This document shows, piece by piece, positions 1 through 64,000 of a DNA stretch of 64,000 nt. Within the stretch, counting starts at the first letter, position 1; the number at the start of each line of letters is the position of its first letter. The notes under the pieces were generated by a model. The model saw nothing but the letters and a program-made list of their open reading frames with translations, searched no databases and was not told where the DNA came from. The stretch lies in NCBI GenBank assembly GCA_002011125.2, contig MTMF02000009.1:62001-126000 (forward strand), in the 5' to 3' direction. Source of the DNA: Candidatus Hydrothermarchaeum profundi. GTDB lineage: Archaea > Hydrothermarchaeota > Hydrothermarchaeia > Hydrothermarchaeales > Hydrothermarchaeaceae. The position numbers and the translations under genes were made by a program.

Positions 1-218
1 TGATTCTACATTAAAAGGTTTACAGATTATTATAATTTTTATGTTCCCCACTATGAGCCTATTATAGTAAGGCTACAAACCCGTGAAAAGAATTTAATAA
101 GATTATAAGTGGAGCTAATCAAATACGTCTTTCTCTGACGAGCATTAAAAACTCTAAAACCCTTTTAGCAGGTAGTGACTAAATCTATGGAGATATTAAG
201 GGGCTAATTTGCCGCTAT

Positions 219-656
219 TCAAAGGTAGTCGATTCCTGAGACCGGGAACTTCAATCTAAAAATAAATCTAAAAGACATGATGACCAAAAGCAATGCCACC
301 AGAAACAGAGAATTCCACAGATATAGAATATCTCTTTTCACCAAATAAAAAGCCATCATTATGCAAAAAACAAAGAGTGCGGTAAGAAAAGAAAATCTCA
401 AAAAGATTACTACTGCTCTGGCGTAATCATCAGACACGACCTTGAGATAAGAAAATATGATAAAAGCCATTGAAGTGATGACGACAATCATTATAGAGTA
501 GGCAATATAATACAAGCTACTCTTAAGTTTGAACAAAGAAGAGGCAAGAAAGTAAAATTCTATAAAAAATAAGCAGAACAAAAACCCATTAAAAATAATC
601 TTAAAAGACAAATTCTTCGAATCAATGCTGGTTCTTGAGAAAGCCATAGTACACAT
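219..656 (-). CDS. Hypothetical four-helix membrane protein
   Basis: I do not recognise the family. The 145-residue product is mostly hydrophobic, with about four predicted membrane segments (near residues 20-42, 47-70, 83-106 and 115-133) separated by short basic loops, so it is probably an integral membrane protein. A TATA-like stretch lies near 668-677. Its distance would make the second ATG (position 647) a leaderless start, so the first three residues may not be translated. It runs in the same direction as the membrane protein at 752-1072, but the spacing does not prove an operon. Confidence 0.55.
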   Translation of the reverse strand: MCTMAFSRTSIDSKNLSFKIIFNGFLFCLFFIEFYFLASSLFKLKSSLYYIAYSIMIVVITSMAFIIFSYLKVVSDDYARAVVIFLRFSFLTALFVFCIMMAFYLVKRDILYLWNSLFLVALLLVIMSFRFIFRLKFPVSGIDYL

Positions 657-751
657 TTATCAAACACATATATTTTTATTTCGCCACCTTAGGATCCCCT
701 CCCAAGTCCTAGATGCTCATCGGCTGGAAGCTGCTACTTTAGATCCTTACC

Positions 752-1072
752 CTATCCAAAAGCCCCAGCTATGGCCCATATCAAAGTTGTCACCAGAATT
801 CCCACTATAATAATAGAGTATCTCGCTCTCCTATAATTGAAATCCCCTTTTCTTTTCATTTCATCTGTAGCACACGCCCCACTATAGGATGTTACATCAT
901 AGAGATAGATATGGTGTGCAAGGCGTTCTCCCAATAGAATTACCACGGGATATGTCGCATAAATTGCCCACTTAAAGTCCTTCACAGCATATAAAAAGAA
1001 AAGAAGCAAATATAGAACAAAAAGAAGAGCTGGAGAACCATATTTCGGGATTCCACCATGACCGTTTGGCAT
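752..1072 (-). CDS. Hypothetical small membrane protein
   Basis: The 106-residue product has three hydrophobic stretches (about residues 14-30, 33-50 and 84-104). A polar loop between the second and third contains His and Cys residues. No family is recognised. The start is an ATG with purine-rich sequence upstream. It lies between another small membrane protein gene and a leucine-rich-repeat gene on the same strand. The similar size and composition of the two membrane genes suggests a shared envelope context, which is inference only. Confidence 0.5.
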   Translation of the reverse strand: MPNGHGGIPKYGSPALLFVLYLLLFFLYAVKDFKWAIYATYPVVILLGERLAHHIYLYDVTSYSGACATDEMKRKGDFNYRRARYSIIIVGILVTTLIWAIAGAFG

Positions 1073-1159
1073 TTCATTTCCCTCCAGCTCACATCACATT
1101 TTACCTCTTTGAACTCTACCAGATGTCATAGCCCTGGATCTCCTGCTCGCATCATCAAC

Positions 1160-2005
1160 TCACAACCGTTTCTTATCTTGAGGCACTGGCGACCCTCCTA
1201 TGGACAACGACATCCCTTCCAGTTGGTCCTGCAATGACATAGGGTAAGAAACAAGGCACTCTGGCAGGAGTTTCTTAATCCTCGATTTCTCTTCCTCGGA
1301 GAATCTGTTGTGTTCGAGGTCTGGGCACCATATATCCTCGAGGTAGAGGCACTCAAGATTCTGCAGGTTGCTGATTTCATCAGGAAGGCTCCTCAGACGA
1401 TTGCACCTTAAATCAAGCGTCCAGAGATTTTTAAGCTCCCCTATCTGAGGGGGCAGCCTGCCCAGACGGTTTGAGGACAAGTCAAGATATTCAAGGCTTT
1501 TTAGTTTTCCGATATCCTCCGGGAGTTCTGTAAGCATATTATCCCTTAACAAGAGATATCTCAGTTCTCTGAGCTTCCACACATCCTCCGGGAGCTCCCG
1601 GAGTCCCAAGTCCCGCAGGTCAAGCATCACCAGATCCCTGTTCTCACAGAGCCCATCCAAGGAACTGCTATGCCTCGTGCCCAGGGCTTCTGGCATGCTT
1701 TTGTAACTGAAGTTCTGCACCCTTAACCTGTCGTCCACCACGATTTCCACTCTCCCCAGCATTTCACCGGGGCGATGAGACAAACCGTCTCTTGGTGTTT
1801 GAAACAACATAACACAGGTTGCGTCAACCTCCCATCCACCTTTAATCTTCCTCCGGTAGTCTATTTTTATACTGCCTAGATAATAAGACCCTTCCCCGTC
1901 TATCCGTATCCAACAGCAGTGCCTTCTCTCAAAGGGCAGGTCCTTCCAAAGCTCTTTATCTATCACATCAATTACGAACTCTACTGTAATGTCTTCCATT
2001 GCCAT
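1160..2005 (-). CDS. Leucine-rich-repeat protein
   Basis: The C-terminal half (about residues 127-245) holds roughly five 23-residue repeats of the L-x-x-L-x-L-x-x-N-x-L-x-x-L-P type, the common pattern of bacterial and archaeal LRR solenoids. The N-terminal 125 residues are a separate, mostly beta-predicted domain that I do not recognise. There is no signal peptide, so a cytosolic protein-interaction role is likely. An AGGAG site precedes two close ATGs (2005 and 1999). LRR proteins are patchy in archaea, so horizontal acquisition is possible. Confidence 0.75.
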   Translation of the reverse strand: MAMEDITVEFVIDVIDKELWKDLPFERRHCCWIRIDGEGSYYLGSIKIDYRRKIKGGWEVDATCVMLFQTPRDGLSHRPGEMLGRVEIVVDDRLRVQNFSYKSMPEALGTRHSSSLDGLCENRDLVMLDLRDLGLRELPEDVWKLRELRYLLLRDNMLTELPEDIGKLKSLEYLDLSSNRLGRLPPQIGELKNLWTLDLRCNRLRSLPDEISNLQNLECLYLEDIWCPDLEHNRFSEEEKSRIKKLLPECLVSYPMSLQDQLEGMSLSIGGSPVPQDKKRL

Positions 2006-2161
2006 CGCTTATTACCTAACTCCTGCGCTTTTAGAATAAATATCCTTTGCTATATCCCGAGGACAAATGTAAGGGTTCCCATCCCCATCCAACAGCCCTG
2101 TACAGTTTTCCAATCCTTTGAGTCATCCAAACCTTCCTTTAGAACCGTTAAAGTTCGACAG

Positions 2162-2172
2162 GTTTATAAATA
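2162..2172 (+). promoter_or_regulatory. TATA box for EF-1A-like gene
   Basis: An AT-rich TTTATAAATAT element sits about 35-40 bp upstream of the ATG at 2203. That gives a start site about 10-15 nt before the codon. It shows the EF-1A-like gene has its own promoter and is not the tail of a longer broken gene. Confidence 0.6.
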
Positions 2173-2202
2173 TTCAGACAGATATGTTGGACGGTAATTG
2201 AA

Positions 2203-2871
2203 ATGAAGTTGCCTGATGAACCTCTGAAAAAGCAAGAACCACAGAGCCAATCAGTTGCTTCTCAACTTCCACTAAGGCTAGTAGTACAGTATGTTATCAA
2301 CGCCGAGGAGGACGGAACCTTTGTAACCGGAAGAGTGGAAACAGGAACTGTGAAGGTCGGCGACAAAGTGTCTTTCGAACCAGCGGGGGTTAGTGGTGTA
2401 GTCACATCCATCTCCATGTATCCTGAAGACATAGAGAAGGCTGGACCCGGCGATGACATCGGCTTCATTGTAAAAGGCGTGAAGAAGGATGACATAGGGA
2501 CAGGCGATATCTGCGGTCCTATAAGCAATCCCCCAACTATTGCAAAAGAATTCACAGCCTCGCTACAGGTTATTGACATCCCAGACTTAATCGAAGTTGG
2601 GTACACCGCACTGCTGGATATTCACCAAGTACAGGTGACATGCAAGTTCGTGGAGCTTATATCTAAGCTTGATCCAGACACATTCGATGTCATTGAGAAA
2701 AACCCTGCCTCCCTCAAGCCACCCGATGTCGGCGTAGTGAGGATCGAGACCACACAGCCCCTGGTGGTCGAGAAATTCAAAGAAGTGCCATACCTCGGTA
2801 GATTCACTATAAGGGATATGGAAGCCCCTAACGAATTGGCAGTCACCGCGTTGTCGCCATTGGCTTTATAG
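2203..2871 (+). CDS. EF-1A-like domain II/III protein lacking the GTPase domain
   Basis: After a 22-residue polar leader, the 222-residue product reads as domains II and III of archaeal/eukaryotic EF-1 alpha. Domain II (about 24-110) contains GRVETGTVKVGD and PGDDIGF. Domain III (about 112-222) contains AKEFTA, the VGYT segment and LGRFTIRDM. In full EF-1A these two domains hold the aminoacyl-tRNA body and touch the G domain. Here the roughly 220-residue G domain with its Walker-type GTP motifs is absent, and a TATA box just upstream rules out a recent 5' truncation. It cannot be a canonical GTPase. It may bind tRNA or act as a decoy or regulator. GC content is higher than in the genome core. 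Function unknown. Confidence 0.85.
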   Translation: MKLPDEPLKKQEPQSQSVASQLPLRLVVQYVINAEEDGTFVTGRVETGTVKVGDKVSFEPAGVSGVVTSISMYPEDIEKAGPGDDIGFIVKGVKKDDIGTGDICGPISNPPTIAKEFTASLQVIDIPDLIEVGYTALLDIHQVQVTCKFVELISKLDPDTFDVIEKNPASLKPPDVGVVRIETTQPLVVEKFKEVPYLGRFTIRDMEAPNELAVTALSPLAL

Positions 2872-2958
2872 AAAATTGCTCCCTCTAAAACATTAGTCTA
2901 TGGCAGCCTTCGAAATAAAAACTTATACTGGGAACACTCAACTATAAAAGGCGAGATT

Positions 2959-3846
2959 ATGAAAGAGCAAATTCCCCCAGATAAGCCCGGACATGTCCCG
3001 GAGCAAAAGGTCATAGACCCCCTAACAGGTAAGGACATGACAGGAAAATATGTGTTGGACAAAAGAGAGGGATTCGAGACATGTCTGAGGGAAGTATTCC
3101 TAGAGATCGCCAGAAGAGCCTTCAATAGAGAAGAGAACATCGCCCGGGCGATGATAGAGAAGGCCCTCAAATGCCATAGGGAATACTTCCAGGCAATGAA
3201 AGGAGCCACAAACCTTCACCCAGAGAACATCAAAGATGCCGTCAAAGATGAGGAGAAACGGCAGAAGAGATTCTACGATGCCCTAGATAGACTCGCAGAA
3301 GAGTTCAAAAACTTAGGTGCCCGGTTCGAAGTAATGCCCCCTGACAAAGTGTATAAAGACTCTGGATGGAACACAGGACTTGTTCACGGCTGCAACATCA
3401 AGACTAATGGCACATACCTCTGCGCCTTCCCCCTGGTACCCGCAGTGACCTTCTGTTACCTAGCCCCAGTCCAAGAACCTGTTGCAGCCCAAGTGATCTT
3501 CGCAGACAATGACTGCGTTATACTGGCTCCCCACAGCCAAGACTTTGGAGATGCCTTCACCAAGGCTGCAGAGCGCATCTTCGGCATACCAGAAGATAAG
3601 AGGGATGACTTCCCCAAAGCCCAGAGGGCCTTTATCGGCAACAGCTTTCTCTCCTTGGTTTTAGAGGAATCCCTTTCATCCATCGAGCTGGAAGAATTGA
3701 GAAAGAAATACCGTGTTGTCGCCATCGAAAAAGGAGGCACAGAATTCACGGGGTACATATACACAGGAAAAGAGGATGAACTCCCAGCCCTCCTCAAAAA
3801 GGTATTTTTCCAGTGGCATTTCAACTTGAAGGTATTCGGAAGGTGA
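2959..3846 (+). CDS. Hypothetical protein, 295 aa
   Basis: Family not recognised. The product is soluble. Its N-terminal half (to about residue 125) is charged and helical. A mixed alpha/beta C-terminal region contains several Cys residues (around 145, 156 and 172), and no known catalytic motif is visible. A TATA-like element around 2924-2931 lies about 30 bp before the ATG, so the gene may have its own leaderless promoter. It is more GC-rich than most of the window, like its neighbours at 2203-2871 and 3869-4239, so the three may have arrived together. Confidence 0.6.
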   Translation: MKEQIPPDKPGHVPEQKVIDPLTGKDMTGKYVLDKREGFETCLREVFLEIARRAFNREENIARAMIEKALKCHREYFQAMKGATNLHPENIKDAVKDEEKRQKRFYDALDRLAEEFKNLGARFEVMPPDKVYKDSGWNTGLVHGCNIKTNGTYLCAFPLVPAVTFCYLAPVQEPVAAQVIFADNDCVILAPHSQDFGDAFTKAAERIFGIPEDKRDDFPKAQRAFIGNSFLSLVLEESLSSIELEELRKKYRVVAIEKGGTEFTGYIYTGKEDELPALLKKVFFQWHFNLKVFGR

Positions 3847-3868
3847 TAGAACGGTAGAAGAAAAAAAT

Positions 3869-4239
3869 GTGACATCCCTCCTCCGTGCCCTAGAGGAGGA
3901 GGACACCTTTGTGCGGCAGGAGGCCGCCTAGGCACTTGGAAGGCTGGGAGACGCCCGGGCAGTAGAACCCCTTATTAGGGCCCTAAAGGACAAGAACAGG
4001 GCGGTGAGAGCAGAGGCGGTCCAAGCCCTAGGAATGATAGGGGACGAATCTGCCTTAGAGGCAATAAAAGAGATGCTCAAGGACCCCGAGTCCATGGTCA
4101 GGGAGTACGCCCTCACAGCCCTGCGGCTTCTCGGGACCCGGGAAGCCATCAAGGCCCTGAAGAGCCACAAAGACCTCAGCAGGTGCGTCCGGGAGGAGCA
4201 AAGCTTGATATCTTGGAGAAGGAGAGGAAGGGCGGGTAG
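3869..4239 (+). pseudogene. HEAT-repeat (PBS-lyase-like) protein, broken
   Basis: Translation from the GTG at 3869 gives HEAT-like repeats of the V-R-x-E-A-A-x-A-L-G-x-L-G-D type, close to the PBS-lyase HEAT family. An in-frame TAG at 3929-3931 falls inside the repeat motif, where one base change from GAG would explain it. A one-base deletion near 4195-4200 breaks the frame again. Restoring it yields AKLDILEKERKGG and a stop at 4237. Two independent lesions make this a decayed gene rather than a recoded one. It starts 22 nt after the preceding hypothetical gene. Confidence 0.75.
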
Positions 4240-4367
4240 ACAATTAGGGGGTATCGCCTCCGCTTAGACTAAGGATACGATAAAGAAGAGGGTCTTTGAG
4301 GGTATTATTTACCATTTGGGTCTGATAATCGCAAGAATTATATTTTCTTATCCTGTAGGTTTTTCAC

Positions 4368-4799
4368 ATGAAGTCATTGAGGGAAAACCTAAGGGACTGA
4401 ACTGACTGGGATATAGCCGAATATTACCTGGCCGTGGCTCTGGGGCTCATGCCCACTGAGGATGAAGATGATGAGATATTTAGATTAAAAGCAAAACACG
4501 TCTTCTGGACCAGCAATCCTCTGGGGACATTCCTTGGAGGTGTTTTCATGGATATGGTAGAACTGGGAGTCCTTGAATACGGCAAGGATGAGGAGCGCTC
4601 CGCTGGAACCCCGGCTATCAGGGGAGCTGGGAATAGATTTCCAGTTTTTATCTACTGCCCAAGAGTTGTAACAATGGGGGGGAAGTATCGCCTGATAAAA
4701 GCCTGTCAAAGCACTTTGCAAAAGATGGAGTTGGTCACCACTGAAACCGAGCCTACAGCATGGCCGAAGCCGGAGTATATAAATCGTGTGAACTATTGA
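4368..4799 (+). pseudogene. Hypothetical protein with in-frame TGA near the N terminus
   Basis: A TATA-like element (about 4338-4346) sits about 25 bp before the ATG at 4368, marking it as a leaderless start. The frame is then interrupted by TGA at 4398-4400 (codon 11) but continues open to 4799. The residues after the stop read sensibly into the downstream 121-residue frame that begins with a GTG at 4434. Nonsense decay is the simplest explanation. Internal re-initiation at 4434, or recoding, cannot be excluded. Family unknown. The body contains an FWTSNPLGTFLGG segment. Confidence 0.5.
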
Positions 4800-4878
4800 A
4801 CTTAGGAAAATATGGAACTCCTTGAAATTTAATATGATTTATGCTGGGGAAGGGATACCCGCACGGATTTACCAGTAC

Positions 4879-5091
4879 TCATGGGGTGATGGTTACACCT
4901 TTCTTTTTTAATCTCTCAATTATCTCTTCGTATGTTTCTTTGTCTCTGAGTTCACGTAGCTGCTTTACGGTATCTCCTTTTTTGGGCATTATTAAAGCTA
5001 GGAAGCGGGCGTACTCTACGGGGTTAAGCTCCTTTTTTGCTATATCCACCACTTTCTCAAGGACTTTTATGTCTTCAGCCTTAGCAGCCAT
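4879..5091 (-). CDS. Putative antitoxin partner of the PIN protein
   Basis: A 70-residue, charged, all-helical protein encoded directly downstream of the PIN-domain gene. The two genes overlap at TAATG (stop and start share one base), so translation is coupled. It shows no ribbon-helix-helix or AbrB motif that I can recognise. The antitoxin assignment rests on gene size, charge and coupling. The toxin-first order is the reverse of classical vapBC. Confidence 0.5.
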   Translation of the reverse strand: MAAKAEDIKVLEKVVDIAKKELNPVEYARFLALIMPKKGDTVKQLRELRDKETYEEIIERLKKKGVTITP

Positions 5092-5552
5092 TATAACTCC
5101 TCTTCAACAAACTCTATGGGATTAACGACTTTAATACTGTATCGCTTCTCGATTTCCACTTTCTTATTTAATATTCTGTCATCGCAGGTTATAAAATAAT
5201 CTGAATTATTAATGGCAAAAGCAAGATGTATCGCATCCTTATCCTTCAGACCCATGGCTTTAATCTCTCTCTGTAACGACCTTGAAAACCACTTGATTCT
5301 CTCCGAGACAAACAGATCTACGATAGCCTTAACCGATCTTCTTTTCCATTTCTCTTCGATTTGTTCTATCTCGTCATCCAATATCAGCGATCCCACGATT
5401 AAGCATTTATGTCGTTGATACACTGCCTCCAGAATCTTGAAAAAAGCCTCGGCTTCTCTTCGAATTCTAATCTGCGTCTGGTCATCAAAGAGGCGACTCC
5501 ACACATTCGCATCCAGATAAATTCTGAGCACGTCGTGAGGTAAGAGTTGCAA
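5091..5552 (-). CDS. PIN-domain RNase, VapC-like toxin
   Basis: A 153-residue PIN-domain protein. It has the N-terminal YLDANVW strand (Asp14), a central acidic cluster (Asp60, Glu61), the KDKDAIHLA helix (Asp106) and ITCDDRIL near the C terminus (Asp124/125). These are the Mg-binding acidic positions of PIN nucleases. The family cleaves RNA, and in toxin-antitoxin pairs it acts on tRNA or rRNA. The downstream 70-residue gene overlaps its stop codon and is the likely antitoxin. The start lies before the core strand with only a short leader. Confidence 0.8.
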   Translation of the reverse strand: MQLLPHDVLRIYLDANVWSRLFDDQTQIRIRREAEAFFKILEAVYQRHKCLIVGSLILDDEIEQIEEKWKRRSVKAIVDLFVSERIKWFSRSLQREIKAMGLKDKDAIHLAFAINNSDYFITCDDRILNKKVEIEKRYSIKVVNPIEFVEEEL

Positions 5553-5649
5553 CCATATAACTGTTTCTATTTTAAATAGATTAAATTACGTGTAAAATGG
5601 TTAATTACTTCTGATTTAACCCTATTTTATTAAAAAGGGCATAAATGAT

Positions 5650-5734
5650 GCGGGGGAAGGGATTTGAACCCTCGCAAGCACTAAGCTAACGGATCTTAAG
5701 TCCGTCCCCTTTGGCCATACTCGGGCACCCCCGC
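5650..5734 (-). tRNA. tRNA-Leu (UAA)
   Basis: An 85-nt class II tRNA with a 7-bp acceptor stem (GCGGGGG/CCCCCGC), a long variable arm, a T arm with GGTTCAAATCC, and an anticodon loop reading CTTAAGA with anticodon TAA. There is no intron and no encoded CCA. Its 5' end lies one base after the stop codon of the eL41 gene, so the two are almost certainly on one transcript. Confidence 0.95.
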
Positions 5735-5735
5735 T

Positions 5736-5849
5736 TTATCTAGCTCTTATTTTAGCTTTCCTTCTTCTTTCCCTTAATTTCTTTTTCCTTGTTTTCCATC
5801 TGCATTTTCCACGTTTTTTCCATTTCCTAGATGAATGTTTTCCTGCCAC
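5736..5849 (-). CDS. rpl41e: Ribosomal protein eL41
   Basis: A 37-residue, extremely basic protein from a GTG start preceded by a perfect AGGAGG site six bases upstream. It contains RKWKKRGKCRWK followed by a long Arg/Lys helix, matching the archaeal form of eL41, a tiny helical ribosomal protein. It sits between tRNA-Arg and tRNA-Leu on the same strand, with one base between its stop codon and tRNA-Leu. A TATA-like CCTTATATTG (about 5886-5895) could give it a separate promoter. Its length puts it below usual gene-finding cut-offs. Confidence 0.8.
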   Translation of the reverse strand: MAGKHSSRKWKKRGKCRWKTRKKKLRERRRKAKIRAR

Positions 5850-5909
5850 TAAATTCCTCCTGAATTTCTTTTTCTTTGTCTCCTTCAATATAAGGATGTC
5901 GGATTAGAC

Positions 5910-5983
5910 GGGCCCGGCGGGATTTGAACCCGCGGTCTGCAGCTTAGAAGGCTGCCGCCTTATCCTAGCTAGGCTACGAGCCC
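5910..5983 (-). tRNA. tRNA-Arg (UCU)
   Basis: A 74-nt tRNA with acceptor GGGCTCG/CGGGCCC (one G-U pair), an anticodon stem GCAGC/GCTGC enclosing CTTCTAA (anticodon TCT), and a T arm with GGTTCAAATCC. No intron and no encoded CCA. Its first 15 bases are also the last codons and the stop of the upstream DUF434 gene. Confidence 0.95.
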
Positions 5984-6631
5984 AATTATATCCTCGCATG
6001 TGGGGAGGCTCTTATATTTTACGCCCAGCTGTCTGGGCAGGTCTAAAACTTCTTTGCACTTCTGAATGATAATATTATCGCTAGTACAGACAACGCCTTC
6101 ACTATTAATTATTTCGAAATCCGCCTTATCTGAGGTTCTTGCAGTTCCTTTTAAACCTGCTTCAGACATCTTCCGTCTGACTAGACTGCACAGTTCTCCG
6201 CTAAAACTAACCTGTGAATCAAAAATGAAATGCGCCTCCTTGGGTGATGCATCAGACAAGGCTTTCACTATCATTTCTATTGCTTGCTCTGTCGTTCTAG
6301 AAAACCGGTATTTCCCGAAAGTAGCTGCCACATCTCTAATAAAACCGTCATCAGAAAGAAAAAGCAATTTCCCTTTTAAAGCACTCTCAACCGTTATTAG
6401 TACATTGTAGCCATCGATTATAGCGGTGCGGCCTTTTAACGCTTTTATGCCAACCCTTCGGCTCTTATGCTCCTCTGCCTCCCTTTTTGAGAAGACTGCC
6501 CTCACTAGTATATTCCTCTGAGATAGCGTTAACCCATATCTATTAGCAACAAGCCTAACAGCAGTAGTCCTTTTATATCCCCTGTTCAGTAGGAACCTCA
6601 AGTCACAAATCGGGTCTTTGAGTTCCAACAT
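5969..6631 (-). CDS. DUF434 family archaeal protein
   Basis: A 220-residue protein. The N-terminal DUF434-type domain (about 1-60) contains LRFLLNRGY and LVANRYGLT. A downstream alpha/beta domain begins with the IIDGYNVLITVESAL segment, which resembles the opening strand of NYN/PIN-like nuclease folds, and continues to a C-terminal ICTSD-like acidic stretch. The family is conserved in archaea without a proven function, and a nuclease role is inference. Its ATG overlaps the leuS stop (TAATG), and its stop codon lies inside tRNA-Arg, so it is transcribed with translation genes. Confidence 0.75.
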   Translation of the reverse strand: MLELKDPICDLRFLLNRGYKRTTAVRLVANRYGLTLSQRNILVRAVFSKREAEEHKSRRVGIKALKGRTAIIDGYNVLITVESALKGKLLFLSDDGFIRDVAATFGKYRFSRTTEQAIEMIVKALSDASPKEAHFIFDSQVSFSGELCSLVRRKMSEAGLKGTARTSDKADFEIINSEGVVCTSDNIIIQKCKEVLDLPRQLGVKYKSLPTCEDIIGLVA

Positions 6632-9468
6632 TATTCCACGTAGATAGCTGGCTTCATAGGAGAAGCCTGCTTCCTCTTCCCCATAGGATCGTACACCTCT
6701 TCATCCGCAGAATAAACCTCAACCGGACATCCAAACTCCTTCTCAAAGAACTGTCTAGCATCTCTGAGCGCAGCCAACTCATCTATCTCCTCTACCCTTA
6801 CCTTGCTTATATCCTTTATAAGAGAGCTAACATAAGCTGAAACTTCCTTTCCAATAGCCCTTAACTCACCGTCTTCCATCGCCTTTGACATTATCTCCTT
6901 CATGTTCGGCTTGCCTACCTCTTTTATCACTTTATTTACCTTCAGCTTCCATTTAGGGGAAGTATAGATGTAGATTTTCTTAGGCTTGATGTCAGTTACC
7001 TTCAGGATGTTATCAACGTCATCGAGCGTCTTACCAATTAGTTCCTCCGCTAGTTCTGCCTCCTCACTTATCAACCCTTCATCATACTTCGGCCACTCGG
7101 CAAGAGAAACATATCCCTCTTTTCCAAGCTTCTCCCAGACCTCTTCACATATCATAGGGGTAACAGGCGATATAAGCCTCACCCATATATCTACGACCTC
7201 AGCGAAGACTTTTTTATTAGGCTTATCTCTCCGGAGATACCATCTAACATCATTAAAGAAGTCAAAAAATGCTGCCTGAAAAGCGCTTCTAAATCTAAGA
7301 GACTCATACTCCACAGTCGCTTTTCTAACATGCTTCTGAACCCTACTGCGGAGCCATACATCGATCCTTCGCTCCTCCATCTCCTCCATTCCATGAAGCT
7401 GGCTCACCACATCATAGAATGCCTTTAACCTACCTTGGATATCTAAGGCAGACTTGCTTCTCCAATCAGGATCTCTAAGACCCTCCGCAGAATATAGAAG
7501 AGTAGCTCTCGTAGCATCCGCCCCAAACTCTACCAAGGCTTTTTTCAATGTAATAAAGTTCCCGAGAGACTTGCTCATCTTCTCCCCCTCCACGTTAATC
7601 ATGCCATTCACTCCAATCCTTCTCGGCCATTTATCTCTCGGGAATAACGCCACATGATGGAAAATATAGAAGGTCAAATGATTAGGTATCAATTCCTTAG
7701 CAGAATTCCTGAGGTCAACCGGCATCCAATACTCAAACTCTGAACGCATCTCATCTAAGATGTCTTCTTTTATCCCGCTTTTCTCTGCCAGAGCCTTTAC
7801 GTCTCCCTCCCCAAGGAAGATATAATCAAAAACCTCTGGTCTAAGGCTTTCCGCTGGGATATCATACTGCCTAATATGTTTCTGTATAGTGTAAAACGCC
7901 ATATAAACCGTTGAGTCGCTGAGCGTTTCAACTATCCATTCAGGATCCCAAGGTAGCTTAGTACCAAGGCCGCTTTTCCTAGCACAGGCTTTATCTTCGA
8001 GCCAGCCTATAGTATACTCGAAGTTAGCCCTCGCCTCTTCAGGCAATATTTCCATGTCCGCAAGAGCTTCCAGCACTTTTTTCTTCCACTCTTCATCCGA
8101 ATATTTTAAAAACCACTGGTTTTTAAGGATTTTAACTAAACACTTTGTACCACACCTGCAGATGACTTCATCAGCCAACTCAAACATCTTATCGGCGATA
8201 CCATCTTTTTCAAAGTCCGCAACAAGACTTTTCTTTACCTCGCTTACCTTCATCCCCTTATATTTGCCTGTATTTTCTTTCAGCACCCCCTTGTAAAATT
8301 CCTCCTTATAAATGACCTCTGTAGCCTCATCCAACCTTGGGTCATTTTGGTCCTTAATACCCATCTTCTCGCTTATTTCTATGGCAGGATGCTCACCGAA
8401 TTTTTTAATTTTAATAAGAGATATGGGCTTGATGCTCTTGACTTCCTCAGGCGAAATACCATACTTTTCAACCAAGCCAGGATTAACCTGCAGGTCTCGC
8501 AATGCCACCCAATCGTAAGGAGCGTGAGATGGAACGCTCATAACAATTCCTGTAGCATTATCCGGGTCTACAAAAGTTGCAGGGAGATTAAGAACCTTAT
8601 CTTTTGTTACAGGATTTACACAGTATTTCCCTATTAGCTGTGAGCCCTTTATTCCCTCTTCAATGATTCTAACCTTTTTTTGCTCTTTTAATTTTACAGC
8701 TGCCTCCCTGCTTACAATCCATTCCTCTCCTCCAACTCTAATCCTCACGTGCTCTGCCTCAGGATTTATCCACATATTGGTAACGCCAAACACCGTTTCA
8801 GGCCTCAGTGTAGCTGCCGGCAGATAAGCCCCATTAAAAGGGAACTTTAGTACTGTAAACTCCACAGGAGAAACTCCCTCTCCACGAAGACGATCATGAT
8901 CCCCTGTCGGAGACTCGTCATGCGGACACCAAACAACCGGGTGGGTACCCTTTATAACATATCCTTTTTTCCTGAGACTTAGATACTGCCATTCAATGAA
9001 TTTATCAAAATGCGGATTTAGAGAAGTCGTATGAAACTCCCTTCTCCAATCTACAGAGTGCCCTATTCTTTTTACCGCCTCTTTCGACTCCTTAATATAA
9101 TATTTAGCAATATATGCCGGATCACCGAACTTCTTTAGATCCTCTTCAGGCACTCCGTCTATCTCCCTGAAGATACGGATCTGATCTTCATCTCCTCTTT
9201 TTACTCTCTCGGCCGCACCGGTTATAGGTTCTCCTGTAAGATGCCATGCCCAAGGAAACAAAACATTATACCCCTGCATACGCTTAAATCTAGCGTAAAC
9301 ATCGCACCTTGCAGAGGTTAATGCGTGTCCTATGTGTAATGGACCATTCATATAAGGGAAGGGAAAAGTGACAAAGATCTTCTTCTTACCTTCAGTAGGA
9401 TCTGCCTCAAAGATTTTTGATTCTTCCCATCTCTTTACCCATTTCTCTTCGATTTCCTTAACATCCAT
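6631..9468 (-). CDS. leuS: Leucyl-tRNA synthetase
   Basis: Archaeal/eukaryotic-type class I LeuRS that charges tRNA-Leu. It has the HIGH-type motif in NGPLHIGHALTSAR (near residue 45), a CP1 editing domain (about 200-450), a zinc-binding CRCGTKC segment, the EKMSKS loop, an anticodon-binding helical domain and the archaeal C-terminal extension. The ATG at 9468 is preferred to an upstream in-frame start at 9495. A TATA box at 9492-9503 lies just under 30 bp before 9468, which fits a leaderless start, and the longer form would begin inside the promoter. The DUF434 gene follows with overlapping stop and start. A tRNA-Leu gene lies further down the same strand. Confidence 0.95.
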   Translation of the reverse strand: MDVKEIEEKWVKRWEESKIFEADPTEGKKKIFVTFPFPYMNGPLHIGHALTSARCDVYARFKRMQGYNVLFPWAWHLTGEPITGAAERVKRGDEDQIRIFREIDGVPEEDLKKFGDPAYIAKYYIKESKEAVKRIGHSVDWRREFHTTSLNPHFDKFIEWQYLSLRKKGYVIKGTHPVVWCPHDESPTGDHDRLRGEGVSPVEFTVLKFPFNGAYLPAATLRPETVFGVTNMWINPEAEHVRIRVGGEEWIVSREAAVKLKEQKKVRIIEEGIKGSQLIGKYCVNPVTKDKVLNLPATFVDPDNATGIVMSVPSHAPYDWVALRDLQVNPGLVEKYGISPEEVKSIKPISLIKIKKFGEHPAIEISEKMGIKDQNDPRLDEATEVIYKEEFYKGVLKENTGKYKGMKVSEVKKSLVADFEKDGIADKMFELADEVICRCGTKCLVKILKNQWFLKYSDEEWKKKVLEALADMEILPEEARANFEYTIGWLEDKACARKSGLGTKLPWDPEWIVETLSDSTVYMAFYTIQKHIRQYDIPAESLRPEVFDYIFLGEGDVKALAEKSGIKEDILDEMRSEFEYWMPVDLRNSAKELIPNHLTFYIFHHVALFPRDKWPRRIGVNGMINVEGEKMSKSLGNFITLKKALVEFGADATRATLLYSAEGLRDPDWRSKSALDIQGRLKAFYDVVSQLHGMEEMEERRIDVWLRSRVQKHVRKATVEYESLRFRSAFQAAFFDFFNDVRWYLRRDKPNKKVFAEVVDIWVRLISPVTPMICEEVWEKLGKEGYVSLAEWPKYDEGLISEEAELAEELIGKTLDDVDNILKVTDIKPKKIYIYTSPKWKLKVNKVIKEVGKPNMKEIMSKAMEDGELRAIGKEVSAYVSSLIKDISKVRVEEIDELAALRDARQFFEKEFGCPVEVYSADEEVYDPMGKRKQASPMKPAIYVE

Positions 9469-9491
9469 GGAGTAAGATGATTTAATACAAA

Positions 9492-9503
9492 GCATTTAAA
9501 TTT
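9492..9503 (-). promoter_or_regulatory. TATA box of leuS
   Basis: The minus strand reads AAATTTAAATGC, centred about 29 bp upstream of the leuS ATG at 9468. This spacing predicts a leaderless mRNA and decides the start codon. Confidence 0.6.
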
Positions 9504-9537
9504 TTGGAAGAAAAATAAATTAGACTATGTGAAGGGG

Positions 9538-9687
9538 CTAGTAGCGGCTTTTATCAAGCTCCTCTATTGCCTTATACACAGCTAGTTCGCAAAACTGTGC
9601 CCGAGATTTATACAAGCCTGTTTTAACTGCTCCATCGATTCTTTTTATTACTCCCTCTGCCAGGCGTAAATTAACACTCACACTCAT
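9538..9687 (-). CDS. Ribbon-helix-helix DNA-binding protein
   Basis: A 49-residue protein from the ATG at 9687, preceded by an AGGGAGG site. The pattern of a short beta strand (VSVNLRLAEG) followed by two helices is a minimal ribbon-helix-helix (CopG/MetJ-like) fold, so it is a dimeric DNA binder and probable repressor. A longer in-frame start exists but lacks the ribosome site. A 19-bp motif at 9745-9763, shared with another RHH gene upstream region, may be its operator. Confidence 0.7.
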   Translation of the reverse strand: MSVSVNLRLAEGVIKRIDGAVKTGLYKSRAQFCELAVYKAIEELDKSRY

Positions 9688-9744
9688 GTATTTACCTCCC
9701 TTTAGACGCTTTTTAATCACTAAATAGTAACAAAAAACTAATAT

Positions 9745-9763
9745 CAAAGATTAGGCAGTTGTG
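9745..9763 (-). promoter_or_regulatory. 19-bp motif shared by two RHH gene upstream regions
   Basis: The minus-strand sequence CACAACTGCCTAATCTTTG is identical to 27340-27358 on the plus strand. In both places it points toward a ribbon-helix-helix gene, ending 57 nt before the ATG here and 32 nt before it at 27391. The identity stops abruptly on both sides, so a functional site or a short repeat is likely. Confidence 0.55.
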
Positions 9764-9876
9764 TATTCTAATTGCACGACTAAGAAATCGAGTTACTTAG
9801 ATATAAAACCTTTATCTTGGCAAAAACTGTCTCACTTATTTTAATGTTAAATAAAAGATAAAAATTCCTGCTTTCA

Positions 9877-10980
9877 TTATGACAATTTATCAATCAATCT
9901 TCTTGCACGACGTATAAGGTATTCAGCATTTCTTTGAGATTCAGCACCTATATCCAACTTTTGATTAACAATCGATATTAACGCACTAGCTACACTGATT
10001 GCCTCCAGTTTTTGTTCTTGAGAAAAATTCACATTATCTCTAATCATGTCTTCATACCTACCAAGTTCCCCAACTAGAGCATTTTGAGCCGCTATTAACC
10101 TATCTGCGTCAGTTTCAAGAAACCAATGATAAATTAAATCACCCAACGACTCACTTATATTCTCACTTTCTGAAACAGGTATATGGTTAATTAGGAAACC
10201 GACGATAATGCCAATCCCTAATGCAGCTAAGGCTGCAATCCAATTGGCGTAAAGCATTGCAAATACTCCCCCCGCTTCAGTACCACCAGACAATAAAGTC
10301 CAACGTGCAAATATGGGCACAATCCTTTCCATCCATACAATACGAGCGTACCACAAAGACGGAACGCCGAATTTCCACCCATTTTTCAGCCACTCAAACA
10401 ATCTTGTCATAAGTTGCCAGAATCTTTCAAGTTGGCCTGCCTGTAAAGCTGCTTCAATTTCCAAGATCATCTGTTCAACAAATGCTGCATCTGCTGGGTC
10501 ATCCATTACCCTTTGAAGTTCCCTCAGGGCCTCTATTAATTCATTAATTTCTGCAGGACTTGGTTGCCAGCCCGTAGGACTTAGAAAAATTGGTGGAATA
10601 TAATAGAAAGATGATGGCGAGCTGTCAAATAGTAAATTCGAATGAAGGATTTTCCAAGGCATAGATTTTGATTCTTTACCAGGCTTAGGAATGGATTTTA
10701 AAAATTTTGTCATACAGTCGATCATAATTTTAGTTTGATTTTCCAAATTGTCTTCCTTCCAATCGATTTTTTGGGCACGCCGGTTAAATTTAGCTAATTC
10801 TTCAGAGATGTCTTCATTCCTTGATTCATCAGGTATTATCTTTCGAATAGACCTGGAAAGAAGATATCCTTGGCTTATCATACTCAAGACTTGAAATGAA
10901 GATCGTTGAATAATCTCTTCAGGTGTTGGGTTTCTTATTTCCTTCAACGGAAATTTTCTATTAGGTTTTTTTTCAACCAT
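9877..10980 (-). CDS. Hypothetical protein with central hydrophobic segment
   Basis: A 367-residue protein of unknown family. A charged N terminus is followed by a Pro-rich linker (about 105-140) and helical stretches (about 140-200). A hydrophobic alanine/isoleucine/glycine segment near 240-268 could cross the membrane. The C-terminal half is amphipathic helices ending in RRARRLIDKLS. The long-helix/membrane/helix layout resembles surface or conjugation-type proteins of mobile elements, but no motif supports a name. It lies in the AT-rich accessory region between an RHH gene and an integrase fragment. Confidence 0.55.
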   Translation of the reverse strand: MVEKKPNRKFPLKEIRNPTPEEIIQRSSFQVLSMISQGYLLSRSIRKIIPDESRNEDISEELAKFNRRAQKIDWKEDNLENQTKIMIDCMTKFLKSIPKPGKESKSMPWKILHSNLLFDSSPSSFYYIPPIFLSPTGWQPSPAEINELIEALRELQRVMDDPADAAFVEQMILEIEAALQAGQLERFWQLMTRLFEWLKNGWKFGVPSLWYARIVWMERIVPIFARWTLLSGGTEAGGVFAMLYANWIAALAALGIGIIVGFLINHIPVSESENISESLGDLIYHWFLETDADRLIAAQNALVGELGRYEDMIRDNVNFSQEQKLEAISVASALISIVNQKLDIGAESQRNAEYLIRRARRLIDKLS

Positions 10981-11066
10981 TTTTTACCCCCCCTTTCACC
11001 AAGTACCAATTAATTAGATTTCTACTTAAAACTTTCGTCTTTAGAATTTTTTCCAAAAAATAAAAG

Positions 11067-11462
11067 CTATATTAGTGTAGAGTCTTTAGATTTCTCAAGC
11101 ATGCATAACAGATGCCCAAAACACCCGAGGATAAAGTTGCTGGCCAAATGTGTTGCCCTTAAATGCCTAAAAAGAGTGGGGTAAATCCTCTTTCTTATAC
11201 CTGCTCTTTTCGCAAGGGTATGCGCTTTCATTACTTGCAGAAATGTTCTTGATTTGCAGAATAGCAAGACCAACGCTTTTTCCCTTTGTATCTCTGTAAT
11301 TCTTTTTTGAGTTTCCGCATCAATCTGTAATTGCTTTCCCAATTTCTTCGATAAGTTTCTAATTAAATCAAATTCGCTTGAAAGCTTCAATCCCTCATCA
11401 AAAGGAATTATCTCTATATTTTCGTTGATTATTAGCTCTTTATCCAGTTTACAGTATTTCAA
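11067..11462 (-). pseudogene. Tyrosine recombinase (integrase) fragment
   Basis: Only the segment around residues 85-112 resembles an archaeal tyrosine recombinase. AKRAGIRKRIYPTLFRH and LRATHLA correspond to catalytic box II (the HLRxTHxA region). The N-terminal core domain and box I Arg are missing. The catalytic Tyr region is also absent: the frame after THLA is the antisense of a different small gene (11101-11144). The fragment therefore cannot catalyse recombination and marks the remains of an integrated element. Confidence 0.6.
11101..11144 (+). pseudogene. Fragment of a small Cys/His protein gene
   Basis: From the ATG at 11101 the plus strand encodes MHNRCPKHPRIKLLA, closely matching the N terminus of the intact 67-residue protein at 12938 (MENSRCLKHPKIKLLL). 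The match ends where integrase sequence begins on the opposite strand, so this is the broken end of a second copy joined to the integrase remnant. Confidence 0.5.
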
Positions 11463-11502
11463 GATATAAAACAGTCATATTCCTTCATAGGGCCTTACAC
11501 TA

Positions 11503-11676
11503 TTAACCCTTCTTGCTCTTTTTATACTCGCTTACAAAAGCAGCTAACGCTTGGTAACCCACGTCGGACTCGGAGGAGAAGTCCCCGTTTTCTATCATCT
11601 TCCGGATCTCTCTGTACAAGTAGGGTGAGACATAAACTGTGATCCTCTCTTTTCGTTTCAGTTGTTCTTTAGGCAC
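11503..11676 (-). CDS. Ribbon-helix-helix protein, paralogue of 27391-27567
   Basis: A 57-residue protein from a GTG preceded by AGGGGTGAT. The sequence RITVYVSPYLYREI followed by FSSESDVGYQAL is a ribbon-helix-helix DNA-binding core, with the strand carrying alternating residues for base contacts and two helices. Over 40 positions match the protein at 27391-27567. It is probably a small repressor or antitoxin. A TATA-like CCTTATAATC (about 11716-11725) lies upstream. There is no obvious toxin gene next to it. Confidence 0.75.
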   Translation of the reverse strand: MPKEQLKRKERITVYVSPYLYREIRKMIENGDFSSESDVGYQALAAFVSEYKKSKKG

Positions 11677-11779
11677 TTTATCACCCCTTATTTGTATTCT
11701 ATAGAGAAGATTATAAGGGTTTTGCTATGGCATTTTTGTCTTTTGAAGTAGTCAAAGAGGGAAGGCGCTCCTATTTCTT

Positions 11780-12223
11780 CTACTTTATTTTTTTCTTCAC
11801 TGTTTTACCGTAGGTATCTGTCACAACCAGATAAAGATCATCCTTCCCCACTATCTCTAGTTTTCTTTTCAGAACGAATGTAAGGTGTTTGTTAACTGTT
11901 TTACCAACTGGTAAGTCAAAAATCGGCCTAAACATTCCAATAGGTTCGGAAAAATCATGTACATTTACATTTTCATCAGGCGCAAGACGAATCTTGTATC
12001 TAGGAATATGTAGCTGTACATCTCTAATCGAGGTTGGCTTCTTCGATAAATTCAAAACATCAAAATCGACATTAAAGTAGGTAGCGTCTTCTTCTTCGGT
12101 TACCATAAGCTTGTTGATTATTACATCGAACCTATTCCTTTCATCTAGAATTCTCCAGCATAAGCTTATAGTGCCGGTAATCGCACCAACAACCGCTATA
12201 AAAGTCGTAATACCTTCAGGCAT
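11780..12223 (-). CDS. Hypothetical membrane-anchored beta-rich protein
   Basis: A 147-residue product with one N-terminal membrane helix (about residues 5-23), then a beta-strand-rich domain (about 35-147) with a PTSIRDVQLHIP strand and a basic C-terminal tail. The alternating hydrophobic pattern suggests an immunoglobulin-like sandwich. No family is recognised. It lies alone in the accessory region, on the minus strand like its neighbours. Confidence 0.5.
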   Translation of the reverse strand: MPEGITTFIAVVGAITGTISLCWRILDERNRFDVIINKLMVTEEEDATYFNVDFDVLNLSKKPTSIRDVQLHIPRYKIRLAPDENVNVHDFSEPIGMFRPIFDLPVGKTVNKHLTFVLKRKLEIVGKDDLYLVVTDTYGKTVKKKIK

Positions 12224-12390
12224 ACAAGAAATAATAGCTACGAGTCTATATTTTTACGTTTCCATCCGCAGAAAAAAGGCTTAAATGGTATAAATAAATT
12301 GCACAAACCTATGTTTTTTCCTTTGAATTTCTCTTAGTTTTTATTTCCTTTTACAATGATCTTAATTTAACTTATCCCCCCTTAATATGC

Positions 12391-12837
12391 TTATGAGCTA
12401 TAAGAGAATTTTCCGAACTTCGTTATCAGTTGAATGAAAATTTTTCCTTCCGTTCTAGTAATTTCAACCGTTGCTCCTTCCAATACTTTACTAATTTTCT
12501 TGATTACATTGAGTTCTGGTTTAGATATTTTATATTTGCCTTTCTTGTACCCCTCATAAAAAAGATATACAATTGCTCCAAACCCAGCTCCTAGACCTGA
12601 GCCAAGTATGCCTCCTATAGAGCCTAATAGTGCTCCACCAGTTACCGCTTTTAATTGTTTTTTCTCGTCTGGCGACAACTTTTTAATCTCTTCCAAAGCT
12701 TTCGTCCCTGCTGGACCAGCTAATCTTTCACTTAACTCCTCAATAATATCCTTAGAAGCTATTATCTTCCCTCCACTAGGAACTCGTAATTCTTCTTTTT
12801 TTCTTTCTTTTTTCTTTTTCTGTTCTTCCTTCGTCAT
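12391..12837 (-). CDS. Hypothetical protein with glycine-zipper membrane segment
   Basis: A 148-residue product. A very Lys/Glu-rich N terminus (first 18 residues) is followed by a helical region (about 25-65) and a small-residue segment (about 66-92) with GALLGSIGGILGSGLGAGFG, typical of glycine-zipper membrane insertion. The tail is basic with beta strands. No family is assigned. The start ATG is preceded by AGGAGG a few bases upstream. The glycine-zipper layout occurs in pore-forming or phage tail-associated proteins, but nothing else supports that role. Confidence 0.55.
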   Translation of the reverse strand: MTKEEQKKKKERKKEELRVPSGGKIIASKDIIEELSERLAGPAGTKALEEIKKLSPDEKKQLKAVTGGALLGSIGGILGSGLGAGFGAIVYLFYEGYKKGKYKISKPELNVIKKISKVLEGATVEITRTEGKIFIQLITKFGKFSYSS

Positions 12838-12937
12838 AAAACCTAACCTCCTAGTCTTCTATTATGATTCAATACCTATTAAGGTTTTTTCTGGATTTCA
12901 AAAGCCACATATACCTCAATCCTTTGATACTCTGGGT

Positions 12938-13141
12938 ATGGAAAATAGCAGATGCCTGAAACATCCGAAGATAAAGCTCTTACTCAAGCTGCTTGAGAAA
13001 TGCCAAAGTTGCGAGAGGTTCCAAGGATCTGTTCCTATCGATGGCTATGTTCTCATTCATTGTGGTAGTAAACCAGAGAATGGATTGAAAAATGGTTGTC
13101 GGTATGTTGTGATGCAGAACCGTATACCGAGTGCTCTTTGA
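12938..13141 (+). CDS. Small Cys/His-rich protein, possible zinc binder
   Basis: A 67-residue protein starting at an ATG about 27 bp after a CACATATACC TATA-like box, so probably leaderless. Potential metal ligands are Cys6, His9, Cys22, Cys25 (the CQSC knuckle), Cys42 and Cys54. A second, truncated copy of its first 15 residues is found antisense to the integrase remnant at 11101, so the gene belongs to the mobile-element flotsam of this region. Function unknown. Confidence 0.55.
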   Translation: MENSRCLKHPKIKLLLKLLEKCQSCERFQGSVPIDGYVLIHCGSKPENGLKNGCRYVVMQNRIPSAL

Positions 13142-13278
13142 GGAGCTTCAGGGTGTTCACAAACGTCCTACAGGCCTCTCTTTCCATCACCTTAATCTAA
13201 TAGCGCTGGTGCATTATCGTTCCCCTTCCCAAAAGTTACTTTCGGAAGTACTGATAATGATAGAAAATTTTAAATATG

Positions 13279-13323
13279 AGTTACGTATAGTGAGTTATAT
13301 CTACAAGTTATGAATCACAACTT
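13279..13323 (+). promoter_or_regulatory. AGTTA repeats and dyad upstream of the ATPase operon
   Basis: Three AGTTA direct repeats start at 13279, 13293 and 13306 (14 and 13 bp apart). The last forms a dyad with AACTT at 13319-13323. They follow a TATA-like TTTTAAATATG (about 13269-13279) and end 22 bp before the ATG at 13346, a good position for an operator controlling the operon. Confidence 0.4.
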
Positions 13324-13345
13324 ATAGCTTAGATAGTTGATTGAG

Positions 13346-14200
13346 ATGATCTGCATAAAATGCGGTTTAACAAAAAGGGGTGAAGAAGATTTTTTCATTT
13401 GCGAGGATTGTAAAGATTTTTCGAAAATAGTAGATGACATTTATGCTGACATAGATACTAAGATGGAAACGTTGGAAAATATAGACCCCGATACAAACCC
13501 GATATTTCGGTTATTGTCTGATAGTTCATTTGTTACGGCACAAAATCCACAGACAGCGATTTTTTATAAATTATGTGAATTTATAGTCGCACGGGCATTA
13601 AATGGCGTTACCGAAATTACGGAAGATGAGCTTAATAGAGAAATAAGAACGACTAGGGCTTGGAGTGATGCATTTAAAGTTTTTGAAGAGTTAAATCTCG
13701 TTAAAGTAAAAACTGAAAAATATAGGAGAGTCTTAATTTTAACGGATAAAACTAAGAAATTCGCCAACCAATACTTAGACGGTGAACCTCTAAGTGAACA
13801 AATAAGAATTAGATTAGCTCACATATATGCGGGTTATGTTTTGTTATATATACTAAAAAAAATAGCGGAATTAGATAAAGAATATGATATTACAATGTTA
13901 CCTTATAAGCAAAGACCGAGAACATTGTGGACTATATTAATGTTCCTGTGGGCTACCGCATATAACGGGAGAGAGAAATTTACCGAAGAAGATTTAAGAG
14001 CATTCATTTCGAGGAGGAGAATTCCGTCCATAACGAGAGGGAGGATAATTAGGTCGCTTCAAACAATTGATGGAAAGTTCGTGCAAGGATTAATAAAAGA
14101 TATGAGCATCGTAGGTGGAAATATAACTTTTAAATTTGAGGATTATGTTATGGTAGAGATGGAAAGAGTTAGAGAAAGAATTAGAGAAAGGGAGAGATAG
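13346..14200 (+). CDS. Zinc-ribbon/winged-helix-like protein A of the ATPase operon
   Basis: First gene of the operon. From the ATG at 13346 the product (284 residues) starts with a zinc ribbon (CIKCG, then CEDC about 15 residues later). A winged-helix-like region (about 85-150) ends in a strand-turn-strand before LTDKTKKFA. A helical bundle follows, and the tail is RVRERIRERER. The last gene of the operon has the same layout: ribbon, wHTH-like region, helices and Arg/Glu repeat tail. A DNA-binding or adaptor role is inferred. Start choice: an upstream in-frame TTG exists, but the ATG immediately before the ribbon is more likely. Confidence 0.7.
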   Translation: MICIKCGLTKRGEEDFFICEDCKDFSKIVDDIYADIDTKMETLENIDPDTNPIFRLLSDSSFVTAQNPQTAIFYKLCEFIVARALNGVTEITEDELNREIRTTRAWSDAFKVFEELNLVKVKTEKYRRVLILTDKTKKFANQYLDGEPLSEQIRIRLAHIYAGYVLLYILKKIAELDKEYDITMLPYKQRPRTLWTILMFLWATAYNGREKFTEEDLRAFISRRRIPSITRGRIIRSLQTIDGKFVQGLIKDMSIVGGNITFKFEDYVMVEMERVRERIRERER

Positions 14201-14205
14201 TATAA

Positions 14206-14964
14206 ATGGAAATGAAAATCGATGATGAACTAGAAGTTGTCAGTGGAAGGACCTTGCCTGAGGTTGATCTTCTTCCTCAACTTAAAGAAATAGAAGGTAT
14301 AATATCAAGGACTTGCGAATATTTCTTTAAGGGGAATCTCGTGATGAAAAATTCACCGTTTAAAGGTTTTATATTAGAAGGGCCTCCTGGAACTGGTAAA
14401 ACAGAGATAATAAAACAAGTGGCTAGAAAATTAGATAGAAGATTACAAACAGTTTCTTTTTTGTTTGTTGATGGTGCGTCTATAGCAGCACCAAAATGGG
14501 GAGATGCTGAAAAAAAATTAAGAAGCATTTTTAGATGGATAAAGAAACAATCTAAAAATTCAAAATTATTAATTCTGTTTGATGACATTGAAAGTTTGAT
14601 GTTAACTAGGGGGACAGAACTAGCTAAAGAATGGCATTATTCGATTAACTCCATTCTTTTTCACGAAATAGACAAGCTCAATCCATACAAAGTTATTGTA
14701 TGTGCCACCACCAATCGCCCAGATTTAGTTGATGAAGCAATAAGAACAAGATTATACCCAATCCAAGCACCAAATCTACCATTAGATCAACTCATGATCG
14801 CTGTAAATGAAATTTTAGAAGCAAGCAATATGAAAAATGAAGATAAAAAATTCGTCGCTGAGAAAATCAAGGAAAAATTAAAGAAAATGGAAAATCCGAC
14901 AATAAGAGATGCACGACAAATAACTGTGATGGAATGCATTGAAAGGAGGTTGTGGTCGGTATGA
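14206..14964 (+). CDS. AAA+ ATPase of the six-gene operon
   Basis: A 252-residue single AAA+ module. It has Walker A GPPGTGKT (59-66), Walker B LLILFDD (121-127), sensor-1 Asn in CATTNRPD (170) and candidate arginine fingers at 180/182, then a short helical lid. The motifs resemble the Cdc48/FtsH/26S classic AAA clade rather than helicases or MoxR. A roughly 50-residue N-terminal extension replaces a substrate domain, so specificity probably comes from partner proteins. It lies 5 nt after the zinc-ribbon gene, and its stop overlaps the next ATG (ATGA). Likely a hexameric remodelling motor. Confidence 0.85.
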   Translation: MEMKIDDELEVVSGRTLPEVDLLPQLKEIEGIISRTCEYFFKGNLVMKNSPFKGFILEGPPGTGKTEIIKQVARKLDRRLQTVSFLFVDGASIAAPKWGDAEKKLRSIFRWIKKQSKNSKLLILFDDIESLMLTRGTELAKEWHYSINSILFHEIDKLNPYKVIVCATTNRPDLVDEAIRTRLYPIQAPNLPLDQLMIAVNEILEASNMKNEDKKFVAEKIKEKLKKMENPTIRDARQITVMECIERRLWSV

Positions 14965-15320
14965 TATTATTAGAGGAAGTTCCTAAAACTGGAATACTCA
15001 TTTTAACTGTATATTTTCCGATGGGCAAATACAAAGGATATTTTCAAAATGAGGCCAGAAAAAGATTGAAAGAGAAAATTCCTAGAATTGATGAAAAGGA
15101 AAAATTAGGGTTAGAGTTAGAACCTTTGCAATTCAGTCTTGTGAGAACTATTTCTGGAAATATTAGTAGAGCTGGAGGTGTGCAGTGGCAGTTCGGTTAT
15201 AAAAATATGACGCCCAAAAAATTTAAAATATTATACGAAAATATAAAAAGACTTTCTACTCCTGAGTGGTGGGGTAGTTTCGATGTCCTTATAGCGAGTA
15301 ATGTAGCGGGAGTAGATTAG
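14961..15320 (+). CDS. Hypothetical protein C of the ATPase operon, about 119 aa
   Basis: Family not recognised. The ATG at 14961 has a good AAAGGAGGT site 11 nt upstream and overlaps the AAA+ stop codon. A GTG nine bases earlier would sit on the ribosome site and is rejected. The product begins with a beta strand (KTGILILTVYFP), is basic and mixed alpha/beta, and has no catalytic motif visible. The tight coupling to the AAA+ gene suggests a direct partner of the motor. Confidence 0.65.
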   Translation: MILLEEVPKTGILILTVYFPMGKYKGYFQNEARKRLKEKIPRIDEKEKLGLELEPLQFSLVRTISGNISRAGGVQWQFGYKNMTPKKFKILYENIKRLSTPEWWGSFDVLIASNVAGVD

Positions 15321-15321
15321 T

Positions 15322-15450
15322 ATGGACGAATTTGAAAAAATCATTGATAATTTAGCTCGTGAAAAAGTGAATAAGAAAAAATTTGAAAAATTATTAAATG
15401 AAAGATTAAAAGAGATTAAAACAGATATTATAAAGGAGGCTTCTAGATAA
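15322..15450 (+). CDS. Small helical protein D of the ATPase operon, 42 aa
   Basis: A 42-residue, highly charged, all-helical peptide (MDEFEKIIDNLAREKV at the start). It begins one base after the stop of the preceding gene and ends exactly where the SMC-like gene starts. Its last codons contain the AAAGGAGG ribosome site for that gene. The heptad-like spacing of Leu/Ile/Phe suggests a coiled-coil clip for one of the ATPases. It could also exist mainly for translational coupling. Confidence 0.6.
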   Translation: MDEFEKIIDNLAREKVNKKKFEKLLNERLKEIKTDIIKEASR

Positions 15451-17394
15451 ATGGAAGCCAATTTATATATTAAAGATATTGGAGGATTAAGAGGAGAGAG
15501 GGTTTTTAAATTAAAAAAAGGAAAGTTAAATTTAATTGAAGCTTCAAATAGTGGCGGAAAAACTTCCGTTATAAAGGCATTAACTGCTGTTTTATCAATA
15601 CCTCCAGATGGTTATCTTGATTTATATACCGATAAAGAAGCTAGGAAACTTGGCATTAAAAGCGAAGAGCGTAATCCACAACAGGGATTTGTTAATATAC
15701 ATGCAAAAGAGGGAACTGTCAGATTAGAAATAAATGATAAAACTGAGACATATCGTGTCAAACAAAGTGGTGAACATATAGAGTTGCCACAAGAAGGGGA
15801 TCAAAGATTCCTCTTAGCTGGAATATTATCTAATGATAGTAGGATATTAAGACAACTAAGGGGATTAGATGAAGAATACGAACCCGAAGATTTTAAATGG
15901 GCAGTTACACAACTTTCATTTGCAAAAAATTACGATGAAATAAGGGACTATCTTCTGACTAAAAAAGAGGACCTATTAGAGAAAGAATATGCTGCAGAGA
16001 GAAAAATCGAACAATTAGCAAGTTTGGACATAGAACGGCAAAAATTGCTGAAGAAAAGAGATAAACTTGATAAAGAATTAAAAGAATTGGGAGCCAAATT
16101 TAAAGGTATTAAAGATCCTATTAGAAAAAGAAAAGACTTAACCGACAACATAAATAAATACGAAGAATTTAAAGGAAAAAAAATTGGAGAAATAAAAAAG
16201 AAAAAAGATGAAATAAAAAACTTAGAAAAGAAACTAAGTGTATTAGATAAAAAAATTAAAGAAAAAAACAAAGAATTAAAAAATATACAAATTGAAGCTT
16301 TAGAAAAAGAAAATAAGATAAAAAAGGAAGAAAATGAGGAAAAAATTACTAAACTTAAAGAAAAACGAAGCGGAATAGATGGTCTTCTAAATTTATTTGT
16401 AACTGCTCAATCTAGTTTAAGAGGAACATCCGAGGAGATTATTTGCCCTTTATGCAACGACGGAACTATAAGTTATAAGGAAGTTGAATCGAGATTAAAG
16501 GATTTGCGGGCTCAAAAGGACAAAATAAGTAGTGAAATTAAAAATCTAAATTTGGAAAATATTCGATTATCTCAGGAATTACAAAAACAAGTGGACTACC
16601 GAGATAAGTTAAAAAGGGAACTTCGTGATCTTGAAGGCGAAAAATATCATCTAAACAAAGCATTGAACGAACGGAAAATGGAATTAGGCCAACTACAATA
16701 CGATATAGAACAGCATAATCAAATGATTTCAAAATGGAAAAAACAGTTAGAGATTCTAAGAAGTAAAATTAGTTCAGAAGATGAGGAACTCGATAAACTA
16801 TACACCAAAAAAGAGAGAGAAAGAGCAGAAGTTTCAGTCCGTATAAGTGATATTAACCGAGAGTTAGAAGAATCTTCTATGGAAGTAGACGGAGATATAG
16901 TTGAACCAAAAATTGCTAAACAGATCTATGAGAAGTGGATTGAATATATCGAAAATAAAATAGAATTTACTAAAAAAAGAGCAGATGAGCAAAGACAAGA
17001 AGCTGCTAAGCAATTTAATGCTAATATAAATGAGCTGATGGCTGAATTAGGATTTAAAGAATTTAGAAATATTAAACTAAACAATAATTACCAATTATAT
17101 GTTGAAAGGCTTAAAGAAAAAACTGGAGAGTATGTTCCACAACAAGTTAAGAGCTTGAGTACATCTGAAAAATTGACAATCGCTATGATATTGCAAATCG
17201 CTTTAAAGGAAACATATCTCCCGAATACTAACTTTTTCATTTTAGATGATATAATCTCAGATTTTGATGAAGATAGAAAAAATATAGTATTAAATTACTT
17301 ATTGAACAAAGCTAAAGAAAAAGATTGGTTTATTGTAGCTACAAATCTGATTGAAGAAGATAAACCTGTAGAAATTCGATATTTTGGAGGGTAG
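15451..17394 (+). CDS. Zinc-hook SMC/Rad50-like ATPase
   Basis: A 647-residue ABC-type ATPase of the SMC/Rad50 class. Walker A is ASNSGGKT (31-38). Two long coiled-coil arms (about 165-320 and 340-510) meet at CPLC (332-335), a Rad50-type zinc hook almost exactly at the midpoint. The signature is SLSTSEKLT, and Walker B is FFILDD (595-600), followed by a conserved Asp and a switch-like ATN. It is shorter than true Rad50 (about 880) and no mre11 is adjacent. It resembles the archaea-specific SMC-related proteins. It probably dimerises to bind or tether DNA. It is in an operon with an AAA+ motor and zinc-ribbon proteins. Confidence 0.85.
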   Translation: MEANLYIKDIGGLRGERVFKLKKGKLNLIEASNSGGKTSVIKALTAVLSIPPDGYLDLYTDKEARKLGIKSEERNPQQGFVNIHAKEGTVRLEINDKTETYRVKQSGEHIELPQEGDQRFLLAGILSNDSRILRQLRGLDEEYEPEDFKWAVTQLSFAKNYDEIRDYLLTKKEDLLEKEYAAERKIEQLASLDIERQKLLKKRDKLDKELKELGAKFKGIKDPIRKRKDLTDNINKYEEFKGKKIGEIKKKKDEIKNLEKKLSVLDKKIKEKNKELKNIQIEALEKENKIKKEENEEKITKLKEKRSGIDGLLNLFVTAQSSLRGTSEEIICPLCNDGTISYKEVESRLKDLRAQKDKISSEIKNLNLENIRLSQELQKQVDYRDKLKRELRDLEGEKYHLNKALNERKMELGQLQYDIEQHNQMISKWKKQLEILRSKISSEDEELDKLYTKKERERAEVSVRISDINRELEESSMEVDGDIVEPKIAKQIYEKWIEYIENKIEFTKKRADEQRQEAAKQFNANINELMAELGFKEFRNIKLNNNYQLYVERLKEKTGEYVPQQVKSLSTSEKLTIAMILQIALKETYLPNTNFFILDDIISDFDEDRKNIVLNYLLNKAKEKDWFIVATNLIEEDKPVEIRYFGG

Positions 17395-17395
17395 G

Positions 17396-18202
17396 ATGAA
17401 TTGTCGAATTTGTGGCATTGAATTAGAAGATTTAACTTCAAAACTATGTAAAAAATGTGATTTAACATTATTTCAAATTTTAGATATCATAGAGATATAT
17501 GTAAAAGAAAAAAATCCTCCAGAGTGGCTAACTAATGCCGTGCAAGAGTTAGCATGGATATATCAGGCATATCCAAGGACTGCCGGATATTTTAACACAG
17601 CAGTTGAAATCCTCGAAATTTTTACTATTTTTGGGGCAAGTGAAATACCATTGAAAGAAATAAAAGAAGTCAATTATACTTCTCTCCCGACTAATAAAGT
17701 ACTCTCATTTCTAGAAGAAGCTCTATTGATCGAAAGAGATAATGAAGTAATACGGCCTGGAAAACTTACTAAAAAACTTCAAGAAATTAGGTGGGAAGGT
17801 TATAAAATGGATTCACCTGAAATGGAAAAAAAAATTTTAGAGATTCATGGAATTCTTACTGTTGCATTGACAAAATCATTGATTCAAACCGGATTTTATA
17901 TACCAAGAGGAGCATTAGCTATTTTTGATATGTTATCACATCATATCCTTACCAGCGGTAAAAAGATTGATCCGATACTTTCAAATTATTCTATAGATTT
18001 AGCAACAATAAAATTACCTATTAGGCAAAGACTTCGTTTGATACGCACTATGTCGGGATTTGTAAATGGTAAAACAAAAATTATTTCGGATAATACTGAA
18101 AAAGGAGAAAAACCACTCAAGCCGGTTATAATTAAGTATCTAGAAAAAGAATTTGAGAGATATAGAGAACGTGAAAGAGAACGTGAAAGAGAATTGCTTT
18201 AA
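17396..18202 (+). CDS. Zinc-ribbon/winged-helix-like protein F of the ATPase operon
   Basis: Last operon gene, with its ATG at 17396, one base after the SMC-like stop and with GGAGGG just upstream. The 268-residue product repeats the plan of the first operon protein. It has an N-terminal zinc ribbon (CRICG and CKKC), a middle wHTH-like region (about 80-135) ending in the LTKKLQEI helix, a helical bundle with IRQRLRLIRTMSGF (compare RGRIIRSLQTIDGKF in the first protein), and an ERERERERE tail. The two are probably divergent paralogues. Role inferred as adaptor or DNA-binding subunit. Confidence 0.7.
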   Translation: MNCRICGIELEDLTSKLCKKCDLTLFQILDIIEIYVKEKNPPEWLTNAVQELAWIYQAYPRTAGYFNTAVEILEIFTIFGASEIPLKEIKEVNYTSLPTNKVLSFLEEALLIERDNEVIRPGKLTKKLQEIRWEGYKMDSPEMEKKILEIHGILTVALTKSLIQTGFYIPRGALAIFDMLSHHILTSGKKIDPILSNYSIDLATIKLPIRQRLRLIRTMSGFVNGKTKIISDNTEKGEKPLKPVIIKYLEKEFERYRERERERERELL

Positions 18203-18236
18203 TATATCTTAATTTGGGTAATCCTTGATACAAGGA

Positions 18237-18244
18237 TTTATATG
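18237..18244 (+). promoter_or_regulatory. TATA box of the PAPS-reductase-like gene
   Basis: TTTATATG centred about 30 bp before the ATG at 18271 indicates an independent, leaderless transcript. The PAPS-reductase gene is therefore not simply the seventh gene of the preceding operon. Confidence 0.55.
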
Positions 18245-18270
18245 CTACTTCTTTTATTATTATTTATTGG

Positions 18271-19557
18271 ATGGAAGAAAAGGAAAGTTCTGCAATAGCG
18301 TGGTTGCTCGAAGTTTCTTCAGTTTCTTCTAATAAATATATGGATATCGAGGCACCACAACTGGGTTGTAAAAAAATTATAGGTTCTAATTCGCCAGATT
18401 TTTTAGAGAAAATCAGAGAAGATTTTCCAGATATACATAAAGTTGCTAAGCGTAATTTTAAAAATTTAGCTGTTAGCTTTTCCGGCGGAAAAGATAGTTT
18501 AGTGGTTCTTGACTTAGCAGAGCGTGTGGGAATAAAAAAAGCTGTATTTTCGAATACAACTATTGAGTTTGACCAAACCGTAGATTACGTAGAGTTTTTG
18601 AACGATTTTTATAGTTTAAATATTGACATCGTAACTCCCCCACGTAATTTCTTTGAGTTAGTTGAAGACTTAGGATTCCCTTCTAGACGTTTTAGGTGGT
18701 GTTGTGAAGTAATTAAATTTGGACCTTTAGCAAAGTATGCTAGAGAGAATAACATAGATGGCTTCATCACTGGATTACGAAAAGAAGAATCCACTAGGAG
18801 GAAAGGTTATCAAAAGATAGACTATAATCCTGTTGTTCCTGTACCTCAGATAAATCCAATCCTAGATTGGTCGGAATCAGATGTGTGGAACTATATTAAA
18901 ACATATAAGTTACCATATAACCCTTTATATGATTATTTTGACAGGATAGGTTGCTGGTGCTGTCCTTATAGGACAAAAAAAGAGTGGGAAAAAATGAAAG
19001 CGATAATACCAGATAAAATTAAAAAACTTGAGGATAGGCTACAGAAATATGCTGAAAAACTAGGTATAGGTGATAAAGAGAAATTTATATATCAGTATGG
19101 TTGGACAGCTTGGACTCCTCCCTTAAAAAAAATAACAAGTGGAGTTTTTTATTCCATTAAAAATTCAAGTTCTGAGAGTATAGAAATTATATTTCTAGGG
19201 GACAGTGAAAGCCAGATAAATAAAATTAAAAATCTACTCTGGATTTTAACAGACGATTATGAAGTAATCGGAGAAGGCTATCATAAAAAAATCAGAATAA
19301 ATCTAGACGGACATCCAAGAAAAAAAATAAAGATTTTAATTGAAAAAGCATTAAATTGTATTAAATGCGGGGCGTGTACTGCGTTATGTGAGAGGAATGC
19401 TTTATATTTAGTAGATAATGGAATAAGCGTTAATCGGAAATTATGTACACATTGTTTAAAATGTTTGAACACTGGTAGTAAGAGTTCAATTAGAGGAGCT
19501 TGTATTGCTAGAAATTATCTCCGTAGTCGAAATACATTAAATCAACTTATAAAATAA
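18271..19557 (+). CDS. PAPS-reductase-family protein with C-terminal ferredoxin domain
   Basis: A 428-residue PP-loop enzyme. SGGKDS (71-76) binds the adenylyl group, RWCCEVIK (142-149) and GCWCCPYR (227-234) are the Cys-rich segments of archaeal PAPS-reductase relatives, and two ferredoxin-like clusters lie at Cys363/366/369/373 and Cys392/395/398/411. Full-length archaeal relatives often start with a zinc ribbon, which this protein lacks. Family members include true sulfate-activation reductases and tRNA- or DNA-thiolating enzymes (DndC, TtuA-like), so the substrate is open. It has its own TATA box and follows the SMC/AAA operon, and no cysteine desulfurase is nearby. Confidence 0.8.
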   Translation: MEEKESSAIAWLLEVSSVSSNKYMDIEAPQLGCKKIIGSNSPDFLEKIREDFPDIHKVAKRNFKNLAVSFSGGKDSLVVLDLAERVGIKKAVFSNTTIEFDQTVDYVEFLNDFYSLNIDIVTPPRNFFELVEDLGFPSRRFRWCCEVIKFGPLAKYARENNIDGFITGLRKEESTRRKGYQKIDYNPVVPVPQINPILDWSESDVWNYIKTYKLPYNPLYDYFDRIGCWCCPYRTKKEWEKMKAIIPDKIKKLEDRLQKYAEKLGIGDKEKFIYQYGWTAWTPPLKKITSGVFYSIKNSSSESIEIIFLGDSESQINKIKNLLWILTDDYEVIGEGYHKKIRINLDGHPRKKIKILIEKALNCIKCGACTALCERNALYLVDNGISVNRKLCTHCLKCLNTGSKSSIRGACIARNYLRSRNTLNQLIK

Positions 19558-19875
19558 AGATGGAAAATAGTTGGTTATGCGAAAAGTGTATTTTTATTCT
19601 CCTTTATCATCTATACTCCCTGGGTACTGGCGTATCCTCTAGGGCAGTCTTGAGGATGCTGATAGCTTTCTCCTTTATTTCTCTAAGACGCTAGTGTTAT
19701 GCTTCCTTTGACTCAACGGGATAGAGCAAACCTGTAAAGCTTCTCACTTCCTACCTTTAGAAACCTAGAATATGAAACTTTATCCCAAACTGAACGGTCT
19801 GTATAAGAATTTGTGGAACTCTGCAATCGAAACTCTTAAATATACATAATATATATAAATGTATACTATTTGTAT
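19558..19875. other. Intergenic stretch with a decayed minus-strand reading frame
   Basis: This 318-nt gap contains no intact gene. On the minus strand, 19750-19607 translates to two protein-like pieces (VRSFTGLLYPVESKEA, then RLREIKEKAISILKTALE) separated by TAA and TAG codons in the same frame, which looks like the tail of a decayed gene. The right end (19837-19865) is an AT-rich promoter region with ATATATATAA for the gene at 19876. Confidence 0.35.
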
Positions 19876-20088
19876 ATGACAAAAGATAATATTGTGCATA
19901 TTCGCTTGGAAGATTCACATAAAAAGTTGCTTGATGAATTCCAGCCTTACTTTGGAAATTCCACTGGTAAGGTAATAGTAAATTTAGCATTAAGATGGAT
20001 TGAAGCTAATTTAACTAACCCAAATATTGTAGAGCTAGCTAAGAAAAAAGCGATTAAGCTACAGGTGGGAGGAAGAGATAGTGAATAA
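19876..20088 (+). CDS. CopG/RHH-like DNA-binding protein
   Basis: A 70-residue protein starting at the ATG at 19876, about 25 bp after an ATATATATAA box, so leaderless. An upstream in-frame TTG is rejected for that reason. IVHIRLED (strand) is followed by two helices with the GNSTGKVIVNLALRWI turn, in keeping with ribbon-helix-helix proteins. The C-terminal tail is basic. The next gene overlaps its stop by eight bases, so they form a two-gene unit reminiscent of an antitoxin with its partner. Confidence 0.6.
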   Translation: MTKDNIVHIRLEDSHKKLLDEFQPYFGNSTGKVIVNLALRWIEANLTNPNIVELAKKKAIKLQVGGRDSE

Positions 20089-20392
20089 AAAAATTCCTAC
20101 GATCCAGGTAATAACCAAGAAAATTAATGTCAAGAAATTCATTGAGGACGAGTTCTATTATGACCGTAAGGAGAAGGAGATCAGAAGAGAGGTTAAGAGA
20201 AACGCTGACATCGTGATCGTCAATTTAAAGCCCGACCAGAAGATCAAGGACCTATGGGTGCTGGAGATGTTGTTGCATCTCCAACGTGAGTTCTCCGACA
20301 TAGTGATTATACCAGACTCGGATATGCCTATTGAGGAGCTCGAGGACTGGTTTGGGATATTCAGACCAAAGGAGGTATTGAAAGCCTGTTAG
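20081..20392 (+). CDS. Hypothetical protein coupled to an RHH gene, 103 aa
   Basis: It starts at a GTG inside the last codons of the RHH gene, with a GGAGGAAGA site upstream. The 103-residue acidic/basic protein has an alpha/beta pattern with a hydrophobic strand IVIVNL and a second strand IVIIPDSDMP, and no nuclease or kinase motif. It is not a recognised toxin family. The overlap suggests co-function with the RHH protein. Its 3' end overlaps the convergent DpdA-like gene by four bases. Confidence 0.55.
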   Translation: MNKKIPTIQVITKKINVKKFIEDEFYYDRKEKEIRREVKRNADIVIVNLKPDQKIKDLWVLEMLLHLQREFSDIVIIPDSDMPIEELEDWFGIFRPKEVLKAC

Positions 20393-21480
20393 ACCAGTTT
20401 TGAGAAAAACTCGTAAGCATAATATTTACTTTCTATGTATTGAAGGGCGGATTCTCTGGGATCATTTATCAGCTCTCTAAGTTTTTGGGATTCTCTATTA
20501 TACGCTACAGCCTCATGTGCTCTTGTGAAGTAAGGTTCTTGGCTATAATTCTCTATGATGTCTATCATTGTATACCTTCCGCAAAAAGGACATTCACAGT
20601 AATCAGACAAATACAAATCCCTGCCCTCATTCAATTCTGCCATAAACCCCCATGGATAGGTCCCGTAATCCGTTGGATTATAGTAGCGATGCCGTTCCAT
20701 AGCGGTCTTTTTACTTGGAGCACCTCTGCCGAGTTTCACGGGAAAGCTGATCGTATCGATTCCAAACCTATTAATACCGATGCCAGGGGTTCCATCTCTC
20801 TCAATAAGCTTATAACTTCTTGGAGTTGAAAACGAGTGAACCCAGACCTTCTTTTTTTTGTTTTTCCTTAGCAGATCTCTAACACCGTAAAGGAGTCTTT
20901 TTATTACTCTCTGCTCTCTCAGATTAACGCCTACACAGTCAATCCAGTTCATCTTCTTGTTAATCAAGTCAAAATCACTTTTTTTACATGCAACGGCCAT
21001 TATCGGCCTTCCGCCTCCATATCTCTTAAAATACTTAATACCACTAATAAGGGCTTGTGAATAATTCTGGTTGTTGAAAAAATTGGGGATTTCTAGGACT
21101 TGAGCATTTGATTCAACTTGAGCTTTCAACAATTTTTCCAAAGTCATTTGATTTAGACTAGTAATGCTTCTGGGGAACTCGAAATGGATAATTCTAGTAT
21201 TTACAGACTCATCTAGTATTTTATTGTTTAGAGCTTCCTTGAAATACTCAAACTTACTATCATCCCTAAGTTGTACAGTCAGATCCTTAGTAATCCAATT
21301 AACCTGCACACCTAAGTTCCTTAAAGGACTAAACGCTGTTCTTGTAATAGGATAAAATTTTTTGATAGAAGTTATATCAGTCTGAGTCAAGAAGTTTGTA
21401 GGAGTTTTGATTTCAAAGCCGCCTATATTTAAGATACCGCTACGGCCGCCTTGTTCGGCCGCAACCACATCGAACAACAT
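20389..21480 (-). CDS. TGT-superfamily protein, DpdA-like
   Basis: A 363-residue protein with TIM-barrel features of tRNA-guanine transglycosylases. FEIKTPTNF sits near the N terminus, GGGRPIMAVAC in the barrel, RFGIDTISFP (239-247) at the position of the TGT GVDxFD strand, and a zinc site is at Cys295, Cys297, Cys300 and His322. The usual Asp after GID is replaced, and the length is well below archaeal ArcTGT, which has extra PUA domains. This fits DpdA, which inserts 7-deazaguanine bases into DNA. No other dpd gene is adjacent, so the DNA-modification role is inferred from family resemblance. Confidence 0.65.
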   Translation of the reverse strand: MLFDVVAAEQGGRSGILNIGGFEIKTPTNFLTQTDITSIKKFYPITRTAFSPLRNLGVQVNWITKDLTVQLRDDSKFEYFKEALNNKILDESVNTRIIHFEFPRSITSLNQMTLEKLLKAQVESNAQVLEIPNFFNNQNYSQALISGIKYFKRYGGGRPIMAVACKKSDFDLINKKMNWIDCVGVNLREQRVIKRLLYGVRDLLRKNKKKKVWVHSFSTPRSYKLIERDGTPGIGINRFGIDTISFPVKLGRGAPSKKTAMERHRYYNPTDYGTYPWGFMAELNEGRDLYLSDYCECPFCGRYTMIDIIENYSQEPYFTRAHEAVAYNRESQKLRELINDPRESALQYIESKYYAYEFFSKLV

Positions 21481-21534
21481 CCCATCACCCTAATTTTAAA
21501 ATAGGTATATCTATCTAATAAACTTTTATGTGCC

Positions 21535-21675
21535 TTACTTCTTCTTTTTAGGAACATTCCAGTAAGGAGATTTGCATTTGGGACATACCCGGGGTTCTTC
21601 TTCCTTTCGAGGGATCCACTCGTGACCGCATCTCTCGCATTTATAACCTTCTACAGTGAGTTGTATCTTTCCCAT
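21535..21675 (-). CDS. Small zinc-ribbon protein
   Basis: A 46-residue protein with two CxxC knuckles (CERCG and CPKC), one strand pair between them and a Lys-rich tail, the pattern of free-standing zinc ribbons (rubredoxin-like or transcription-factor-like). An upstream TATA-like CTTATATATTATAA (about 21691-21706) fits a short-leader start. It lies upstream of the DpdA-like gene on the same strand, 54 nt away, and may be co-transcribed with it. It is too short for standard gene calling. Confidence 0.65.
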   Translation of the reverse strand: MGKIQLTVEGYKCERCGHEWIPRKEEEPRVCPKCKSPYWNVPKKKK

Positions 21676-21793
21676 GACGGTATAATCTATTACTTTATAA
21701 TATATAAGTCTTACTATATGTTTTTAACCGTAAAATTTAAATACTACTTACTCATATAGTAATATACCACAAAGTAATATATTTAGAGTAATT

Positions 21794-21827
21794 AGGGGCG
21801 ATGCTCCGCCAAGACGCAATCGCCCCT
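21794..21827 (+). repeat. Hairpin before the transposase start
   Basis: AGGGGCGAT (21794-21802) pairs perfectly with ATCGCCCCT (21819-21827), with a 16-nt loop. The second arm ends one base before the ATG at 21829. In transcripts entering from outside it would fold next to the start codon and could limit transposase translation, a known IS safeguard. It is also a possible part of the element's left end. Confidence 0.6.
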
Positions 21828-21828
21828 T

Positions 21829-23217
21829 ATGGAGCCCGAATCCATGAAAGAAACAAGCCCCACAGAGAGAGATATAAGATTTAACGGTGAAAAAGATTTC
21901 TCTAAAGAGCCTGGGAAAAGTTATACCGCTAGTTACAACTTTAAGACCTTCACCTCAAAGATTAGAATTGAGGAGAACAAGAAATCCAGATCTAAACACA
22001 CCGAATATGCTGGCCTTCTTGCTGTAGCAGGGGCTTGGGAAGCTCTAGAGTTAGATCAGCATATACGAGAAGCGGGGATAGTTAAGAAGAGAGGGCATCC
22101 TGCTGAGAGCTTAACTTTTGCCTCTGTAGTAAGACCTTTGATAGAGGCCAAGTCCACGTTGGCGATGAGCGAGAAGCTAAAGAATGACGATTTCCTGACC
22201 AAGTTACGCTTCGGGTCCCCACCTGATCAGCGGACTCATAACAGGTTCATCCAATCCTTAAATCTAGATCAGATAAATTCATTGAATAATTTAGTTGTCC
22301 GAGAATTGCAGAACTTCAAGAAATGGAGGGCCAAGAAAGATGGGTTTTTACTTGTTGATCTCACTGCTATTCACGTTCATGGAAAAAATTATGAGAACGT
22401 AAAGAAGCTCTATGATGCATCATTAGAGAAAGTGGTTACCGGCTATGAACCAATGGTTTTATCATATACGGATGGACATAAATTCTATCCAGTGGCCTTT
22501 CTTACTCAGGAGAAAAAGACAGACTCATTGCCCTCACTCATAAAGAAGTCTTGGAACTTTTTAGGCACTAAGGTAAACAAAATTGTATTTGATGGCGGAT
22601 TCTATAGCATTCCTTTGTTTAACGAGCTGGATGATATGGGCATAATCTTTGTCACCAAGCCTAGGAAAAACTCCCAAGTCTTTTACGGAATCCATATGCT
22701 GACCTTTGAGAAGCTTTCAACCGAGTGGATAAAGAAAGTCAAGTATTCCCGAAAATATGGGTGGCGTTATGCAGAATGGAAGGCATATTTGCCGAGATTT
22801 GGTGAAATCAAAATTGTAAAGCTACTAGATAAAAATCAAGAAGTATTGCTCATTACTAATGACGAAGATATGCCAGCAGAGGAGGTTATAAAGGCCTACA
22901 AGATGCGCTGGCAAACAGAGACAATGTTCAGAGAGTGCAAGCAGAATCTCGGGCTAAACAACCTGCCTACTGGCAAGTTCTCGGGGATTATAGCTCATAT
23001 CTTCTTTGTCTTACTAGGCTACATACTAATATCCCTTTTTAAGAGGGTTGAGAAAGACTTTAACGGTAGAAGCATCTCCACAATTATAAGAATGCTTATC
23101 AGGGTGACCGCAGATATTATAAGGAGTGGAAGGGAGATCGTGGTCTCGATAGTGTGTGGGTTCAAATATTACTATCTCCTCTTCACAGAAAGATTGCGTA
23201 GTCTATTAGAAAAATAA
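21829..23217 (+). CDS. IS4-type DDE transposase
   Basis: A 462-residue transposase. DDE catalytic residues are Asp177 (FLLVDLTA), Asp255 (IVFDGGFY) and Glu364 inside Y-(2)-R-(3)-E-(6)-K (Tyr357, Arg360, Glu364, Lys371), the IS4-family signature. The C terminus carries hydrophobic stretches as in related archaeal elements. The frame is intact. The stop is only 15 nt before the start of the RNase J-like gene, whose ribosome site fills the gap, so there is little space for a right terminal repeat. A left-end hairpin overlaps the start region. I did not find matching inverted ends or a target duplication. Confidence 0.85.
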   Translation: MEPESMKETSPTERDIRFNGEKDFSKEPGKSYTASYNFKTFTSKIRIEENKKSRSKHTEYAGLLAVAGAWEALELDQHIREAGIVKKRGHPAESLTFASVVRPLIEAKSTLAMSEKLKNDDFLTKLRFGSPPDQRTHNRFIQSLNLDQINSLNNLVVRELQNFKKWRAKKDGFLLVDLTAIHVHGKNYENVKKLYDASLEKVVTGYEPMVLSYTDGHKFYPVAFLTQEKKTDSLPSLIKKSWNFLGTKVNKIVFDGGFYSIPLFNELDDMGIIFVTKPRKNSQVFYGIHMLTFEKLSTEWIKKVKYSRKYGWRYAEWKAYLPRFGEIKIVKLLDKNQEVLLITNDEDMPAEEVIKAYKMRWQTETMFRECKQNLGLNNLPTGKFSGIIAHIFFVLLGYILISLFKRVEKDFNGRSISTIIRMLIRVTADIIRSGREIVVSIVCGFKYYYLLFTERLRSLLEK

Positions 23218-23232
23218 GGGAGGTGAAATATC

Positions 23233-24588
23233 ATGGTAAAACTAACGTTTCACGGCGGTGTTGGAGAAATTGGTGGGAATAAGATCCTACTCGAAGACGA
23301 AAACACCAGCATCCTATTAGACTTTGGGAAAAACTTTGAGAAGGAGAGAAGATACTACGACGAGCCCTACATAAAACCGAGAGAAGAGAAACATCTCATA
23401 TATCTCGGCCTGCTTCCAAAGATAGAGGGACTATACAAGAAAGATGAGAGAGAACCCTCCATCGACGCTATATTATTTACCCATCCACATGCAGATCACG
23501 TAGACTATGTGAGATATGTAAAAGACTCCATCCCTCTATACTGCGGTGAAACTGCAAAGACAATGATCCTAGCCAAGGAGATGTCAGCTTCAGGGCATCT
23601 AAAAGAATATAAGATTGCAAGGATGACCAGAGACTCCGTGGATGTGCCTAAGACCTTCAAGACGTTCAGAACCGGTGATAAAAAGAGGCTGGGCTCTATT
23701 GAAATCGAGCCGATACACGTCGATCACTCTACTCCGGGGGCCTACGCATATATACTCCACACATCGGGTGGGACAATAGTATATACTGGCGATTTTCGCC
23801 TGCACGGTCCGAGGGCGGAGATGAGCAGGGAGTTCGTCGAAAAAGCCAAGGAGGCATCTCCCGAGGCGCTTATCATCGAGGGGACGAACATAGTTGACGC
23901 AAAGACGGCCACTGAGAAAGAAGTAAAGGAGAAGATAAGTCGCATAGTCTCGGATGCCCCCCGGCTCGTATTAGCTGGATTCAGCCTAAACGACATTGAT
24001 AGGCTAAAGACGTTCTACGAAGTTGCAAAGAAGAACGGGAGAAAGCTGGCCATGTCGATGAAACAGGCCTACATCGTATATAGGTTGAGAGAAGAGAGCT
24101 TCCCCATATTCAGGTTAAACGATCCAAATATACTCATCTTTCAGAGGGAAAAAAGAACAACCTATAAGTGGGAGAAAGAGGTCATCGACAATTTCAGCGA
24201 TAATGTTGCTACAGGTAGAGATATAAACGCCATGCAGGGGGAAGTGCTCCTCGCAGCGTCCTTCTATGACATGAACGAGATGGTTGAGATCCTGCCTGAA
24301 AGTGGGAGCATATACATCCTCTCGCAGAGTGAGCCCTTTAACGAGGAGATGGAGATAAACCATGAGAAGATGCTAAACTGGCTGGAGAGATGCGGGCTAC
24401 CCCTATACCAAGTCCATGCCTCAGGACATGCAGACCCGCATCAGCTTAAATGGGCGATCTCCGAGATAGGTGCGAAAAAAGTCTTCACCATACACACAGA
24501 AAGACCAAGGCTAATGGCAAGATACATGTCTGACCTAGATACAGAAATAATCTCCCCGACAGAAGGCGAAATGTATGCTGTCGAATAG
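23233..24588 (+). CDS. RNase J-like metallo-beta-lactamase nuclease
   Basis: A 451-residue protein. It starts with the GGVGEIGGNK strand-turn of RNase J relatives. The metal motif is HPHADHVD (near residue 86), VDHSTPGAYAY is a second metal-binding segment, and the GDFRLHG strand and a beta-CASP-like region (about 225-390) are followed by the ASGHADP and HTER motifs near the C terminus. Archaeal RNase J enzymes act as 5'-to-3' exonucleases in RNA turnover. The start ATG has a strong AAGGGAGGTG site, placed right behind the transposase stop, so it may be transcribed with it. It is more GC-rich than the AT-rich operon nearby. Confidence 0.85.
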   Translation: MVKLTFHGGVGEIGGNKILLEDENTSILLDFGKNFEKERRYYDEPYIKPREEKHLIYLGLLPKIEGLYKKDEREPSIDAILFTHPHADHVDYVRYVKDSIPLYCGETAKTMILAKEMSASGHLKEYKIARMTRDSVDVPKTFKTFRTGDKKRLGSIEIEPIHVDHSTPGAYAYILHTSGGTIVYTGDFRLHGPRAEMSREFVEKAKEASPEALIIEGTNIVDAKTATEKEVKEKISRIVSDAPRLVLAGFSLNDIDRLKTFYEVAKKNGRKLAMSMKQAYIVYRLREESFPIFRLNDPNILIFQREKRTTYKWEKEVIDNFSDNVATGRDINAMQGEVLLAASFYDMNEMVEILPESGSIYILSQSEPFNEEMEINHEKMLNWLERCGLPLYQVHASGHADPHQLKWAISEIGAKKVFTIHTERPRLMARYMSDLDTEIISPTEGEMYAVE

Positions 24589-24717
24589 TTGGGACTTTAA
24601 AAGCTATTTCGCACATTCTTCTCTCTAAATAAAATTCTTATAAGGTTATTTTTTAGTAAAATGTAAATATATTGCTTAAATATAATTTTTTACTATTGAT
24701 TCTGGAGGTAAGGTAAC

Positions 24718-25018
24718 ATGGGTGAGATAACTAAAAAGGAATTTAGGCCTTTAAGTTTAATAGACCATGAAGCTTTTATTAATGAAAAAGGGTTTGAAAA
24801 TACCACAGAAAATCAACGGTGCTAGTATACTAATGGTACCTATTTACATTATAGCAGGGTATGTATTCATCCCTTGGAGACTTTCAGACGCAGTTTATTC
24901 AAAGACGAGAAAATTACAAATTCTTGGAGCATTCAAAGACCTATTTCTATATACTGCTACTGCTATGTTGATTGGTCTAGCATGGCCTCTCTACATAATA
25001 GGGAAAATCAAAAAATAA
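24718..25018 (+). pseudogene. Small membrane protein, apparently frameshifted
   Basis: A strong TGGAGGTAAGG site precedes an ATG at 24718 whose frame (MGEITKKEFRPLSLIDHEAF) stops after 35 codons. A second frame, open from 24767 to 25018, encodes two membrane helices (about VPIYIIAGYVF and LFLYTATAMLIGLAWP) and a KIKK tail but has no ribosome site. Joining the two by a one-base shift near 24785-24800 makes one plausible 100-residue protein, so a frameshift mutation (or, less likely, programmed frameshifting) is inferred. Confidence 0.5.
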
Positions 25019-25134
25019 AAAAGCTCTTCAATGGGAAAGGAGATCCCTCACATAATGGAATTGCCCCAAAAATTCTTCTACTACTTAGGAAATCCTAACC
25101 CAAAAACTAAGAGCTATTTACTTTTACTTCTAAC

Positions 25135-25457
25135 CTACATAGAATTACTCGCCACTACTTTCCCTCTATAATTTGATCTTCGTCCTCTCCCGTCGTATTC
25201 TAACACAGCTAAGCCTTTCGAATATTCAAGCTTGAATCATAGGCATAAAAGCCAGGGATTGAAAATCCACTATTTTGGACGAGTATTTTTGCTTGAGATA
25301 TAGAATATTCTGGCACCACTAGATAAAAACGATTCTTCCTTTGGCCAGGATTTATCACCACATGACAATCAGGGTTATTAGACTTTAGCCAAGATTTTAC
25401 TTTTCTAACCATTCTATCATGCAGTTCTTAGTTTCGAGGGCTTCTCTTAACCGCCAT
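25135..25457 (-). pseudogene. Hypothetical small protein interrupted by an ochre codon
   Basis: From the ATG at 25457, preceded by a GAGAGGTAGTG site, the frame reads MAVKRSPRN and then TAA (25430-25428). It is open again in the same frame from the ATG at 25412 to 25209 (67 residues, VRKVKSWLKSN at the start). After the stop at 25209 a different frame continues with protein-like sequence (GLAVLEYDGRGRRSNY) to a TAG at 25135, hinting at a second lesion. The family is unknown. The ochre codon is certain from the sequence; the frameshift is tentative. Confidence 0.4.
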
Positions 25458-25559
25458 ATTCACTACCTCTCTAAACTATTAGATCTCTGAAAAGTTAAGT
25501 ATCTTTCAAAATCCGGAGAAAAATATTAATTTATAGAAATTGTTCTTTATCAAGCCCAA

Positions 25560-25904
25560 TCATTTCCATAGTTTTTCCCATCGTTGATCTGAGCGTATTT
25601 CGTCCAAGGTATCTGCTAAACTACTCAAGTGTTCTCCAACGGTCTTAAGATTATCAGTGGCCTCATCTACGTGCCCTACAACATCCTCTAAATTTTGTGT
25701 AGCATCTCTGATATACTCTCCAACTTCTTCTAAGTTCTCAGTAGCATTTTGTAATACATTCACCACCCGCTCTAGTAATTTCAAGGCTTTACCAATCTGT
25801 CTCCCTGTCTGCCAAGTAAGATAAGCATATACCAGAGTAGCGATTGCCAATACACCTGTAAATCCAGCCAACACCCATGTTGCTAATTCCAGTTCTCCGT
25901 CCAT
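25560..25904 (-). CDS. Membrane-anchored coiled-coil protein
   Basis: A 114-residue protein with an N-terminal membrane helix (about residues 8-30) followed by about 80 residues of amphipathic helix in a clear repeating pattern (LEEVGEYIRDATQNLEDVVG, with related units before and after). The repeat resembles methyl-accepting chemotaxis or tail-tape coiled coils. No enzymatic motif is present. It is probably an anchored scaffold of unknown function in the accessory region. Confidence 0.6.
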   Translation of the reverse strand: MDGELELATWVLAGFTGVLAIATLVYAYLTWQTGRQIGKALKLLERVVNVLQNATENLEEVGEYIRDATQNLEDVVGHVDEATDNLKTVGEHLSSLADTLDEIRSDQRWEKLWK

Positions 25905-26177
25905 GACAGTAAATATTAATATCCATTATAAAAAATATCCATCATAGTTAGGATGTAAAACAACCATATAAATCTCTCTATTTCTCGATTTTTCAATGTT
26001 TACATTTATAAATTAGATATAAAATCTAAGCAAACATACGTAGGTAGCAAAACAAGCTTGTTAGGAACTTCAGGGGCAACTCTTATATACGTCTAAAGCT
26101 AAATTTTAGGCGTGAAACCATTAAATTAGGTTGTGAAAAAGCCAATTCAATAAAAATCAAAGTTTTGAGTAAATGAT

Positions 26178-26660
26178 ATGGCCAAAATTAATGATGCTCC
26201 TCCAGAGATATTCAAAGCGGATAATTTATTACAAAAAATCTTAAAAGAAGCAGAGCCTGCAAAAGACATGTTATTGGAGAGGCTTCGCACTTTACCACGC
26301 TACGAATCACACTTAGATGCTCCTTCTTTACCGGGTGTCTATGTGATATGGGATGGAAAGAGGGTGGTTTATGCTGGTAGCTCAGGACACGGGGAAAAGA
26401 CTGGTCTTAGGCAAAGGCTCTATAGGGTATTAAAACGCACGGGGCTGAGTCCTTTGAGGAAAGGCATAGCTAGAGACATAGGCCATCCAGAATATCAACC
26501 TAAGTCGAGAGGCCCAAGAAATCCAGAAATCGAGGAGAAAATAGACGATAGAGTTAGCTCATTGGTGTTTTCTTATATTGAAGCTAGTGATAGTAAATCT
26601 GCAAGGAATTTGGAACGCCTCATTATATCGCTTCTGGATCCAAAGTATAATAAGGGATAG
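26178..26660 (+). CDS. GIY-YIG nuclease-domain protein
   Basis: A 160-residue protein. The GIY-YIG core begins at about residue 52 with PGVYVIWDG, then VVYAGSS, the LRQRLYR helix with its conserved Arg, and a C-terminal catalytic Glu in ARNLERLIISLLDPKYNKG followed by the conserved Asn. The family includes homing and repair endonucleases and stand-alone nucleases. The N-terminal 45 residues are helical and may give specificity. TATA-like CTTATATACG (about 26090-26099) lies further upstream. The next gene also encodes a nuclease-like fold. Confidence 0.75.
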   Translation: MAKINDAPPEIFKADNLLQKILKEAEPAKDMLLERLRTLPRYESHLDAPSLPGVYVIWDGKRVVYAGSSGHGEKTGLRQRLYRVLKRTGLSPLRKGIARDIGHPEYQPKSRGPRNPEIEEKIDDRVSSLVFSYIEASDSKSARNLERLIISLLDPKYNKG

Positions 26661-26755
26661 AAATTCCTTAAGATCTAGTTGACGGTTCCATTAAATTTCG
26701 AAAGGAACCATAAAGACGAAGAGGTGATTAAAAGATTTAAAAGGGGCGAAGGGAG

Positions 26756-27295
26756 ATGCCAAAGGAGTCAGAATGGCATAGAGAAGTTCGAGGGAAAATC
26801 GAGCGACATTTAAAGAACAAAAATATTAAATTCAAATCCTCGCATTCCGGGGTCAAAGTCCCCTTATTTATAGACTTTAGTGACACTTCTAGGAGTAACC
26901 AATTGTCAGATGCAGATTTCATAATAATAAAAAACAAAACAATAAAATTCATCATTGAAATTGAGAAAGGGGCACCGACCCCAAAAAAGCTTATGGGTAT
27001 TATAACGGCGGCCAATCTCTCAACCGCTTATAAAAGACAGGAAGAAAAATTCAAGATTCAAAATGCAAAATTGTTCATAGTAACGGGAGATAAGGAGACG
27101 AATAAAATGAATAAACCTAAAAGCAAGAAGCTAGAGCAGTACCACAATATCAAGAAACATCTTAAATTGACCAAGGGTTCTCTGGTAGGGTTTGACATAC
27201 TTACACTTATGGGCAAAAAAGATTTAGAGAAAATATATAGCGAAATAGACAGCATTATAAAAGTACCTCTGAGAAAAGAAGACAAAATGCCCTAA
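26756..27295 (+). CDS. PD-(D/E)XK nuclease-like protein
   Basis: A 179-residue basic protein. The central segment around LSDADFIIIKNKTI and KFIIEIEKGAP has the Asp-(about 15)-Glu-x-Lys spacing of PD-(D/E)XK nucleases, with catalytic Asp near 53 and Glu-Lys near 69-71. Beyond that fold suggestion I cannot assign a family. It follows the GIY-YIG gene on the same strand by 95 nt and precedes an RHH gene, so it may be part of a small restriction-like or toxin-like cluster. Proposed from motif spacing only. Confidence 0.45.
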   Translation: MPKESEWHREVRGKIERHLKNKNIKFKSSHSGVKVPLFIDFSDTSRSNQLSDADFIIIKNKTIKFIIEIEKGAPTPKKLMGIITAANLSTAYKRQEEKFKIQNAKLFIVTGDKETNKMNKPKSKKLEQYHNIKKHLKLTKGSLVGFDILTLMGKKDLEKIYSEIDSIIKVPLRKEDKMP

Positions 27296-27302
27296 AAAGA
27301 TT

Positions 27303-27358
27303 ACAAAAGATTAGAGAAGTTGTTTGTGACAAATTTTTGCACAACTGCCTAATCTTTG
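27303..27358 (+). repeat. Imperfect dyad including the shared 19-bp motif
   Basis: ACAAAAGATTAGAGAAGTTGT (27303-27323) is an imperfect inverted copy of the stretch 27340-27358, CACAACTGCCTAATCTTTG. The right arm is identical to 9763-9745 upstream of another RHH gene. The dyad ends just before the ATATATATAC box (27361-27370) of the RHH gene at 27391, an operator-like position. Confidence 0.55.
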
Positions 27359-27390
27359 TAATATATATACTTTTGGTAAGGAATTGAAAA

Positions 27391-27567
27391 ATGGCTAAAA
27401 AGAAAGGTAGAAAAGAAAGGATCACAGTATATGTGTCCCCGTATTTATATAAAGAGATAAAAGAGATGATAAACCGGGGTGATTTCTCTTCAGAATCTGA
27501 TGTGGGTTACCAAGCTTTATCAGCTTTTGTAAGCCAATATAAAAAAGAGAAAAAGAAGTCTAAATGA
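27391..27567 (+). CDS. Ribbon-helix-helix protein, paralogue of 11503-11676
   Basis: A 58-residue protein. After a Lys/Arg-rich leader, RITVYVSPYLYKEI forms the DNA-contacting strand and first helix, and DFSSESDVGYQAL with ALSAFVSQYKK the second. The match to the protein at 11503-11676 is extensive. A TATA box (27361-27370) and an adjacent dyad suggest autoregulation. Its 3' end overlaps the convergent alaS stop by eight bases. Probably a small repressor or orphan antitoxin. Confidence 0.75.
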   Translation: MAKKKGRKERITVYVSPYLYKEIKEMINRGDFSSESDVGYQALSAFVSQYKKEKKKSK

Positions 27568-30500
27568 GCTTCTCTTTTATGTAACCTCTAACCCACTCCA
27601 CGGCTTCCGATAATTTCTCTTTATCCGATCCAGCCCCCCTACCAAAATCGGGCTTACCCCCACCTCCCCCACCTAATATTGCGCATGCCTTCTTTATAAG
27701 CTCCCCCATATCGATATCTACCTTCTTACCACGTACCCCTAAGACTGATATCCTCTCATTAACCCCGAACAAGACGACTATCCTTTCATCTCCTACTAAC
27801 CTTTGAGCAGCCTTTTGGATCTCCTCCATGCCTCCCTCCATCTCCTCGCATATCAATTCATATTCACCCAATTTTTGGATATGGAGATGTTCAACCTTCT
27901 TCTGTGCAATCTCCTCGGTTAACTTCTCAACTTCCTTTCTCTGCTCCTTCCAAGTCTCAAAGATAAGCTTACATAATTTCTGAAGACTCAACGGCTCTCC
28001 CATTCCTTTTTCTGTGAAAATCTTCAGTTCCTCGATATTTTTTTCCTTGAGATTCAAAGCCCTCCTCATCCTATTAATCTCCCTGTGATCACTAAAGATT
28101 TCATTTAAAAATCGCCTTATGGTGTCCCTAATGCTCCTAGGAGGAACAGAAAAAACATCTGCAGCCTCACCTACCTCATCTATCAAAGCATCCACAAACT
28201 GGAGGTCGGCATCTGAGAGCGAACTTACAGGCTCTCTTTTTAGGACCTTCAATATCCTCTTGCTATTCTCTAATTTTCTCCTAGTCTTCACATCGGTGAG
28301 GCTGGGTACTAACCTTGAGATGACCTCATTACTCATTAAGTCTTCAAGAATAGAGTTATAGGGCTCAAGTATCCTGTCAACAATATATCTCCTAGCAGCG
28401 TCTCCTGCCACGTACTCCAACCTAACTACGCCGTCCTGAATTTTAGTTGAACCTATAATCTTAATATGCTCAGCTTCCCCGGTAAAGTTTAGATGGGTAC
28501 CTCCACATGCCTCTATGTCATACTCATCGATTTTAACAACCCTTATCTCTTTACCAGGCACCGCACCTCCCTGATATAGTCGGAAACCAAATTTGGCTTC
28601 TGCTTCATCCCGCTTATAGATTCTTTTCTCTACCGGGATATTCTGTTTTATAATCTCGTTAGCCCTCTTTTCAATTGCTTTCAATTCCTGCTTTGAAAGA
28701 GCAGAGTAATGAGTGATATCTAATCTAGATTTCTCAGGCGTCTTTTCTGCACCAGCCTGCCATACGTGCTCGCCAAGAAACTCTCTAGCCGCTCCATTAA
28801 TAATATGAGTGGAAGTGTGATGTTGAGCCAGTTGCCTCCTACGAGCCCAGTCTATTTTACCTTTAACCACGTCTCCTTCATTGAACGACATCCTATCAAC
28901 CCTGTGAACAATGACATTCCCCTGCTTAAACACATCGGTAACCCTGCAACCATCAAGATAGCCGGTATCTGTTAACTGTCCCCCGCTGGTTGGATAAAAA
29001 GCAGTCCTATCCAATACGACATATTTATCCTCAAATATCTTTAACACCTTAGCATCGAACTCGATGAGACTATAATCATCGTAATAAAGAATTTCAGTCT
29101 TATCTATACCCGACAAATCAAACTCCTTTAATTTAGTGGCTTTAACTTCACCCTGCGACTGCTCATGGCGCTCTGAGACTCTTATAAAAAAATCTGAGGG
29201 TATTTTAATATCCAGACCCGCTTCCCTTAACATCTCTGGACTAATCCCCTGGGAGTCATAGAGCTCTATAAGTTTCTCTAACGATATATCCTCCCTTTTT
29301 AGCCTAGATACTATCCTCCTAGACTTAGCCTTAGTTTCAGAATACTTTTTCTTCTCGATATCTAAAATCTCTCCAACTTCCTCTAGATTTTCTGTAAGTT
29401 CCGGATACTGCGGCTTAAGATATCTCGCATGAAGATCACATACCTCTGGTAAAGAGACCTCCCAACCATTCTTATATATAAGATCTAAACTCCTCCTTAT
29501 CAAAACCCTAAGATTATAACCCCCTCCCACGTTTGACGGGAGAGCTCCATCACTTAATGCTAGCAAGAGAGAGCGAGAATGGTCCCCTATTGAATAAATA
29601 GCCGCCAGCTTAAGGACTTTTTCCTTTAGCTCTTCTACATCCAGGCCTATTTTACCCGCTATCTCTACCCAAACTCTATCCATATCTGATTCTACAGTAA
29701 GAATACTCGAGTAGGGTATGAAATCTCCAATTACTTCATTTCTCTCGACACCTGTGACATCTAATAAATGCTCAACGACTGTGGGGAATACCGCGTCATA
29801 GCTTGTCGGAGTACCTAACGTAAACCATGCAGGACGCTCTTGACCCATACCCATATCAAGAACCTTAATAGCAAGCTCCTTAGGAACTCCTGACTTTATG
29901 TCATATTGCATATACACTTGATTTCCTATCTCAAGTCCCCTAGAAAAGAATTCCATGCTAGGACCCATGTTTCCTCCCCCTGCCCATGCGTCCTCATGAA
30001 ATTGAATTTCCCCTTTCGGTATTTTCATGCCTTCAACCAACCATGCATATATGTGTCGAAGATACTCGCTGGGCTTGTAGTTCTCAGGCTTTTCAAAAGC
30101 ATGCTGTCCGATCATAACGAAACCGGTATAATGCCTACCGGTAATGCCAACATTGTCAGTATCATTAAAACGTAAACAAAATTGAGGCACTACAAGAGGA
30201 TTAGCCGGAGGATCTACTTCCCCAGAAACACAATATGGTTGAAAATCATATATAGATGCCTGCACAAAATCCGTGTCATCTCTCCAACGAGCCACGACCG
30301 GATATCTCGGTATAGGAGTATACCCGAATCTTTCAAAGAGCTTTGCAAACTTTTTCCAAGTTTCAATATAGTCCATCTTATTCCTTGCTGGTGAATTTCC
30401 AATGAAGTCATATCCCCCAGAACACTCAGGCTCGCCACATACCTCCCTCTCAGAATAAGACCAAAAATAGCTACCGCATTTTACACATCTCTGTCTCTCA

Positions 30501-30598
30501 AATCCTTCTTCTATTAGTACCTCTACAGGATAATATTTAGTCGGATCCTGCTGAGCTTTAATCTTAAACTGCTTTTTTATTTCCTTCTCGGAACGCAT
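27560..30598 (-). CDS. alaS: Alanyl-tRNA synthetase
   Basis: Archaeal-type AlaRS of 1012 residues, which charges tRNA-Ala and edits mischarged Ser/Gly. An N-terminal zinc-ribbon-like insertion (CVKCG and later Cys residues) precedes the class II catalytic core, with motif 2 near FCLRFNDTDNVG and an FFSRGLEIGN-type motif 3. The editing domain has HHTSTHI and CGGTH. The C-Ala domain ends with a run of glycines and KPDFGRGAGS. A TATA-like AAATATTTAAATG (about 30622-30634) lies just under 30 bp before the ATG, so translation is probably leaderless. It is convergent with the RHH gene. Confidence 0.95.
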   Translation of the reverse strand: MRSEKEIKKQFKIKAQQDPTKYYPVEVLIEEGFERQRCVKCGSYFWSYSEREVCGEPECSGGYDFIGNSPARNKMDYIETWKKFAKLFERFGYTPIPRYPVVARWRDDTDFVQASIYDFQPYCVSGEVDPPANPLVVPQFCLRFNDTDNVGITGRHYTGFVMIGQHAFEKPENYKPSEYLRHIYAWLVEGMKIPKGEIQFHEDAWAGGGNMGPSMEFFSRGLEIGNQVYMQYDIKSGVPKELAIKVLDMGMGQERPAWFTLGTPTSYDAVFPTVVEHLLDVTGVERNEVIGDFIPYSSILTVESDMDRVWVEIAGKIGLDVEELKEKVLKLAAIYSIGDHSRSLLLALSDGALPSNVGGGYNLRVLIRRSLDLIYKNGWEVSLPEVCDLHARYLKPQYPELTENLEEVGEILDIEKKKYSETKAKSRRIVSRLKREDISLEKLIELYDSQGISPEMLREAGLDIKIPSDFFIRVSERHEQSQGEVKATKLKEFDLSGIDKTEILYYDDYSLIEFDAKVLKIFEDKYVVLDRTAFYPTSGGQLTDTGYLDGCRVTDVFKQGNVIVHRVDRMSFNEGDVVKGKIDWARRRQLAQHHTSTHIINGAAREFLGEHVWQAGAEKTPEKSRLDITHYSALSKQELKAIEKRANEIIKQNIPVEKRIYKRDEAEAKFGFRLYQGGAVPGKEIRVVKIDEYDIEACGGTHLNFTGEAEHIKIIGSTKIQDGVVRLEYVAGDAARRYIVDRILEPYNSILEDLMSNEVISRLVPSLTDVKTRRKLENSKRILKVLKREPVSSLSDADLQFVDALIDEVGEAADVFSVPPRSIRDTIRRFLNEIFSDHREINRMRRALNLKEKNIEELKIFTEKGMGEPLSLQKLCKLIFETWKEQRKEVEKLTEEIAQKKVEHLHIQKLGEYELICEEMEGGMEEIQKAAQRLVGDERIVVLFGVNERISVLGVRGKKVDIDMGELIKKACAILGGGGGGKPDFGRGAGSDKEKLSEAVEWVRGYIKEKLI

Positions 30599-30642
30599 GG
30601 TAACAGAAATTAAATGAAAAACATTTAAATATTTCTAAGGAA

Positions 30643-30698
30643 GGGAAGTGAAAAAAGAAGCCATTTATGGAGAGGAGAGAGGAGGATATTCACTTCCC
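30643..30698. repeat. 10-bp inverted repeat upstream of alaS
   Basis: GGGAAGTGAA (30643-30652) and TTCACTTCCC (30689-30698) are perfect inverted copies separated by 36 nt. They lie between the stop of the debranching-enzyme gene and the TATA box of alaS, so they may be a terminator-associated structure, an operator or a small RNA. Confidence 0.5.
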
Positions 30699-30733
30699 TA
30701 GATATATTGAGATATTATTAAATATATATCTAG
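30698..30733. repeat. Second inverted repeat upstream of alaS
   Basis: CTAGATATAT (30698-30707) and ATATATCTAG (30724-30733) are perfect inverted copies with a 16-nt spacer, directly abutting the repeat at 30643-30698. The AT-rich arms could also hold TATA-like elements. The pair begins only about 25 bp after the debranching-enzyme stop. Confidence 0.45.
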
Positions 30734-30757
30734 ATTTCCCAAAATTAAGCCCAGATT

Positions 30758-32689
30758 TTACCCAAATTCCTCGGTATAGCATCTAAGTACTTCTGCTACA
30801 CTCCATGCCTGAGATATAGCGCCTTTTGGAGCATAAGGCGGGTCTCCATCGAATATCTCAGAAATACTGCCTAAGCCGGAATCATTAAGATGGGTTACGA
30901 GTTTATTTAAGAATTTTTTAACATGCGCGTTCCCATTAACCCTACGATATGCAGTGATAAAATGCCCCAACAGCCATGGCCACACGGTACCCTGATGATA
31001 AGCCAAGTCTCTAGATTCCTGATTTCCATAATAGGTACCCTTATACTCCGATTCTCTAGGAGAAAGAGTTCTAAGGCCATAAGGAGTAAGAAGGTCTTTT
31101 TCTACAACTGCAACTACCCTTTTTGCTCTGCTTTTGCTAAGCATACTATAGGGTAGACTTACAGCCAATATTTGATTAGATCTAATAGACGGATCATTTT
31201 CACCATCCCTAACCACATCGAAAAGGCAGCCTGCATTAATATTCCAGAATTTTTCGTTAAAGCTACACATAGTTTTTTCAGCAAGAGTTGAGTAACTCGC
31301 AGAGTCGTATCCAAGTTTCCTTGAAATCTTTTCTGCAATCTTAAGTGAGTTATACCACAAAGCATTGATTTCGACCACTTTCCCTTCTCGAGGGGTTACA
31401 GGTTTACCATTAACTTGAGCATCCATCCAAGTATATTGGGAAGGAGACCATATTAGGTGATCAGACTCCATTCTAATACCATTAATCCCTCCCCTGTAAG
31501 CCTCAATGATCCCACACATAGTAGGCCATAAATACCTAATAAAATCGAGATCTTGAGTATATTCTAAATATTTATCCACTGCATAAAAAAACCAGAGCGA
31601 TGCATCTGCAGAATTATATTCCGGATCTCCGTCTTCAGTAAACCTGTTAGGTATTAAACCATGCTTACTAGCCCTGCAAAATGTCTCTAATATCTCTTTG
31701 GAGTCACCAAATCTCTCTGTAGCAAGAGTTAGCCCTGGCAGAGAAATCATAGTATCCCTCCCCCAATCATCAAACCAGTGATAGCCTGCTATTATCGACT
31801 TGCCCCTTCCTCTTTTAACTATAAAAGAATCAGCAGCAAGAGTTAGCTTCCTTAGGGTGCCTTTTTTCCCTTTTACTAAATTTTTCTTTCTTTTTACTTC
31901 AGCTTTAAAAAGACCTTCAAAATGATTAGAGTCCCGAGAAAATATTCTCCTAAAGCTTCCTTCGACTTTTCTGCCTCCGACTGCAAGGATGTTAAACTTT
32001 TCTCTGCCTTCAATTCTTATCCGAAATTCTCCAGGAGAGTAATGATCTTCAGTATCATCGTAACCTCTTTCCCCCTCTACATCGTATACCATATCATGGT
32101 ACCAGCACCCATTTGGAAAAAACTCTGCTAGGTCAGAAGCTATCATTAAAGTAGGGGAGTTAATAAAATCTGGTGTCAATTTTACTATGCCCCTGCTGAT
32201 CTCCTCTATAAAATCCCATCCAAGGTTACGTCTATGTAGATTAGAGTGAAAGCTCCTACAGTTGACTAAGGGCCTTATACGCATTTCTCCCTCCCCTACA
32301 GCCTCATAAGAAACAACTACAGCATTAAAACCGTAGATAGTGTAGATCTTTTTCTTAACCTGAAGCCCATATACATCGTAACTAAATGTAGGGAAAAAGT
32401 CCAGAACAAAGCCTGTCTGATATTCATAGCCCCTAGGATAAATAGTGCCTGGGATATACTTATTTGTAGATATACTAAATGATCCTCCGCCAGTCAACAA
32501 CTCTTCTTCTAACTTAGATAATAAAAGCCAACGATTCACAGGAGGATTAAGGGCTGCTACTAATAAGCCGTGATATTTCCTACTGTTGAGACCTATCACC
32601 GTAGAAGAAGAATATCCGCCAAGGCCGTTTGAAACTAGCCACTCTTTTTTGCATCCTTCTTCTAGAGATAAATGTTCAAGAGAAAACAT
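30758..32689 (-). CDS. Glycogen debranching enzyme (amylo-alpha-1,6-glucosidase type)
   Basis: A 643-residue glycogen-debranching-type protein. The N-terminal domain starts with EWLVSNGLGGYSSSTV and NSRKYHGLLV, typical of the GDE N-terminal fold. The (alpha/alpha)6 GH-like domain contains WFDDWGRDTMISLPG (catalytic region), NRFTEDGDPEYNSADASLW and GTVWPWLLGHF. It would hydrolyse or transfer alpha-1,6-linked glucose branches. The ATG at 32689, seven bases after the L12 stop, is chosen. A longer frame would start inside the L12 gene and adds nine residues read from another frame. It follows the ribosomal stalk gene on the same strand. Confidence 0.85.
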   Translation of the reverse strand: MFSLEHLSLEEGCKKEWLVSNGLGGYSSSTVIGLNSRKYHGLLVAALNPPVNRWLLLSKLEEELLTGGGSFSISTNKYIPGTIYPRGYEYQTGFVLDFFPTFSYDVYGLQVKKKIYTIYGFNAVVVSYEAVGEGEMRIRPLVNCRSFHSNLHRRNLGWDFIEEISRGIVKLTPDFINSPTLMIASDLAEFFPNGCWYHDMVYDVEGERGYDDTEDHYSPGEFRIRIEGREKFNILAVGGRKVEGSFRRIFSRDSNHFEGLFKAEVKRKKNLVKGKKGTLRKLTLAADSFIVKRGRGKSIIAGYHWFDDWGRDTMISLPGLTLATERFGDSKEILETFCRASKHGLIPNRFTEDGDPEYNSADASLWFFYAVDKYLEYTQDLDFIRYLWPTMCGIIEAYRGGINGIRMESDHLIWSPSQYTWMDAQVNGKPVTPREGKVVEINALWYNSLKIAEKISRKLGYDSASYSTLAEKTMCSFNEKFWNINAGCLFDVVRDGENDPSIRSNQILAVSLPYSMLSKSRAKRVVAVVEKDLLTPYGLRTLSPRESEYKGTYYGNQESRDLAYHQGTVWPWLLGHFITAYRRVNGNAHVKKFLNKLVTHLNDSGLGSISEIFDGDPPYAPKGAISQAWSVAEVLRCYTEEFG

Positions 32690-32696
32690 AGAAGGC

Positions 32697-33008
32697 TTAG
32701 CCGAAGAGAGCGCCAAGCCCTTCTATAGCTTCTTCCTCTGAAACCTCTTCTTTCTTTTCTTCTTTTTCTTCCTCTTTCTTCTCTTCTGCTGGAGCTTCCG
32801 GTGCTGCTGGCGCAGCAGGTGCAACAGGTGTTACTGCTGCTTGCTTTATCGCCTCATCTATGTCTACTCCTTCCAGAGCCGCTACTAAAGCCTTCACCCT
32901 AGCTTCATCCGGCTTTATTCCCGGCGCCTTTAATACTTTTTTAATGTTTTCCTCGTTTATCTCTTTTCCAGCAGAGTGTAACAACATAGCAGCGTAAATG
33001 TATTCCAT
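32697..33008 (-). CDS. rpl12: Ribosomal stalk protein P1/L12 (archaeal)
   Basis: A 103-residue acidic stalk protein. The N-terminal dimerisation helix begins [15 protein letters not shown], followed by an Ala/Pro-rich hinge, a Glu/Lys-rich linker and the conserved factor-binding tail EGLGALFG, shared with L10. It binds the translational GTPases and stimulates their activity. The ATG at 33008 is preceded by AAGGAGGTGAA. It is the last ribosomal gene of the L11-L1-L10-L12 block, spaced 12 nt after L10. Confidence 0.95.
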
Positions 33009-33020
33009 CACTTCACCTCC

Positions 33021-34031
33021 TTATCCAAATAGTGCTCCAAGCCCTTCTACTGCTTCTTCCTCTGAAACCTCTTCTTTCTCCTCAGTTTTTTCCTCTTCTT
33101 TTTCTTCTTTCTTTTCCGCTCTTTGTGCCGAAGAAGGCCTTGTAGATAATTTTTCTTTAAGATCGTCGTCTATAGCATCAGTTGTAAGATGGGATGCAAT
33201 CGATAACATCTGCAAATATGATTTTGACAAGATATCACCTATAATTTCAGGTTCATAAATCTCCGCCTGAAGTCCTAGTGCTCTGGCTTCAGAATAAGCT
33301 TTCCTAATAGCCATTGGAGCAGTTTCTTTAGTTATATATCCTGAGTAAATAGAGAGATTAACTGCATGAAGGAAAGCGTCTTGAATATCTGATATAACTT
33401 TTTCTTCATCTATAGATAGTATATCCGGCAAAAAGATAGTTCCATTTTCCCAAGCGGCCAATAGATCAAGTCCCACCTCAAGAGGCTCAATCCCTAATCT
33501 TGCTAAAACAGAGGCCAATTCCGGACTAATTCTTTCCCCTTCCTTTACAACTAATTTGTCCTCGCTTATAGCTATTTTACCCCCAGAGATCTTGGTTGGG
33601 ATACCCACCCGCTGAAGCTCACTTAACATAGGTCCTGGAGGGAAGGGGGTCTCGCCTTTTTTAACAACAATATCCTTAGGAGCTATACTATTAGGCTTTG
33701 CTGGAGCAGGAGTTTTGCTTTTGTCAAGTATTTTATAAAGTTTAAAAGGATTCACCTTAGAAAAGATGAAAGCAGGCTGTCCCTTAATATGTTCTTCTAA
33801 TGCTTTAAGGCTCTTCTCTTCTTTTGACGCTTTTTCTAAGGCGTGTTTAATTAACGATTTTTTGGACATCTTTATAAGGACTTCACCACGTAGTAGGTCC
33901 CTCATCTTTTGAAGCTGCCGTGCGGGAATCCCTTCCATATTAACTATTCCAACTACTGGATACTCCTTTAGATATGCTGCCATTTTATCTACTTCTTCCA
34001 GTTTCCACTTGGCAACTTTAGTCATTTTCAA
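33021..34031 (-). CDS. rpl10: Ribosomal protein uL10 (P0)
   Basis: A 336-residue archaeal uL10, the base of the ribosomal stalk. The N-terminal rRNA-binding domain (about 1-105) includes NMEGIPARQLQ. The insertion domain (about 110-190) contains PFPPGPM. The C-terminal spine helices bind several L12 dimers and end in the same EGLGALFG tail as L12. Its ATG overlaps the L1 stop (ATGA); a second in-frame ATG lies two codons later. Confidence 0.95.
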   Translation of the reverse strand: MKMTKVAKWKLEEVDKMAAYLKEYPVVGIVNMEGIPARQLQKMRDLLRGEVLIKMSKKSLIKHALEKASKEEKSLKALEEHIKGQPAFIFSKVNPFKLYKILDKSKTPAPAKPNSIAPKDIVVKKGETPFPPGPMLSELQRVGIPTKISGGKIAISEDKLVVKEGERISPELASVLARLGIEPLEVGLDLLAAWENGTIFLPDILSIDEEKVISDIQDAFLHAVNLSIYSGYITKETAPMAIRKAYSEARALGLQAEIYEPEIIGDILSKSYLQMLSIASHLTTDAIDDDLKEKLSTRPSSAQRAEKKEEKEEEKTEEKEEVSEEEAVEGLGALFG

Positions 34032-34675
34032 CCACCAACTTTTACACTTGGACCCATAGTCGTGCTTAGGTAAACTGACTTTATATTATTATAGCCCTTT
34101 TCAAGCTTTCTTTCGATAAATCCCAGAACAGCTTCAATATTTTCAACGATCTTTTTGTCTTCCATGTTCTCTGTACCTACCGGTACATGTATCACGGGGT
34201 TTTCCTTAGTTCTAATCCTAACAGTTTTTCTAAGCCTGTCAACGAGAGGTTGCAATGGCGCACCAGGGGGTATAGGCTTAGGCATCTTACCCCTTGGACC
34301 GAGGATTGGACCAAGAGATTTACCTACCAAAGCCATGAGATTGGTAGGTGAAATAAAAAAGTCCATCTCCTCCGCAAGCTTTCTAGCCTCTCTTTTTTTA
34401 CCTGCCAGAGACTCCAGCTCTTCCTTCGTGATTACCTTGTCTGCAATTTTTTTAGCCTGCAAAGCGAGTTCATCTTCTCCAATGACACAAATCTTAACTT
34501 GTTTGCCTCTGCCGTTCGGTAGGACAATTTCCTCGTTTATTCTATTTTCTGGCTTATTCAGATCCATATCTTTCAAATTAATGGCCAATTCAATGCTCTG
34601 AGTGAAATTCCTTTTTTTGGATTTTTCTTTAACTTCTTTAACAGCTCTAGAAATATCTTCAATAGGTATCGCCAT
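34028..34675 (-). CDS. rpl1: Ribosomal protein uL1
   Basis: A 215-residue uL1, the mobile L1-stalk protein and likely translational autoregulator of this operon in archaea. Diagnostic segments are KKRNFTQSIEL (start), LGPRGKMPKPIPPG (near residues 126-139) and the YLSTTMGPSVKV C terminus. It overlaps L10 downstream and follows L11 by seven nt. Confidence 0.95.
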   Translation of the reverse strand: MAIPIEDISRAVKEVKEKSKKRNFTQSIELAINLKDMDLNKPENRINEEIVLPNGRGKQVKICVIGEDELALQAKKIADKVITKEELESLAGKKREARKLAEEMDFFISPTNLMALVGKSLGPILGPRGKMPKPIPPGAPLQPLVDRLRKTVRIRTKENPVIHVPVGTENMEDKKIVENIEAVLGFIERKLEKGYNNIKSVYLSTTMGPSVKVGG

Positions 34676-34682
34676 AGGACAC

Positions 34683-35165
34683 TTACTCCGCTAACTTATC
34701 GTCATATAAACCTTGTGAAATCTCAGACTGAACTACCTTAGGAGATTTACCATCCACGGTAACTCCCATAGATAAACATGTACCTAAGACTTCCTTTACC
34801 GCTGCTTTTAAATCTACTGCAAGCATGCTATCCTTCTTCATTTTTGCTATTTTTTTTAAGCTTTCAAAGCTTAGATTCCCTATCGGTTCAATAGCATCTC
34901 CTGAACCTTTTTCAGCTCCAAGCTCCTTTAGTATCAAGGCGCTGGTCGGAGGACTACCAACTTCTATCTCAAACTCCTTGGAGGAAGTATCAACTATTAC
35001 CTTCACAGGGACTTTCATCCCTTGATAATCTTTAGTTTTTTCGTTAATAACGTCAACAACTTTACTTATGTTCACACCCAAAGGCCCTAAAGCGGGTCCT
35101 AATGGAGGTCCACTACTGGCCTTGCCACCTTCAACGAGCGCTTCAATCTCCTGCTTCACTTTCAT
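34683..35165 (-). CDS. rpl11: Ribosomal protein uL11
   Basis: A 160-residue uL11. The proline-rich N terminus contains [14 protein letters not shown], and the C-terminal rRNA-binding domain includes [13 protein letters not shown]. It sits at the GTPase-associated center. An AAGGAGGAG site before the ATG lies inside the 3' end of spt5, with which it overlaps by 23 nt. Confidence 0.95.
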
Positions 35166-35622
35166 GCTCCTCCTTTCTTATAACTTTAATGCTGTCACCT
35201 TGAACGGTGACAGGTATCGGAACAGTAGCTTCAAAAAGTTCTACAGTGATTTCTTCTTTTTTAAGGTCAACCCTCACTACCCTCGCTTTTTCTCCCTTGA
35301 AAGGACCGCTCACGAGTTCTACAATATCCCCTGCATCAACTTTAGTGACCATGGGCTTAGGTTCAAAGAATTTCTCAATCTCGGATAAATCTATTTCTCC
35401 CTCAACCACGCCTCTCGCATGAGACACCCCATGAAGCGATTTTTCAATTTCTGTCTTATTAACAGCCTCAACTAAAATATAGCCTCTTATATCATGCGGC
35501 ACGAGAACTGATTGAATCTCAAAATTTTCCTTCTCAGTTCTAGCGGTAATCATATCTGCTACGCTTCTTTCCCTACCAATGGTAGTTCTTACTGCATAAA
35601 TTTTCGTCTCCATCTTACTCAA
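35143..35622 (-). CDS. spt5: Transcription elongation factor Spt5 (NusG-like)
   Basis: A 159-residue archaeal Spt5. The NGN domain (about 5-88) includes [13 protein letters not shown] and a SHARGVVEG edge that contacts RNA polymerase. The KOW domain (about 97-145) starts with [22 protein letters not shown]. It forms a processivity clamp with Spt4. The gene order secE-spt5-L11 is classical for archaea and bacteria. Confidence 0.95.
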
Positions 35623-35634
35623 CCGGCTATAGTC

Positions 35635-35811
35635 TTACAATATTACCCCAGTTAATTGTATTGCTATACGGATTAGAAATCCTATTGCACCAATAATAAC
35701 TATCCCAAGTCCAGTAATTTTTGCAACCATAATGTACTCCGACTTAGTAGGCTTCCTAGAAAGCTTTATTACTCTATCCCACTCTCTTACCTTTTCCTTA
35801 ATCATTTTCAT
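35635..35811 (-). CDS. secE: Protein translocase subunit SecE (Sec61 gamma)
   Basis: A 58-residue tail-anchored protein. An amphipathic N-terminal helix ([22 protein letters not shown]) leads into a single membrane helix (about residues 31-55), the SecE/Sec61 gamma architecture that clamps SecY. The ATG overlaps the ftsZ stop (ATGA), and spt5 begins 12 nt after its stop. It is below the size that automated tracks usually report. Confidence 0.9.
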
Positions 35812-36926
35812 TCTAAGAAATCAATGCCCAACTCGCTCTTGAGATCCCTCTCCCTCTCCCGCCGGATAGGGGTCTCTTCTGCTCCAAGGATCTGTTTAGA
35901 TTTCACTCCAGTAATCACTAACATTACCCTCAGCAATCCTTTTAAATCTTCTTCTATTTGCGCACCCCATATTATGTTGGCCCTGGGATCTAGCCTTTCA
36001 GAAACGACCTGTACTACCTGCTCTGCTTCAGTTAATGTCAAATCTTCTCCACCAACCACGTTTATTAAAGCACCACTGGCTCCAGTTATATCAACGTTAA
36101 GTAATGGACTATTAACTGCTTTCTCTATCGCCTCCACAGCCCTATTCTCAGTATCGCTTTCACCCATACCAATCATCGCCACTCCGCCGCCTTCCATCAC
36201 TGCCCTAATATCAGCAAAATCTAAGTTAATTAAGCCCGGCTTAGTAATGAGTTCAGCAATACCTTTAACCGCCCTTACAAGTATCTCATCAGCTACTTTG
36301 AAGGCAGCTGGCAAAGGAAGATTTGGAGCAATTTCCAATAGCTTATCATTGGGTATAACTATAACTGTGTCAGCCTCTTTCCTAAGCTTCTCTAAACCCA
36401 TTTCCGCATTTCCTCTCCTTCTAAGACCCTCCATAGTGAATGGAAAAGTAACTATTGCAACAGTCAACGCTCCCAATTTCTGAGCGATATCTGCGATTAT
36501 AGGTGCACTTCCTGTTCCAGTACCTCCACCAAGACCACAGGTTATAAAAACTAGGTCTGCGCCTTGAACGACCTCTTTAATTTCTTTTTCACTCTCTTTG
36601 GCTGCTTCCTCTCCTATCTGCGGTACAGAACCCGCACCTAAACCCCCAGTAAGCTCTCTTCCAATCAACACCTTCCTGTGAGCAGAAGTGTACAAAAGAT
36701 CTTGAGCATCAGTGTTGATAGCTATAGTTTCAGCACCCTCAATGCCAACCTCCATTAGCCTGCTTATAGTATTACCCCCCGCTCCACCTGTGCCTATTAC
36801 AACTATCCTTGCTTTAGTGCGGGAGAGTATCTTCTCTAATTCTTCATCTATAGCCCCTCGAGGCCTCGGGGTACCAAATTTATCTTTAGCGGTATTTTTC
36901 AAAGCATCTTCAATAATAGAATCCAA
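35808..36926 (-). CDS. ftsZ: Cell division protein FtsZ
   Basis: A 372-residue tubulin-like GTPase forming the division ring. It has [12 protein letters not shown] near residue 45, the tubulin signature [10 protein letters not shown] (near 134), catalytic T7-loop [11 protein letters not shown], and a short C-terminal tail. The start is a TTG at 36926, preceded at seven bases by an AGGAGG site. No in-frame ATG lies nearby. ftsZ is the first gene of the ftsZ-secE-spt5-ribosomal-protein run. Confidence 0.95.
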
Positions 36927-36967
36927 TATAATGCCTCCTATGGAGATGAGTTACGATAAGAATTATA

Positions 36968-38209
36968 CTATATGTATTTAAATATTTCTTCATCTTTTAT
37001 TTTAATTCGCTTTTCTTTTACCTTTACGACCATCTCAGGAGTTATTTCCCTACCCTCTAGCTTAACTGAGTTTCCTCGAGCTAATTTCCCAAATAACGGT
37101 CCATCTTTTATCCCAAGCATCCTTGCCTTATCTGGATCAAACTTCATCTCTCTTAGGATAAGATATGTTCCATCTATCTTTATCTGATATTTCTTTTTTA
37201 ATATCTCAAAGCATGCCTTTATAACTCTTGAGCGGATATCTTCTTTTGCCTGGAATTTGTTTTTTAATTTGCCATCCTTATCTCTTATTACTACACCGCC
37301 TTTCTCTAAAATTAAAGACTCGATTTTTTTCCTATCGATCTTTTCTGCTTCCTTGAAAAATTCCTCTTCTATTTCAAATTCTGGAAGTACTGGCTTCTTT
37401 GCTAGATCTTTACCTCTCTTAAGTTCCAAACCTACCTCCTCAGCCAGCTTTTTGGCTCTTACCCTATGCTCTTTTTTCATTCCCTTCCAGTCTAGGAGTC
37501 CAAAAAGTGCTCCTGTTTTCTTTATTGCCTGCTGAAATACTTCTCTACGGATATCTAATACAGAGTAGCTTGGAATGATATGCCCAATAGCTACATCGCT
37601 TTCAAGCATAATTTTAGTATGAATTGGAGCATAGTGAGTCCCTCCAATACCAATAGCCCTCGGAAAATCTTGCCGGTTCCGTGCTGCATTCAATACAGCT
37701 CTAGCTACAGCTCTTATCGCTTTCTTATCCTCCCATTCCTCCACAGTACTCCCTACTTCAACAAACAAAAGAGGCTTTTGCAGGTCTGTAGGACCATGAT
37801 GCGTGGCCTCCATGGAAACCCTATATCCCAGTGCTAAGTCCTTATTCGCTTTATAGAGCTCTCTTAAAGCTACTTTCATAGCGGCAGGCTGGGGTATAGA
37901 TAATTTTTCTGGCCTACCCCCAACTTTAGCTTCCGAAGTTAGGTTTCCAGTTGCATGTACTGTCAGAGTCTTTTCTCCTGACTCACTCTTATGCCTCGAT
38001 GCAAAGACATAAAACTCGGGATCAAAGAATCCATCAAGATGCTCCGCCTGCGTTTGACTTTTTTCTGTAGAAATAAGCCAGATTTCTCCTTTTTCATATA
38101 TAGGCATTCCTTCAAATTCGCCTTTCTCCTTAAATCCGAAATTCTTAGCTAATTCATTATAAATGTTTTTACCAGCTATATCTCTGTGAGATGTTACTAT
38201 CAGCCGCAT
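36968..38209 (-). CDS. dtdA: D-aminoacyl-tRNA deacylase DtdA, long form
   Basis: A 413-residue protein. The N-terminal about 275 residues are the archaeal/plant GEK1-type deacylase with MEATHHGPT, FVEVGSTVEEW and GIGGTHYAP (metal- and substrate-binding segments), which removes D-amino acids from mischarged tRNA. About 135 further residues form a Lys-rich extension containing RSRVIKACFEIL and a small beta domain near the end. Long forms exist in some archaea. It is followed by ftsZ on the same strand (41 nt apart). Confidence 0.85.
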   Translation of the reverse strand: MRLIVTSHRDIAGKNIYNELAKNFGFKEKGEFEGMPIYEKGEIWLISTEKSQTQAEHLDGFFDPEFYVFASRHKSESGEKTLTVHATGNLTSEAKVGGRPEKLSIPQPAAMKVALRELYKANKDLALGYRVSMEATHHGPTDLQKPLLFVEVGSTVEEWEDKKAIRAVARAVLNAARNRQDFPRAIGIGGTHYAPIHTKIMLESDVAIGHIIPSYSVLDIRREVFQQAIKKTGALFGLLDWKGMKKEHRVRAKKLAEEVGLELKRGKDLAKKPVLPEFEIEEEFFKEAEKIDRKKIESLILEKGGVVIRDKDGKLKNKFQAKEDIRSRVIKACFEILKKKYQIKIDGTYLILREMKFDPDKARMLGIKDGPLFGKLARGNSVKLEGREITPEMVVKVKEKRIKIKDEEIFKYI

Positions 38210-38226
38210 TACTCCCGCCTCATACT

Positions 38227-38811
38227 CTAGGCTTCCTTGCTTAATATAAGTGGAATCAATTCATCTATAGAGTCCACATAGAAATCTGCTTCTCCAATTA
38301 CATCCTCAGAAAACCTACTTCTTATTAGTCCAGTTGTAATTCCAACCGCTCTACCCGCATCGAGGTCATATCTATGATCTCCTACAAAGACCGCTTCATC
38401 TTTATTTAATTCTAAGTGATTTAAAACTAGCTCTAATTGTTTACCACTAGGCTTTGGCTCTCCGTCTTCCCTAGTTATAACTACATCAAAGTCAAGCCCA
38501 TGTTTTTTAGAAATAATCTCAACAGCCTTTTTATTATTTCTAGTAACTAGGGCCTTCTTGATACCCCTCTTAGTTAGTAGCTCAAAAAGTTCACTTACCC
38601 CCGGATTAAGCTCCGAATGTAGAGCGGCCTCACATTCATGTTCTATCAGTATTCTTTCAGCTTTTTTCCTTTTTTCTCCTTTTAACCTAGATATAATCTC
38701 CATTAAGCTCATCTCTATGTCCTCGCCAAGGATTTCCCTCTTTATCCCAGAGATGTCGAGATTGAATTTAGTTAAAGTCCCATCTAGATCAAATATAACC
38801 AGCTTAATCAT
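38227..38811 (-). CDS. HAD-superfamily hydrolase (phosphoglycolate phosphatase-like)
   Basis: A 194-residue HAD phosphatase. FDLDGTLT (nucleophile Asp8, acid Asp10), TRNNKKA (motif II Thr) and EPKPSGKQ (motif III Lys) are present, with VGDHRYDLDAG as motif IV. A small helical cap lies between motifs I and II. The substrate cannot be told from sequence; phosphoglycolate or nucleotides are common for this type. TATA-like TTTATATAG (about 38836-38845) is about 27 bp before the ATG, so it may be leaderless. It precedes dtdA by 17 nt. Confidence 0.85.
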   Translation of the reverse strand: MIKLVIFDLDGTLTKFNLDISGIKREILGEDIEMSLMEIISRLKGEKRKKAERILIEHECEAALHSELNPGVSELFELLTKRGIKKALVTRNNKKAVEIISKKHGLDFDVVITREDGEPKPSGKQLELVLNHLELNKDEAVFVGDHRYDLDAGRAVGITTGLIRSRFSEDVIGEADFYVDSIDELIPLILSKEA

Positions 38812-38833
38812 CGAGAAAAAAAAAGAAATTTAA

Positions 38834-39742
38834 CTATATAAATTCCTCTATCCTCAACTGTCCTTTTTTTCTAAGAGGCTCTGAGTAAAATCCCCTAGAT
38901 CTGAGTTCTTCCGAGAATTCCTCGCAAAAACCATGAATTGTATAAACTATCTGGGGGTCTACCTCTTCAACATAGTGAATGAGGTCATAAAAGTCCGAAT
39001 GATCACTAAGAGGGAAAGCACCCTCAATTCCCCTACGCGACTCAAAACGGAGAGCCCAACCCGTCACCACTCCTTTTCTGAAATTAGAGTCCATAGCCTT
39101 AGACCTTGGAGGAAGTATGACAACATAGTCATCATCTATTTCTCCATCTAATAAAGAGTATTCTCCAAGATAAACTCCTAACTTTTCATACTTTTTATTG
39201 TTCTTATATATAGTGGGGTGCACTTGTATCAAATAATCCTCTGCGAGATATCTAGTCAACTCTTGAGCTTTTCCAAAAGAATATGCCAGCAGACAAGGAG
39301 TTTTTCCCATAGAGTGCGTATCGTCTATCCAGTCCCTAATCTCTTTAACCACCTCTGCTCTCTCAGGAAACTTAAAGAAAGGACTGCCATATGTAGATTC
39401 AACTATGAGAACATCTGCCTTTACAATCTTTGCTTCTTCTGTCGTAACTCCCCCACGTAAATTGAAATCCCCCGAATAGATAACATTAAACCCATTTTTT
39501 ATGAGAAGTTGTCCTGAACCAAGCATATGGCCTGATTGAATTATTTGAAATCCTATCCCATTTACACAAATTTCTTCCACAAATCCTACGCTACTACAAC
39601 CTAAATTTGAAAGATACTTAGTCTGATGAGAAGTAATAACCATGCCTTCAATAGACCTAGGGATATGGTCTGAATGCGCATGGGAGATAAAAGCTAGGCC
39701 GCTGGCTTTTTTAGGATCAAGACATATCCTCACGTCATCCAT
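38834..39742 (-). CDS. Beta-CASP metallo-beta-lactamase, mRNA 3'-end-processing exonuclease-like
   Basis: A protein of at least 302 residues. It has a metallo-beta-lactamase core (SHAHSDHIP; GHMLGSGQ; YSGDFNLRGG) and a C-terminal DHSDF plus YTIHG pattern of the nucleases related to CPSF73 and DNA-ligase-associated exonucleases. The annotated ATG leaves out an upstream in-frame stretch (VEIICLGNGIEIS) that looks like the native first strand, so the real start probably lies near 39775. That position follows a GAGGAGGT site but has no ATG, GTG or TTG codon. Confidence 0.75.
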   Translation of the reverse strand: MDDVRICLDPKKASGLAFISHAHSDHIPRSIEGMVITSHQTKYLSNLGCSSVGFVEEICVNGIGFQIIQSGHMLGSGQLLIKNGFNVIYSGDFNLRGGVTTEEAKIVKADVLIVESTYGSPFFKFPERAEVVKEIRDWIDDTHSMGKTPCLLAYSFGKAQELTRYLAEDYLIQVHPTIYKNNKKYEKLGVYLGEYSLLDGEIDDDYVVILPPRSKAMDSNFRKGVVTGWALRFESRRGIEGAFPLSDHSDFYDLIHYVEEVDPQIVYTIHGFCEEFSEELRSRGFYSEPLRKKGQLRIEEFI

Positions 39743-39871
39743 GGATATTTCTATTCCATTTCCCAGGCAGATTATTTCTACTACCTCCTCACCAATTTCA
39801 GTTTTCCCGGAATATAAGGGTTCCGCTCTTTCACATATTTTTTATATTCCTGACTGTCAACAAGTGAAATT

Positions 39872-40489
39872 ATGAACATCTTTGCTATAGTGCCTGTGAA
39901 TAAATTATCGGAAGCAAAAAGTAGACTATCCCACGTGTTAACTCCGGTAGAGAGGAAGGCCCTCGTAATATGTATGCTAAAAGATGTATTAGACGCGTTG
40001 AAAAATCTAAAGATTATAATAATTAGTCCGGAGCCAAGTATAGGAAACCTTAAAGGTTATCGTTATGATTTCCTGCTAGAAAAGGAAAAAAAAGATTTAA
40101 ACGAAGCTGTTAAGGTTGCTACCAAATATGCAATTAAAAAAAAGGCAGAGGCTACCTTATTTGTACCTGCGGACATCCCTCTCATATCGCCATATATTAT
40201 TCAAGAAATACTTTCCCTTGGAAAAATTCATCCACTTATAATATCTCCTGCTAAAAGAAACGGAACAGGTATCCTATTTAGGCGTCCTCCTGATATTATT
40301 GAGGAAAAATTCACTTCAAACAGTTTTTTAGACCACCTAGAGGAAGCAAAATCTAAGAATATTACACCTTATATCTACGAGTCTCCTCGCATTTCCCTTG
40401 ACCTTGATACCCAAGAAGACCTAGAGGAATTCATCCAAATCGGTAGGGGTACAAGGACCTACGACTTTCTAGTAGAGAGGATCATTTAG
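39872..40489 (+). CDS. cofC: CofC guanylyltransferase, coenzyme F420 biosynthesis
   Basis: A 205-residue nucleotidyltransferase. The signature VPVNKLSEAKSRL starts at residue 7, and LFVPADIPL and LDTQEDLEEF follow in the Rossmann core. CofC transfers GMP to 2-phospho-L-lactate or phosphoenolpyruvate in the first committed step of F420 side-chain synthesis. TATA-like TTTTTATATTCC (39839-39850) lies about 27 bp before the ATG, which fits leaderless translation. It overlaps the convergent protease gene by eight bases. Confidence 0.9.
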   Translation: MNIFAIVPVNKLSEAKSRLSHVLTPVERKALVICMLKDVLDALKNLKIIIISPEPSIGNLKGYRYDFLLEKEKKDLNEAVKVATKYAIKKKAEATLFVPADIPLISPYIIQEILSLGKIHPLIISPAKRNGTGILFRRPPDIIEEKFTSNSFLDHLEEAKSKNITPYIYESPRISLDLDTQEDLEEFIQIGRGTRTYDFLVERII

Positions 40490-41624
40490 GCCTTTCTCCT
40501 AAAATCACTTCAGTAGTATATATTTCGCCCTCTCTCCAATATTTTATCTCTATTCTCTCCCCCACTTGCTTTTTAAATAATACTTCTATAAGATCGTCCA
40601 TACTACTTATCTTCTCGCCTGCTATCTCAACTATTACATCGCCCAAAATGAAATCTTCTTCAAACGGAGATGACTCAGTGCCCTTTAGACCCGCCTTATA
40701 TGCAGGGCCCCCAGGTTCAACTTCTATTACTAAAGCACCAGAAGTTATTGGGATACCTAACGTTTCTGAAAGTTCTTCAGTTAAGTCCCTTCCAGTTATG
40801 CCCAGCCATGGGCGTATTACTTTACCCCTCTCTATAAGCTCTTCTGCAACTTGCTTAGCTGTGTTTATTGGTATAGCGAAGCCGATTCCTTGGAATCCCC
40901 CTGAGACTGTGAAAATTGCACTCGTTATACCAATCACTTCACCCTTAGAATTTAAAAGAGGCCCCCCACTGTTACCGGGGTTGATTGCGGCATCCGTTTG
41001 AATGACTCCATAAATCTTATAACCATCATTTGAGAGTGTTCTATTTACTGCACTTATTACTCCCACTGTTATAGTATTTTCTAGCACATAAGGATTACCT
41101 ACTGCAATAGATATCTGACCAGGGACTATATTATCCGAATCTCCTAATATCACCGGCTTTAGATCATATGATGGATCTATCTTAAGAACCGCTGTGTCTG
41201 TTACCAGATCTGCTCCTATAACCTCTGCTTTCCATTCATCTCCGTTTGAAAGAATTACTCTAACTTCATCCGCATCTTCCACCACATGCTGGTTAGTTAG
41301 TATTAAACCAGAGGAGTCAATTATCATGCCTGAACCAGTCCGCTCACTTTTTTCTTTTATACCGAATATGTTTTCAAATTCCCCAACAGACACTATGTGG
41401 ACAACTGAATCTTTAACTTGTTCGAATATAGCTGATACAATAGCTTCCTGGGATAGCGATTCATTTACTAGTATAACTTTTTGCTCTAGGATAGGAGGAG
41501 TTTTTTCATATAACCGGTCACCCCACGTAAAAAAAATCCCGGCAGTGAGTAAGCTGCTCGCTACTCCAATTAGTATACCAAAGACAACTAGTTTCCAAAA
41601 ACCCTCACTTTTACTCATTTTCAA
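40482..41624 (-). CDS. HtrA/DegP-type serine protease with PDZ domain
   Basis: A 380-residue membrane-tethered protease. An N-terminal membrane helix (about 10-32) anchors it outside the membrane. The trypsin-like domain has the triad His in LTNQHVV (near 113), Asp in VTDTAVL (near 146) and Ser in NPGNSGGPL (near 220). A PDZ domain occupies about 285-375. The family degrades misfolded exported proteins. The ATG at 41624 is followed by a second at 41618. It is divergent from the first purP gene. Confidence 0.9.
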   Translation of the reverse strand: MKMSKSEGFWKLVVFGILIGVASSLLTAGIFFTWGDRLYEKTPPILEQKVILVNESLSQEAIVSAIFEQVKDSVVHIVSVGEFENIFGIKEKSERTGSGMIIDSSGLILTNQHVVEDADEVRVILSNGDEWKAEVIGADLVTDTAVLKIDPSYDLKPVILGDSDNIVPGQISIAVGNPYVLENTITVGVISAVNRTLSNDGYKIYGVIQTDAAINPGNSGGPLLNSKGEVIGITSAIFTVSGGFQGIGFAIPINTAKQVAEELIERGKVIRPWLGITGRDLTEELSETLGIPITSGALVIEVEPGGPAYKAGLKGTESSPFEEDFILGDVIVEIAGEKISSMDDLIEVLFKKQVGERIEIKYWREGEIYTTEVILGERPK

Positions 41625-41701
41625 TGAACCTACTAGTACAAAATATTATATCTTCATAAATCTTTTAGTGAAAGATATCCAAATAAAAAAGGGGGTTTAC
41701 C

Positions 41702-42829
41702 ATGATACGCAGAGAAGAAATTCAAAAAATAGCGGGAGAATATGAGGATATAACAATTGGTATTTTTGGCTCTCACTCTGCTAAAGAGGTGGGAATGGCT
41801 GCAAAAGTGGCGGGCTTAAAAACTGTTATAATAGTTCAAGAAGGAAGAGATTGGTTCTATACCAAATACCATAAGCATCTATATGATGAAGTGATAAAAG
41901 TACCAAAATTTCGGGACATGTTAAATGAGGAAGTCCAGGAGAAACTTAGAGAGCTAAACACTATATTCATCCCAAATCGATCCTTCTCGGTTTATGTAGG
42001 ATATGACGGAATAGAAAACGATTTTATGGTCCCACTTTATGGGAATCGGTTTATTCTCCGGGCAGAGGATAGGGCAGATGAAAGAGGGCAGTATTATCTT
42101 ATGAAAAAAGCAGGTATTAGGGTTCCTAAAGAGTTTAAGAGTCCGGAAGAAATTGATAGACTTTGTATAGTTAAAGTCCAGCAGGCCCAAAATGTTCTAG
42201 AAAGAGCTTTTTTCTATGCTTCCTCGCCTGAGGATTACTATAAACAAGAAAAAGAGCTTCTCGAGAAAGGTGTTATAAGCGAGGAAACCCTGAAAAACAG
42301 ACGCATAGAGGAATATGTACTGGGAGCGAGGTTCAACGCTAATTTCCACGGATATGCGTTGGAAGATATTTTTGGGGACTTTGATCTTGTAGGATTCAGT
42401 GATCGCCGTCAAGTAAACCTTCAGGGATTTCTCAATTTACCTGCGAAAGATCAGCTTAAAATAAATGTGCCTGTGAAAAACGAGGAAATCGGGCACTTCG
42501 GAGTTACTATGCGGGAATCTAAACAGCCGCTAGTCTATGATGCGGCCTATCGTTTCAGACGGATAGTGGAGGAAGAGTATCCGCCAAAAATGATTGGACC
42601 CTTCGCACTACAAGGAGCGATAGGTTATAATCCTGATGGAAAACTTGAGTTCGTAGTTTTCGATGTAAGCCCTCGTGTACCTGGAGATCCTGTGATGGGG
42701 CCTACTTCACCTGAGATGAGGAACTTAACCCTTAAACATGGCAGAAAAATAGAGGACCCTATGGATCTAGTTATGATGGAGATTACTACCGCCAAAAAAG
42801 AAGAAAGGCTAGAAGAGGTCGTAACCTAA
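41702..42829 (+). CDS. purP: PurP, formate-dependent FAICAR synthetase, copy 1
   Basis: A 375-residue ATP-grasp enzyme (archaeal PurP) that formylates AICAR using formate and ATP. It has the N-terminal GIFGSHSAKE loop, FMVPLYGNRFIL in the preATP-grasp part and ALQGAIGYN with FDVSPRVPGD at the ATP/Mg end. The second copy follows 61 nt downstream. An AAAGGGGG site precedes the ATG; TATA-like TTATATCTT is near 41645-41652. Confidence 0.9.
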   Translation: MIRREEIQKIAGEYEDITIGIFGSHSAKEVGMAAKVAGLKTVIIVQEGRDWFYTKYHKHLYDEVIKVPKFRDMLNEEVQEKLRELNTIFIPNRSFSVYVGYDGIENDFMVPLYGNRFILRAEDRADERGQYYLMKKAGIRVPKEFKSPEEIDRLCIVKVQQAQNVLERAFFYASSPEDYYKQEKELLEKGVISEETLKNRRIEEYVLGARFNANFHGYALEDIFGDFDLVGFSDRRQVNLQGFLNLPAKDQLKINVPVKNEEIGHFGVTMRESKQPLVYDAAYRFRRIVEEEYPPKMIGPFALQGAIGYNPDGKLEFVVFDVSPRVPGDPVMGPTSPEMRNLTLKHGRKIEDPMDLVMMEITTAKKEERLEEVVT

Positions 42830-42890
42830 ATTTGAAACCTTAAATTATATATAAGACACCACAAAATATGAACTTCGCCGAGGATGACGC

Positions 42891-43976
42891 ATGATAGAAC
42901 CTTCAGAGATGCATGAAATATTTGAAGAATATGACAAGGATAATTTAACTATCGCTACCATAGGTAGCCATTCTGCGCTCCAGATACTTAAAGGCGGTAG
43001 AGAACTAGGGTTTAACACATTGGCCATATGCAAAAAGGGGAGAGAAGTAATATATGAAAGATTTGGAGTAGCCGATCACATTATCGTGGTTAAAGACTAT
43101 CTAGAACTTCTAAGAGACGAGATAATCAACGAACTCCGAAAGAGAAATTCAATAATAGTGCCTCATGGCTCTTTGATAGCGTATGTGGGGGTAGATGCTA
43201 TTGAAAACCGTCTTCCTGTCCCCCTATTTGGAAATAGAAAAATCTTAAGGTGGGAGTCTGACAGAAATCTAGAGCGGCAGTGGCTGAGTAAAGCAAATAT
43301 AAAGATGCCAAAAGAAACAAAGGACCCTAGAGAGATATCTTGCCTTTCTATAGTTAAGTTTCCTGGAGCAAAAGGTGGACGAGGCTATTTCCTAGTACAA
43401 AACTACGGAGAGTTTCTTAGGAAGTCTAGAGAGATGCTGAAAAAGAAGAGGATAACCAAAGAGGATTTGGATAACGTAACCATTCAAGAGTATGTAATGG
43501 GAGCAAATATGTATCTTTCATACTTTTATTCCCCTCTCAATGATACGGTAGAGCTTTTCGGTATTGATAGAAGATGGGAAGCAAATATCGATGGTTTAAC
43601 ACGGATCCCAGCGATAGATCAGAGTAACGTTTACATCGAACCTAGCTATGTAGTGGTGGGAAACGCTCCTGTAGTAGCCAGAGAGTCATTGCTCGCTAAG
43701 ATTTTTAGGATGGGAGACGATATAGTGGCCGTATCAAAAGAAATTGCTCCTCCTGGAATGCTTGGGCCTTTCTGCCTAGAAACAATGGTGACTCATCATC
43801 TCGAGTTTTTTGCTTTTGAAATCTCAGCTAGGATTGTTGCAGGTACTAACCCTTTCATGAATGGCTCCCCCTACAGCTATGTGCAGTACGGTTGTAATAT
43901 GAGCATGGGAAAGAGAATCGCCCTAGAGTTGAGGAATGCCCTTAAAGAAAAAAAAGAACATCTTCTTATAACTTAA
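42891..43976 (+). CDS. PurP paralogue, copy 2
   Basis: A 361-residue ATP-grasp homologue of copy 1 with the same landmarks: IGSHSALQIL, RLPVPLFGNRKIL, ATP-binding FPGAKGGRGYF, and CLETMVTHHLEFFAFEISARIV near the end. Its own TATA box lies at about 42845-42855. PurP1/PurP2-type divergence is known in archaea and not every copy has FAICAR synthetase activity. This one has a shorter N terminus and may have diverged. Only one 14-16 nt leader carries a GAGGATGA site. Confidence 0.85.
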   Translation: MIEPSEMHEIFEEYDKDNLTIATIGSHSALQILKGGRELGFNTLAICKKGREVIYERFGVADHIIVVKDYLELLRDEIINELRKRNSIIVPHGSLIAYVGVDAIENRLPVPLFGNRKILRWESDRNLERQWLSKANIKMPKETKDPREISCLSIVKFPGAKGGRGYFLVQNYGEFLRKSREMLKKKRITKEDLDNVTIQEYVMGANMYLSYFYSPLNDTVELFGIDRRWEANIDGLTRIPAIDQSNVYIEPSYVVVGNAPVVARESLLAKIFRMGDDIVAVSKEIAPPGMLGPFCLETMVTHHLEFFAFEISARIVAGTNPFMNGSPYSYVQYGCNMSMGKRIALELRNALKEKKEHLLIT

Positions 43977-44261
43977 TCATTCTAAAGCCTTTATAAATTC
44001 CTCAATTGGAGTAGCCGGCAGAGTTTCTATTTTCATGGTACCGGTAGCTCCTATAAGCGCACTAGTCCTCATCGCCGTCTTATCATCCGGAGCCTCAATC
44101 ACACTTACCATATCATATTCCCCCAACGTTGCATATGTTTCCAGTATCCTTACTCCCTCCCTCTCTAAAACAGCGTTTGCCTCTTCATACATTCTTTTCA
44201 AGTTCCTAATGTTCTTAATCCCTTGTTCGGTAAAACTTATTAGTCTTACATAAAGAGGCAT
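43977..44261 (-). CDS. GYD domain protein
   Basis: A 94-residue ferredoxin-fold-like protein carrying the GEYDMVSVIEAPD motif of the GYD family, plus YVRLISFTEQG at the N terminus. Function unknown; the family may be a ligand-binding or cofactor domain. It follows the thiamine-binding-family gene by four nt in the same direction and ends directly after the convergent second purP gene. Confidence 0.8.
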   Translation of the reverse strand: MPLYVRLISFTEQGIKNIRNLKRMYEEANAVLEREGVRILETYATLGEYDMVSVIEAPDDKTAMRTSALIGATGTMKIETLPATPIEEFIKALE

Positions 44262-44265
44262 AGAT

Positions 44266-44583
44266 TCACCTCCCTATCTTTACTCTCTTAACCTTATCTT
44301 CCTTCCTCCTTGGCTTGTCTCGTCTATCATCTATTTTTAAGGTAGAGACTACTCTCCTAATGCCTTTATTTACAAGAGCCTGGTGAGCCCTCTCCACTGC
44401 CCTTAGAATATCCGATAAGTTCTCGGATTCTATTATCGTTCCCATGGGAGTGACTTCAATGTCCAGCCCTTCTTTCTCTAAAACCTTTATTGCTTCAGCG
44501 ACATAGTTACCTATACTAGTATCCCCCGTACCCACCGGGATAATTGAGAATTCAGCGATTACTGTGACTTTCTTCACAGACAA
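44266..44583 (-). CDS. MTH1187-family thiamine-binding-like protein
   Basis: A 105-residue protein of the MTH1187/YqgV family, with EFSIIPVGTGDTSIGNYVAEAI and TPMGTIIES segments. Family members are small ferredoxin-fold tetramers reported to bind thiamine or related ligands. A short basic tail follows. It is the first of a two-gene minus-strand unit with the GYD protein, divergent from the UPF0282 gene. Confidence 0.85.
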   Translation of the reverse strand: MSVKKVTVIAEFSIIPVGTGDTSIGNYVAEAIKVLEKEGLDIEVTPMGTIIESENLSDILRAVERAHQALVNKGIRRVVSTLKIDDRRDKPRRKEDKVKRVKIGR

Positions 44584-44706
44584 GCCTCCTACTGTATATC
44601 TGCTCTTATCTCTTAATTAATTTTCCAATATACAATAAGGAAGTTGAGCATATCTTCTGCCTTTTAATACTGAAAATTAATTTATCTTTGAAATTAATAT
44701 AAATCT

Positions 44707-45564
44707 ATGGAGATATATCCAATCGCGGCTGATTCCCTTGGAACCAGATCTATGGCCACCTTAATTAAAACCAAGCAGTGTAGTATATTCATAGACCCAG
44801 GAGTAGCTCTTGGACCCAGAAGATATGGACTACCGCCACATCCTCTCGAACTAAAAAGAATGGAAGAGCACTGGGAAATTATACGGAAATTCGCCATGAA
44901 AGTTGATATCATTATTATAACCCATTACCACTACGATCACTACGAACCAGAAGCTCCAGAGTTATACAGAAACAAACGCCTATTTATAAAGCATCCTACA
45001 AAAAAAATCAACTACAGCCAAAAGGAAAGAGCACGATATTTTTTAGAGAAGATCGCAGGTTTGCCGGAGAGTATGGAATATTCAGATGGCAGAGAGTACA
45101 TCTTCAAGGATGTTAGATTGAAATTTAGTGATCCCGTTTTTCATGGTACAAATAAAAGGCTCGGATATGTAACGGAAGTTTCTGTAAATGATGGAGACCT
45201 ATGTTTCCTATTCACTTCAGATGTAGAGGGCCCGAGTATTGAAGACCAGATAAAGTTTATAGAAAACGAAAAGCCTGATATAGTTTATCTAGACGGTCCC
45301 ATGTCATATATGTTAGGATACCGCTATTCTAGGATAAGCCTTGAAGCAACAATCAAAAATATAATAAAATTGTTGAAAGATACAAATATGGGAGAACTAA
45401 TAGTAGACCATCATCTCCTAAGAGATTTACAGTGGAAAGAGAAAATACAGGACGTCCTAGAAGTAGCTAAAAAACTGGATAAGAAGATTGTAACAGCTGC
45501 AGGATACTTAGGGTTGGAGGATGATCCATTAGAAGCTAAAAGAAAAGAGCTATATGGTGGATAA
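44707..45564 (+). CDS. UPF0282 metallo-beta-lactamase-fold protein
   Basis: A 285-residue archaeal UPF0282 protein. The [16 protein letters not shown] segment leads to [12 protein letters not shown] (metal-binding motif, near residue 79), then FTSDVEGP and VDHHLLRD. A hydrolase activity is expected but substrates are unknown. A TATA-like AATTAATATAAAT (about 44692-44704) is very close to the ATG, so the true promoter could lie further upstream. The next gene (AN1 zinc finger) starts two nt after its stop. Confidence 0.85.
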
Positions 45565-45566
45565 AA

Positions 45567-45893
45567 ATGGGAACATGCTCATATTGTGGCGTTAAAGAAA
45601 CCATGCCTTTCAAATGCAAGTTCTGTGGAGAACAGTTCTGTGGAGAACACCGTCTACCAGAAAACCATGAATGCTATGGATTGCAAAGGTTTAAAGAAGA
45701 AAGAAGCAAAATGCCAGAGAAATGGATCTATGAGCCCTTCCACTCAAAAGAAAAAGCGGAAGTAGGAAGAAAAGTAGAGAAACCCCTAAATAAGAAGATT
45801 TATGAGAATATCCGAGGTATCGACTCTAGGAAGATATTATACGCTATACTAGCGATTATAATAGTGCTAACTGTTTCTCAGGTTTTAATCTGA
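45567..45893 (+). CDS. AN1-type zinc finger protein with C-terminal membrane helix
   Basis: A 108-residue protein. The AN1 finger (residues 4-37) has CSYC, CKFC, CGEHR and the HEC ligands of the usual C-C-C-C-C-H-H-C set. A hydrophilic linker leads to a C-terminal membrane segment (about 88-107). Eukaryotic AN1 proteins sit in ubiquitin or stress systems; the archaeal role is unknown. It is co-directional with and two nt from the UPF0282 gene, and its 3' end overlaps convergent mptA by 16 nt. Confidence 0.8.
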
Positions 45894-46717
45894 GCCTTGA
45901 GTTTGCCGAATGTAGTAACTCTCTCACAGTAGGAGTTGCTAGTGAAGAGGGTTCCCTCAGCTATGCATTTAGCAGAAACCCTCATTTCATCAGGCAGATC
46001 AAATTTCTCAACCGCTCTCGCTAAGATCTCCGAAACGACTGCGCTCGTAGACTTTGGAGAAGCGAGAGCCTTCCTCATAGCTGCCTTTTCTTCTTCTTCT
46101 GTTAAATAGCCATAAGATTTAGAACTCATCGATTCTTCTAAAATATTTATTATATCCTGTATCTTGACTATCCATGCCTTTGGAGTCTGAACAACTAAAG
46201 AAGCCCGAGCCTTCTGCGGACTGCCTATCATAGTCTTATCCCAATGAGGATGAAGTAAAATACCCCGTATCTCTGCTCCAACCTCCTTTTCAACACTAAT
46301 ATCCTTATTTCTATAAGCGTTTGCTCTAGCTATTATTTTAACAAACTCTTGTTCTTTCCGGTTAGACGGTGTCTTACCTATCACCATAAGCTCACTTTCC
46401 ATTTCTACCTCGCACTTACTAGCATAATCATGCCTCTTTAGAATTTCAAGCACTATATCTTCACAAAGCCCCTCTAGCTCATATACAGGTTTTTTAGTAA
46501 TCTCCTCAAGCAACTCGTTTATAGCCTCTAAATTTCTCGACATGTGCGTGCCTTTCTGTGAGGGAGGGAGATCCACGAAGCATTTAAGATCAGCAAGTAA
46601 AATAATCGGCCTCCTACCTCTAGTAGGTATTTCCAGCAACTTTCTTACCTTTGTTACCCCCACCCTACTCAAGGATATTCTGTACTCCGGCAGCCTCATT
46701 TGGACATCTGGCAACAT
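45878..46717 (-). CDS. mptA: GTP cyclohydrolase MptA (type IV), methanopterin/folate pathway
   Basis: A 279-residue GTP cyclohydrolase of the FolE2/MptA family. It opens GTP to start tetrahydromethanopterin biosynthesis. The N terminus MLPDVQ is followed by [13 protein letters not shown] and the diagnostic [11 protein letters not shown]; the C-terminal part has [14 protein letters not shown]. The ATG at 46717 is chosen over an upstream TTG because the family starts near this DVQ motif. TATA-like ATTTATACC (about 46765-46775) is about 50 bp upstream. Confidence 0.85.
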
Positions 46718-46843
46718 CTTTGAGTAAAGAAAGGTTACCGAAAGCAAAGAAAATCACATATGTAGGTATAAATAGTATTAATAAAGGTAAAACCAAATGA
46801 TTTATATAGAATAATGAGTAAGCCTTTAAAAGAGGGGGTAAGA

Positions 46844-47323
46844 ATGCCACCACCATTGACGGACGAAGAATTAGAGGAGTTGAGAATAAAGGCAGAAAAG
46901 TGGAGGCAGTATCTTTCTGAAAAGATTACTAGTGGACCCTCTAAAGAATTTCTAGCAGACTATGGCAGAGGGTATAGGTATTCAGATGTCTTGGATTCTC
47001 AATTAGCTGAAACTCATTTTATGGAGTATGGTAGGCTGCGTAGGATACTTAGAGATAGGGGAATAAGCGGAGAAGATGCTACCGAGTTGGATATGATAGC
47101 TAAAATACTCCATTTAGCTAGGAGCGAGATATCAATCGTGAATCTCTTCGTATCTGCTAAAATACATTTGAGACAGCTAAACAGGCTATTAAGTTTTCTG
47201 ACGGATTCTGGACTCTTGATAAAGAAGGATGATAGATATTCTATAACCAAGCGTGGAGCTGATTTCTTATTCCATTGGCAGAGAGCCTTAGTTCTTCTAA
47301 ATGGCGGAAAGGCTTTGCGATAA
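46844..47323 (+). CDS. Winged-helix transcriptional regulator-like protein
   Basis: A 159-residue protein. The ATG at 46844 has GAGGGGGT upstream and follows a TTTATATAG box at 46801-46809 by about 40 bp, whereas an upstream ATG at 46814 lies before the expected start site. The C-terminal half (about 80-150) is winged-helix-like: VSAKIHLRQLNRLLSFLTD then KKDDRYSITKRGADFL as the wing. The N-terminal half is a charged helix. Possible regulator of the neighbouring FAD oxidase operon or of mptA, both adjacent. Regulation is inference. Confidence 0.65.
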   Translation: MPPPLTDEELEELRIKAEKWRQYLSEKITSGPSKEFLADYGRGYRYSDVLDSQLAETHFMEYGRLRRILRDRGISGEDATELDMIAKILHLARSEISIVNLFVSAKIHLRQLNRLLSFLTDSGLLIKKDDRYSITKRGADFLFHWQRALVLLNGGKALR

Positions 47324-47340
47324 GGTAACTTATCCGCACC

Positions 47341-47350
47341 TTTTTTTATA
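47341..47350 (+). terminator. T-rich terminator after the winged-helix gene
   Basis: The run TTTTTTTATA starts 17 nt after the stop at 47323, the form of an intrinsic archaeal terminator (a T tract without a strong hairpin). Confidence 0.45.
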
Positions 47351-47369
47351 TCTGCTATTTGTAGTCCAA

Positions 47370-47387
47370 AACATGTTTAACATGTTT
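47370..47387 (+). promoter_or_regulatory. Tandem AACATGTT palindrome before the FAD/Fe-S oxidase operon
   Basis: AACATGTT occurs twice, at 47370-47377 and 47379-47386, one base apart and each self-complementary, just upstream of TATA-like GTTATATACC (47397-47406). It is a candidate operator for the operon at 47453. Confidence 0.5.
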
Positions 47388-47452
47388 ACAGTAATTGTTA
47401 TATACCGATTTCAGAAAATTAATAGTTAATTCTTTAAAACTTGGACAATGGG

Positions 47453-48916
47453 ATGAAAATGGGATATGGAAAGCTATCACAGACTGACATTAAAAAGCTA
47501 ATTGATGTGGCGGGGGAGGAGAATGTTTTTACAAATAAGGAGGACTTGGTTCCATACGGTAGAGACAACTGCCCGTACAAATGGTCTGAGAAATTTAGAT
47601 TCATTCCAGACGTTGTTATAACTCCTATCTCCACTAGTCATGTCTCAGAGATCCTTAAGATAGCAAATGAGTTAAAAATCCCTGTTACTCAAAAAGGAGG
47701 AGGAACGGGCATGTCTGGTGGATGCGTGCCTAAATATGGCGGCATTCTTCTAGACATGAAAAAAATGGATAAAATACTAGAAGTAAACAAAGATAATCTC
47801 TATGTCGTAGTCCAGCCTGGAATTACCAATTTACGCTTAATTAAAGAACTGGAAAAACATGGGCTAATGGGTCCCCATGAGCCAGGAAGCTCTCCATCTT
47901 CTACTATTGGAGGCGCTCTTTCAACTTCAGGCGTGAATTATAGACAGGGAGTAATGGGCGCGCTTATCGACGAAATACTAGGATTAGAAGTCGTATTAGC
48001 TGATGGCGAAGTGATTAGAGCGGGTCGGAATTCAGCTATTACGAATCTGTCTAAAAATTCAGTGGGCTATGACCTCTGTCATTTATTTGTAGGAGACTTC
48101 GGCAGCCTTGGAGTAAAAACCGCTGCAACTTTGAAGACAATCCCAATCCCTGAGGTTGAGGAAATCCATGTTGTAACATTTCCAGATTTTGAAAGCACAC
48201 TTAAAGCCATATTAAAAATCCAGAGAGCCATGCTACCAGGGATATTTACGTATACTGCTTTCGACAGGGAATACATGGAAAAAGCAAGTCAAATCTATGG
48301 CTCAGAAGTATACGGCGGAGCGGTCTTAATAGGTTTCATGGGGGATAGAGAAGTAGTAGATTACACTAGAAAGAAAGCGGAGAAATTTTGGGAAGAGTAT
48401 GGCGGACAAGATATGGGGCCTGAGGAGGCTGATGCAGAATGGGAAAACCGCTTCGATGTTTACCCGAGGATGATAGCCACCGGTAAGCCTGCAGCAAGAT
48501 GGCACTATGAAGACCCGACGGTTAAAATGACTGATCTCGCTAAAGCTCTTAAAAAGTATCACCAAATCGTAGCCAAATATGGATTCGATGACTGGGGAGG
48601 GGAGGCATGGATTTACGATCAAACCTCAACGCTTTCCGCTATCATGTACGCTGTTGATGAGACCGACGAAGACAACTGGGATAAGTATATGAAGTGCGCT
48701 AATGAAATCGTTGAGGCCGCGATTAAGATGGGGGGCTCAATATCTAACTGCCTAGGATATGATAAGAGAGGAGTTGGGAGGCATGGGCTTTCTCTACTGA
48801 AGAAGGAATATTCTACTCCAGAGCTCCGTACTATTTATGAGATAAAAAAAGCTCTGGACCCTAATGGCATTTTAAATCCTGGAATTCTTAGTCTAGATGA
48901 AATGGAGGGAGTCTAA
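47453..48916 (+). CDS. FAD-linked oxidase, GlcD/D-lactate dehydrogenase type
   Basis: A 487-residue VAO/PCMH flavoprotein that oxidises 2-hydroxy acids (D-lactate, glycolate or related). The FAD-binding PCMH domain (about 40-220) has GGGTGMSGGCVP and GPHEPGSSPSSTIGGALS. The FAD-oxidase C-terminal domain (about 225-480) ends with LDPNGILNPG. The ATG at 47453 is used; 47459 is an alternative. Its stop overlaps the next ATG (TAATG), placing the Fe-S partner in the same operon. The preceding AACATGTT repeat may control it. Confidence 0.85.
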   Translation: MKMGYGKLSQTDIKKLIDVAGEENVFTNKEDLVPYGRDNCPYKWSEKFRFIPDVVITPISTSHVSEILKIANELKIPVTQKGGGTGMSGGCVPKYGGILLDMKKMDKILEVNKDNLYVVVQPGITNLRLIKELEKHGLMGPHEPGSSPSSTIGGALSTSGVNYRQGVMGALIDEILGLEVVLADGEVIRAGRNSAITNLSKNSVGYDLCHLFVGDFGSLGVKTAATLKTIPIPEVEEIHVVTFPDFESTLKAILKIQRAMLPGIFTYTAFDREYMEKASQIYGSEVYGGAVLIGFMGDREVVDYTRKKAEKFWEEYGGQDMGPEEADAEWENRFDVYPRMIATGKPAARWHYEDPTVKMTDLAKALKKYHQIVAKYGFDDWGGEAWIYDQTSTLSAIMYAVDETDEDNWDKYMKCANEIVEAAIKMGGSISNCLGYDKRGVGRHGLSLLKKEYSTPELRTIYEIKKALDPNGILNPGILSLDEMEGV

Positions 48917-50229
48917 TGGCTTTGAATCTTGATTACTTTGATAAAGATCTTCTGATTTGCAATACTTGTAGATGCGGATTTTGTAGAGATGAATGTCCTT
49001 GGTATATGGCGCGGAAGGTTGAAAGTGCTTCACCTAAAGGCGTAATGGAGGTAATACAGGCATATAGAGAAGGAGTGGTGAAACCTTCGCAACAACTTCT
49101 AGACAGGATATCCTGGTGCTTTGGATGCAGATATTGTAAGGAGAGATGTCCTCCAAGCAATCTTCCTGAAAAGTTTAATGCACGGGTAGACCCTGGAGGC
49201 GCAGTAAAAGTGCTCCGATATGAGCTTAGGAAAAAAGGATATACTATGGGGAAATCTGCTGAAACTGTGAATAATAATGTCAAAAAGACGGGTAACCCGT
49301 TCGGTGTTGCTAAAAAAGAAAGGGCAAAGTGGGCTGAAGGACTTGATCTAAAGAAGAAAGGTAAAAGGATTTTCTTTGCTTCGTGTATGAATCCTTTGAT
49401 GGGTTATGGAGAGACTATTCTCAAGATTTCAGATTCTCTAGAAAAGTTTGGGATGACTATGGAACGCCTATCAAAACTTACAGGCATACTCGAGGCAGTA
49501 AAACTCGATAGAGTATCGGCGAAGCTATTAAAAGGCACTTCAAAGAACAACGAAAAATACATTAATTCTTTGAGAAACTCTGCGAAAGTCTTGAAAAAAT
49601 TAGGTATCGAATTTGGATATTTAGGTGAGGATGAACCATGCTGTGGGTCCTCTTTTTATACTTATGGAGACTTCGACTCTTTTGAAAGCAATGCAAGAGA
49701 AGTTTATAAAAATCTAAAAGAAAGAGGAGTTGAAGAGATAATTACCCTTAACCCAATTTGTGGAGGAGTATTCAAAAACTATTATCCAGAGTTTATTCCA
49801 GGCTTCGATATAAAAGTAAAGCATTTCGTGGAAGTAGTAGCAGAAGAAGTTGATAGACAAGGAATAGAACTAAAGCTAGATAACGAAATGGATATCGCAT
49901 GGCATGATCCTTGCTACCTCGCGAGGTATATGGGTGTAACAAAAGAGGTTAGAACGCTCCTTAGAAGCATTAAGGGTCTCAACTTAAGAGAACCCGAAGC
50001 CACAGGTAATCTAACCAGATGCGATGGTGGAGGAGGACCAGAAATCATATGCCCTGATATCGCCAAAGGAGTTGCAGAATATAGAGTAAAAGAACTCATG
50101 GACACCGGAGCATCAGTTATAGCAACCTCATGCCCCGCATGCGTCATGATGCTAGAAATAGGAAAAGCAAAGAACTATCCCGATGTCAGTATTTTTGACA
50201 TTTCAGACATCATAAGCATGGCATTATAA
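48916..50229 (+). CDS. Fe-S/CCG-domain oxidoreductase subunit, GlcF/HdrD-like
   Basis: A 437-residue subunit. An N-terminal pair of 4Fe-4S clusters (CNTCRCGFCRDECP, then CFGCRYCKERCPP) is followed by two CCG domains with CCGSSFYTYGD and, near the C terminus, CDGGGGPEIICP and CPACVMM. These bind a non-cubane or [4Fe-4S] cluster in HdrD/GlcF-type proteins. It probably transfers electrons from the adjacent FAD oxidase to a quinone or other acceptor. The start codon shares bases with the FAD subunit's stop, so the two are a functional pair. Confidence 0.85.
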   Translation: MALNLDYFDKDLLICNTCRCGFCRDECPWYMARKVESASPKGVMEVIQAYREGVVKPSQQLLDRISWCFGCRYCKERCPPSNLPEKFNARVDPGGAVKVLRYELRKKGYTMGKSAETVNNNVKKTGNPFGVAKKERAKWAEGLDLKKKGKRIFFASCMNPLMGYGETILKISDSLEKFGMTMERLSKLTGILEAVKLDRVSAKLLKGTSKNNEKYINSLRNSAKVLKKLGIEFGYLGEDEPCCGSSFYTYGDFDSFESNAREVYKNLKERGVEEIITLNPICGGVFKNYYPEFIPGFDIKVKHFVEVVAEEVDRQGIELKLDNEMDIAWHDPCYLARYMGVTKEVRTLLRSIKGLNLREPEATGNLTRCDGGGGPEIICPDIAKGVAEYRVKELMDTGASVIATSCPACVMMLEIGKAKNYPDVSIFDISDIISMAL

Positions 50230-50290
50230 ACTCTATAAGAAAAAAACTTCTACCGGGATTTCAATTATTTTCCAGAGAAACTCAGAGACG

Positions 50291-50755
50291 TCAACTTTTC
50301 TTCTTTATTTTGACAATGTCTCCAAGAGTTAACTCCTCTTTAGTCGCTTTCTGAGTTTTTATATCTTCTTCATGAGTTTCTTCAAATAACTTTATATTAA
50401 GGGCTTTTTCAAGCTTCTTAGCTAACTTTACATTTGGCTGCATTTTCTCAGTTTCTAACCTAGCTATAACTGATTCTTTAACACTTATCTTCTCACCTAG
50501 TTTCTCCCGTGTTAGACTCATAGCTTCTCTCGCCTTCCTTATAATCTCCCCATAGTTTTCAACAAACTCGGGTGCTTCTATTGGTTTTGTATAGGGTATC
50601 CAGGAACTCGATGCTCTCCTAGTTTTTCTTATAGAAGCCTTTTTCTCAGATGGAGATCCAAATCTAGCACAATGGCTGCAGACTTTCATTTCAGCCCCTT
50701 CAATTATTACAATATGGGGTTTTCCAATAGGTCGGCCACAAACCTCACATTCCAT
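50291..50755 (-). CDS. MBF1-like transcription factor
   Basis: A 154-residue archaeal multiprotein-bridging-factor-1 homologue. The N-terminal zinc ribbon (CEVCG and CSHCARFG) is followed by a linker and an HTH_XRE domain (about 67-121) with REKLGEKISVKESVIARLE. In archaea it binds ribosomes and affects translation or transcription. A palindromic TATA element at 50776-50789 sits 28 bp (centre) from its ATG and is shared with pan. Confidence 0.85.
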   Translation of the reverse strand: MECEVCGRPIGKPHIVIIEGAEMKVCSHCARFGSPSEKKASIRKTRRASSSWIPYTKPIEAPEFVENYGEIIRKAREAMSLTREKLGEKISVKESVIARLETEKMQPNVKLAKKLEKALNIKLFEETHEEDIKTQKATKEELTLGDIVKIKKKS

Positions 50756-50775
50756 ATTATTTTAAATGGTAAGAA

Positions 50776-50789
50776 AGCTATATATAGCT
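50776..50789. promoter_or_regulatory. Palindromic TATA element shared by MBF1 and pan
   Basis: AGCTATATATAGCT is a perfect 14-bp palindrome between two divergent genes. Its centre is 28 bp from the MBF1 ATG and 36 bp from the pan ATG, the right distances for transcription in both directions. Confidence 0.6.
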
Positions 50790-50819
50790 AAGGGAAACGA
50801 GGGGTGATTAGAGATAGAA

Positions 50820-52061
50820 ATGGCTGAAGACAAAAATAGCGAAATGTCAAAGTATCTTCTTAATAGAGTCAGAGAGTTAGAAAAAGAATGCGTTCAATTA
50901 TCTAACGAGAATAATAGACTTAGAACGAGTTATGCGCAGAGAATAAAATGGCTTGAAGAAAAGAAACGCCAGCTAGAAAATGAGAAGATACAGATGGAGA
51001 GGGAAATCAGGCGGTTAAGAAGCGAGATAGAACGGATGCGGACAACTCCACTAATTATTGGAAATATCGTGGATATCCTTGAGAATGGAAAAGTTGTAGT
51101 TAAGAGTTCATCTGGGCCTCATTTCGTCGTAAATACCTCTCAGTTCATAGATAGGGAAAACCTTGTTGCAGGCGCAAGAGTCGCTCTTAACCAACAATCC
51201 TTAGCCGTAGTAGATATTCTCCCTGTAGAAAAAGACCCCGCGGTACTCGCTATGGAAATTGAGAAGAAGCCAAATGTAACCTATAATGATATAGGAGGAC
51301 TGCATGCCCAGATCGAAGAGATAAAAGAAACTGTTGAACTCCCACTGCTAAGACCCGACGCTTTCAAAAAAGTGGGGATAGAACCGCCTAAAGGTGTGTT
51401 ACTTTACGGTCCTCCAGGTACTGGAAAGACCCTTCTTGCTAAAGCTGTTGCTAGCGAGACCAACTCTGTTTTCATTAAACTCATAGGCTCAGAACTGGTG
51501 AGGAAGTATATAGGGGAAGGTGCAAGACTAGTTAGGGAACTATTTAAAATGGCACGTGAGCAGGCTCCGAGTATTATCTTTGTTGATGAGCTGGACGCTA
51601 TAGGAGCCAAGCGTTTGGACTCCGCTACCAGCGGAGATCGGGAAGTACAGCGCACTTTAATGCAGTTCCTAGCAGAAATGGATGGTTTTGATCCTAGAGG
51701 TGACGTGAAGATAATAGGTGCAACGAACAGGCCGGATATACTCGACCCAGCCATACTGAGACCGGGGAGATTTGACAGATTAATTGAGATACCCCTCCCA
51801 GACAAAGAAAGTAGAAAAGAGATATTCAAGATCCATACTCGAGCAATGAATCTTACAGACGATATCGACATAGATGCTTTAGCGGTGCGGACCGAAGGGT
51901 CTTCAGGAGCTGATATAAAGGCAATTTGCACCGAAGCGGGTATGTTCGCTATAAGAGAAGGAAGGGAGGAAGTATCCTTCTTTGATTTTGAGAGAGCTGT
52001 AATGAAAGTTCTGAGCAAATACGAAGAGGGTAAGAGAGAAGCCGGTGTAATGTATACCTGA
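50820..52061 (+). CDS. pan: Proteasome-activating nucleotidase PAN
   Basis: A 413-residue hexameric AAA ATPase that unfolds substrates for the 20S proteasome. An N-terminal coiled coil (about 10-75) precedes the OB domain (about 75-140). The AAA module has [14 protein letters not shown], the SRH region with [12 protein letters not shown] and a pore loop near [10 protein letters not shown]. The C terminus ends VMYT, an HbYX-type gate-opening motif (MYT). The ATG at 50820 follows a leader from the shared palindromic promoter. Confidence 0.95.
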
Positions 52062-52063
52062 AA

Positions 52064-53158
52064 CTATTTTCTAGAGATTATAGATATTATATCTCCATCC
52101 TCGACTACATGATCCAGTCCCACTCTCTGTCCACTAAATCTACTCGAGTTTCCCCAGACTTTTGCATACCTAAAATTCTTCTTTAGATTCTTATGGATTC
52201 TTTCACATATATCACCGACTGTTGCCCCTCGAACTACTATCATAGGCTCTTCCAGATCTGCTTTTCTTCCCTGCGGTTTCATATAAACTCTTATAAAGTT
52301 GAGCTTTTCGTATATGCATCGCTTTAACCTCTCAATGTTTGTGCCATTCTTTGCAGATATTGGAATATACTCCCGCATTAGCTCTTTCTCGATTTCTCTA
52401 AGATATTCCTCTCTTACAAGATCAATCTTATTTAGTACTAATATTGAAGGCAGATAGACCCTATTGCCCGCTAACGCATCTATAAATCTCTCTAATGTTA
52501 AGTCTTCTCTTATCACAACATCAGCGTTGTGGATTTTGAATTCCATCAAGGCCCCCTTAATTTCTCTTTCACTTATTTTTGTGAGTTTAACTGTTGAACT
52601 GATGGTGATCCCACCCCTATCTTTTTTGATAAGCTTAATAAGGGGCGGTTTTTCATCTAATCTTACACCCGCCTCCCATAGCTCCTTCTTTATTATTTTA
52701 TACTGATGAAGATTAAATACATCGATTAGTATCATAAGAAGGTCTGCGTTTCTAACAATAGAGAGTATCTCTTTACCTCTCCCTCTTCCCAAAGATGCAC
52801 CTTGAATTATTCCAGGAAGATCCAAAATCTGTATTTTTGCTCCATTATAAACCATCAGGCCAGGGATAACTTCAAGGGTCGTGAAATCATACACCCCTAC
52901 CTCGGAATGCACATTTGTAAGCTTATTAATCAGGGTAGATTTACCCACTGATGGGAACCCGACTAAAACAACTGTAGCGTCTCCTGTTTTCTTTATAGAG
53001 AACCCGCTTCCACCTTTTTTTTCGCTCCTTTTTGAAGCTTCCTCTTTAAGCCTCGCTAACTTAGCCTTTAGCTTGCCGATATGATGTTGAGTCGCTTTAT
53101 TATAGGGAGTCTTCCTTATCTCTTCTTCAATCTCCTTTATCCTTTCCTCTATGTCCAT
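52064..53158 (-). CDS. DRG-family GTPase
   Basis: A 364-residue developmentally-regulated GTP-binding protein of the Obg family. N-terminal helices are followed by the G domain with P-loop GFPSVGKST (67-75), DLPG (G3), NKID (G4) and SAKNG (G5). A TGS domain occupies about 290-364. Archaeal/eukaryotic DRGs associate with ribosomes. Its 5' end overlaps the adjacent phosphoribosyltransferase gene by 10 nt on the same strand. Confidence 0.9.
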   Translation of the reverse strand: MDIEERIKEIEEEIRKTPYNKATQHHIGKLKAKLARLKEEASKRSEKKGGSGFSIKKTGDATVVLVGFPSVGKSTLINKLTNVHSEVGVYDFTTLEVIPGLMVYNGAKIQILDLPGIIQGASLGRGRGKEILSIVRNADLLMILIDVFNLHQYKIIKKELWEAGVRLDEKPPLIKLIKKDRGGITISSTVKLTKISEREIKGALMEFKIHNADVVIREDLTLERFIDALAGNRVYLPSILVLNKIDLVREEYLREIEKELMREYIPISAKNGTNIERLKRCIYEKLNFIRVYMKPQGRKADLEEPMIVVRGATVGDICERIHKNLKKNFRYAKVWGNSSRFSGQRVGLDHVVEDGDIISIISRK

Positions 53159-53730
53159 AGATTTGAAGAAGGGTTTCTAACGTTTATAAAATCGACTTCC
53201 TCCTTTGTGATACCGGCTTTTCTAATCTCTTTTTCAAAATCGGCTTCAGAATTTGACTTCCTCCTGATCTGCCTAATAGTCTCATAAACTTCCCAAGGGA
53301 ATATCACCCATTTTTTCGTTTCTTCAACATAAAAATCAGGCTGAAACTGCGAGTGAGGCTTTTTAACTAGAGTTACTACATACAACTTCCCAGATCCTCT
53401 TTCTTTAAGATGTCGTATGACTACTTCTAGGCTCCTACCAGTATCTGCTATATCGTCAACGAGCAATATTTTTTTCCCGGACACATTAAACTGCGTAGGG
53501 TGCAAGATGAGAGGCTTATCATCTGTCTCCCCGATCGACTTGTAAAACTTAACTCTGACTGTATATATCTCATCATTATCCAATAAGTCTGATAGTATCC
53601 TTGCGGGAACCCATCCTCCACGAGCGATCCCCACTATTATATCAAAATCTATATTTTTTTCCTTAATATGCCGGGCGATCTTCTTACAATCTTCAACAAT
53701 GTCATCCCATGAGAGTCTAACGTATTCCAT
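53149..53730 (-). CDS. Phosphoribosyltransferase (hypoxanthine/xanthine type)
   Basis: A 193-residue PRTase with a PRPP-binding loop ILLVDDIADTGRS near residue 89 and a GIARGGWVPARIL N-terminal segment, matching the archaeal Hpt/Gpt-like purine salvage group. The base specificity cannot be read from sequence. It is the upstream gene of the DRG GTPase, overlapping it by 10 nt. Start: ATG at 53730. Confidence 0.8.
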   Translation of the reverse strand: MEYVRLSWDDIVEDCKKIARHIKEKNIDFDIIVGIARGGWVPARILSDLLDNDEIYTVRVKFYKSIGETDDKPLILHPTQFNVSGKKILLVDDIADTGRSLEVVIRHLKERGSGKLYVVTLVKKPHSQFQPDFYVEETKKWVIFPWEVYETIRQIRRKSNSEADFEKEIRKAGITKEEVDFINVRNPSSNLWT

Positions 53731-53776
53731 CCTATCAGCTTATTGCAAAAATAATCGATAAACATATATTAAAATT

Positions 53777-55072
53777 GTGCCGAAAAGTTTCTCCATGCAA
53801 CCAATGGTAGTGGCCTCAACCCGGCCAGAAGTGATAAAGCTTTCTCCGGTTATAAGAGCTCTTGAGAGTTATGGAATAGAGTATTCCTTTGTTACTACCG
53901 GCCAACATTATGACTGGAACCTATTCAACGTGTTTATAAAAGAATTAGATCTGAAAGAGCCTGACTATAACATAAAAGTTGGCTCAGGAACTCAAGCATA
54001 CCAGACCTCACACGCAATGATAGAGTTAGAGAATTTGATGTTAAAAACGAGGCCAGACGTGGTTATTGTAGAGGGCGATACAAATTCCGTATTAAGCGCT
54101 TCTATCGCCGCCGTTAAAATACATATACCGGTAGCTCATGTGGAAGCTGGATTGAGAAGCTTTGATAGGACTATGCCTGAAGAAATAAATAGAATTCTAG
54201 CTGATCACTGCTCCGAAATATTATTTGCTCCCACAGAGAAGTCTGGACTGAACCTTCTTAACGAGGGGATACCTCCTAATAAAATACATATAGTGGGTAA
54301 CACGATTGTGGATGCAACACTTCAGAATCTCGAACTCGCCAAAAGAAAAAAATCGTCTCAGAAAAAAAGTGACAAAGAATATTTAGTCTTAACTCTACAT
54401 CGAGCTGAAAATGTTGACCAATATCGAAGGTTAAAGGGAATAATAGAAGCCCTAGAAAAAATAGAGCTACCTATAATATTCCCTGTACATCCTAGAACTA
54501 AAAAAAAGCTGAAAGAGTTCAAACTAAAGCTTGAAAATATCCGGATGATTGAACCTTTAGGATACCTAAATTTCCTTCTGCTTATGAACGGAGCTAAGCT
54601 CATATTGACCGATAGTGGAGGAATACAAGAGGAAGCAATAACCTTACATATCCCTTGTATTACCCTACGGACTACAACTGAGAGACCAGAAACAGTAGCG
54701 GCTGGTGGGAATATCCTCGCGGGAGTTACTCCTGAAAGGATAATTGATAAAATTAACTCAGTGCTTAAAAATAAGGAATTATATTCTAAGATGAAAAAAA
54801 CAAAGAACCCTTTCGGTGATGGCACTACAGGCGAAAAGATAGTATCAATCCTGTCAGATATCTATGAAAGAGGAGAACTTAAAGTAAGTTCCCAAGATTT
54901 TACACAGGGATTTTGGGAAAGAAAACTTATAGCTGTTGACTCTACATTAGCTGGGAAAAAAATAGAGGAGTTGGACTTCGCTGTTATTAAAGTAATCGAA
55001 AAAGGAAAAGAAAAATTTCCATACCCGGATCTTGAATTAAAGGAAGGGCAAATGATTGAAACATTACATTAA
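53777..55072 (+). CDS. wecB: UDP-GlcNAc 2-epimerase with an RCK_C-like C-terminal tail
   Basis: A 431-residue enzyme. Residues about 8-365 are WecB-like (VASTRPEVIKLSPV, TTGQHYDWN, HVEAGLRSFD, TDSGGIQEEA, RTTTERPE), interconverting UDP-GlcNAc and UDP-ManNAc for cell-surface glycans. The last about 55 residues, after a linker, read VDSTLAGKKIEELDFAVIKV then GKEKFPYPDLELKEGQ. That pattern resembles the RCK_C (TrkA-C) ligand-binding domain of K+ transporter regulators. This would be an unusual fusion, possibly an allosteric module. Confidence 0.8.
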   Translation: MPKSFSMQPMVVASTRPEVIKLSPVIRALESYGIEYSFVTTGQHYDWNLFNVFIKELDLKEPDYNIKVGSGTQAYQTSHAMIELENLMLKTRPDVVIVEGDTNSVLSASIAAVKIHIPVAHVEAGLRSFDRTMPEEINRILADHCSEILFAPTEKSGLNLLNEGIPPNKIHIVGNTIVDATLQNLELAKRKKSSQKKSDKEYLVLTLHRAENVDQYRRLKGIIEALEKIELPIIFPVHPRTKKKLKEFKLKLENIRMIEPLGYLNFLLLMNGAKLILTDSGGIQEEAITLHIPCITLRTTTERPETVAAGGNILAGVTPERIIDKINSVLKNKELYSKMKKTKNPFGDGTTGEKIVSILSDIYERGELKVSSQDFTQGFWERKLIAVDSTLAGKKIEELDFAVIKVIEKGKEKFPYPDLELKEGQMIETLH

Positions 55073-56263
55073 GCTCTCTACATCTAAAAATCTTTGAATA
55101 ACTTCAACTACTCTATCTTTTTTTAATATCTCAGCTACAAATTCTGAGGGCCTATCTGTATCCCTATACTTTACCATAAGGTCGCTTATTTTCTCTTCTA
55201 TCGCTACCTCAAAGAGTACATCTAAATCGTCATCACTCATAGAGTCAAAAAGTTTCCTCAGGGAAGCATGAACTTTTAACTCATGCCCAATCTCATCCTT
55301 CCACTTGCGCTCATATTCCCTGCGTAGAAAATTCTCGGAATAGTTTTCATTTTCAAGTGCCTTTACACATGCATTACCCGCTATTTTAGCAGCTATCCCC
55401 CCAGTAATCACTCCCCCCCCAGTAGTAGCTTTTGTATGCCCTGCCGCATCGCCCACTAGTAATACCCTGTCCCTAACTGTTTGAACTGGATAATCAACAG
55501 GTATAGCGCCCAAGTTAACCTCTAATATGCTGCTACTCTGAATCTTATTTTTTGCTATCGGATGGTTTTTTATGAAATTATTCAGATATTCTATAGGCCC
55601 TCTACCATCAGCTCTCCCTACACCCACTCCTACTTCATAAACATCCCCCTTAGGTAATATCCACCCGTAGAACTCTGGAGCATATGCCCTACCAAAATAA
55701 ACCTCAGCGATATCATTCTCAATATCAACATCATCTACTTCAATCTGCGCTGCAGCAACAATCTTCGATGGAGTTTTTATACCGTTCCATCTTGCGACAT
55801 TTGACTTCACCCCATCAGCACCTACCAGAAGTGAAGCCCTAAGGTCGGCTTCTCCTTCAACGCCTTTTACCCTTATATTAACGCCATCCCTAATACTCAT
55901 TCCCTTTGCCCTGGTTTTAAGTTTTATCTCAGCGCCTTTTCTCGCCGCTTCCCTAGCTAAGAACTTGTCAAACAATTTTCTTTCCACTACTCTAGCCCTT
56001 TCTACGTCAGAATAGGCTGTAATCTCTTTACCCGAGGGAGAATAGAATCTGCCTCCTCTAATCGTAGCGGATATTAAATGCGGCTCCAAGTTGAGACCGA
56101 GATATTCTAGTCCAGATACACTGAATAAACCAGAACACTTTGTAGGATACCCTATCTCTTGATGCTCCTCAATAACACATACTTCATATCCCGCACTAGC
56201 TACTTCTTTAGCTGTTATTAGCCCTGCAGGACCTCCGCCAACTATTATTACATCATAGTTCAT
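55064..56263 (-). CDS. Geranylgeranyl reductase-family flavoprotein
   Basis: A 399-residue FAD enzyme. The Rossmann start VGGGPAGLITAKEVA is followed by YPTKCSGLFS, GADGVKSNVARW and a C-terminal GDAAGHTKATTGGGV. The family saturates the digeranylgeranylglycerol phospholipid chains of archaeal membranes. Its 3' end overlaps wecB by nine nt (convergent). Exact substrate among lipid and quinone-type reductases is inferred. Confidence 0.8.
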   Translation of the reverse strand: MNYDVIIVGGGPAGLITAKEVASAGYEVCVIEEHQEIGYPTKCSGLFSVSGLEYLGLNLEPHLISATIRGGRFYSPSGKEITAYSDVERARVVERKLFDKFLAREAARKGAEIKLKTRAKGMSIRDGVNIRVKGVEGEADLRASLLVGADGVKSNVARWNGIKTPSKIVAAAQIEVDDVDIENDIAEVYFGRAYAPEFYGWILPKGDVYEVGVGVGRADGRGPIEYLNNFIKNHPIAKNKIQSSSILEVNLGAIPVDYPVQTVRDRVLLVGDAAGHTKATTGGGVITGGIAAKIAGNACVKALENENYSENFLRREYERKWKDEIGHELKVHASLRKLFDSMSDDDLDVLFEVAIEEKISDLMVKYRDTDRPSEFVAEILKKDRVVEVIQRFLDVESLM

Positions 56264-56304
56264 AATGTGCCACCCAATGAGTTTTTAACAATAGTATATA
56301 AAAT

Positions 56305-57102
56305 TTACAGCATAAGTGAAGCTAATGTTAGAAATCCAAGGCCTATGCAAAAGCTTGAGAAATTTATTTTTTCAGCCACCTTCATAAAAGTATGTATTGT
56401 AAAATAGCCAAATGTAAAAGAAGCTACCATCGCCACAAGCATGCTAATATCTACCACTGTCTTTTTCAATATTAATAACGCCGCTTCTGCCATGAGTACT
56501 GCCGGTATACTCATTAAAAAGCTAAGCCTAAGAGCGGTTTTAGCATTAAATCCCCTAAGTAATAAGGCTGATATAGTTAATCCTGATCTGCTTAAGCCGG
56601 GAAATATCGCCAAAGCCTGTAGACTTCCAGCAAGTATCCCATCGCCAATAGTTGCATTAATCCTATGGCCCAGAAAATCTCTTGAGAATTTTTGAATAAG
56701 TCCTGTTATTATCAATAATACTCCTATTAGAGCTGTAGCATAATTTGAGGAAAACTCTACTTTTTCAATCCCAAAAATGAATATCGGCAACCCTAAAATG
56801 CCTGTAAAAAAAGTAGAAACAATAAGAAAGCTTATCAGCCTACTTTCTTCGGTAGGTGCTCCTCGTATATCATTCAAGTAATTTCCAGCACTACTTATAA
56901 GCCTTATAAGGTCACTCTTGAAGTATAGTGTAGCAGCTAAAAGCGTGCCCGTATGCAACCAAAGAGAAAATGTAACTGCCTCTGAAAACGGTTTTGAGAA
57001 AAAATTTATGAGAACTAATGATATCACTCCCTCACTACTAATAGGCAACCACTCGGTTATCCCTTGTATGACTCCCACTATAAGCGCTTCTAATAACTCC
57101 AT
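56305..57102 (-). CDS. uppP: Undecaprenyl/polyprenyl-diphosphatase UppP (BacA type)
   Basis: A 265-residue membrane phosphatase with about eight helices. The family motifs are GITEWLPISSEG near residue 14 and PGLSRSGLTIS near 170. It dephosphorylates polyprenyl diphosphate carriers, here likely dolichol-type lipids for glycan or S-layer synthesis. It lies next to the geranylgeranyl reductase on the same strand. Confidence 0.9.
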   Translation of the reverse strand: MELLEALIVGVIQGITEWLPISSEGVISLVLINFFSKPFSEAVTFSLWLHTGTLLAATLYFKSDLIRLISSAGNYLNDIRGAPTEESRLISFLIVSTFFTGILGLPIFIFGIEKVEFSSNYATALIGVLLIITGLIQKFSRDFLGHRINATIGDGILAGSLQALAIFPGLSRSGLTISALLLRGFNAKTALRLSFLMSIPAVLMAEAALLILKKTVVDISMLVAMVASFTFGYFTIHTFMKVAEKINFSSFCIGLGFLTLASLML

Positions 57103-57184
57103 GGGCTCCTTATAAATCCTGAGAATTAAAAAAACTATTGTAGGAAGTTAAATTATAAAAAGCAAGAACCTATAAGGCATACGT

Positions 57185-57781
57185 ATGGAGCTACTATATC
57201 TTCTTAGAATTCTCTTAGGCTTCTTTTTTGTCATGTTTATACCCGGATTTGTGCTAACTCTTGCATTATGGCCTATTACCAGGCGGGAGGTGTATGAAGA
57301 GATCCTGAAGATATTAGAAGAAAAAAACCCATCAGAAGTCTGTTTTATTGGAAGTCAAGAGGAATATGAGGACCTACTGGATATTGTAAAAAGTAAATAC
57401 AAATTGAAGATATATGACACAAGAAGTGAAAAAATTGAAACCTCGGTAGATGAAGTAGAGAGTGCTGACACACTAATTGTAACTGAAAAGTCATCAGAAG
57501 TTAAAATCACTCCTGATAAAACAATTATTGATTTAACTGGAGGCATCTCTAATGCGATATCAATAGAAGACTCTATAGATACCCTTGAAAGAATAACCTT
57601 AAGCTTTGGATTAAGTATTGCTCTAGTGCCTCTCATAGGGCTTATACTTAACTATACGCCCTTTGGCATACGTTTCAAAAGTGTTTTAGTATCTCTTATA
57701 TTAGTTATAGGTATCCTACTTGGAGTATACTATTATAGGAGGAAAGGATGGAGTACAAGCAAGTTATCGCAGTCAGACTAG
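57185..57781 (+). CDS. DUF1616-like membrane protein
   Basis: A 198-residue protein. An N-terminal membrane helix (about 8-30) leads to a soluble alpha/beta region (about 35-135), then two C-terminal helices. The stretch LERITLSFGLSIALVPLIGL then NYTPFGIR is characteristic of DUF1616 proteins, which are often next to glycosyltransferases. Function unknown. Its 3' end overlaps pth2 by 34 nt, so the two are translationally linked. Confidence 0.7.
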   Translation: MELLYLLRILLGFFFVMFIPGFVLTLALWPITRREVYEEILKILEEKNPSEVCFIGSQEEYEDLLDIVKSKYKLKIYDTRSEKIETSVDEVESADTLIVTEKSSEVKITPDKTIIDLTGGISNAISIEDSIDTLERITLSFGLSIALVPLIGLILNYTPFGIRFKSVLVSLILVIGILLGVYYYRRKGWSTSKLSQSD

Positions 57782-58104
57782 ATCTAAAAATGAGCAGGGG
57801 TAAAACTTGCTCTCAAGTAGCACATGCTTCTCTTGGAAGCGCAGAAATTGCGATGGAAAGAAAACAAGAGTGGTATAAAGCCTGGAAGAGAGAAGGCCAA
57901 AAGAAAGTTGTAGTAGAAGTTAAAGGGGAGAAGGAACTCTTTCAACTGTTGGAATCTTCGAGGGGATTAGATCTCCCCTGTTATTTAGTGGAAGATGCTG
58001 GATTAACAGAGCTTGAACCTGGCACAACTACTTCAATTGGGATAGGACCTGCCCCAAATGATCTTATCGATAAAGTAACAGGCCATCTAAGATTACTAAA
58101 ATGA
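57748..58104 (+). CDS. pth2: Peptidyl-tRNA hydrolase, archaeal Pth2
   Basis: A 118-residue Pth2 enzyme that recycles peptidyl-tRNA. It has the RLDLKMSRGKTCSQVAHA N-terminal motif and the GIGPAPNDLIDKVTGHL C-terminal motif. A GGAGGAAAGG site precedes the ATG inside the upstream membrane-protein gene. The stop overlaps truD at ATGA. Confidence 0.95.
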   Translation: MEYKQVIAVRLDLKMSRGKTCSQVAHASLGSAEIAMERKQEWYKAWKREGQKKVVVEVKGEKELFQLLESSRGLDLPCYLVEDAGLTELEPGTTTSIGIGPAPNDLIDKVTGHLRLLK

Positions 58105-59291
58105 AAAGTCCTTTCGTCCTTGATCAAGAAGTTGGTTTAGAATTTTTCATAACAGATACAAAAGGAATTGGAGGAAAATTAAGAACTATAGTTGAAGATT
58201 TCTGCGTAGAGGAAATTCCCAAAAAAATTGAAGAAGACACAAATGGAGAGTATACCTATTTTATTCTAGAGAAAAAAAACTGGGAAACCCATAGGGCAAT
58301 AAAAGCTATCTCTCGCGCTTTACGCGTTTCATATAAGCGCTTTGGTTTTGCCGGAACAAAAGATAAAAGAGCATTAAGTAGGCAGTGGGTGTCCGCATGG
58401 CGCATTGATATTAAGAAGCTAGAGGAAATCAACATCAAAGATATAAAACTATATAATTTTAAAAAAGCAAGAGGAAGAATAACTCTAGGAAATGCCTTTG
58501 GAAATCGTTTTATGATAACTATAAGAGATATAAATTTAAGTGGAGAAGAAGTTGATAAGAGACTGCGCGAAACCTCTGCCGAACTAACTGAGAAAGGTAT
58601 ACCAAATTACTTTGGCTATCAAAGATTTGGAATAATAAGACCAAATACCCATTTGGTCGGTAGAGAGATAGTTAAAGGAAATCTTAAAGAAGCTGTTATT
58701 AATTATCTTGGAAAACCATGCGAGGGGGAGAGGGAGGACGCATATCGCGCGAGACAATTTCTTGAAGATACCCTAGACTTTAAGAAGGCTCTTAAGCTAT
58801 TTCCAAAGCGGCTGGATTACGAAAGATCAATGTTAGATGCCCTTTTAAAGAATCCTAATGACTATGCAGGCGCACTAAGGAGACTTCCAAAAAAACTTAG
58901 ATGGATGCTCGTTCATGCCTATCAAAGCTATCTTTTTAACAAGATTTTAAGCAAAATAATAGAGAGAGGATTAAACATAAAAGAGCGAAAGATACCTCTC
59001 TTCGGGTATGAAAGCTCCTTTAGTGATGGAGAACAAGGAGAAATAGAAAAATCTGTGCTTAAAGAAGAAGATGTTAAACCAGGTGATTTTCTAATTAAAT
59101 CTCTTCCAGAACTTAGTTCTAAAGGAAGCTTAAGAGATGCTTGCATTAGTACTTCATCAAAGTTCTATGTAGGCGATGATGAAATAAATAAACAAAGACT
59201 TAAAGCAACCTTAGAATTCATGCTACCCCCTGGGTGTTATGCGACAGTAGTTTTAAGAGAATTCATGAAGATTGACCCAATAAATTACTGA
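58101..59291 (+). CDS. truD: tRNA pseudouridine synthase TruD
   Basis: A 396-residue TruD that makes pseudouridine 13 in tRNA. The catalytic Asp lies in FAGTKDKRA (near residue 82), NYFGYQRFG is the TruD signature (near 175), and the TRUD insertion domain follows (about 190-330). Its ATG overlaps the pth2 stop, so pth2-truD form an operon. The 3' end overlaps the convergent DUF354 gene by 29 nt. Confidence 0.95.
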   Translation: MKSPFVLDQEVGLEFFITDTKGIGGKLRTIVEDFCVEEIPKKIEEDTNGEYTYFILEKKNWETHRAIKAISRALRVSYKRFGFAGTKDKRALSRQWVSAWRIDIKKLEEINIKDIKLYNFKKARGRITLGNAFGNRFMITIRDINLSGEEVDKRLRETSAELTEKGIPNYFGYQRFGIIRPNTHLVGREIVKGNLKEAVINYLGKPCEGEREDAYRARQFLEDTLDFKKALKLFPKRLDYERSMLDALLKNPNDYAGALRRLPKKLRWMLVHAYQSYLFNKILSKIIERGLNIKERKIPLFGYESSFSDGEQGEIEKSVLKEEDVKPGDFLIKSLPELSSKGSLRDACISTSSKFYVGDDEINKQRLKATLEFMLPPGCYATVVLREFMKIDPINY

Positions 59292-60255
59292 TCTCCCTTT
59301 CTATTATCTCAAATGGGTCTTGAAGAGTATTAATAATAGAAGTTGCCTTATTTCTTATTTCATTTTTAGAATCCCAGAGGGATTCCACTAAACTCGCTAT
59401 TTCCTTTATTTCAGTAGAATGATAGAGGAGTCCCTTTTCAATCAAAAATCTATCAACACCAAGCAGATCCTGTGGATAGAAGGAAATCGTAGGCGTTCCC
59501 AACAAAGCCGATTCTCTGTTCATAGTACCTCCCCCACTTAGGACAACCCTCGAATAATAAATAAGGCTCAAAGTATCTATATTTCTAAGATTAAGTACTC
59601 CTTTATATTCAATGTCCCGGGGAATAACAACGACTTGCAAGCTTTTCTCTTGTAGAGTCTCTATAAGCTTCTCGGTAATCTTTCTACCGTAGAAATAGGA
59701 GGCTAAATAAGGCTCAGGCCTGATAAGCACATAATCATCAACTCCATACTTCTCAAGAATTTTTTCATCTGGCTTAAAATTCCTGATATGAGCCAGCTCA
59801 CAAAGCCCATTAAACTCTACAATATTCTCCGGGATAGCCCCCTGAGATATTAGCTTTTTTTTATCTACAGCAAATGGTACGACTATTTTATCGCACAAAG
59901 ACAAAGAAAGTCTGTTCTGCTTCTCCGCGTACTCATTGTCTACAACATGAATTGCAGGTACTCCTAAACCAAAGGCGACTCTAGGTAACTCTACGCTTTG
60001 CTTTGAAATCGCTGCTTTTATATTTTCCTTGGACACTATTTCAGCAAGTCCTGAGATTCTCTTAGCGCTCTCTATCAGTTTCTTCTTAGGATCATTCCCC
60101 CCATGAAACCCGATACATATATACTCGATGCCATGTGAATCAAGAAGATCTGTTAATGACCCAAATTCACGAGTAGTGACTAATACTTCATGCCTTTTAA
60201 TAAAATCCTTAAAGAAAAGAATATGCGGCTGATTTGTAATATCCACCCAAATCAT
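59263..60255 (-). CDS. DUF354 family protein (glycosyltransferase/epimerase-like fold)
   Basis: A 330-residue protein with the N-terminal VDITNQPHILFF motif and a C-terminal GGGTMNRESALLGTPTIS segment, both hallmarks of archaeal DUF354. The fold is GT-B-like (related to UDP-GlcNAc 2-epimerases and MurG), but no activity is proven. It is the last gene of the minus-strand block downstream of the nor cluster, 54 nt after the triplicated membrane protein. Confidence 0.8.
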   Translation of the reverse strand: MIWVDITNQPHILFFKDFIKRHEVLVTTREFGSLTDLLDSHGIEYICIGFHGGNDPKKKLIESAKRISGLAEIVSKENIKAAISKQSVELPRVAFGLGVPAIHVVDNEYAEKQNRLSLSLCDKIVVPFAVDKKKLISQGAIPENIVEFNGLCELAHIRNFKPDEKILEKYGVDDYVLIRPEPYLASYFYGRKITEKLIETLQEKSLQVVVIPRDIEYKGVLNLRNIDTLSLIYYSRVVLSGGGTMNRESALLGTPTISFYPQDLLGVDRFLIEKGLLYHSTEIKEIASLVESLWDSKNEIRNKATSIINTLQDPFEIIEREISNLLGQSS

Positions 60256-60309
60256 ATAACGCGAGTTGGTTCAGTATTAGATATAAATTTTCTCTCTTTA
60301 TGCTTTATT

Positions 60310-61557
60310 CTAAAAAATACCTTTTCTAGCAATATTTAGCATTTCAAAAGAAAAAATTAGCGCAGAAAGAAAGAAGACTAACGCAGAGGCTTTCATAATT
60401 GGTACAGAGATTAATGAGCCTAAAAAAAGTCCTACGATACCAATATTAGCTAGTATAAATATAACCCACGAAAGCCTCTCACTGTAAAGTTCTTTAAAGT
60501 TAGAAGGAAGAGACTTAACTTTCTTCTCGGCCATATTGGCCCAAGTCAACATCGGTATAAGGTGATACATTCCACCGAATATCGTCAAACTTACCCAGCC
60601 AAGCATCGCTAGATGAACATGTCCAAAGGATAGCTCTCTTAAAATATCTCGATTGAGAAGCATTACAAGACCTACTATTACGACTGCAAGGAAGTATAAT
60701 ATCGCCGCTTCAAGGAACTTCGCCTCTGTGGATGTAACCTTCATTTTCATTTTTGATTCTCCAGAGGCTGTTTTGTACATGAGATAGGTAAAAAGAAGCG
60801 TTCCTATTATTACTATAATGGCAAAGATAATTGTAGTTACTCCAAACCCTGTTGCTATAAGACTTAAAAAGAAACCTACTACTCCAGCGTTGAAGACCCA
60901 GAAGACCTGCCTTACTAGACGTTCACTATAAATATCCTTCATAACCACCATAGGAAGCATCCAAGACATAGCCCCAATAATGATAACTGATATCCAGCCG
61001 AGTGCACCAATATGAGCATGAGAAGCTATTAGCTTAGAACTTGAAGGTAATATTCTCCAAAGCTCAAGGATTTCCATCCTCATTAGCACTATTATTAACC
61101 CTAACGTGCTACCGAGAACTAAGTATACTACCGACATAACGTAAAACCAGAGAGTGAACGTCCATGCTCTCTTGTTTTTTACTGTGAGAAAAATATTAGC
61201 AGCAAAAGCGTAAACCGCTATAAGTAAAAAAAGAGAAAAAAGTAGGGTAAAAGGCTCAAACCCGTATGTTGTAATCCCAACTACAAAGCCTATTAGCCCC
61301 AGATTTAACATCCAGAAAGATATTTCTCCAAGAATCTTACTATAAAGATCAGCGCTCGTAAACGTCGGTACCTGCTGATACATTGTGCCGATTATAGTCG
61401 CTGAAACGAATCCAAGTAAGGCAATATGTGCATGAGATACAATAACATCTCTGGTAATAGGGAATACTTGAAAAAGCATCCCTATACCTAGCGTACACGC
61501 CGCTAAGAAATAGACTACAGCTGTAATTAGAAATCTGAGGCTAAGCTTTCTAGTCAT
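60310..61557 (-). CDS. Triplicated haem-copper-oxidase-I-like membrane protein
   Basis: A 415-residue protein with about twelve membrane helices built as three repeats of one module. In each, a histidine motif (SHAHIALLGF at 41, SHAHIGALGW at 179, GHVHLAMLGW at 312) is followed by a glycine/proline helix end (GTMYQQVP, GAMSWMLP, GGMYHLIP) and a LYSxxL helix. The His motifs resemble helices of the CcoN/NorB fold, but a complete set of haem and metal ligands is not present. It follows the NO reductase genes on the same strand, 13 nt after a small CxxC gene. Role unknown: sensor, haem carrier or assembly factor. Confidence 0.75.
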   Translation of the reverse strand: MTRKLSLRFLITAVVYFLAACTLGIGMLFQVFPITRDVIVSHAHIALLGFVSATIIGTMYQQVPTFTSADLYSKILGEISFWMLNLGLIGFVVGITTYGFEPFTLLFSLFLLIAVYAFAANIFLTVKNKRAWTFTLWFYVMSVVYLVLGSTLGLIIVLMRMEILELWRILPSSSKLIASHAHIGALGWISVIIIGAMSWMLPMVVMKDIYSERLVRQVFWVFNAGVVGFFLSLIATGFGVTTIIFAIIVIIGTLLFTYLMYKTASGESKMKMKVTSTEAKFLEAAILYFLAVVIVGLVMLLNRDILRELSFGHVHLAMLGWVSLTIFGGMYHLIPMLTWANMAEKKVKSLPSNFKELYSERLSWVIFILANIGIVGLFLGSLISVPIMKASALVFFLSALIFSFEMLNIARKGIF

Positions 61558-61570
61558 ATTTTACTCCTAT

Positions 61571-61687
61571 TCACCCATGTATGAACATTGGCAAACATCG
61601 GACACAAACATAGTCTTCTTTACCCTTATAGTAGAATTTAAGGATTTTTACTTCATCATCCGTTCTCTTACAGTTTGAACATTCCAT
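61571..61687 (-). CDS. Small CxxC protein of the nor operon, 38 aa
   Basis: A 38-residue protein with CSNC at residues 3-6 and CVRC (28-31), preceded by a perfect AGGAGG site seven bases before the ATG. The two knuckles suggest a zinc ribbon or metallochaperone. It lies 19 nt after the cupin stop and 13 nt before the downstream membrane protein, so it is part of the operon. It is too short for most automatic calls. Confidence 0.65.
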   Translation of the reverse strand: MECSNCKRTDDEVKILKFYYKGKEDYVCVRCLPMFIHG

Positions 61688-61706
61688 TTCATATCCTCCT
61701 TTTTGT

Positions 61707-62021
61707 TTATATTGGTGGAGCAATACCCACCAGTACCTTCATCCTCGTTTTAGCTCTAATACCGTGTGGTTCACTTACAGGGGATACAAGAAGAGAGCCC
61801 CTCTTGGCGGGTATATCCTTTTCCCCACCAATAAAAGAGCCTTCGCCTTCTAGTACGCAGAGAAATACTTCTGAATCCACATCGTGAGAGTGCACCGGAA
61901 GCTCTTGCCCTGGCTCGAAACAAAATAGGATAAGTCTCATATTGTAGGAGTCATGGACAAAGTCCAGCCAATACTTATCCTTTTTGAATTTTGCTACTTC
62001 TTCGAGTTCTATTTTTTTCAT
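61707..62021 (-). CDS. Cupin-domain protein of the nor operon
   Basis: A 104-residue single-domain cupin. The first metal motif is HSHDVDSEVF (His43, His45, Glu51 region) with FLCVLEGEGSF, and the second is SPVSEPHGI with the third His. It may bind a metal or act as an enzyme or sensor of nitrogen oxides; the substrate is unknown. It starts 13 nt after norB in the same direction. Confidence 0.8.
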   Translation of the reverse strand: MKKIELEEVAKFKKDKYWLDFVHDSYNMRLILFCFEPGQELPVHSHDVDSEVFLCVLEGEGSFIGGEKDIPAKRGSLLVSPVSEPHGIRAKTRMKVLVGIAPPI

Positions 62022-62034
62022 TAAATCACCTGCA

Positions 62035-63390
62035 TTACATCTTGGGTCTTAACGTCAGTAGGTCTGTCACAGTTCTCAAGACTCCTATAAAGAACACTAT
62101 CCCTATGCCTATGACGGCCTTGAACCAGAACTGCATCTGAGCTTGTGCTGTCATATATCCAAGTCCTAGCACTCTTTCAAGGTAAGTCTGTAAAATGCCC
62201 GCTCCACTGAAAGCTAGTCCTATTCCAGTCATGCTGAATATCATTATCCAAAAGCCTAGTTTACCTCTACTATCATCGTAGATTCTGTATCCTTTAATCT
62301 CCGGTATAGCGAAGTAGAAGAACATCAAATTAAACAAAGCATATGCCCCAAAGAAAGCCAAGTGCCCATGTGCTACCGTAACTTGGCTACCGTGAGTATA
62401 GTAGTTAATCTGAGGTAAAGTATGCATGAAACCCCAAATACCTGCTCCAATGAAGTGGTATAAAGCTCCACCTCCCATGTAGGTCCAAGCTAGAGGGTTG
62501 ACAAGCTCCATCTTCCTCTCTCTAGTCCACTTAAATACATCGATCACCATAAGCAGAATTGGCAAAGGCTCCAATGCGCTGAAGACTCCTCCAACATATA
62601 GCCAGTACCGAGGGGCTCCAAGCCAATAGTAGTGATGACCCGTTCCTGCAATACCTGTAAATAAGAATAAACCGATCTCTATGTAGAGCCATTTTTCAAC
62701 AACCTCTTTGTTAACTCCAGTCAACTTTATAAGCGCAAATGCCGTGAGTGATGCCACCACAAGCTCCCAAGCGCCTTCAACCCATAGATGGATTACCCAC
62801 CACCAGTAGTACCAGTCTATGGTTTCATTTTCATAAACAGGTATCCCGAAGAGATACAGTAAGGAAAGGGTAATCAGTCCGGTTAATAGCATTGCCTGGG
62901 TAACGGTCCAATGTTCGCCTTTTAAAATAGTCATCCCCACATTGAATAAGAAAATTAGTGCACCTACTACCACAAGTAAGTCTAGCCATCTAGGTATCTC
63001 AAGAAGAGGTCTACCCTGATTGAAATTGAACCAGGGATTATCAATGGTTATTCCCATGCCATTTATGAATATAGTTACTAATGCAGTTACGCCGACTAAT
63101 ACTAACGCTGCGAGTTGTATATACGCAAGCTTCTTACTATAGAGTTCTCTTTTCGATTCCTCTGGGATCATGTAGTATGTAGCACCCATAAAACCCAGAA
63201 GAGACCAGAGCACCAATAGATTAGTATGAAATGCTCTTGCGGTTGAGAATGGAAATACGTTCACTAGCCATTGAGGCAGAGTAAAGGCATAGTTTGTCGC
63301 TAGCCATAACCCCATTACCACTTGTAGAACGAACAATAATAAAGCGACAACAAAATAAGGATAGGCGATCTTTTGGCTTTCGTATTTCAT
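62035..63390 (-). CDS. norB: Nitric oxide reductase catalytic subunit NorB
   Basis: A 451-residue twelve-helix membrane enzyme that reduces NO to N2O. Ligand positions visible are His55 (low-spin haem), His201 with Glu205 and Glu209 (HLWVEGAWE), His252/253 (GTGHHYYW), Glu274 (ALEPLP) and His341/His343 (VAHGHLAF). The HLWVEGxWE and LEP glutamates are the NOR hallmark and separate it from oxygen reductases. It lacks the N-terminal quinol-oxidising extension of qNOR, so electrons should come from the adjacent NorC-like cytochrome (overlapping by four nt). Confidence 0.9.
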   Translation of the reverse strand: MKYESQKIAYPYFVVALLLFVLQVVMGLWLATNYAFTLPQWLVNVFPFSTARAFHTNLLVLWSLLGFMGATYYMIPEESKRELYSKKLAYIQLAALVLVGVTALVTIFINGMGITIDNPWFNFNQGRPLLEIPRWLDLLVVVGALIFLFNVGMTILKGEHWTVTQAMLLTGLITLSLLYLFGIPVYENETIDWYYWWWVIHLWVEGAWELVVASLTAFALIKLTGVNKEVVEKWLYIEIGLFLFTGIAGTGHHYYWLGAPRYWLYVGGVFSALEPLPILLMVIDVFKWTRERKMELVNPLAWTYMGGGALYHFIGAGIWGFMHTLPQINYYTHGSQVTVAHGHLAFFGAYALFNLMFFYFAIPEIKGYRIYDDSRGKLGFWIMIFSMTGIGLAFSGAGILQTYLERVLGLGYMTAQAQMQFWFKAVIGIGIVFFIGVLRTVTDLLTLRPKM

Positions 63391-64000
63391 TTCCTACCCT
63401 CCTTTAAATTTGCAATATATTCAGCTATGGCTTCTGCCTCTTCTTCCGAGACTCTTTGTGCTGGCATAGTTGCATCGGGATTAATCGATCTTGGGTCAAG
63501 TATATAGTTCTTAATGTAATCTTTATCTCGCTTCACTTGCTCAAACTCTGGTCCCTGTAGTCCTCCTACACCTCCTAGAGAATGGCATGCTAAGCATCCA
63601 GCTTCCTTTATAAGAGCTGCTCCTTTGCTCATTCCTACTCCGGCTACAAGAATATTTACCCCTGGCTTATATTTTTGGTCTTGGGGTGGCCAATTATTGT
63701 TTTCAATCTCGCTTACCCATTTCAAAAAGGCTATTAGATTCTTCACCTCTTCCTCTGTTAGGTCATATTTCGGCATTTTTCTCATCGAGTTAGCAAAGAC
63801 CTTATCAGGACCTAAGACTCTAACTTTTATGCCCTCCGCTCCTAGTCTCCAATATGCTTTTGTCATGTCTGGAGCGTAATATCCTCCGAAACCAAGTATA
63901 GTATGGCAATCATTGCAGTTATACTTCTCCCATACAGCTTTTCCAGCAATGACTTGAGGAGTTAATTGGTCTGCGTGGGTTAATGCTGTAACTTGTCTAT
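63387..64000 (-). CDS. norC: NorC-like dihaem cytochrome c, partial
   Basis: The open frame continues past the right edge, so the N terminus is missing. Two haem c sites are present. CNDCH is followed by TILGFGGYYAPDMT, the diagnostic NorC signature. CLACH near 63590-63604 belongs to a second c-type domain ending in the AIAEYIANLKEG helix. Typical NorC is monohaem, so a NorC plus cytochrome c fusion is indicated. It would pass electrons to NorB, whose start overlaps its stop. Confidence 0.85.
   Translation of the reverse strand, partial: RQVTALTHADQLTPQVIAGKAVWEKYNCNDCHTILGFGGYYAPDMTKAYWRLGAEGIKVRVLGPDKVFANSMRKMPKYDLTEEEVKNLIAFLKWVSEIENNNWPPQDQKYKPGVNILVAGVGMSKGAALIKEAGCLACHSLGGVGGLQGPEFEQVKRDKDYIKNYILDPRSINPDATMPAQRVSEEEAEAIAEYIANLKEGRK

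What the first reader, a model, noticed from the sequence alone, without database searches (positions are those of the whole stretch)
13346..18202. Six-gene operon joining an AAA+ motor, a zinc-hook SMC-like ATPase and two zinc-ribbon proteins
Six genes in one direction overlap or nearly touch. They encode a zinc-ribbon/wHTH-like protein, an AAA+ ATPase, a 119-aa unknown, a 42-aa peptide, a Rad50-like ATPase with a midpoint CPLC hook, and a second zinc-ribbon protein. A motor plus a DNA-tethering ATPase with two ribbon adaptors fits DNA maintenance, element segregation or anti-element defence. It lies in an AT-rich island next to an integrase remnant. No nuclease is in the operon, so any effector is unclear.
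Basis: partly seen in the sequence, partly recalled or inferred. Interest (0 to 1): 0.85.

Follow-up and report, generated by a model that had tools for sequence, protein, structure and literature searches.

The report
Archaeal seven-gene DNA-modification-like defence cassette
A run of seven genes, found in the same order in scattered, distantly related archaea and in one metagenome bin labelled bacterial, joins a chromosome-clamp-like ATPase, a ring ATPase and two DNA-binding-type adaptors to an enzyme kin to those that put sulphur into DNA, so it looks like an undescribed mobile system that marks or guards DNA, though no function has been tested.

Summary
Six genes at 13346-18202 lie 1-5 bp apart or overlap: z1, AAA+, u119, p42, ASRP-type SMC-like ATPase, z2. 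Eight loci carry z1-AAA-u119-SMC-z2 with the PP-loop gene alongside: the window, two Archaeoglobaceae, G249, G130 (probably Methanohalobium evestigatum), two Thermoplasmata and one small 'Actinomycetota' contig that may be mis-binned. In the SMC tree, 13 of 14 clade members have the PP-loop gene linked, against 1 of 19 outside. In four Asgard genomes the linked copy is the only PF01507 gene. Rearranged relatives add a DndB/DpdB-like protein, a DpdA-like TGT, an archaeosine-synthase-type domain, a cytosine methylase or HerA. Models show z1 as a ribbon plus two winged helices and u119 as ferredoxin-like, so u119 is not DndE. The SMC's catalytic Glu is replaced in all eight compact cassettes. Best reading: a mobile defence-type system that works like Dnd, Ssp or BREX-4 DNA sulphur modification (wider reading about 0.5, phosphorothioation itself about 0.3) but belongs to none of them. 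The integrase remnant and a DNA-motor role for the AAA+ are not supported.

The parts
13346..14200 (+). z1: N-terminal CxxC/CxxC ribbon plus two winged-helix-like units, 284 aa; paralogue of z2
14206..14964 (+). AAA+ ATPase of a distinct CDC48-like subfamily, 252 aa; Walker A GPPGTGKT, Walker B FDDIE
   Evidence: PF00004 5e-23
14961..15320 (+). u119: 119-aa protein predicted as ferredoxin-like; conserved in PP-loop-linked cassettes, duplicated in some
15322..15450 (+). p42: 42-aa peptide; 43-49-aa homologues occupy the same slot in related loci
15451..17394 (+). SMC-like ATPase of the ASRP family, 647 aa, zinc hook CPLC 332-335; Walker-B catalytic Glu replaced by Asp
   Evidence: NF045487 1e-81
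17396..18202 (+). z2: second ribbon protein, 268 aa, full-length paralogue of z1
18271..19557 (+). PP-loop/PAPS-reductase-family enzyme with SGGKDS, RWCC, GCxxCP and C-terminal ferredoxin cysteines; no ECGLH; 428 aa; seventh gene of the cassette
   Evidence: PF01507 1e-39 plus Fer4; BrxP 1e-53, SspD 9e-19, DndC 9e-10; linkage; motifs and tree

Best explanation
The seven genes form one laterally moving functional unit, a genome-conflict (defence-type) system that works like the Dnd, Ssp and BREX-4 DNA sulphur-modification systems. SHOWN: the genes travel together in conserved order; the PP-loop partner has the motif set of SspD/BrxP-type sulphur-transfer enzymes and lacks the assimilatory PAPS-reductase motif; relatives carry DndB/DpdB-like and other DNA-modification enzymes; distribution is patchy with host-discordant phylogeny. 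INFERRED: z1/z2 (ribbon plus tandem winged helices) recognise DNA sites or an SMC-bound intermediate; the ASRP dimer, bridged by its zinc hook and probably slow at ATP hydrolysis, clamps DNA with u119 and p42 as small subunits; the CDC48-like AAA+ ring loads or strips the clamp; the PP-loop/Fe-S enzyme, fed sulphur by a chromosomal cysteine desulfurase, modifies DNA (most likely a phosphorothioate or another sulphur mark), and the complex acts on DNA by its modification state. Any nuclease would be recruited from elsewhere. Confidence about 0.5 for a modification-linked conflict system; about 0.3 for phosphorothioation specifically.
For: (1) The same block z1-AAA-u119-(p4x)-SMC-z2 plus PP-loop occurs in the window, L005, L021, L017, L018, L033, L035 and L036; L027 and L028 are consistent but cut by contig ends. 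(2) The PP-loop gene is linked in 13 of 14 members of the SMC clade (support 99/97) and in 1 of 19 outside (Fisher p 3e-7; rows are not independent). Genomes hold 1-6 PF01507 genes; in four Asgard genomes the only copy is the linked one. (3) PP-loop motifs match a DUF4007/aminotransferase/helicase plasmid locus of Ssp/BREX-4 kind (L123); published work gives BrxP and a subset of SspD the same PAPS-core-plus-ferredoxin layout (PMC12839542). (4) L070 interposes a DGQHR protein (PF14072 DndB 8e-15, DpdB 1e-19) between PP-loop and u119-SMC; L099/L100 hold HerA, a DpdA-like TGT and a DUF5591 protein, L100 also DpdB (7e-29); L071 holds a C5 methylase and a HhH-GPD glycosylase. (5) Patchy occurrence: 1 of 115 genomes in the class of G249, 6 of 394 archaea for the AAA subfamily, none among the listed order-level relatives of G000. 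(6) Conflict-type neighbours: integrase and MkoA/DpdJ-like helicase (L018), SMODS and NucS-like (L027), HerA and NucS-like (L101), DUF1156 and DUF499/HmaC-like (L070).
Against: No modification, phenotype or physical complex has been shown. Chromosomal PRK13795-type PP-loop proteins outside cassettes have the same motifs, so the motifs do not prove DNA as substrate. DndB/DpdB is absent from all compact cassettes. No cysteine desulfurase or nuclease lies in the operon. The Dehalococcoidia member has no PP-loop gene. L035/L036 and L070 have shorter PP-loop proteins without the ferredoxin domain, and L035/L036 also lack RWCC. ASRPs studied so far act in chromosome organisation or cell shape (PMC9389158, PMC10869688).
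Confidence: 0.5

Rival explanations
1. A chromosome-organising or cell-architecture complex: the ASRP acts like coalescin or Sph3, with z1/z2 as DNA-binding or kleisin/KITE-like subunits and the AAA+ as loader; the PP-loop enzyme modifies tRNA or a protein and is only co-regulated.
For: Known ASRPs (ClsN, Sph3-RdfA) act in chromosome organisation or cell shape (PMC9389158, PMC10869688). z1 has tandem winged helices. Chromosomal ASRPs with a small partner exist in Asgard genomes (L105-L110).
Against: Patchy distribution, lateral transfer, conflict-type neighbours and 13 of 14 PP-loop linkage. The cassette clade is separate from the ClsN, RdfA-type and chromosomal ASRPs. RdfA is not related to z1/z2 by profile.
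Confidence: 0.2
2. A maintenance or segregation module of an integrated or plasmid-like element, which pays its way by stabilising the element rather than by attacking invaders.
For: G028's cassette lies among ParA-like genes, a serine recombinase and a transposase-like gene (by eye); G130's lies near a tyrosine integrase.
Against: No conserved replication or partition gene travels with the cassette; G249 and E-plasma copies sit among ordinary chromosomal genes by eye; a PP-loop enzyme has no obvious role in segregation; no plasmid, phage or viral contig hit for the cassette SMC or AAA+ subfamily.
Confidence: 0.15
3. A base-modification system (7-deazaguanine or cytosine type) in which the PP-loop protein has a QueC-like or other role and no sulphur enters DNA.
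For: Asgard variants carry a DpdA-like TGT, DUF5591 and DpdB, or a C5 methylase.
Against: The compact cassettes, including the window's, carry none of these by profile; the window's own TGT-like neighbour has no profile support. The PP-loop protein matches SspD/BrxP/DndC rather than QueC.
Confidence: 0.12

Closest known systems
Dnd phosphorothioation system (DndA-E)
   Same: PP-loop DndC-family enzyme with a coiled-coil ABC ATPase (DndD) and a small partner; a DndB-like DGQHR protein in the L070, L100 and G734 variants
   Different: The ABC ATPase is an ASRP, not DndD by any profile; u119 is predicted ferredoxin-like, not two ribbon-helix-helix domains; an extra CDC48-like AAA+ and two ribbon/winged-helix proteins; no DndA
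Ssp and BREX type 4
   Same: PP-loop of SspD/BrxP type with a C-terminal ferredoxin domain; an AAA+ ATPase; a multi-winged-helix protein as likely recogniser
   Different: The AAA+ is CDC48-like, not SspC/BrxC (ORC/Cdc6) type; no DUF4007, PglZ or BrxL in the cassette; an SMC-like ATPase is present
Archaea-specific SMC-related proteins (ASRP: coalescin ClsN, Sph)
   Same: Zinc-hook SMC-like ATPase; NF045487 match (275 bits here; 355 and 371 bits in the G130 and G249 cassette copies)
   Different: A separate clade with a fixed gene cassette and a substituted catalytic Glu. Yoshinaga et al. 2022 reported no consensus in ASRP gene neighbourhoods
Sph3-RdfA cell-shape pair (Haloferax)
   Same: ASRP next to a protein with CxxC motifs
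   Different: RdfA shows no profile relation to z1/z2; no AAA+, u119 or PP-loop gene
Lamassu (LmuB) and IetAS
   Same: LmuB and IetA profiles are among the best PADLOC hits of the SMC-like and AAA+ proteins
   Different: Hits are weak; no LmuA/LmuC or IetS partner gene was recognised

Membership tests
ASRP | NCBIfam NF045487 cut-off (300 bits) | tested here: inconclusive
   Window 275 and G028 298 bits (just below); cassette orthologues in G249 371 and G130 355 bits (above)
ASRP | Zinc hook CxxC mid-coil, N-terminal Walker A, C-terminal signature and Walker B | tested here: met
   CPLC 332-335, NSGGKTS, LSTSEK, FILDD
Dnd system | DndD ABC ATPase | tested here: not met
   No DndD profile at E<=0.1 in NCBIfam or PADLOC; best are ASRP and LmuB
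[quoted passage not shown]
   No DndE-like gene recognised; u119 is modelled beta-alpha-beta-beta-alpha-beta, pLDDT 81.5
Dnd system | DndC-family PP-loop enzyme | tested here: inconclusive
   Same superfamily (DndC 9e-10) but closer to BrxP 1e-53 and SspD 9e-19
Dnd system | Phosphorothioate in DNA | not testable with these tools
   Needs LC-MS/MS
Ssp / BREX type 4 | PAPS-reductase core plus ferredoxin-type C-terminal region | tested here: met
   PF01507 plus Fer4; motifs equal to L123
Ssp / BREX type 4 | SspC/BrxC ATPase, DUF4007, PglZ/BrxL | tested here: not met
   None recognised among the window cassette proteins
Lamassu | LmuA effector with LmuB | tested here: not met
   LmuB-like hit only (3e-14); no LmuA in the operon
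Assimilatory PAPS reductase | C-terminal ECGLH catalytic Cys | tested here: not met
   Absent from all 13 cassette copies, present in G130 L126 and L127
SMC complex with KITE-type tandem winged-helix subunits | Tandem winged-helix subunit homologous to ScpB/MukE/Nse1-3 | tested here: inconclusive
   z1 is tandem winged-helix in the model; ScpB and MAGE appear only as very weak matches

The most novel reading that the evidence does not exclude
A third architecture of DNA sulphur (or other PP-loop-made) modification defence, mainly archaeal, in which a hydrolysis-impaired SMC-type clamp and a CDC48-like AAA+ ring together replace DndD-DndE or SspC-SspB, with a related ASRP operon family that lacks the PP-loop enzyme. 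This would give ASRPs a role as conflict machines, beside the chromosome-organisation and cell-shape roles known for ClsN and Sph3.
Probability: 0.28. Interest if true: 0.9.

Novelty: new variant of a known kind. Interest (0 to 1): 0.72.

Why it matters
ASRPs were described in 2022 with no consensus gene neighbourhood, and their ancestral function is an open question. A conserved cassette tying one ASRP clade to a DndC/SspD/BrxP-type enzyme, a CDC48-like ATPase and winged-helix adaptors makes that question testable. It predicts a concrete, measurable DNA mark and a defence phenotype in archaea, where defence systems beyond CRISPR and restriction are poorly charted (PMC12988326). If right, it also adds an architecture in which an SMC-type clamp and an AAA+ ring act in one modification system.

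Tried and rejected
(a) u119 as a universal ASRP partner including coalescin: rejected; ClsN-neighbour small proteins do not match u119 profiles (hhalign at most 2.7%), and u119A and u119B are not detectably homologous. (b) RdfA as a z1/z2 homologue: no. (c) Rad50 or DndD identity of the SMC-like protein: ASRP scores far higher. (d) Integrase remnant at 11067-11462: no Pfam support; no convincing att-type repeats. (e) TGT identity of window 20389-21480: motif-like by eye, but no support from PF01702, hhalign to L099/L100 TGT, or PDB phmmer. (f) Viral and phage copies: none of the cassette SMC or AAA+ subfamily found. (g) Restriction-like genes at 26-27 kb: nuclease-like by eye, no Pfam support. 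(h) The promoter/terminator scan was uninformative for an archaeon. (i) z1 fold search: winged-helix proteins only, no full-length match; families that are not listed are not excluded.

Full report
Observation. The 4-bp ATGA overlap of AAA+ and u119 and the p42 stop touching the SMC start argue for one transcript. A seventh gene follows 68 bp after z2: a PAPS-reductase-family (PP-loop) protein with a C-terminal ferredoxin domain, 18271-19557. Profile searches give PF00004 for the AAA+ (5e-23), ASRP NF045487 for the SMC-like protein (1e-81, 275 bits, cut-off 300), PF01507 plus Fer4 for the seventh gene (1e-39), and nothing convincing for z1, u119, p42 or z2.

Conservation. A search of about 100 related genomes found one other full-length SMC relative, G028, and its locus carries the whole set: z1, AAA+, u119, a 45-aa peptide, SMC and z2, with the PP-loop gene divergent next to z1. 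Extending with the AAA+ profile gave G441, G249 and G130. The GTDB contig scan added named loci: Archaeoglobaceae MAGs (L032, L034, the same contigs as G441 and G028), Thermoplasmata (L028 partial, L035, L036), Euryarchaeota S2_100 (L027, cut by the contig end), an Actinomycetota MAG (L033; 12.5 kb, GC 35%, possibly mis-binned; its z1 ORF is N-terminally truncated) and a Dehalococcoidia MAG (L031; 139-kb contig, no PP-loop gene and no z1). G130 is probably Methanohalobium evestigatum: its second contig carries an ASRP at the coordinates of pMETEV01. Flanking genes differ among loci, so what is conserved is the cassette. The p42 slot is filled in other loci by 43-49-aa homologues; two of these were not in the profile's seed and scored 1e-8 and 9e-13.

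Linkage of the PP-loop gene. In a tree of SMC heads the cassette sequences form one clade (99/97) that excludes coalescin, RdfA-type, chromosomal Asgard and PP-loop-free operon ASRPs; the window is sister to G130 (97/92). The PP-loop gene is linked in 13 of 14 clade rows and 1 of 19 outside rows (Fisher p 3e-7; rows are not independent). Genomes carry one to six PF01507 genes, and in four Asgard genomes the only one lies in the cassette neighbourhood. Some outside loci are on short contigs, so absence there is less certain.

Variants. Asgard loci L071, L099 and L100 keep AAA+, two u119 copies and SMC; L071 and L100 show the PP-loop gene within the fetched stretch and in L099's genome it lies just beyond it. 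L099 and L100 add HerA-like, DpdA-like TGT and DUF5591 proteins, and L100 a DpdB-like one; L071 adds a C5 methylase and a HhH-GPD glycosylase. L070 (G372) has PP-loop, a DGQHR DndB/DpdB-like protein, u119 and SMC beside DUF1156-methylase, PglZ-like and DUF499/HmaC/SspC-like genes. L101 adds HerA, a borderline NurA match, NucS-like and Schlafen-type neighbours. L113, outside the clade, pairs a different ASRP with a BrxP-type PP-loop protein. The repeated pairing of PP-loop, SMC and u119 with changing modification enzymes is the main argument that the cassette handles DNA marks.

Enzyme features. Most cassette PP-loop proteins hold SGGKDS, RWCC, GCxxCP and ferredoxin cysteines and all lack the assimilatory ECGLH motif. 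The same motif set is in a plasmid locus with DUF4007, class V aminotransferase and helicase genes (L123) and in chromosomal archaeal PRK13795-type proteins, so it shows the enzyme class but not its substrate. The published BrxP and a subset of SspD have the same layout (PMC12839542). L035/L036 and L070 carry shorter PP-loop proteins. The Walker-B catalytic Glu of the SMC is D, N or G in all eight compact cassettes but E in coalescin, RdfA-type and most other ASRPs; slow hydrolysis is inferred from this, not shown.

Structures. z1 (pLDDT 87.6) is a ribbon followed by two winged-helix-like units; structural matches are single winged-helix DNA-binding proteins and are weak. z2 is a full-length paralogue. 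u119 (pLDDT 81.5) has a ferredoxin-like beta-alpha-beta-beta-alpha-beta order with generic matches to S6/ACT-like proteins. It is therefore not a DndE, which Rakesh et al. describe as two ribbon-helix-helix domains (PMC10853773).

Mechanism. By analogy with the published model in which DndD-DndE or SspC-SspB scan DNA and a PP-loop enzyme adds sulphur (PMC10853773), I propose that z1/z2 recognise DNA, the ASRP with u119/p42 clamps it, the CDC48-like AAA+ remodels the clamp, and the PP-loop/Fe-S enzyme marks DNA. A chromosomal aminotransferase-V protein could supply sulphur (six PF00266 matches in G000); such substitution is reported for Dnd systems. Conservation, linkage, motifs and folds are shown or predicted here; the biochemical roles are inference.

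Known systems. It is not Dnd (no DndD, no DndE), not Ssp or BREX-4 (no SspC, DUF4007 or PglZ in the cassette), not Lamassu, and not an assimilatory reductase. The SMC-like protein belongs with the ASRPs, whose discoverers saw no consensus neighbourhood (PMC9389158). Text searches found no description of this cassette, but only open-licence papers are held and one key classification paper (PMC7544218) could not be read.

Distribution. 1 of 115 genomes in G249's class, 6 of 394 archaea for the AAA subfamily including two PP-loop-free operons, 15 of 195 in the Asgard-type phylum counting every ASRP type. This patchiness and the host-discordant tree fit lateral transfer.

Noticed in passing
window 20389-21480 (-): 363-aa protein with a TGT-like N-terminus and CxCxxC...H zinc pattern by eye, convergent with the cassette; no profile, hhalign or PDB support. 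Preceded by a ribbon-helix-helix-like 72-aa ORF (by eye) and a 103-aa ORF (19870-20392).
   Followed up: partly
L099, L100 (genomes G734, G796): Large operon with AAA+, SMC, two u119 copies, DUF5591 (archaeosine-synthase-type), DpdA-like TGT and HerA, plus DpdB-like and PP-loop genes (within the L100 stretch; nearby in G734): looks like a combined DNA-modification system.
   Followed up: partly
L019, L020, L023, L024, L025, L102, L103, L104, L111, L112: A second family of ASRP operons without a PP-loop gene: z1-position protein, AAA+, small protein (u119B or unassigned), SMC.
   Followed up: partly
L105-L110 (family f181): Chromosomal ASRP in conserved surroundings with a 125-131-aa partner related to u119B (hhalign 92.5%): perhaps a domesticated form.
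   Followed up: no
L031: ASRP, AAA+ and a z2-like protein on a 139-kb Dehalococcoidia contig beside bacterial housekeeping genes (by eye), suggesting real transfer of an 'archaea-specific' SMC-related protein to bacteria.
   Followed up: partly
L022 (9630-10430) / L030 (4213-5013): Stand-alone AAA+ of the same subfamily inside a hydrogenase-maturation (hyp-like, by eye) gene cluster in Archaeoglobi JdFR-42, without SMC.
   Followed up: no
L033 (1125-4267): AAA_5 protein plus a 458-aa protein with a sub-threshold McrBC/PDDEXK_7 signal: possibly an McrBC-like type IV restriction pair next to the cassette.
   Followed up: partly
window 26178-27295: Two ORFs that look GIY-YIG-like and PD-(D/E)XK-like by eye, no Pfam support; beyond the DDE transposase at 21829-23217.
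   Followed up: partly
G000:C8:6827-7873: Bacterial-strength TGT match (487 bits) on another contig of the window's assembly; could be transfer or contamination.
   Followed up: no
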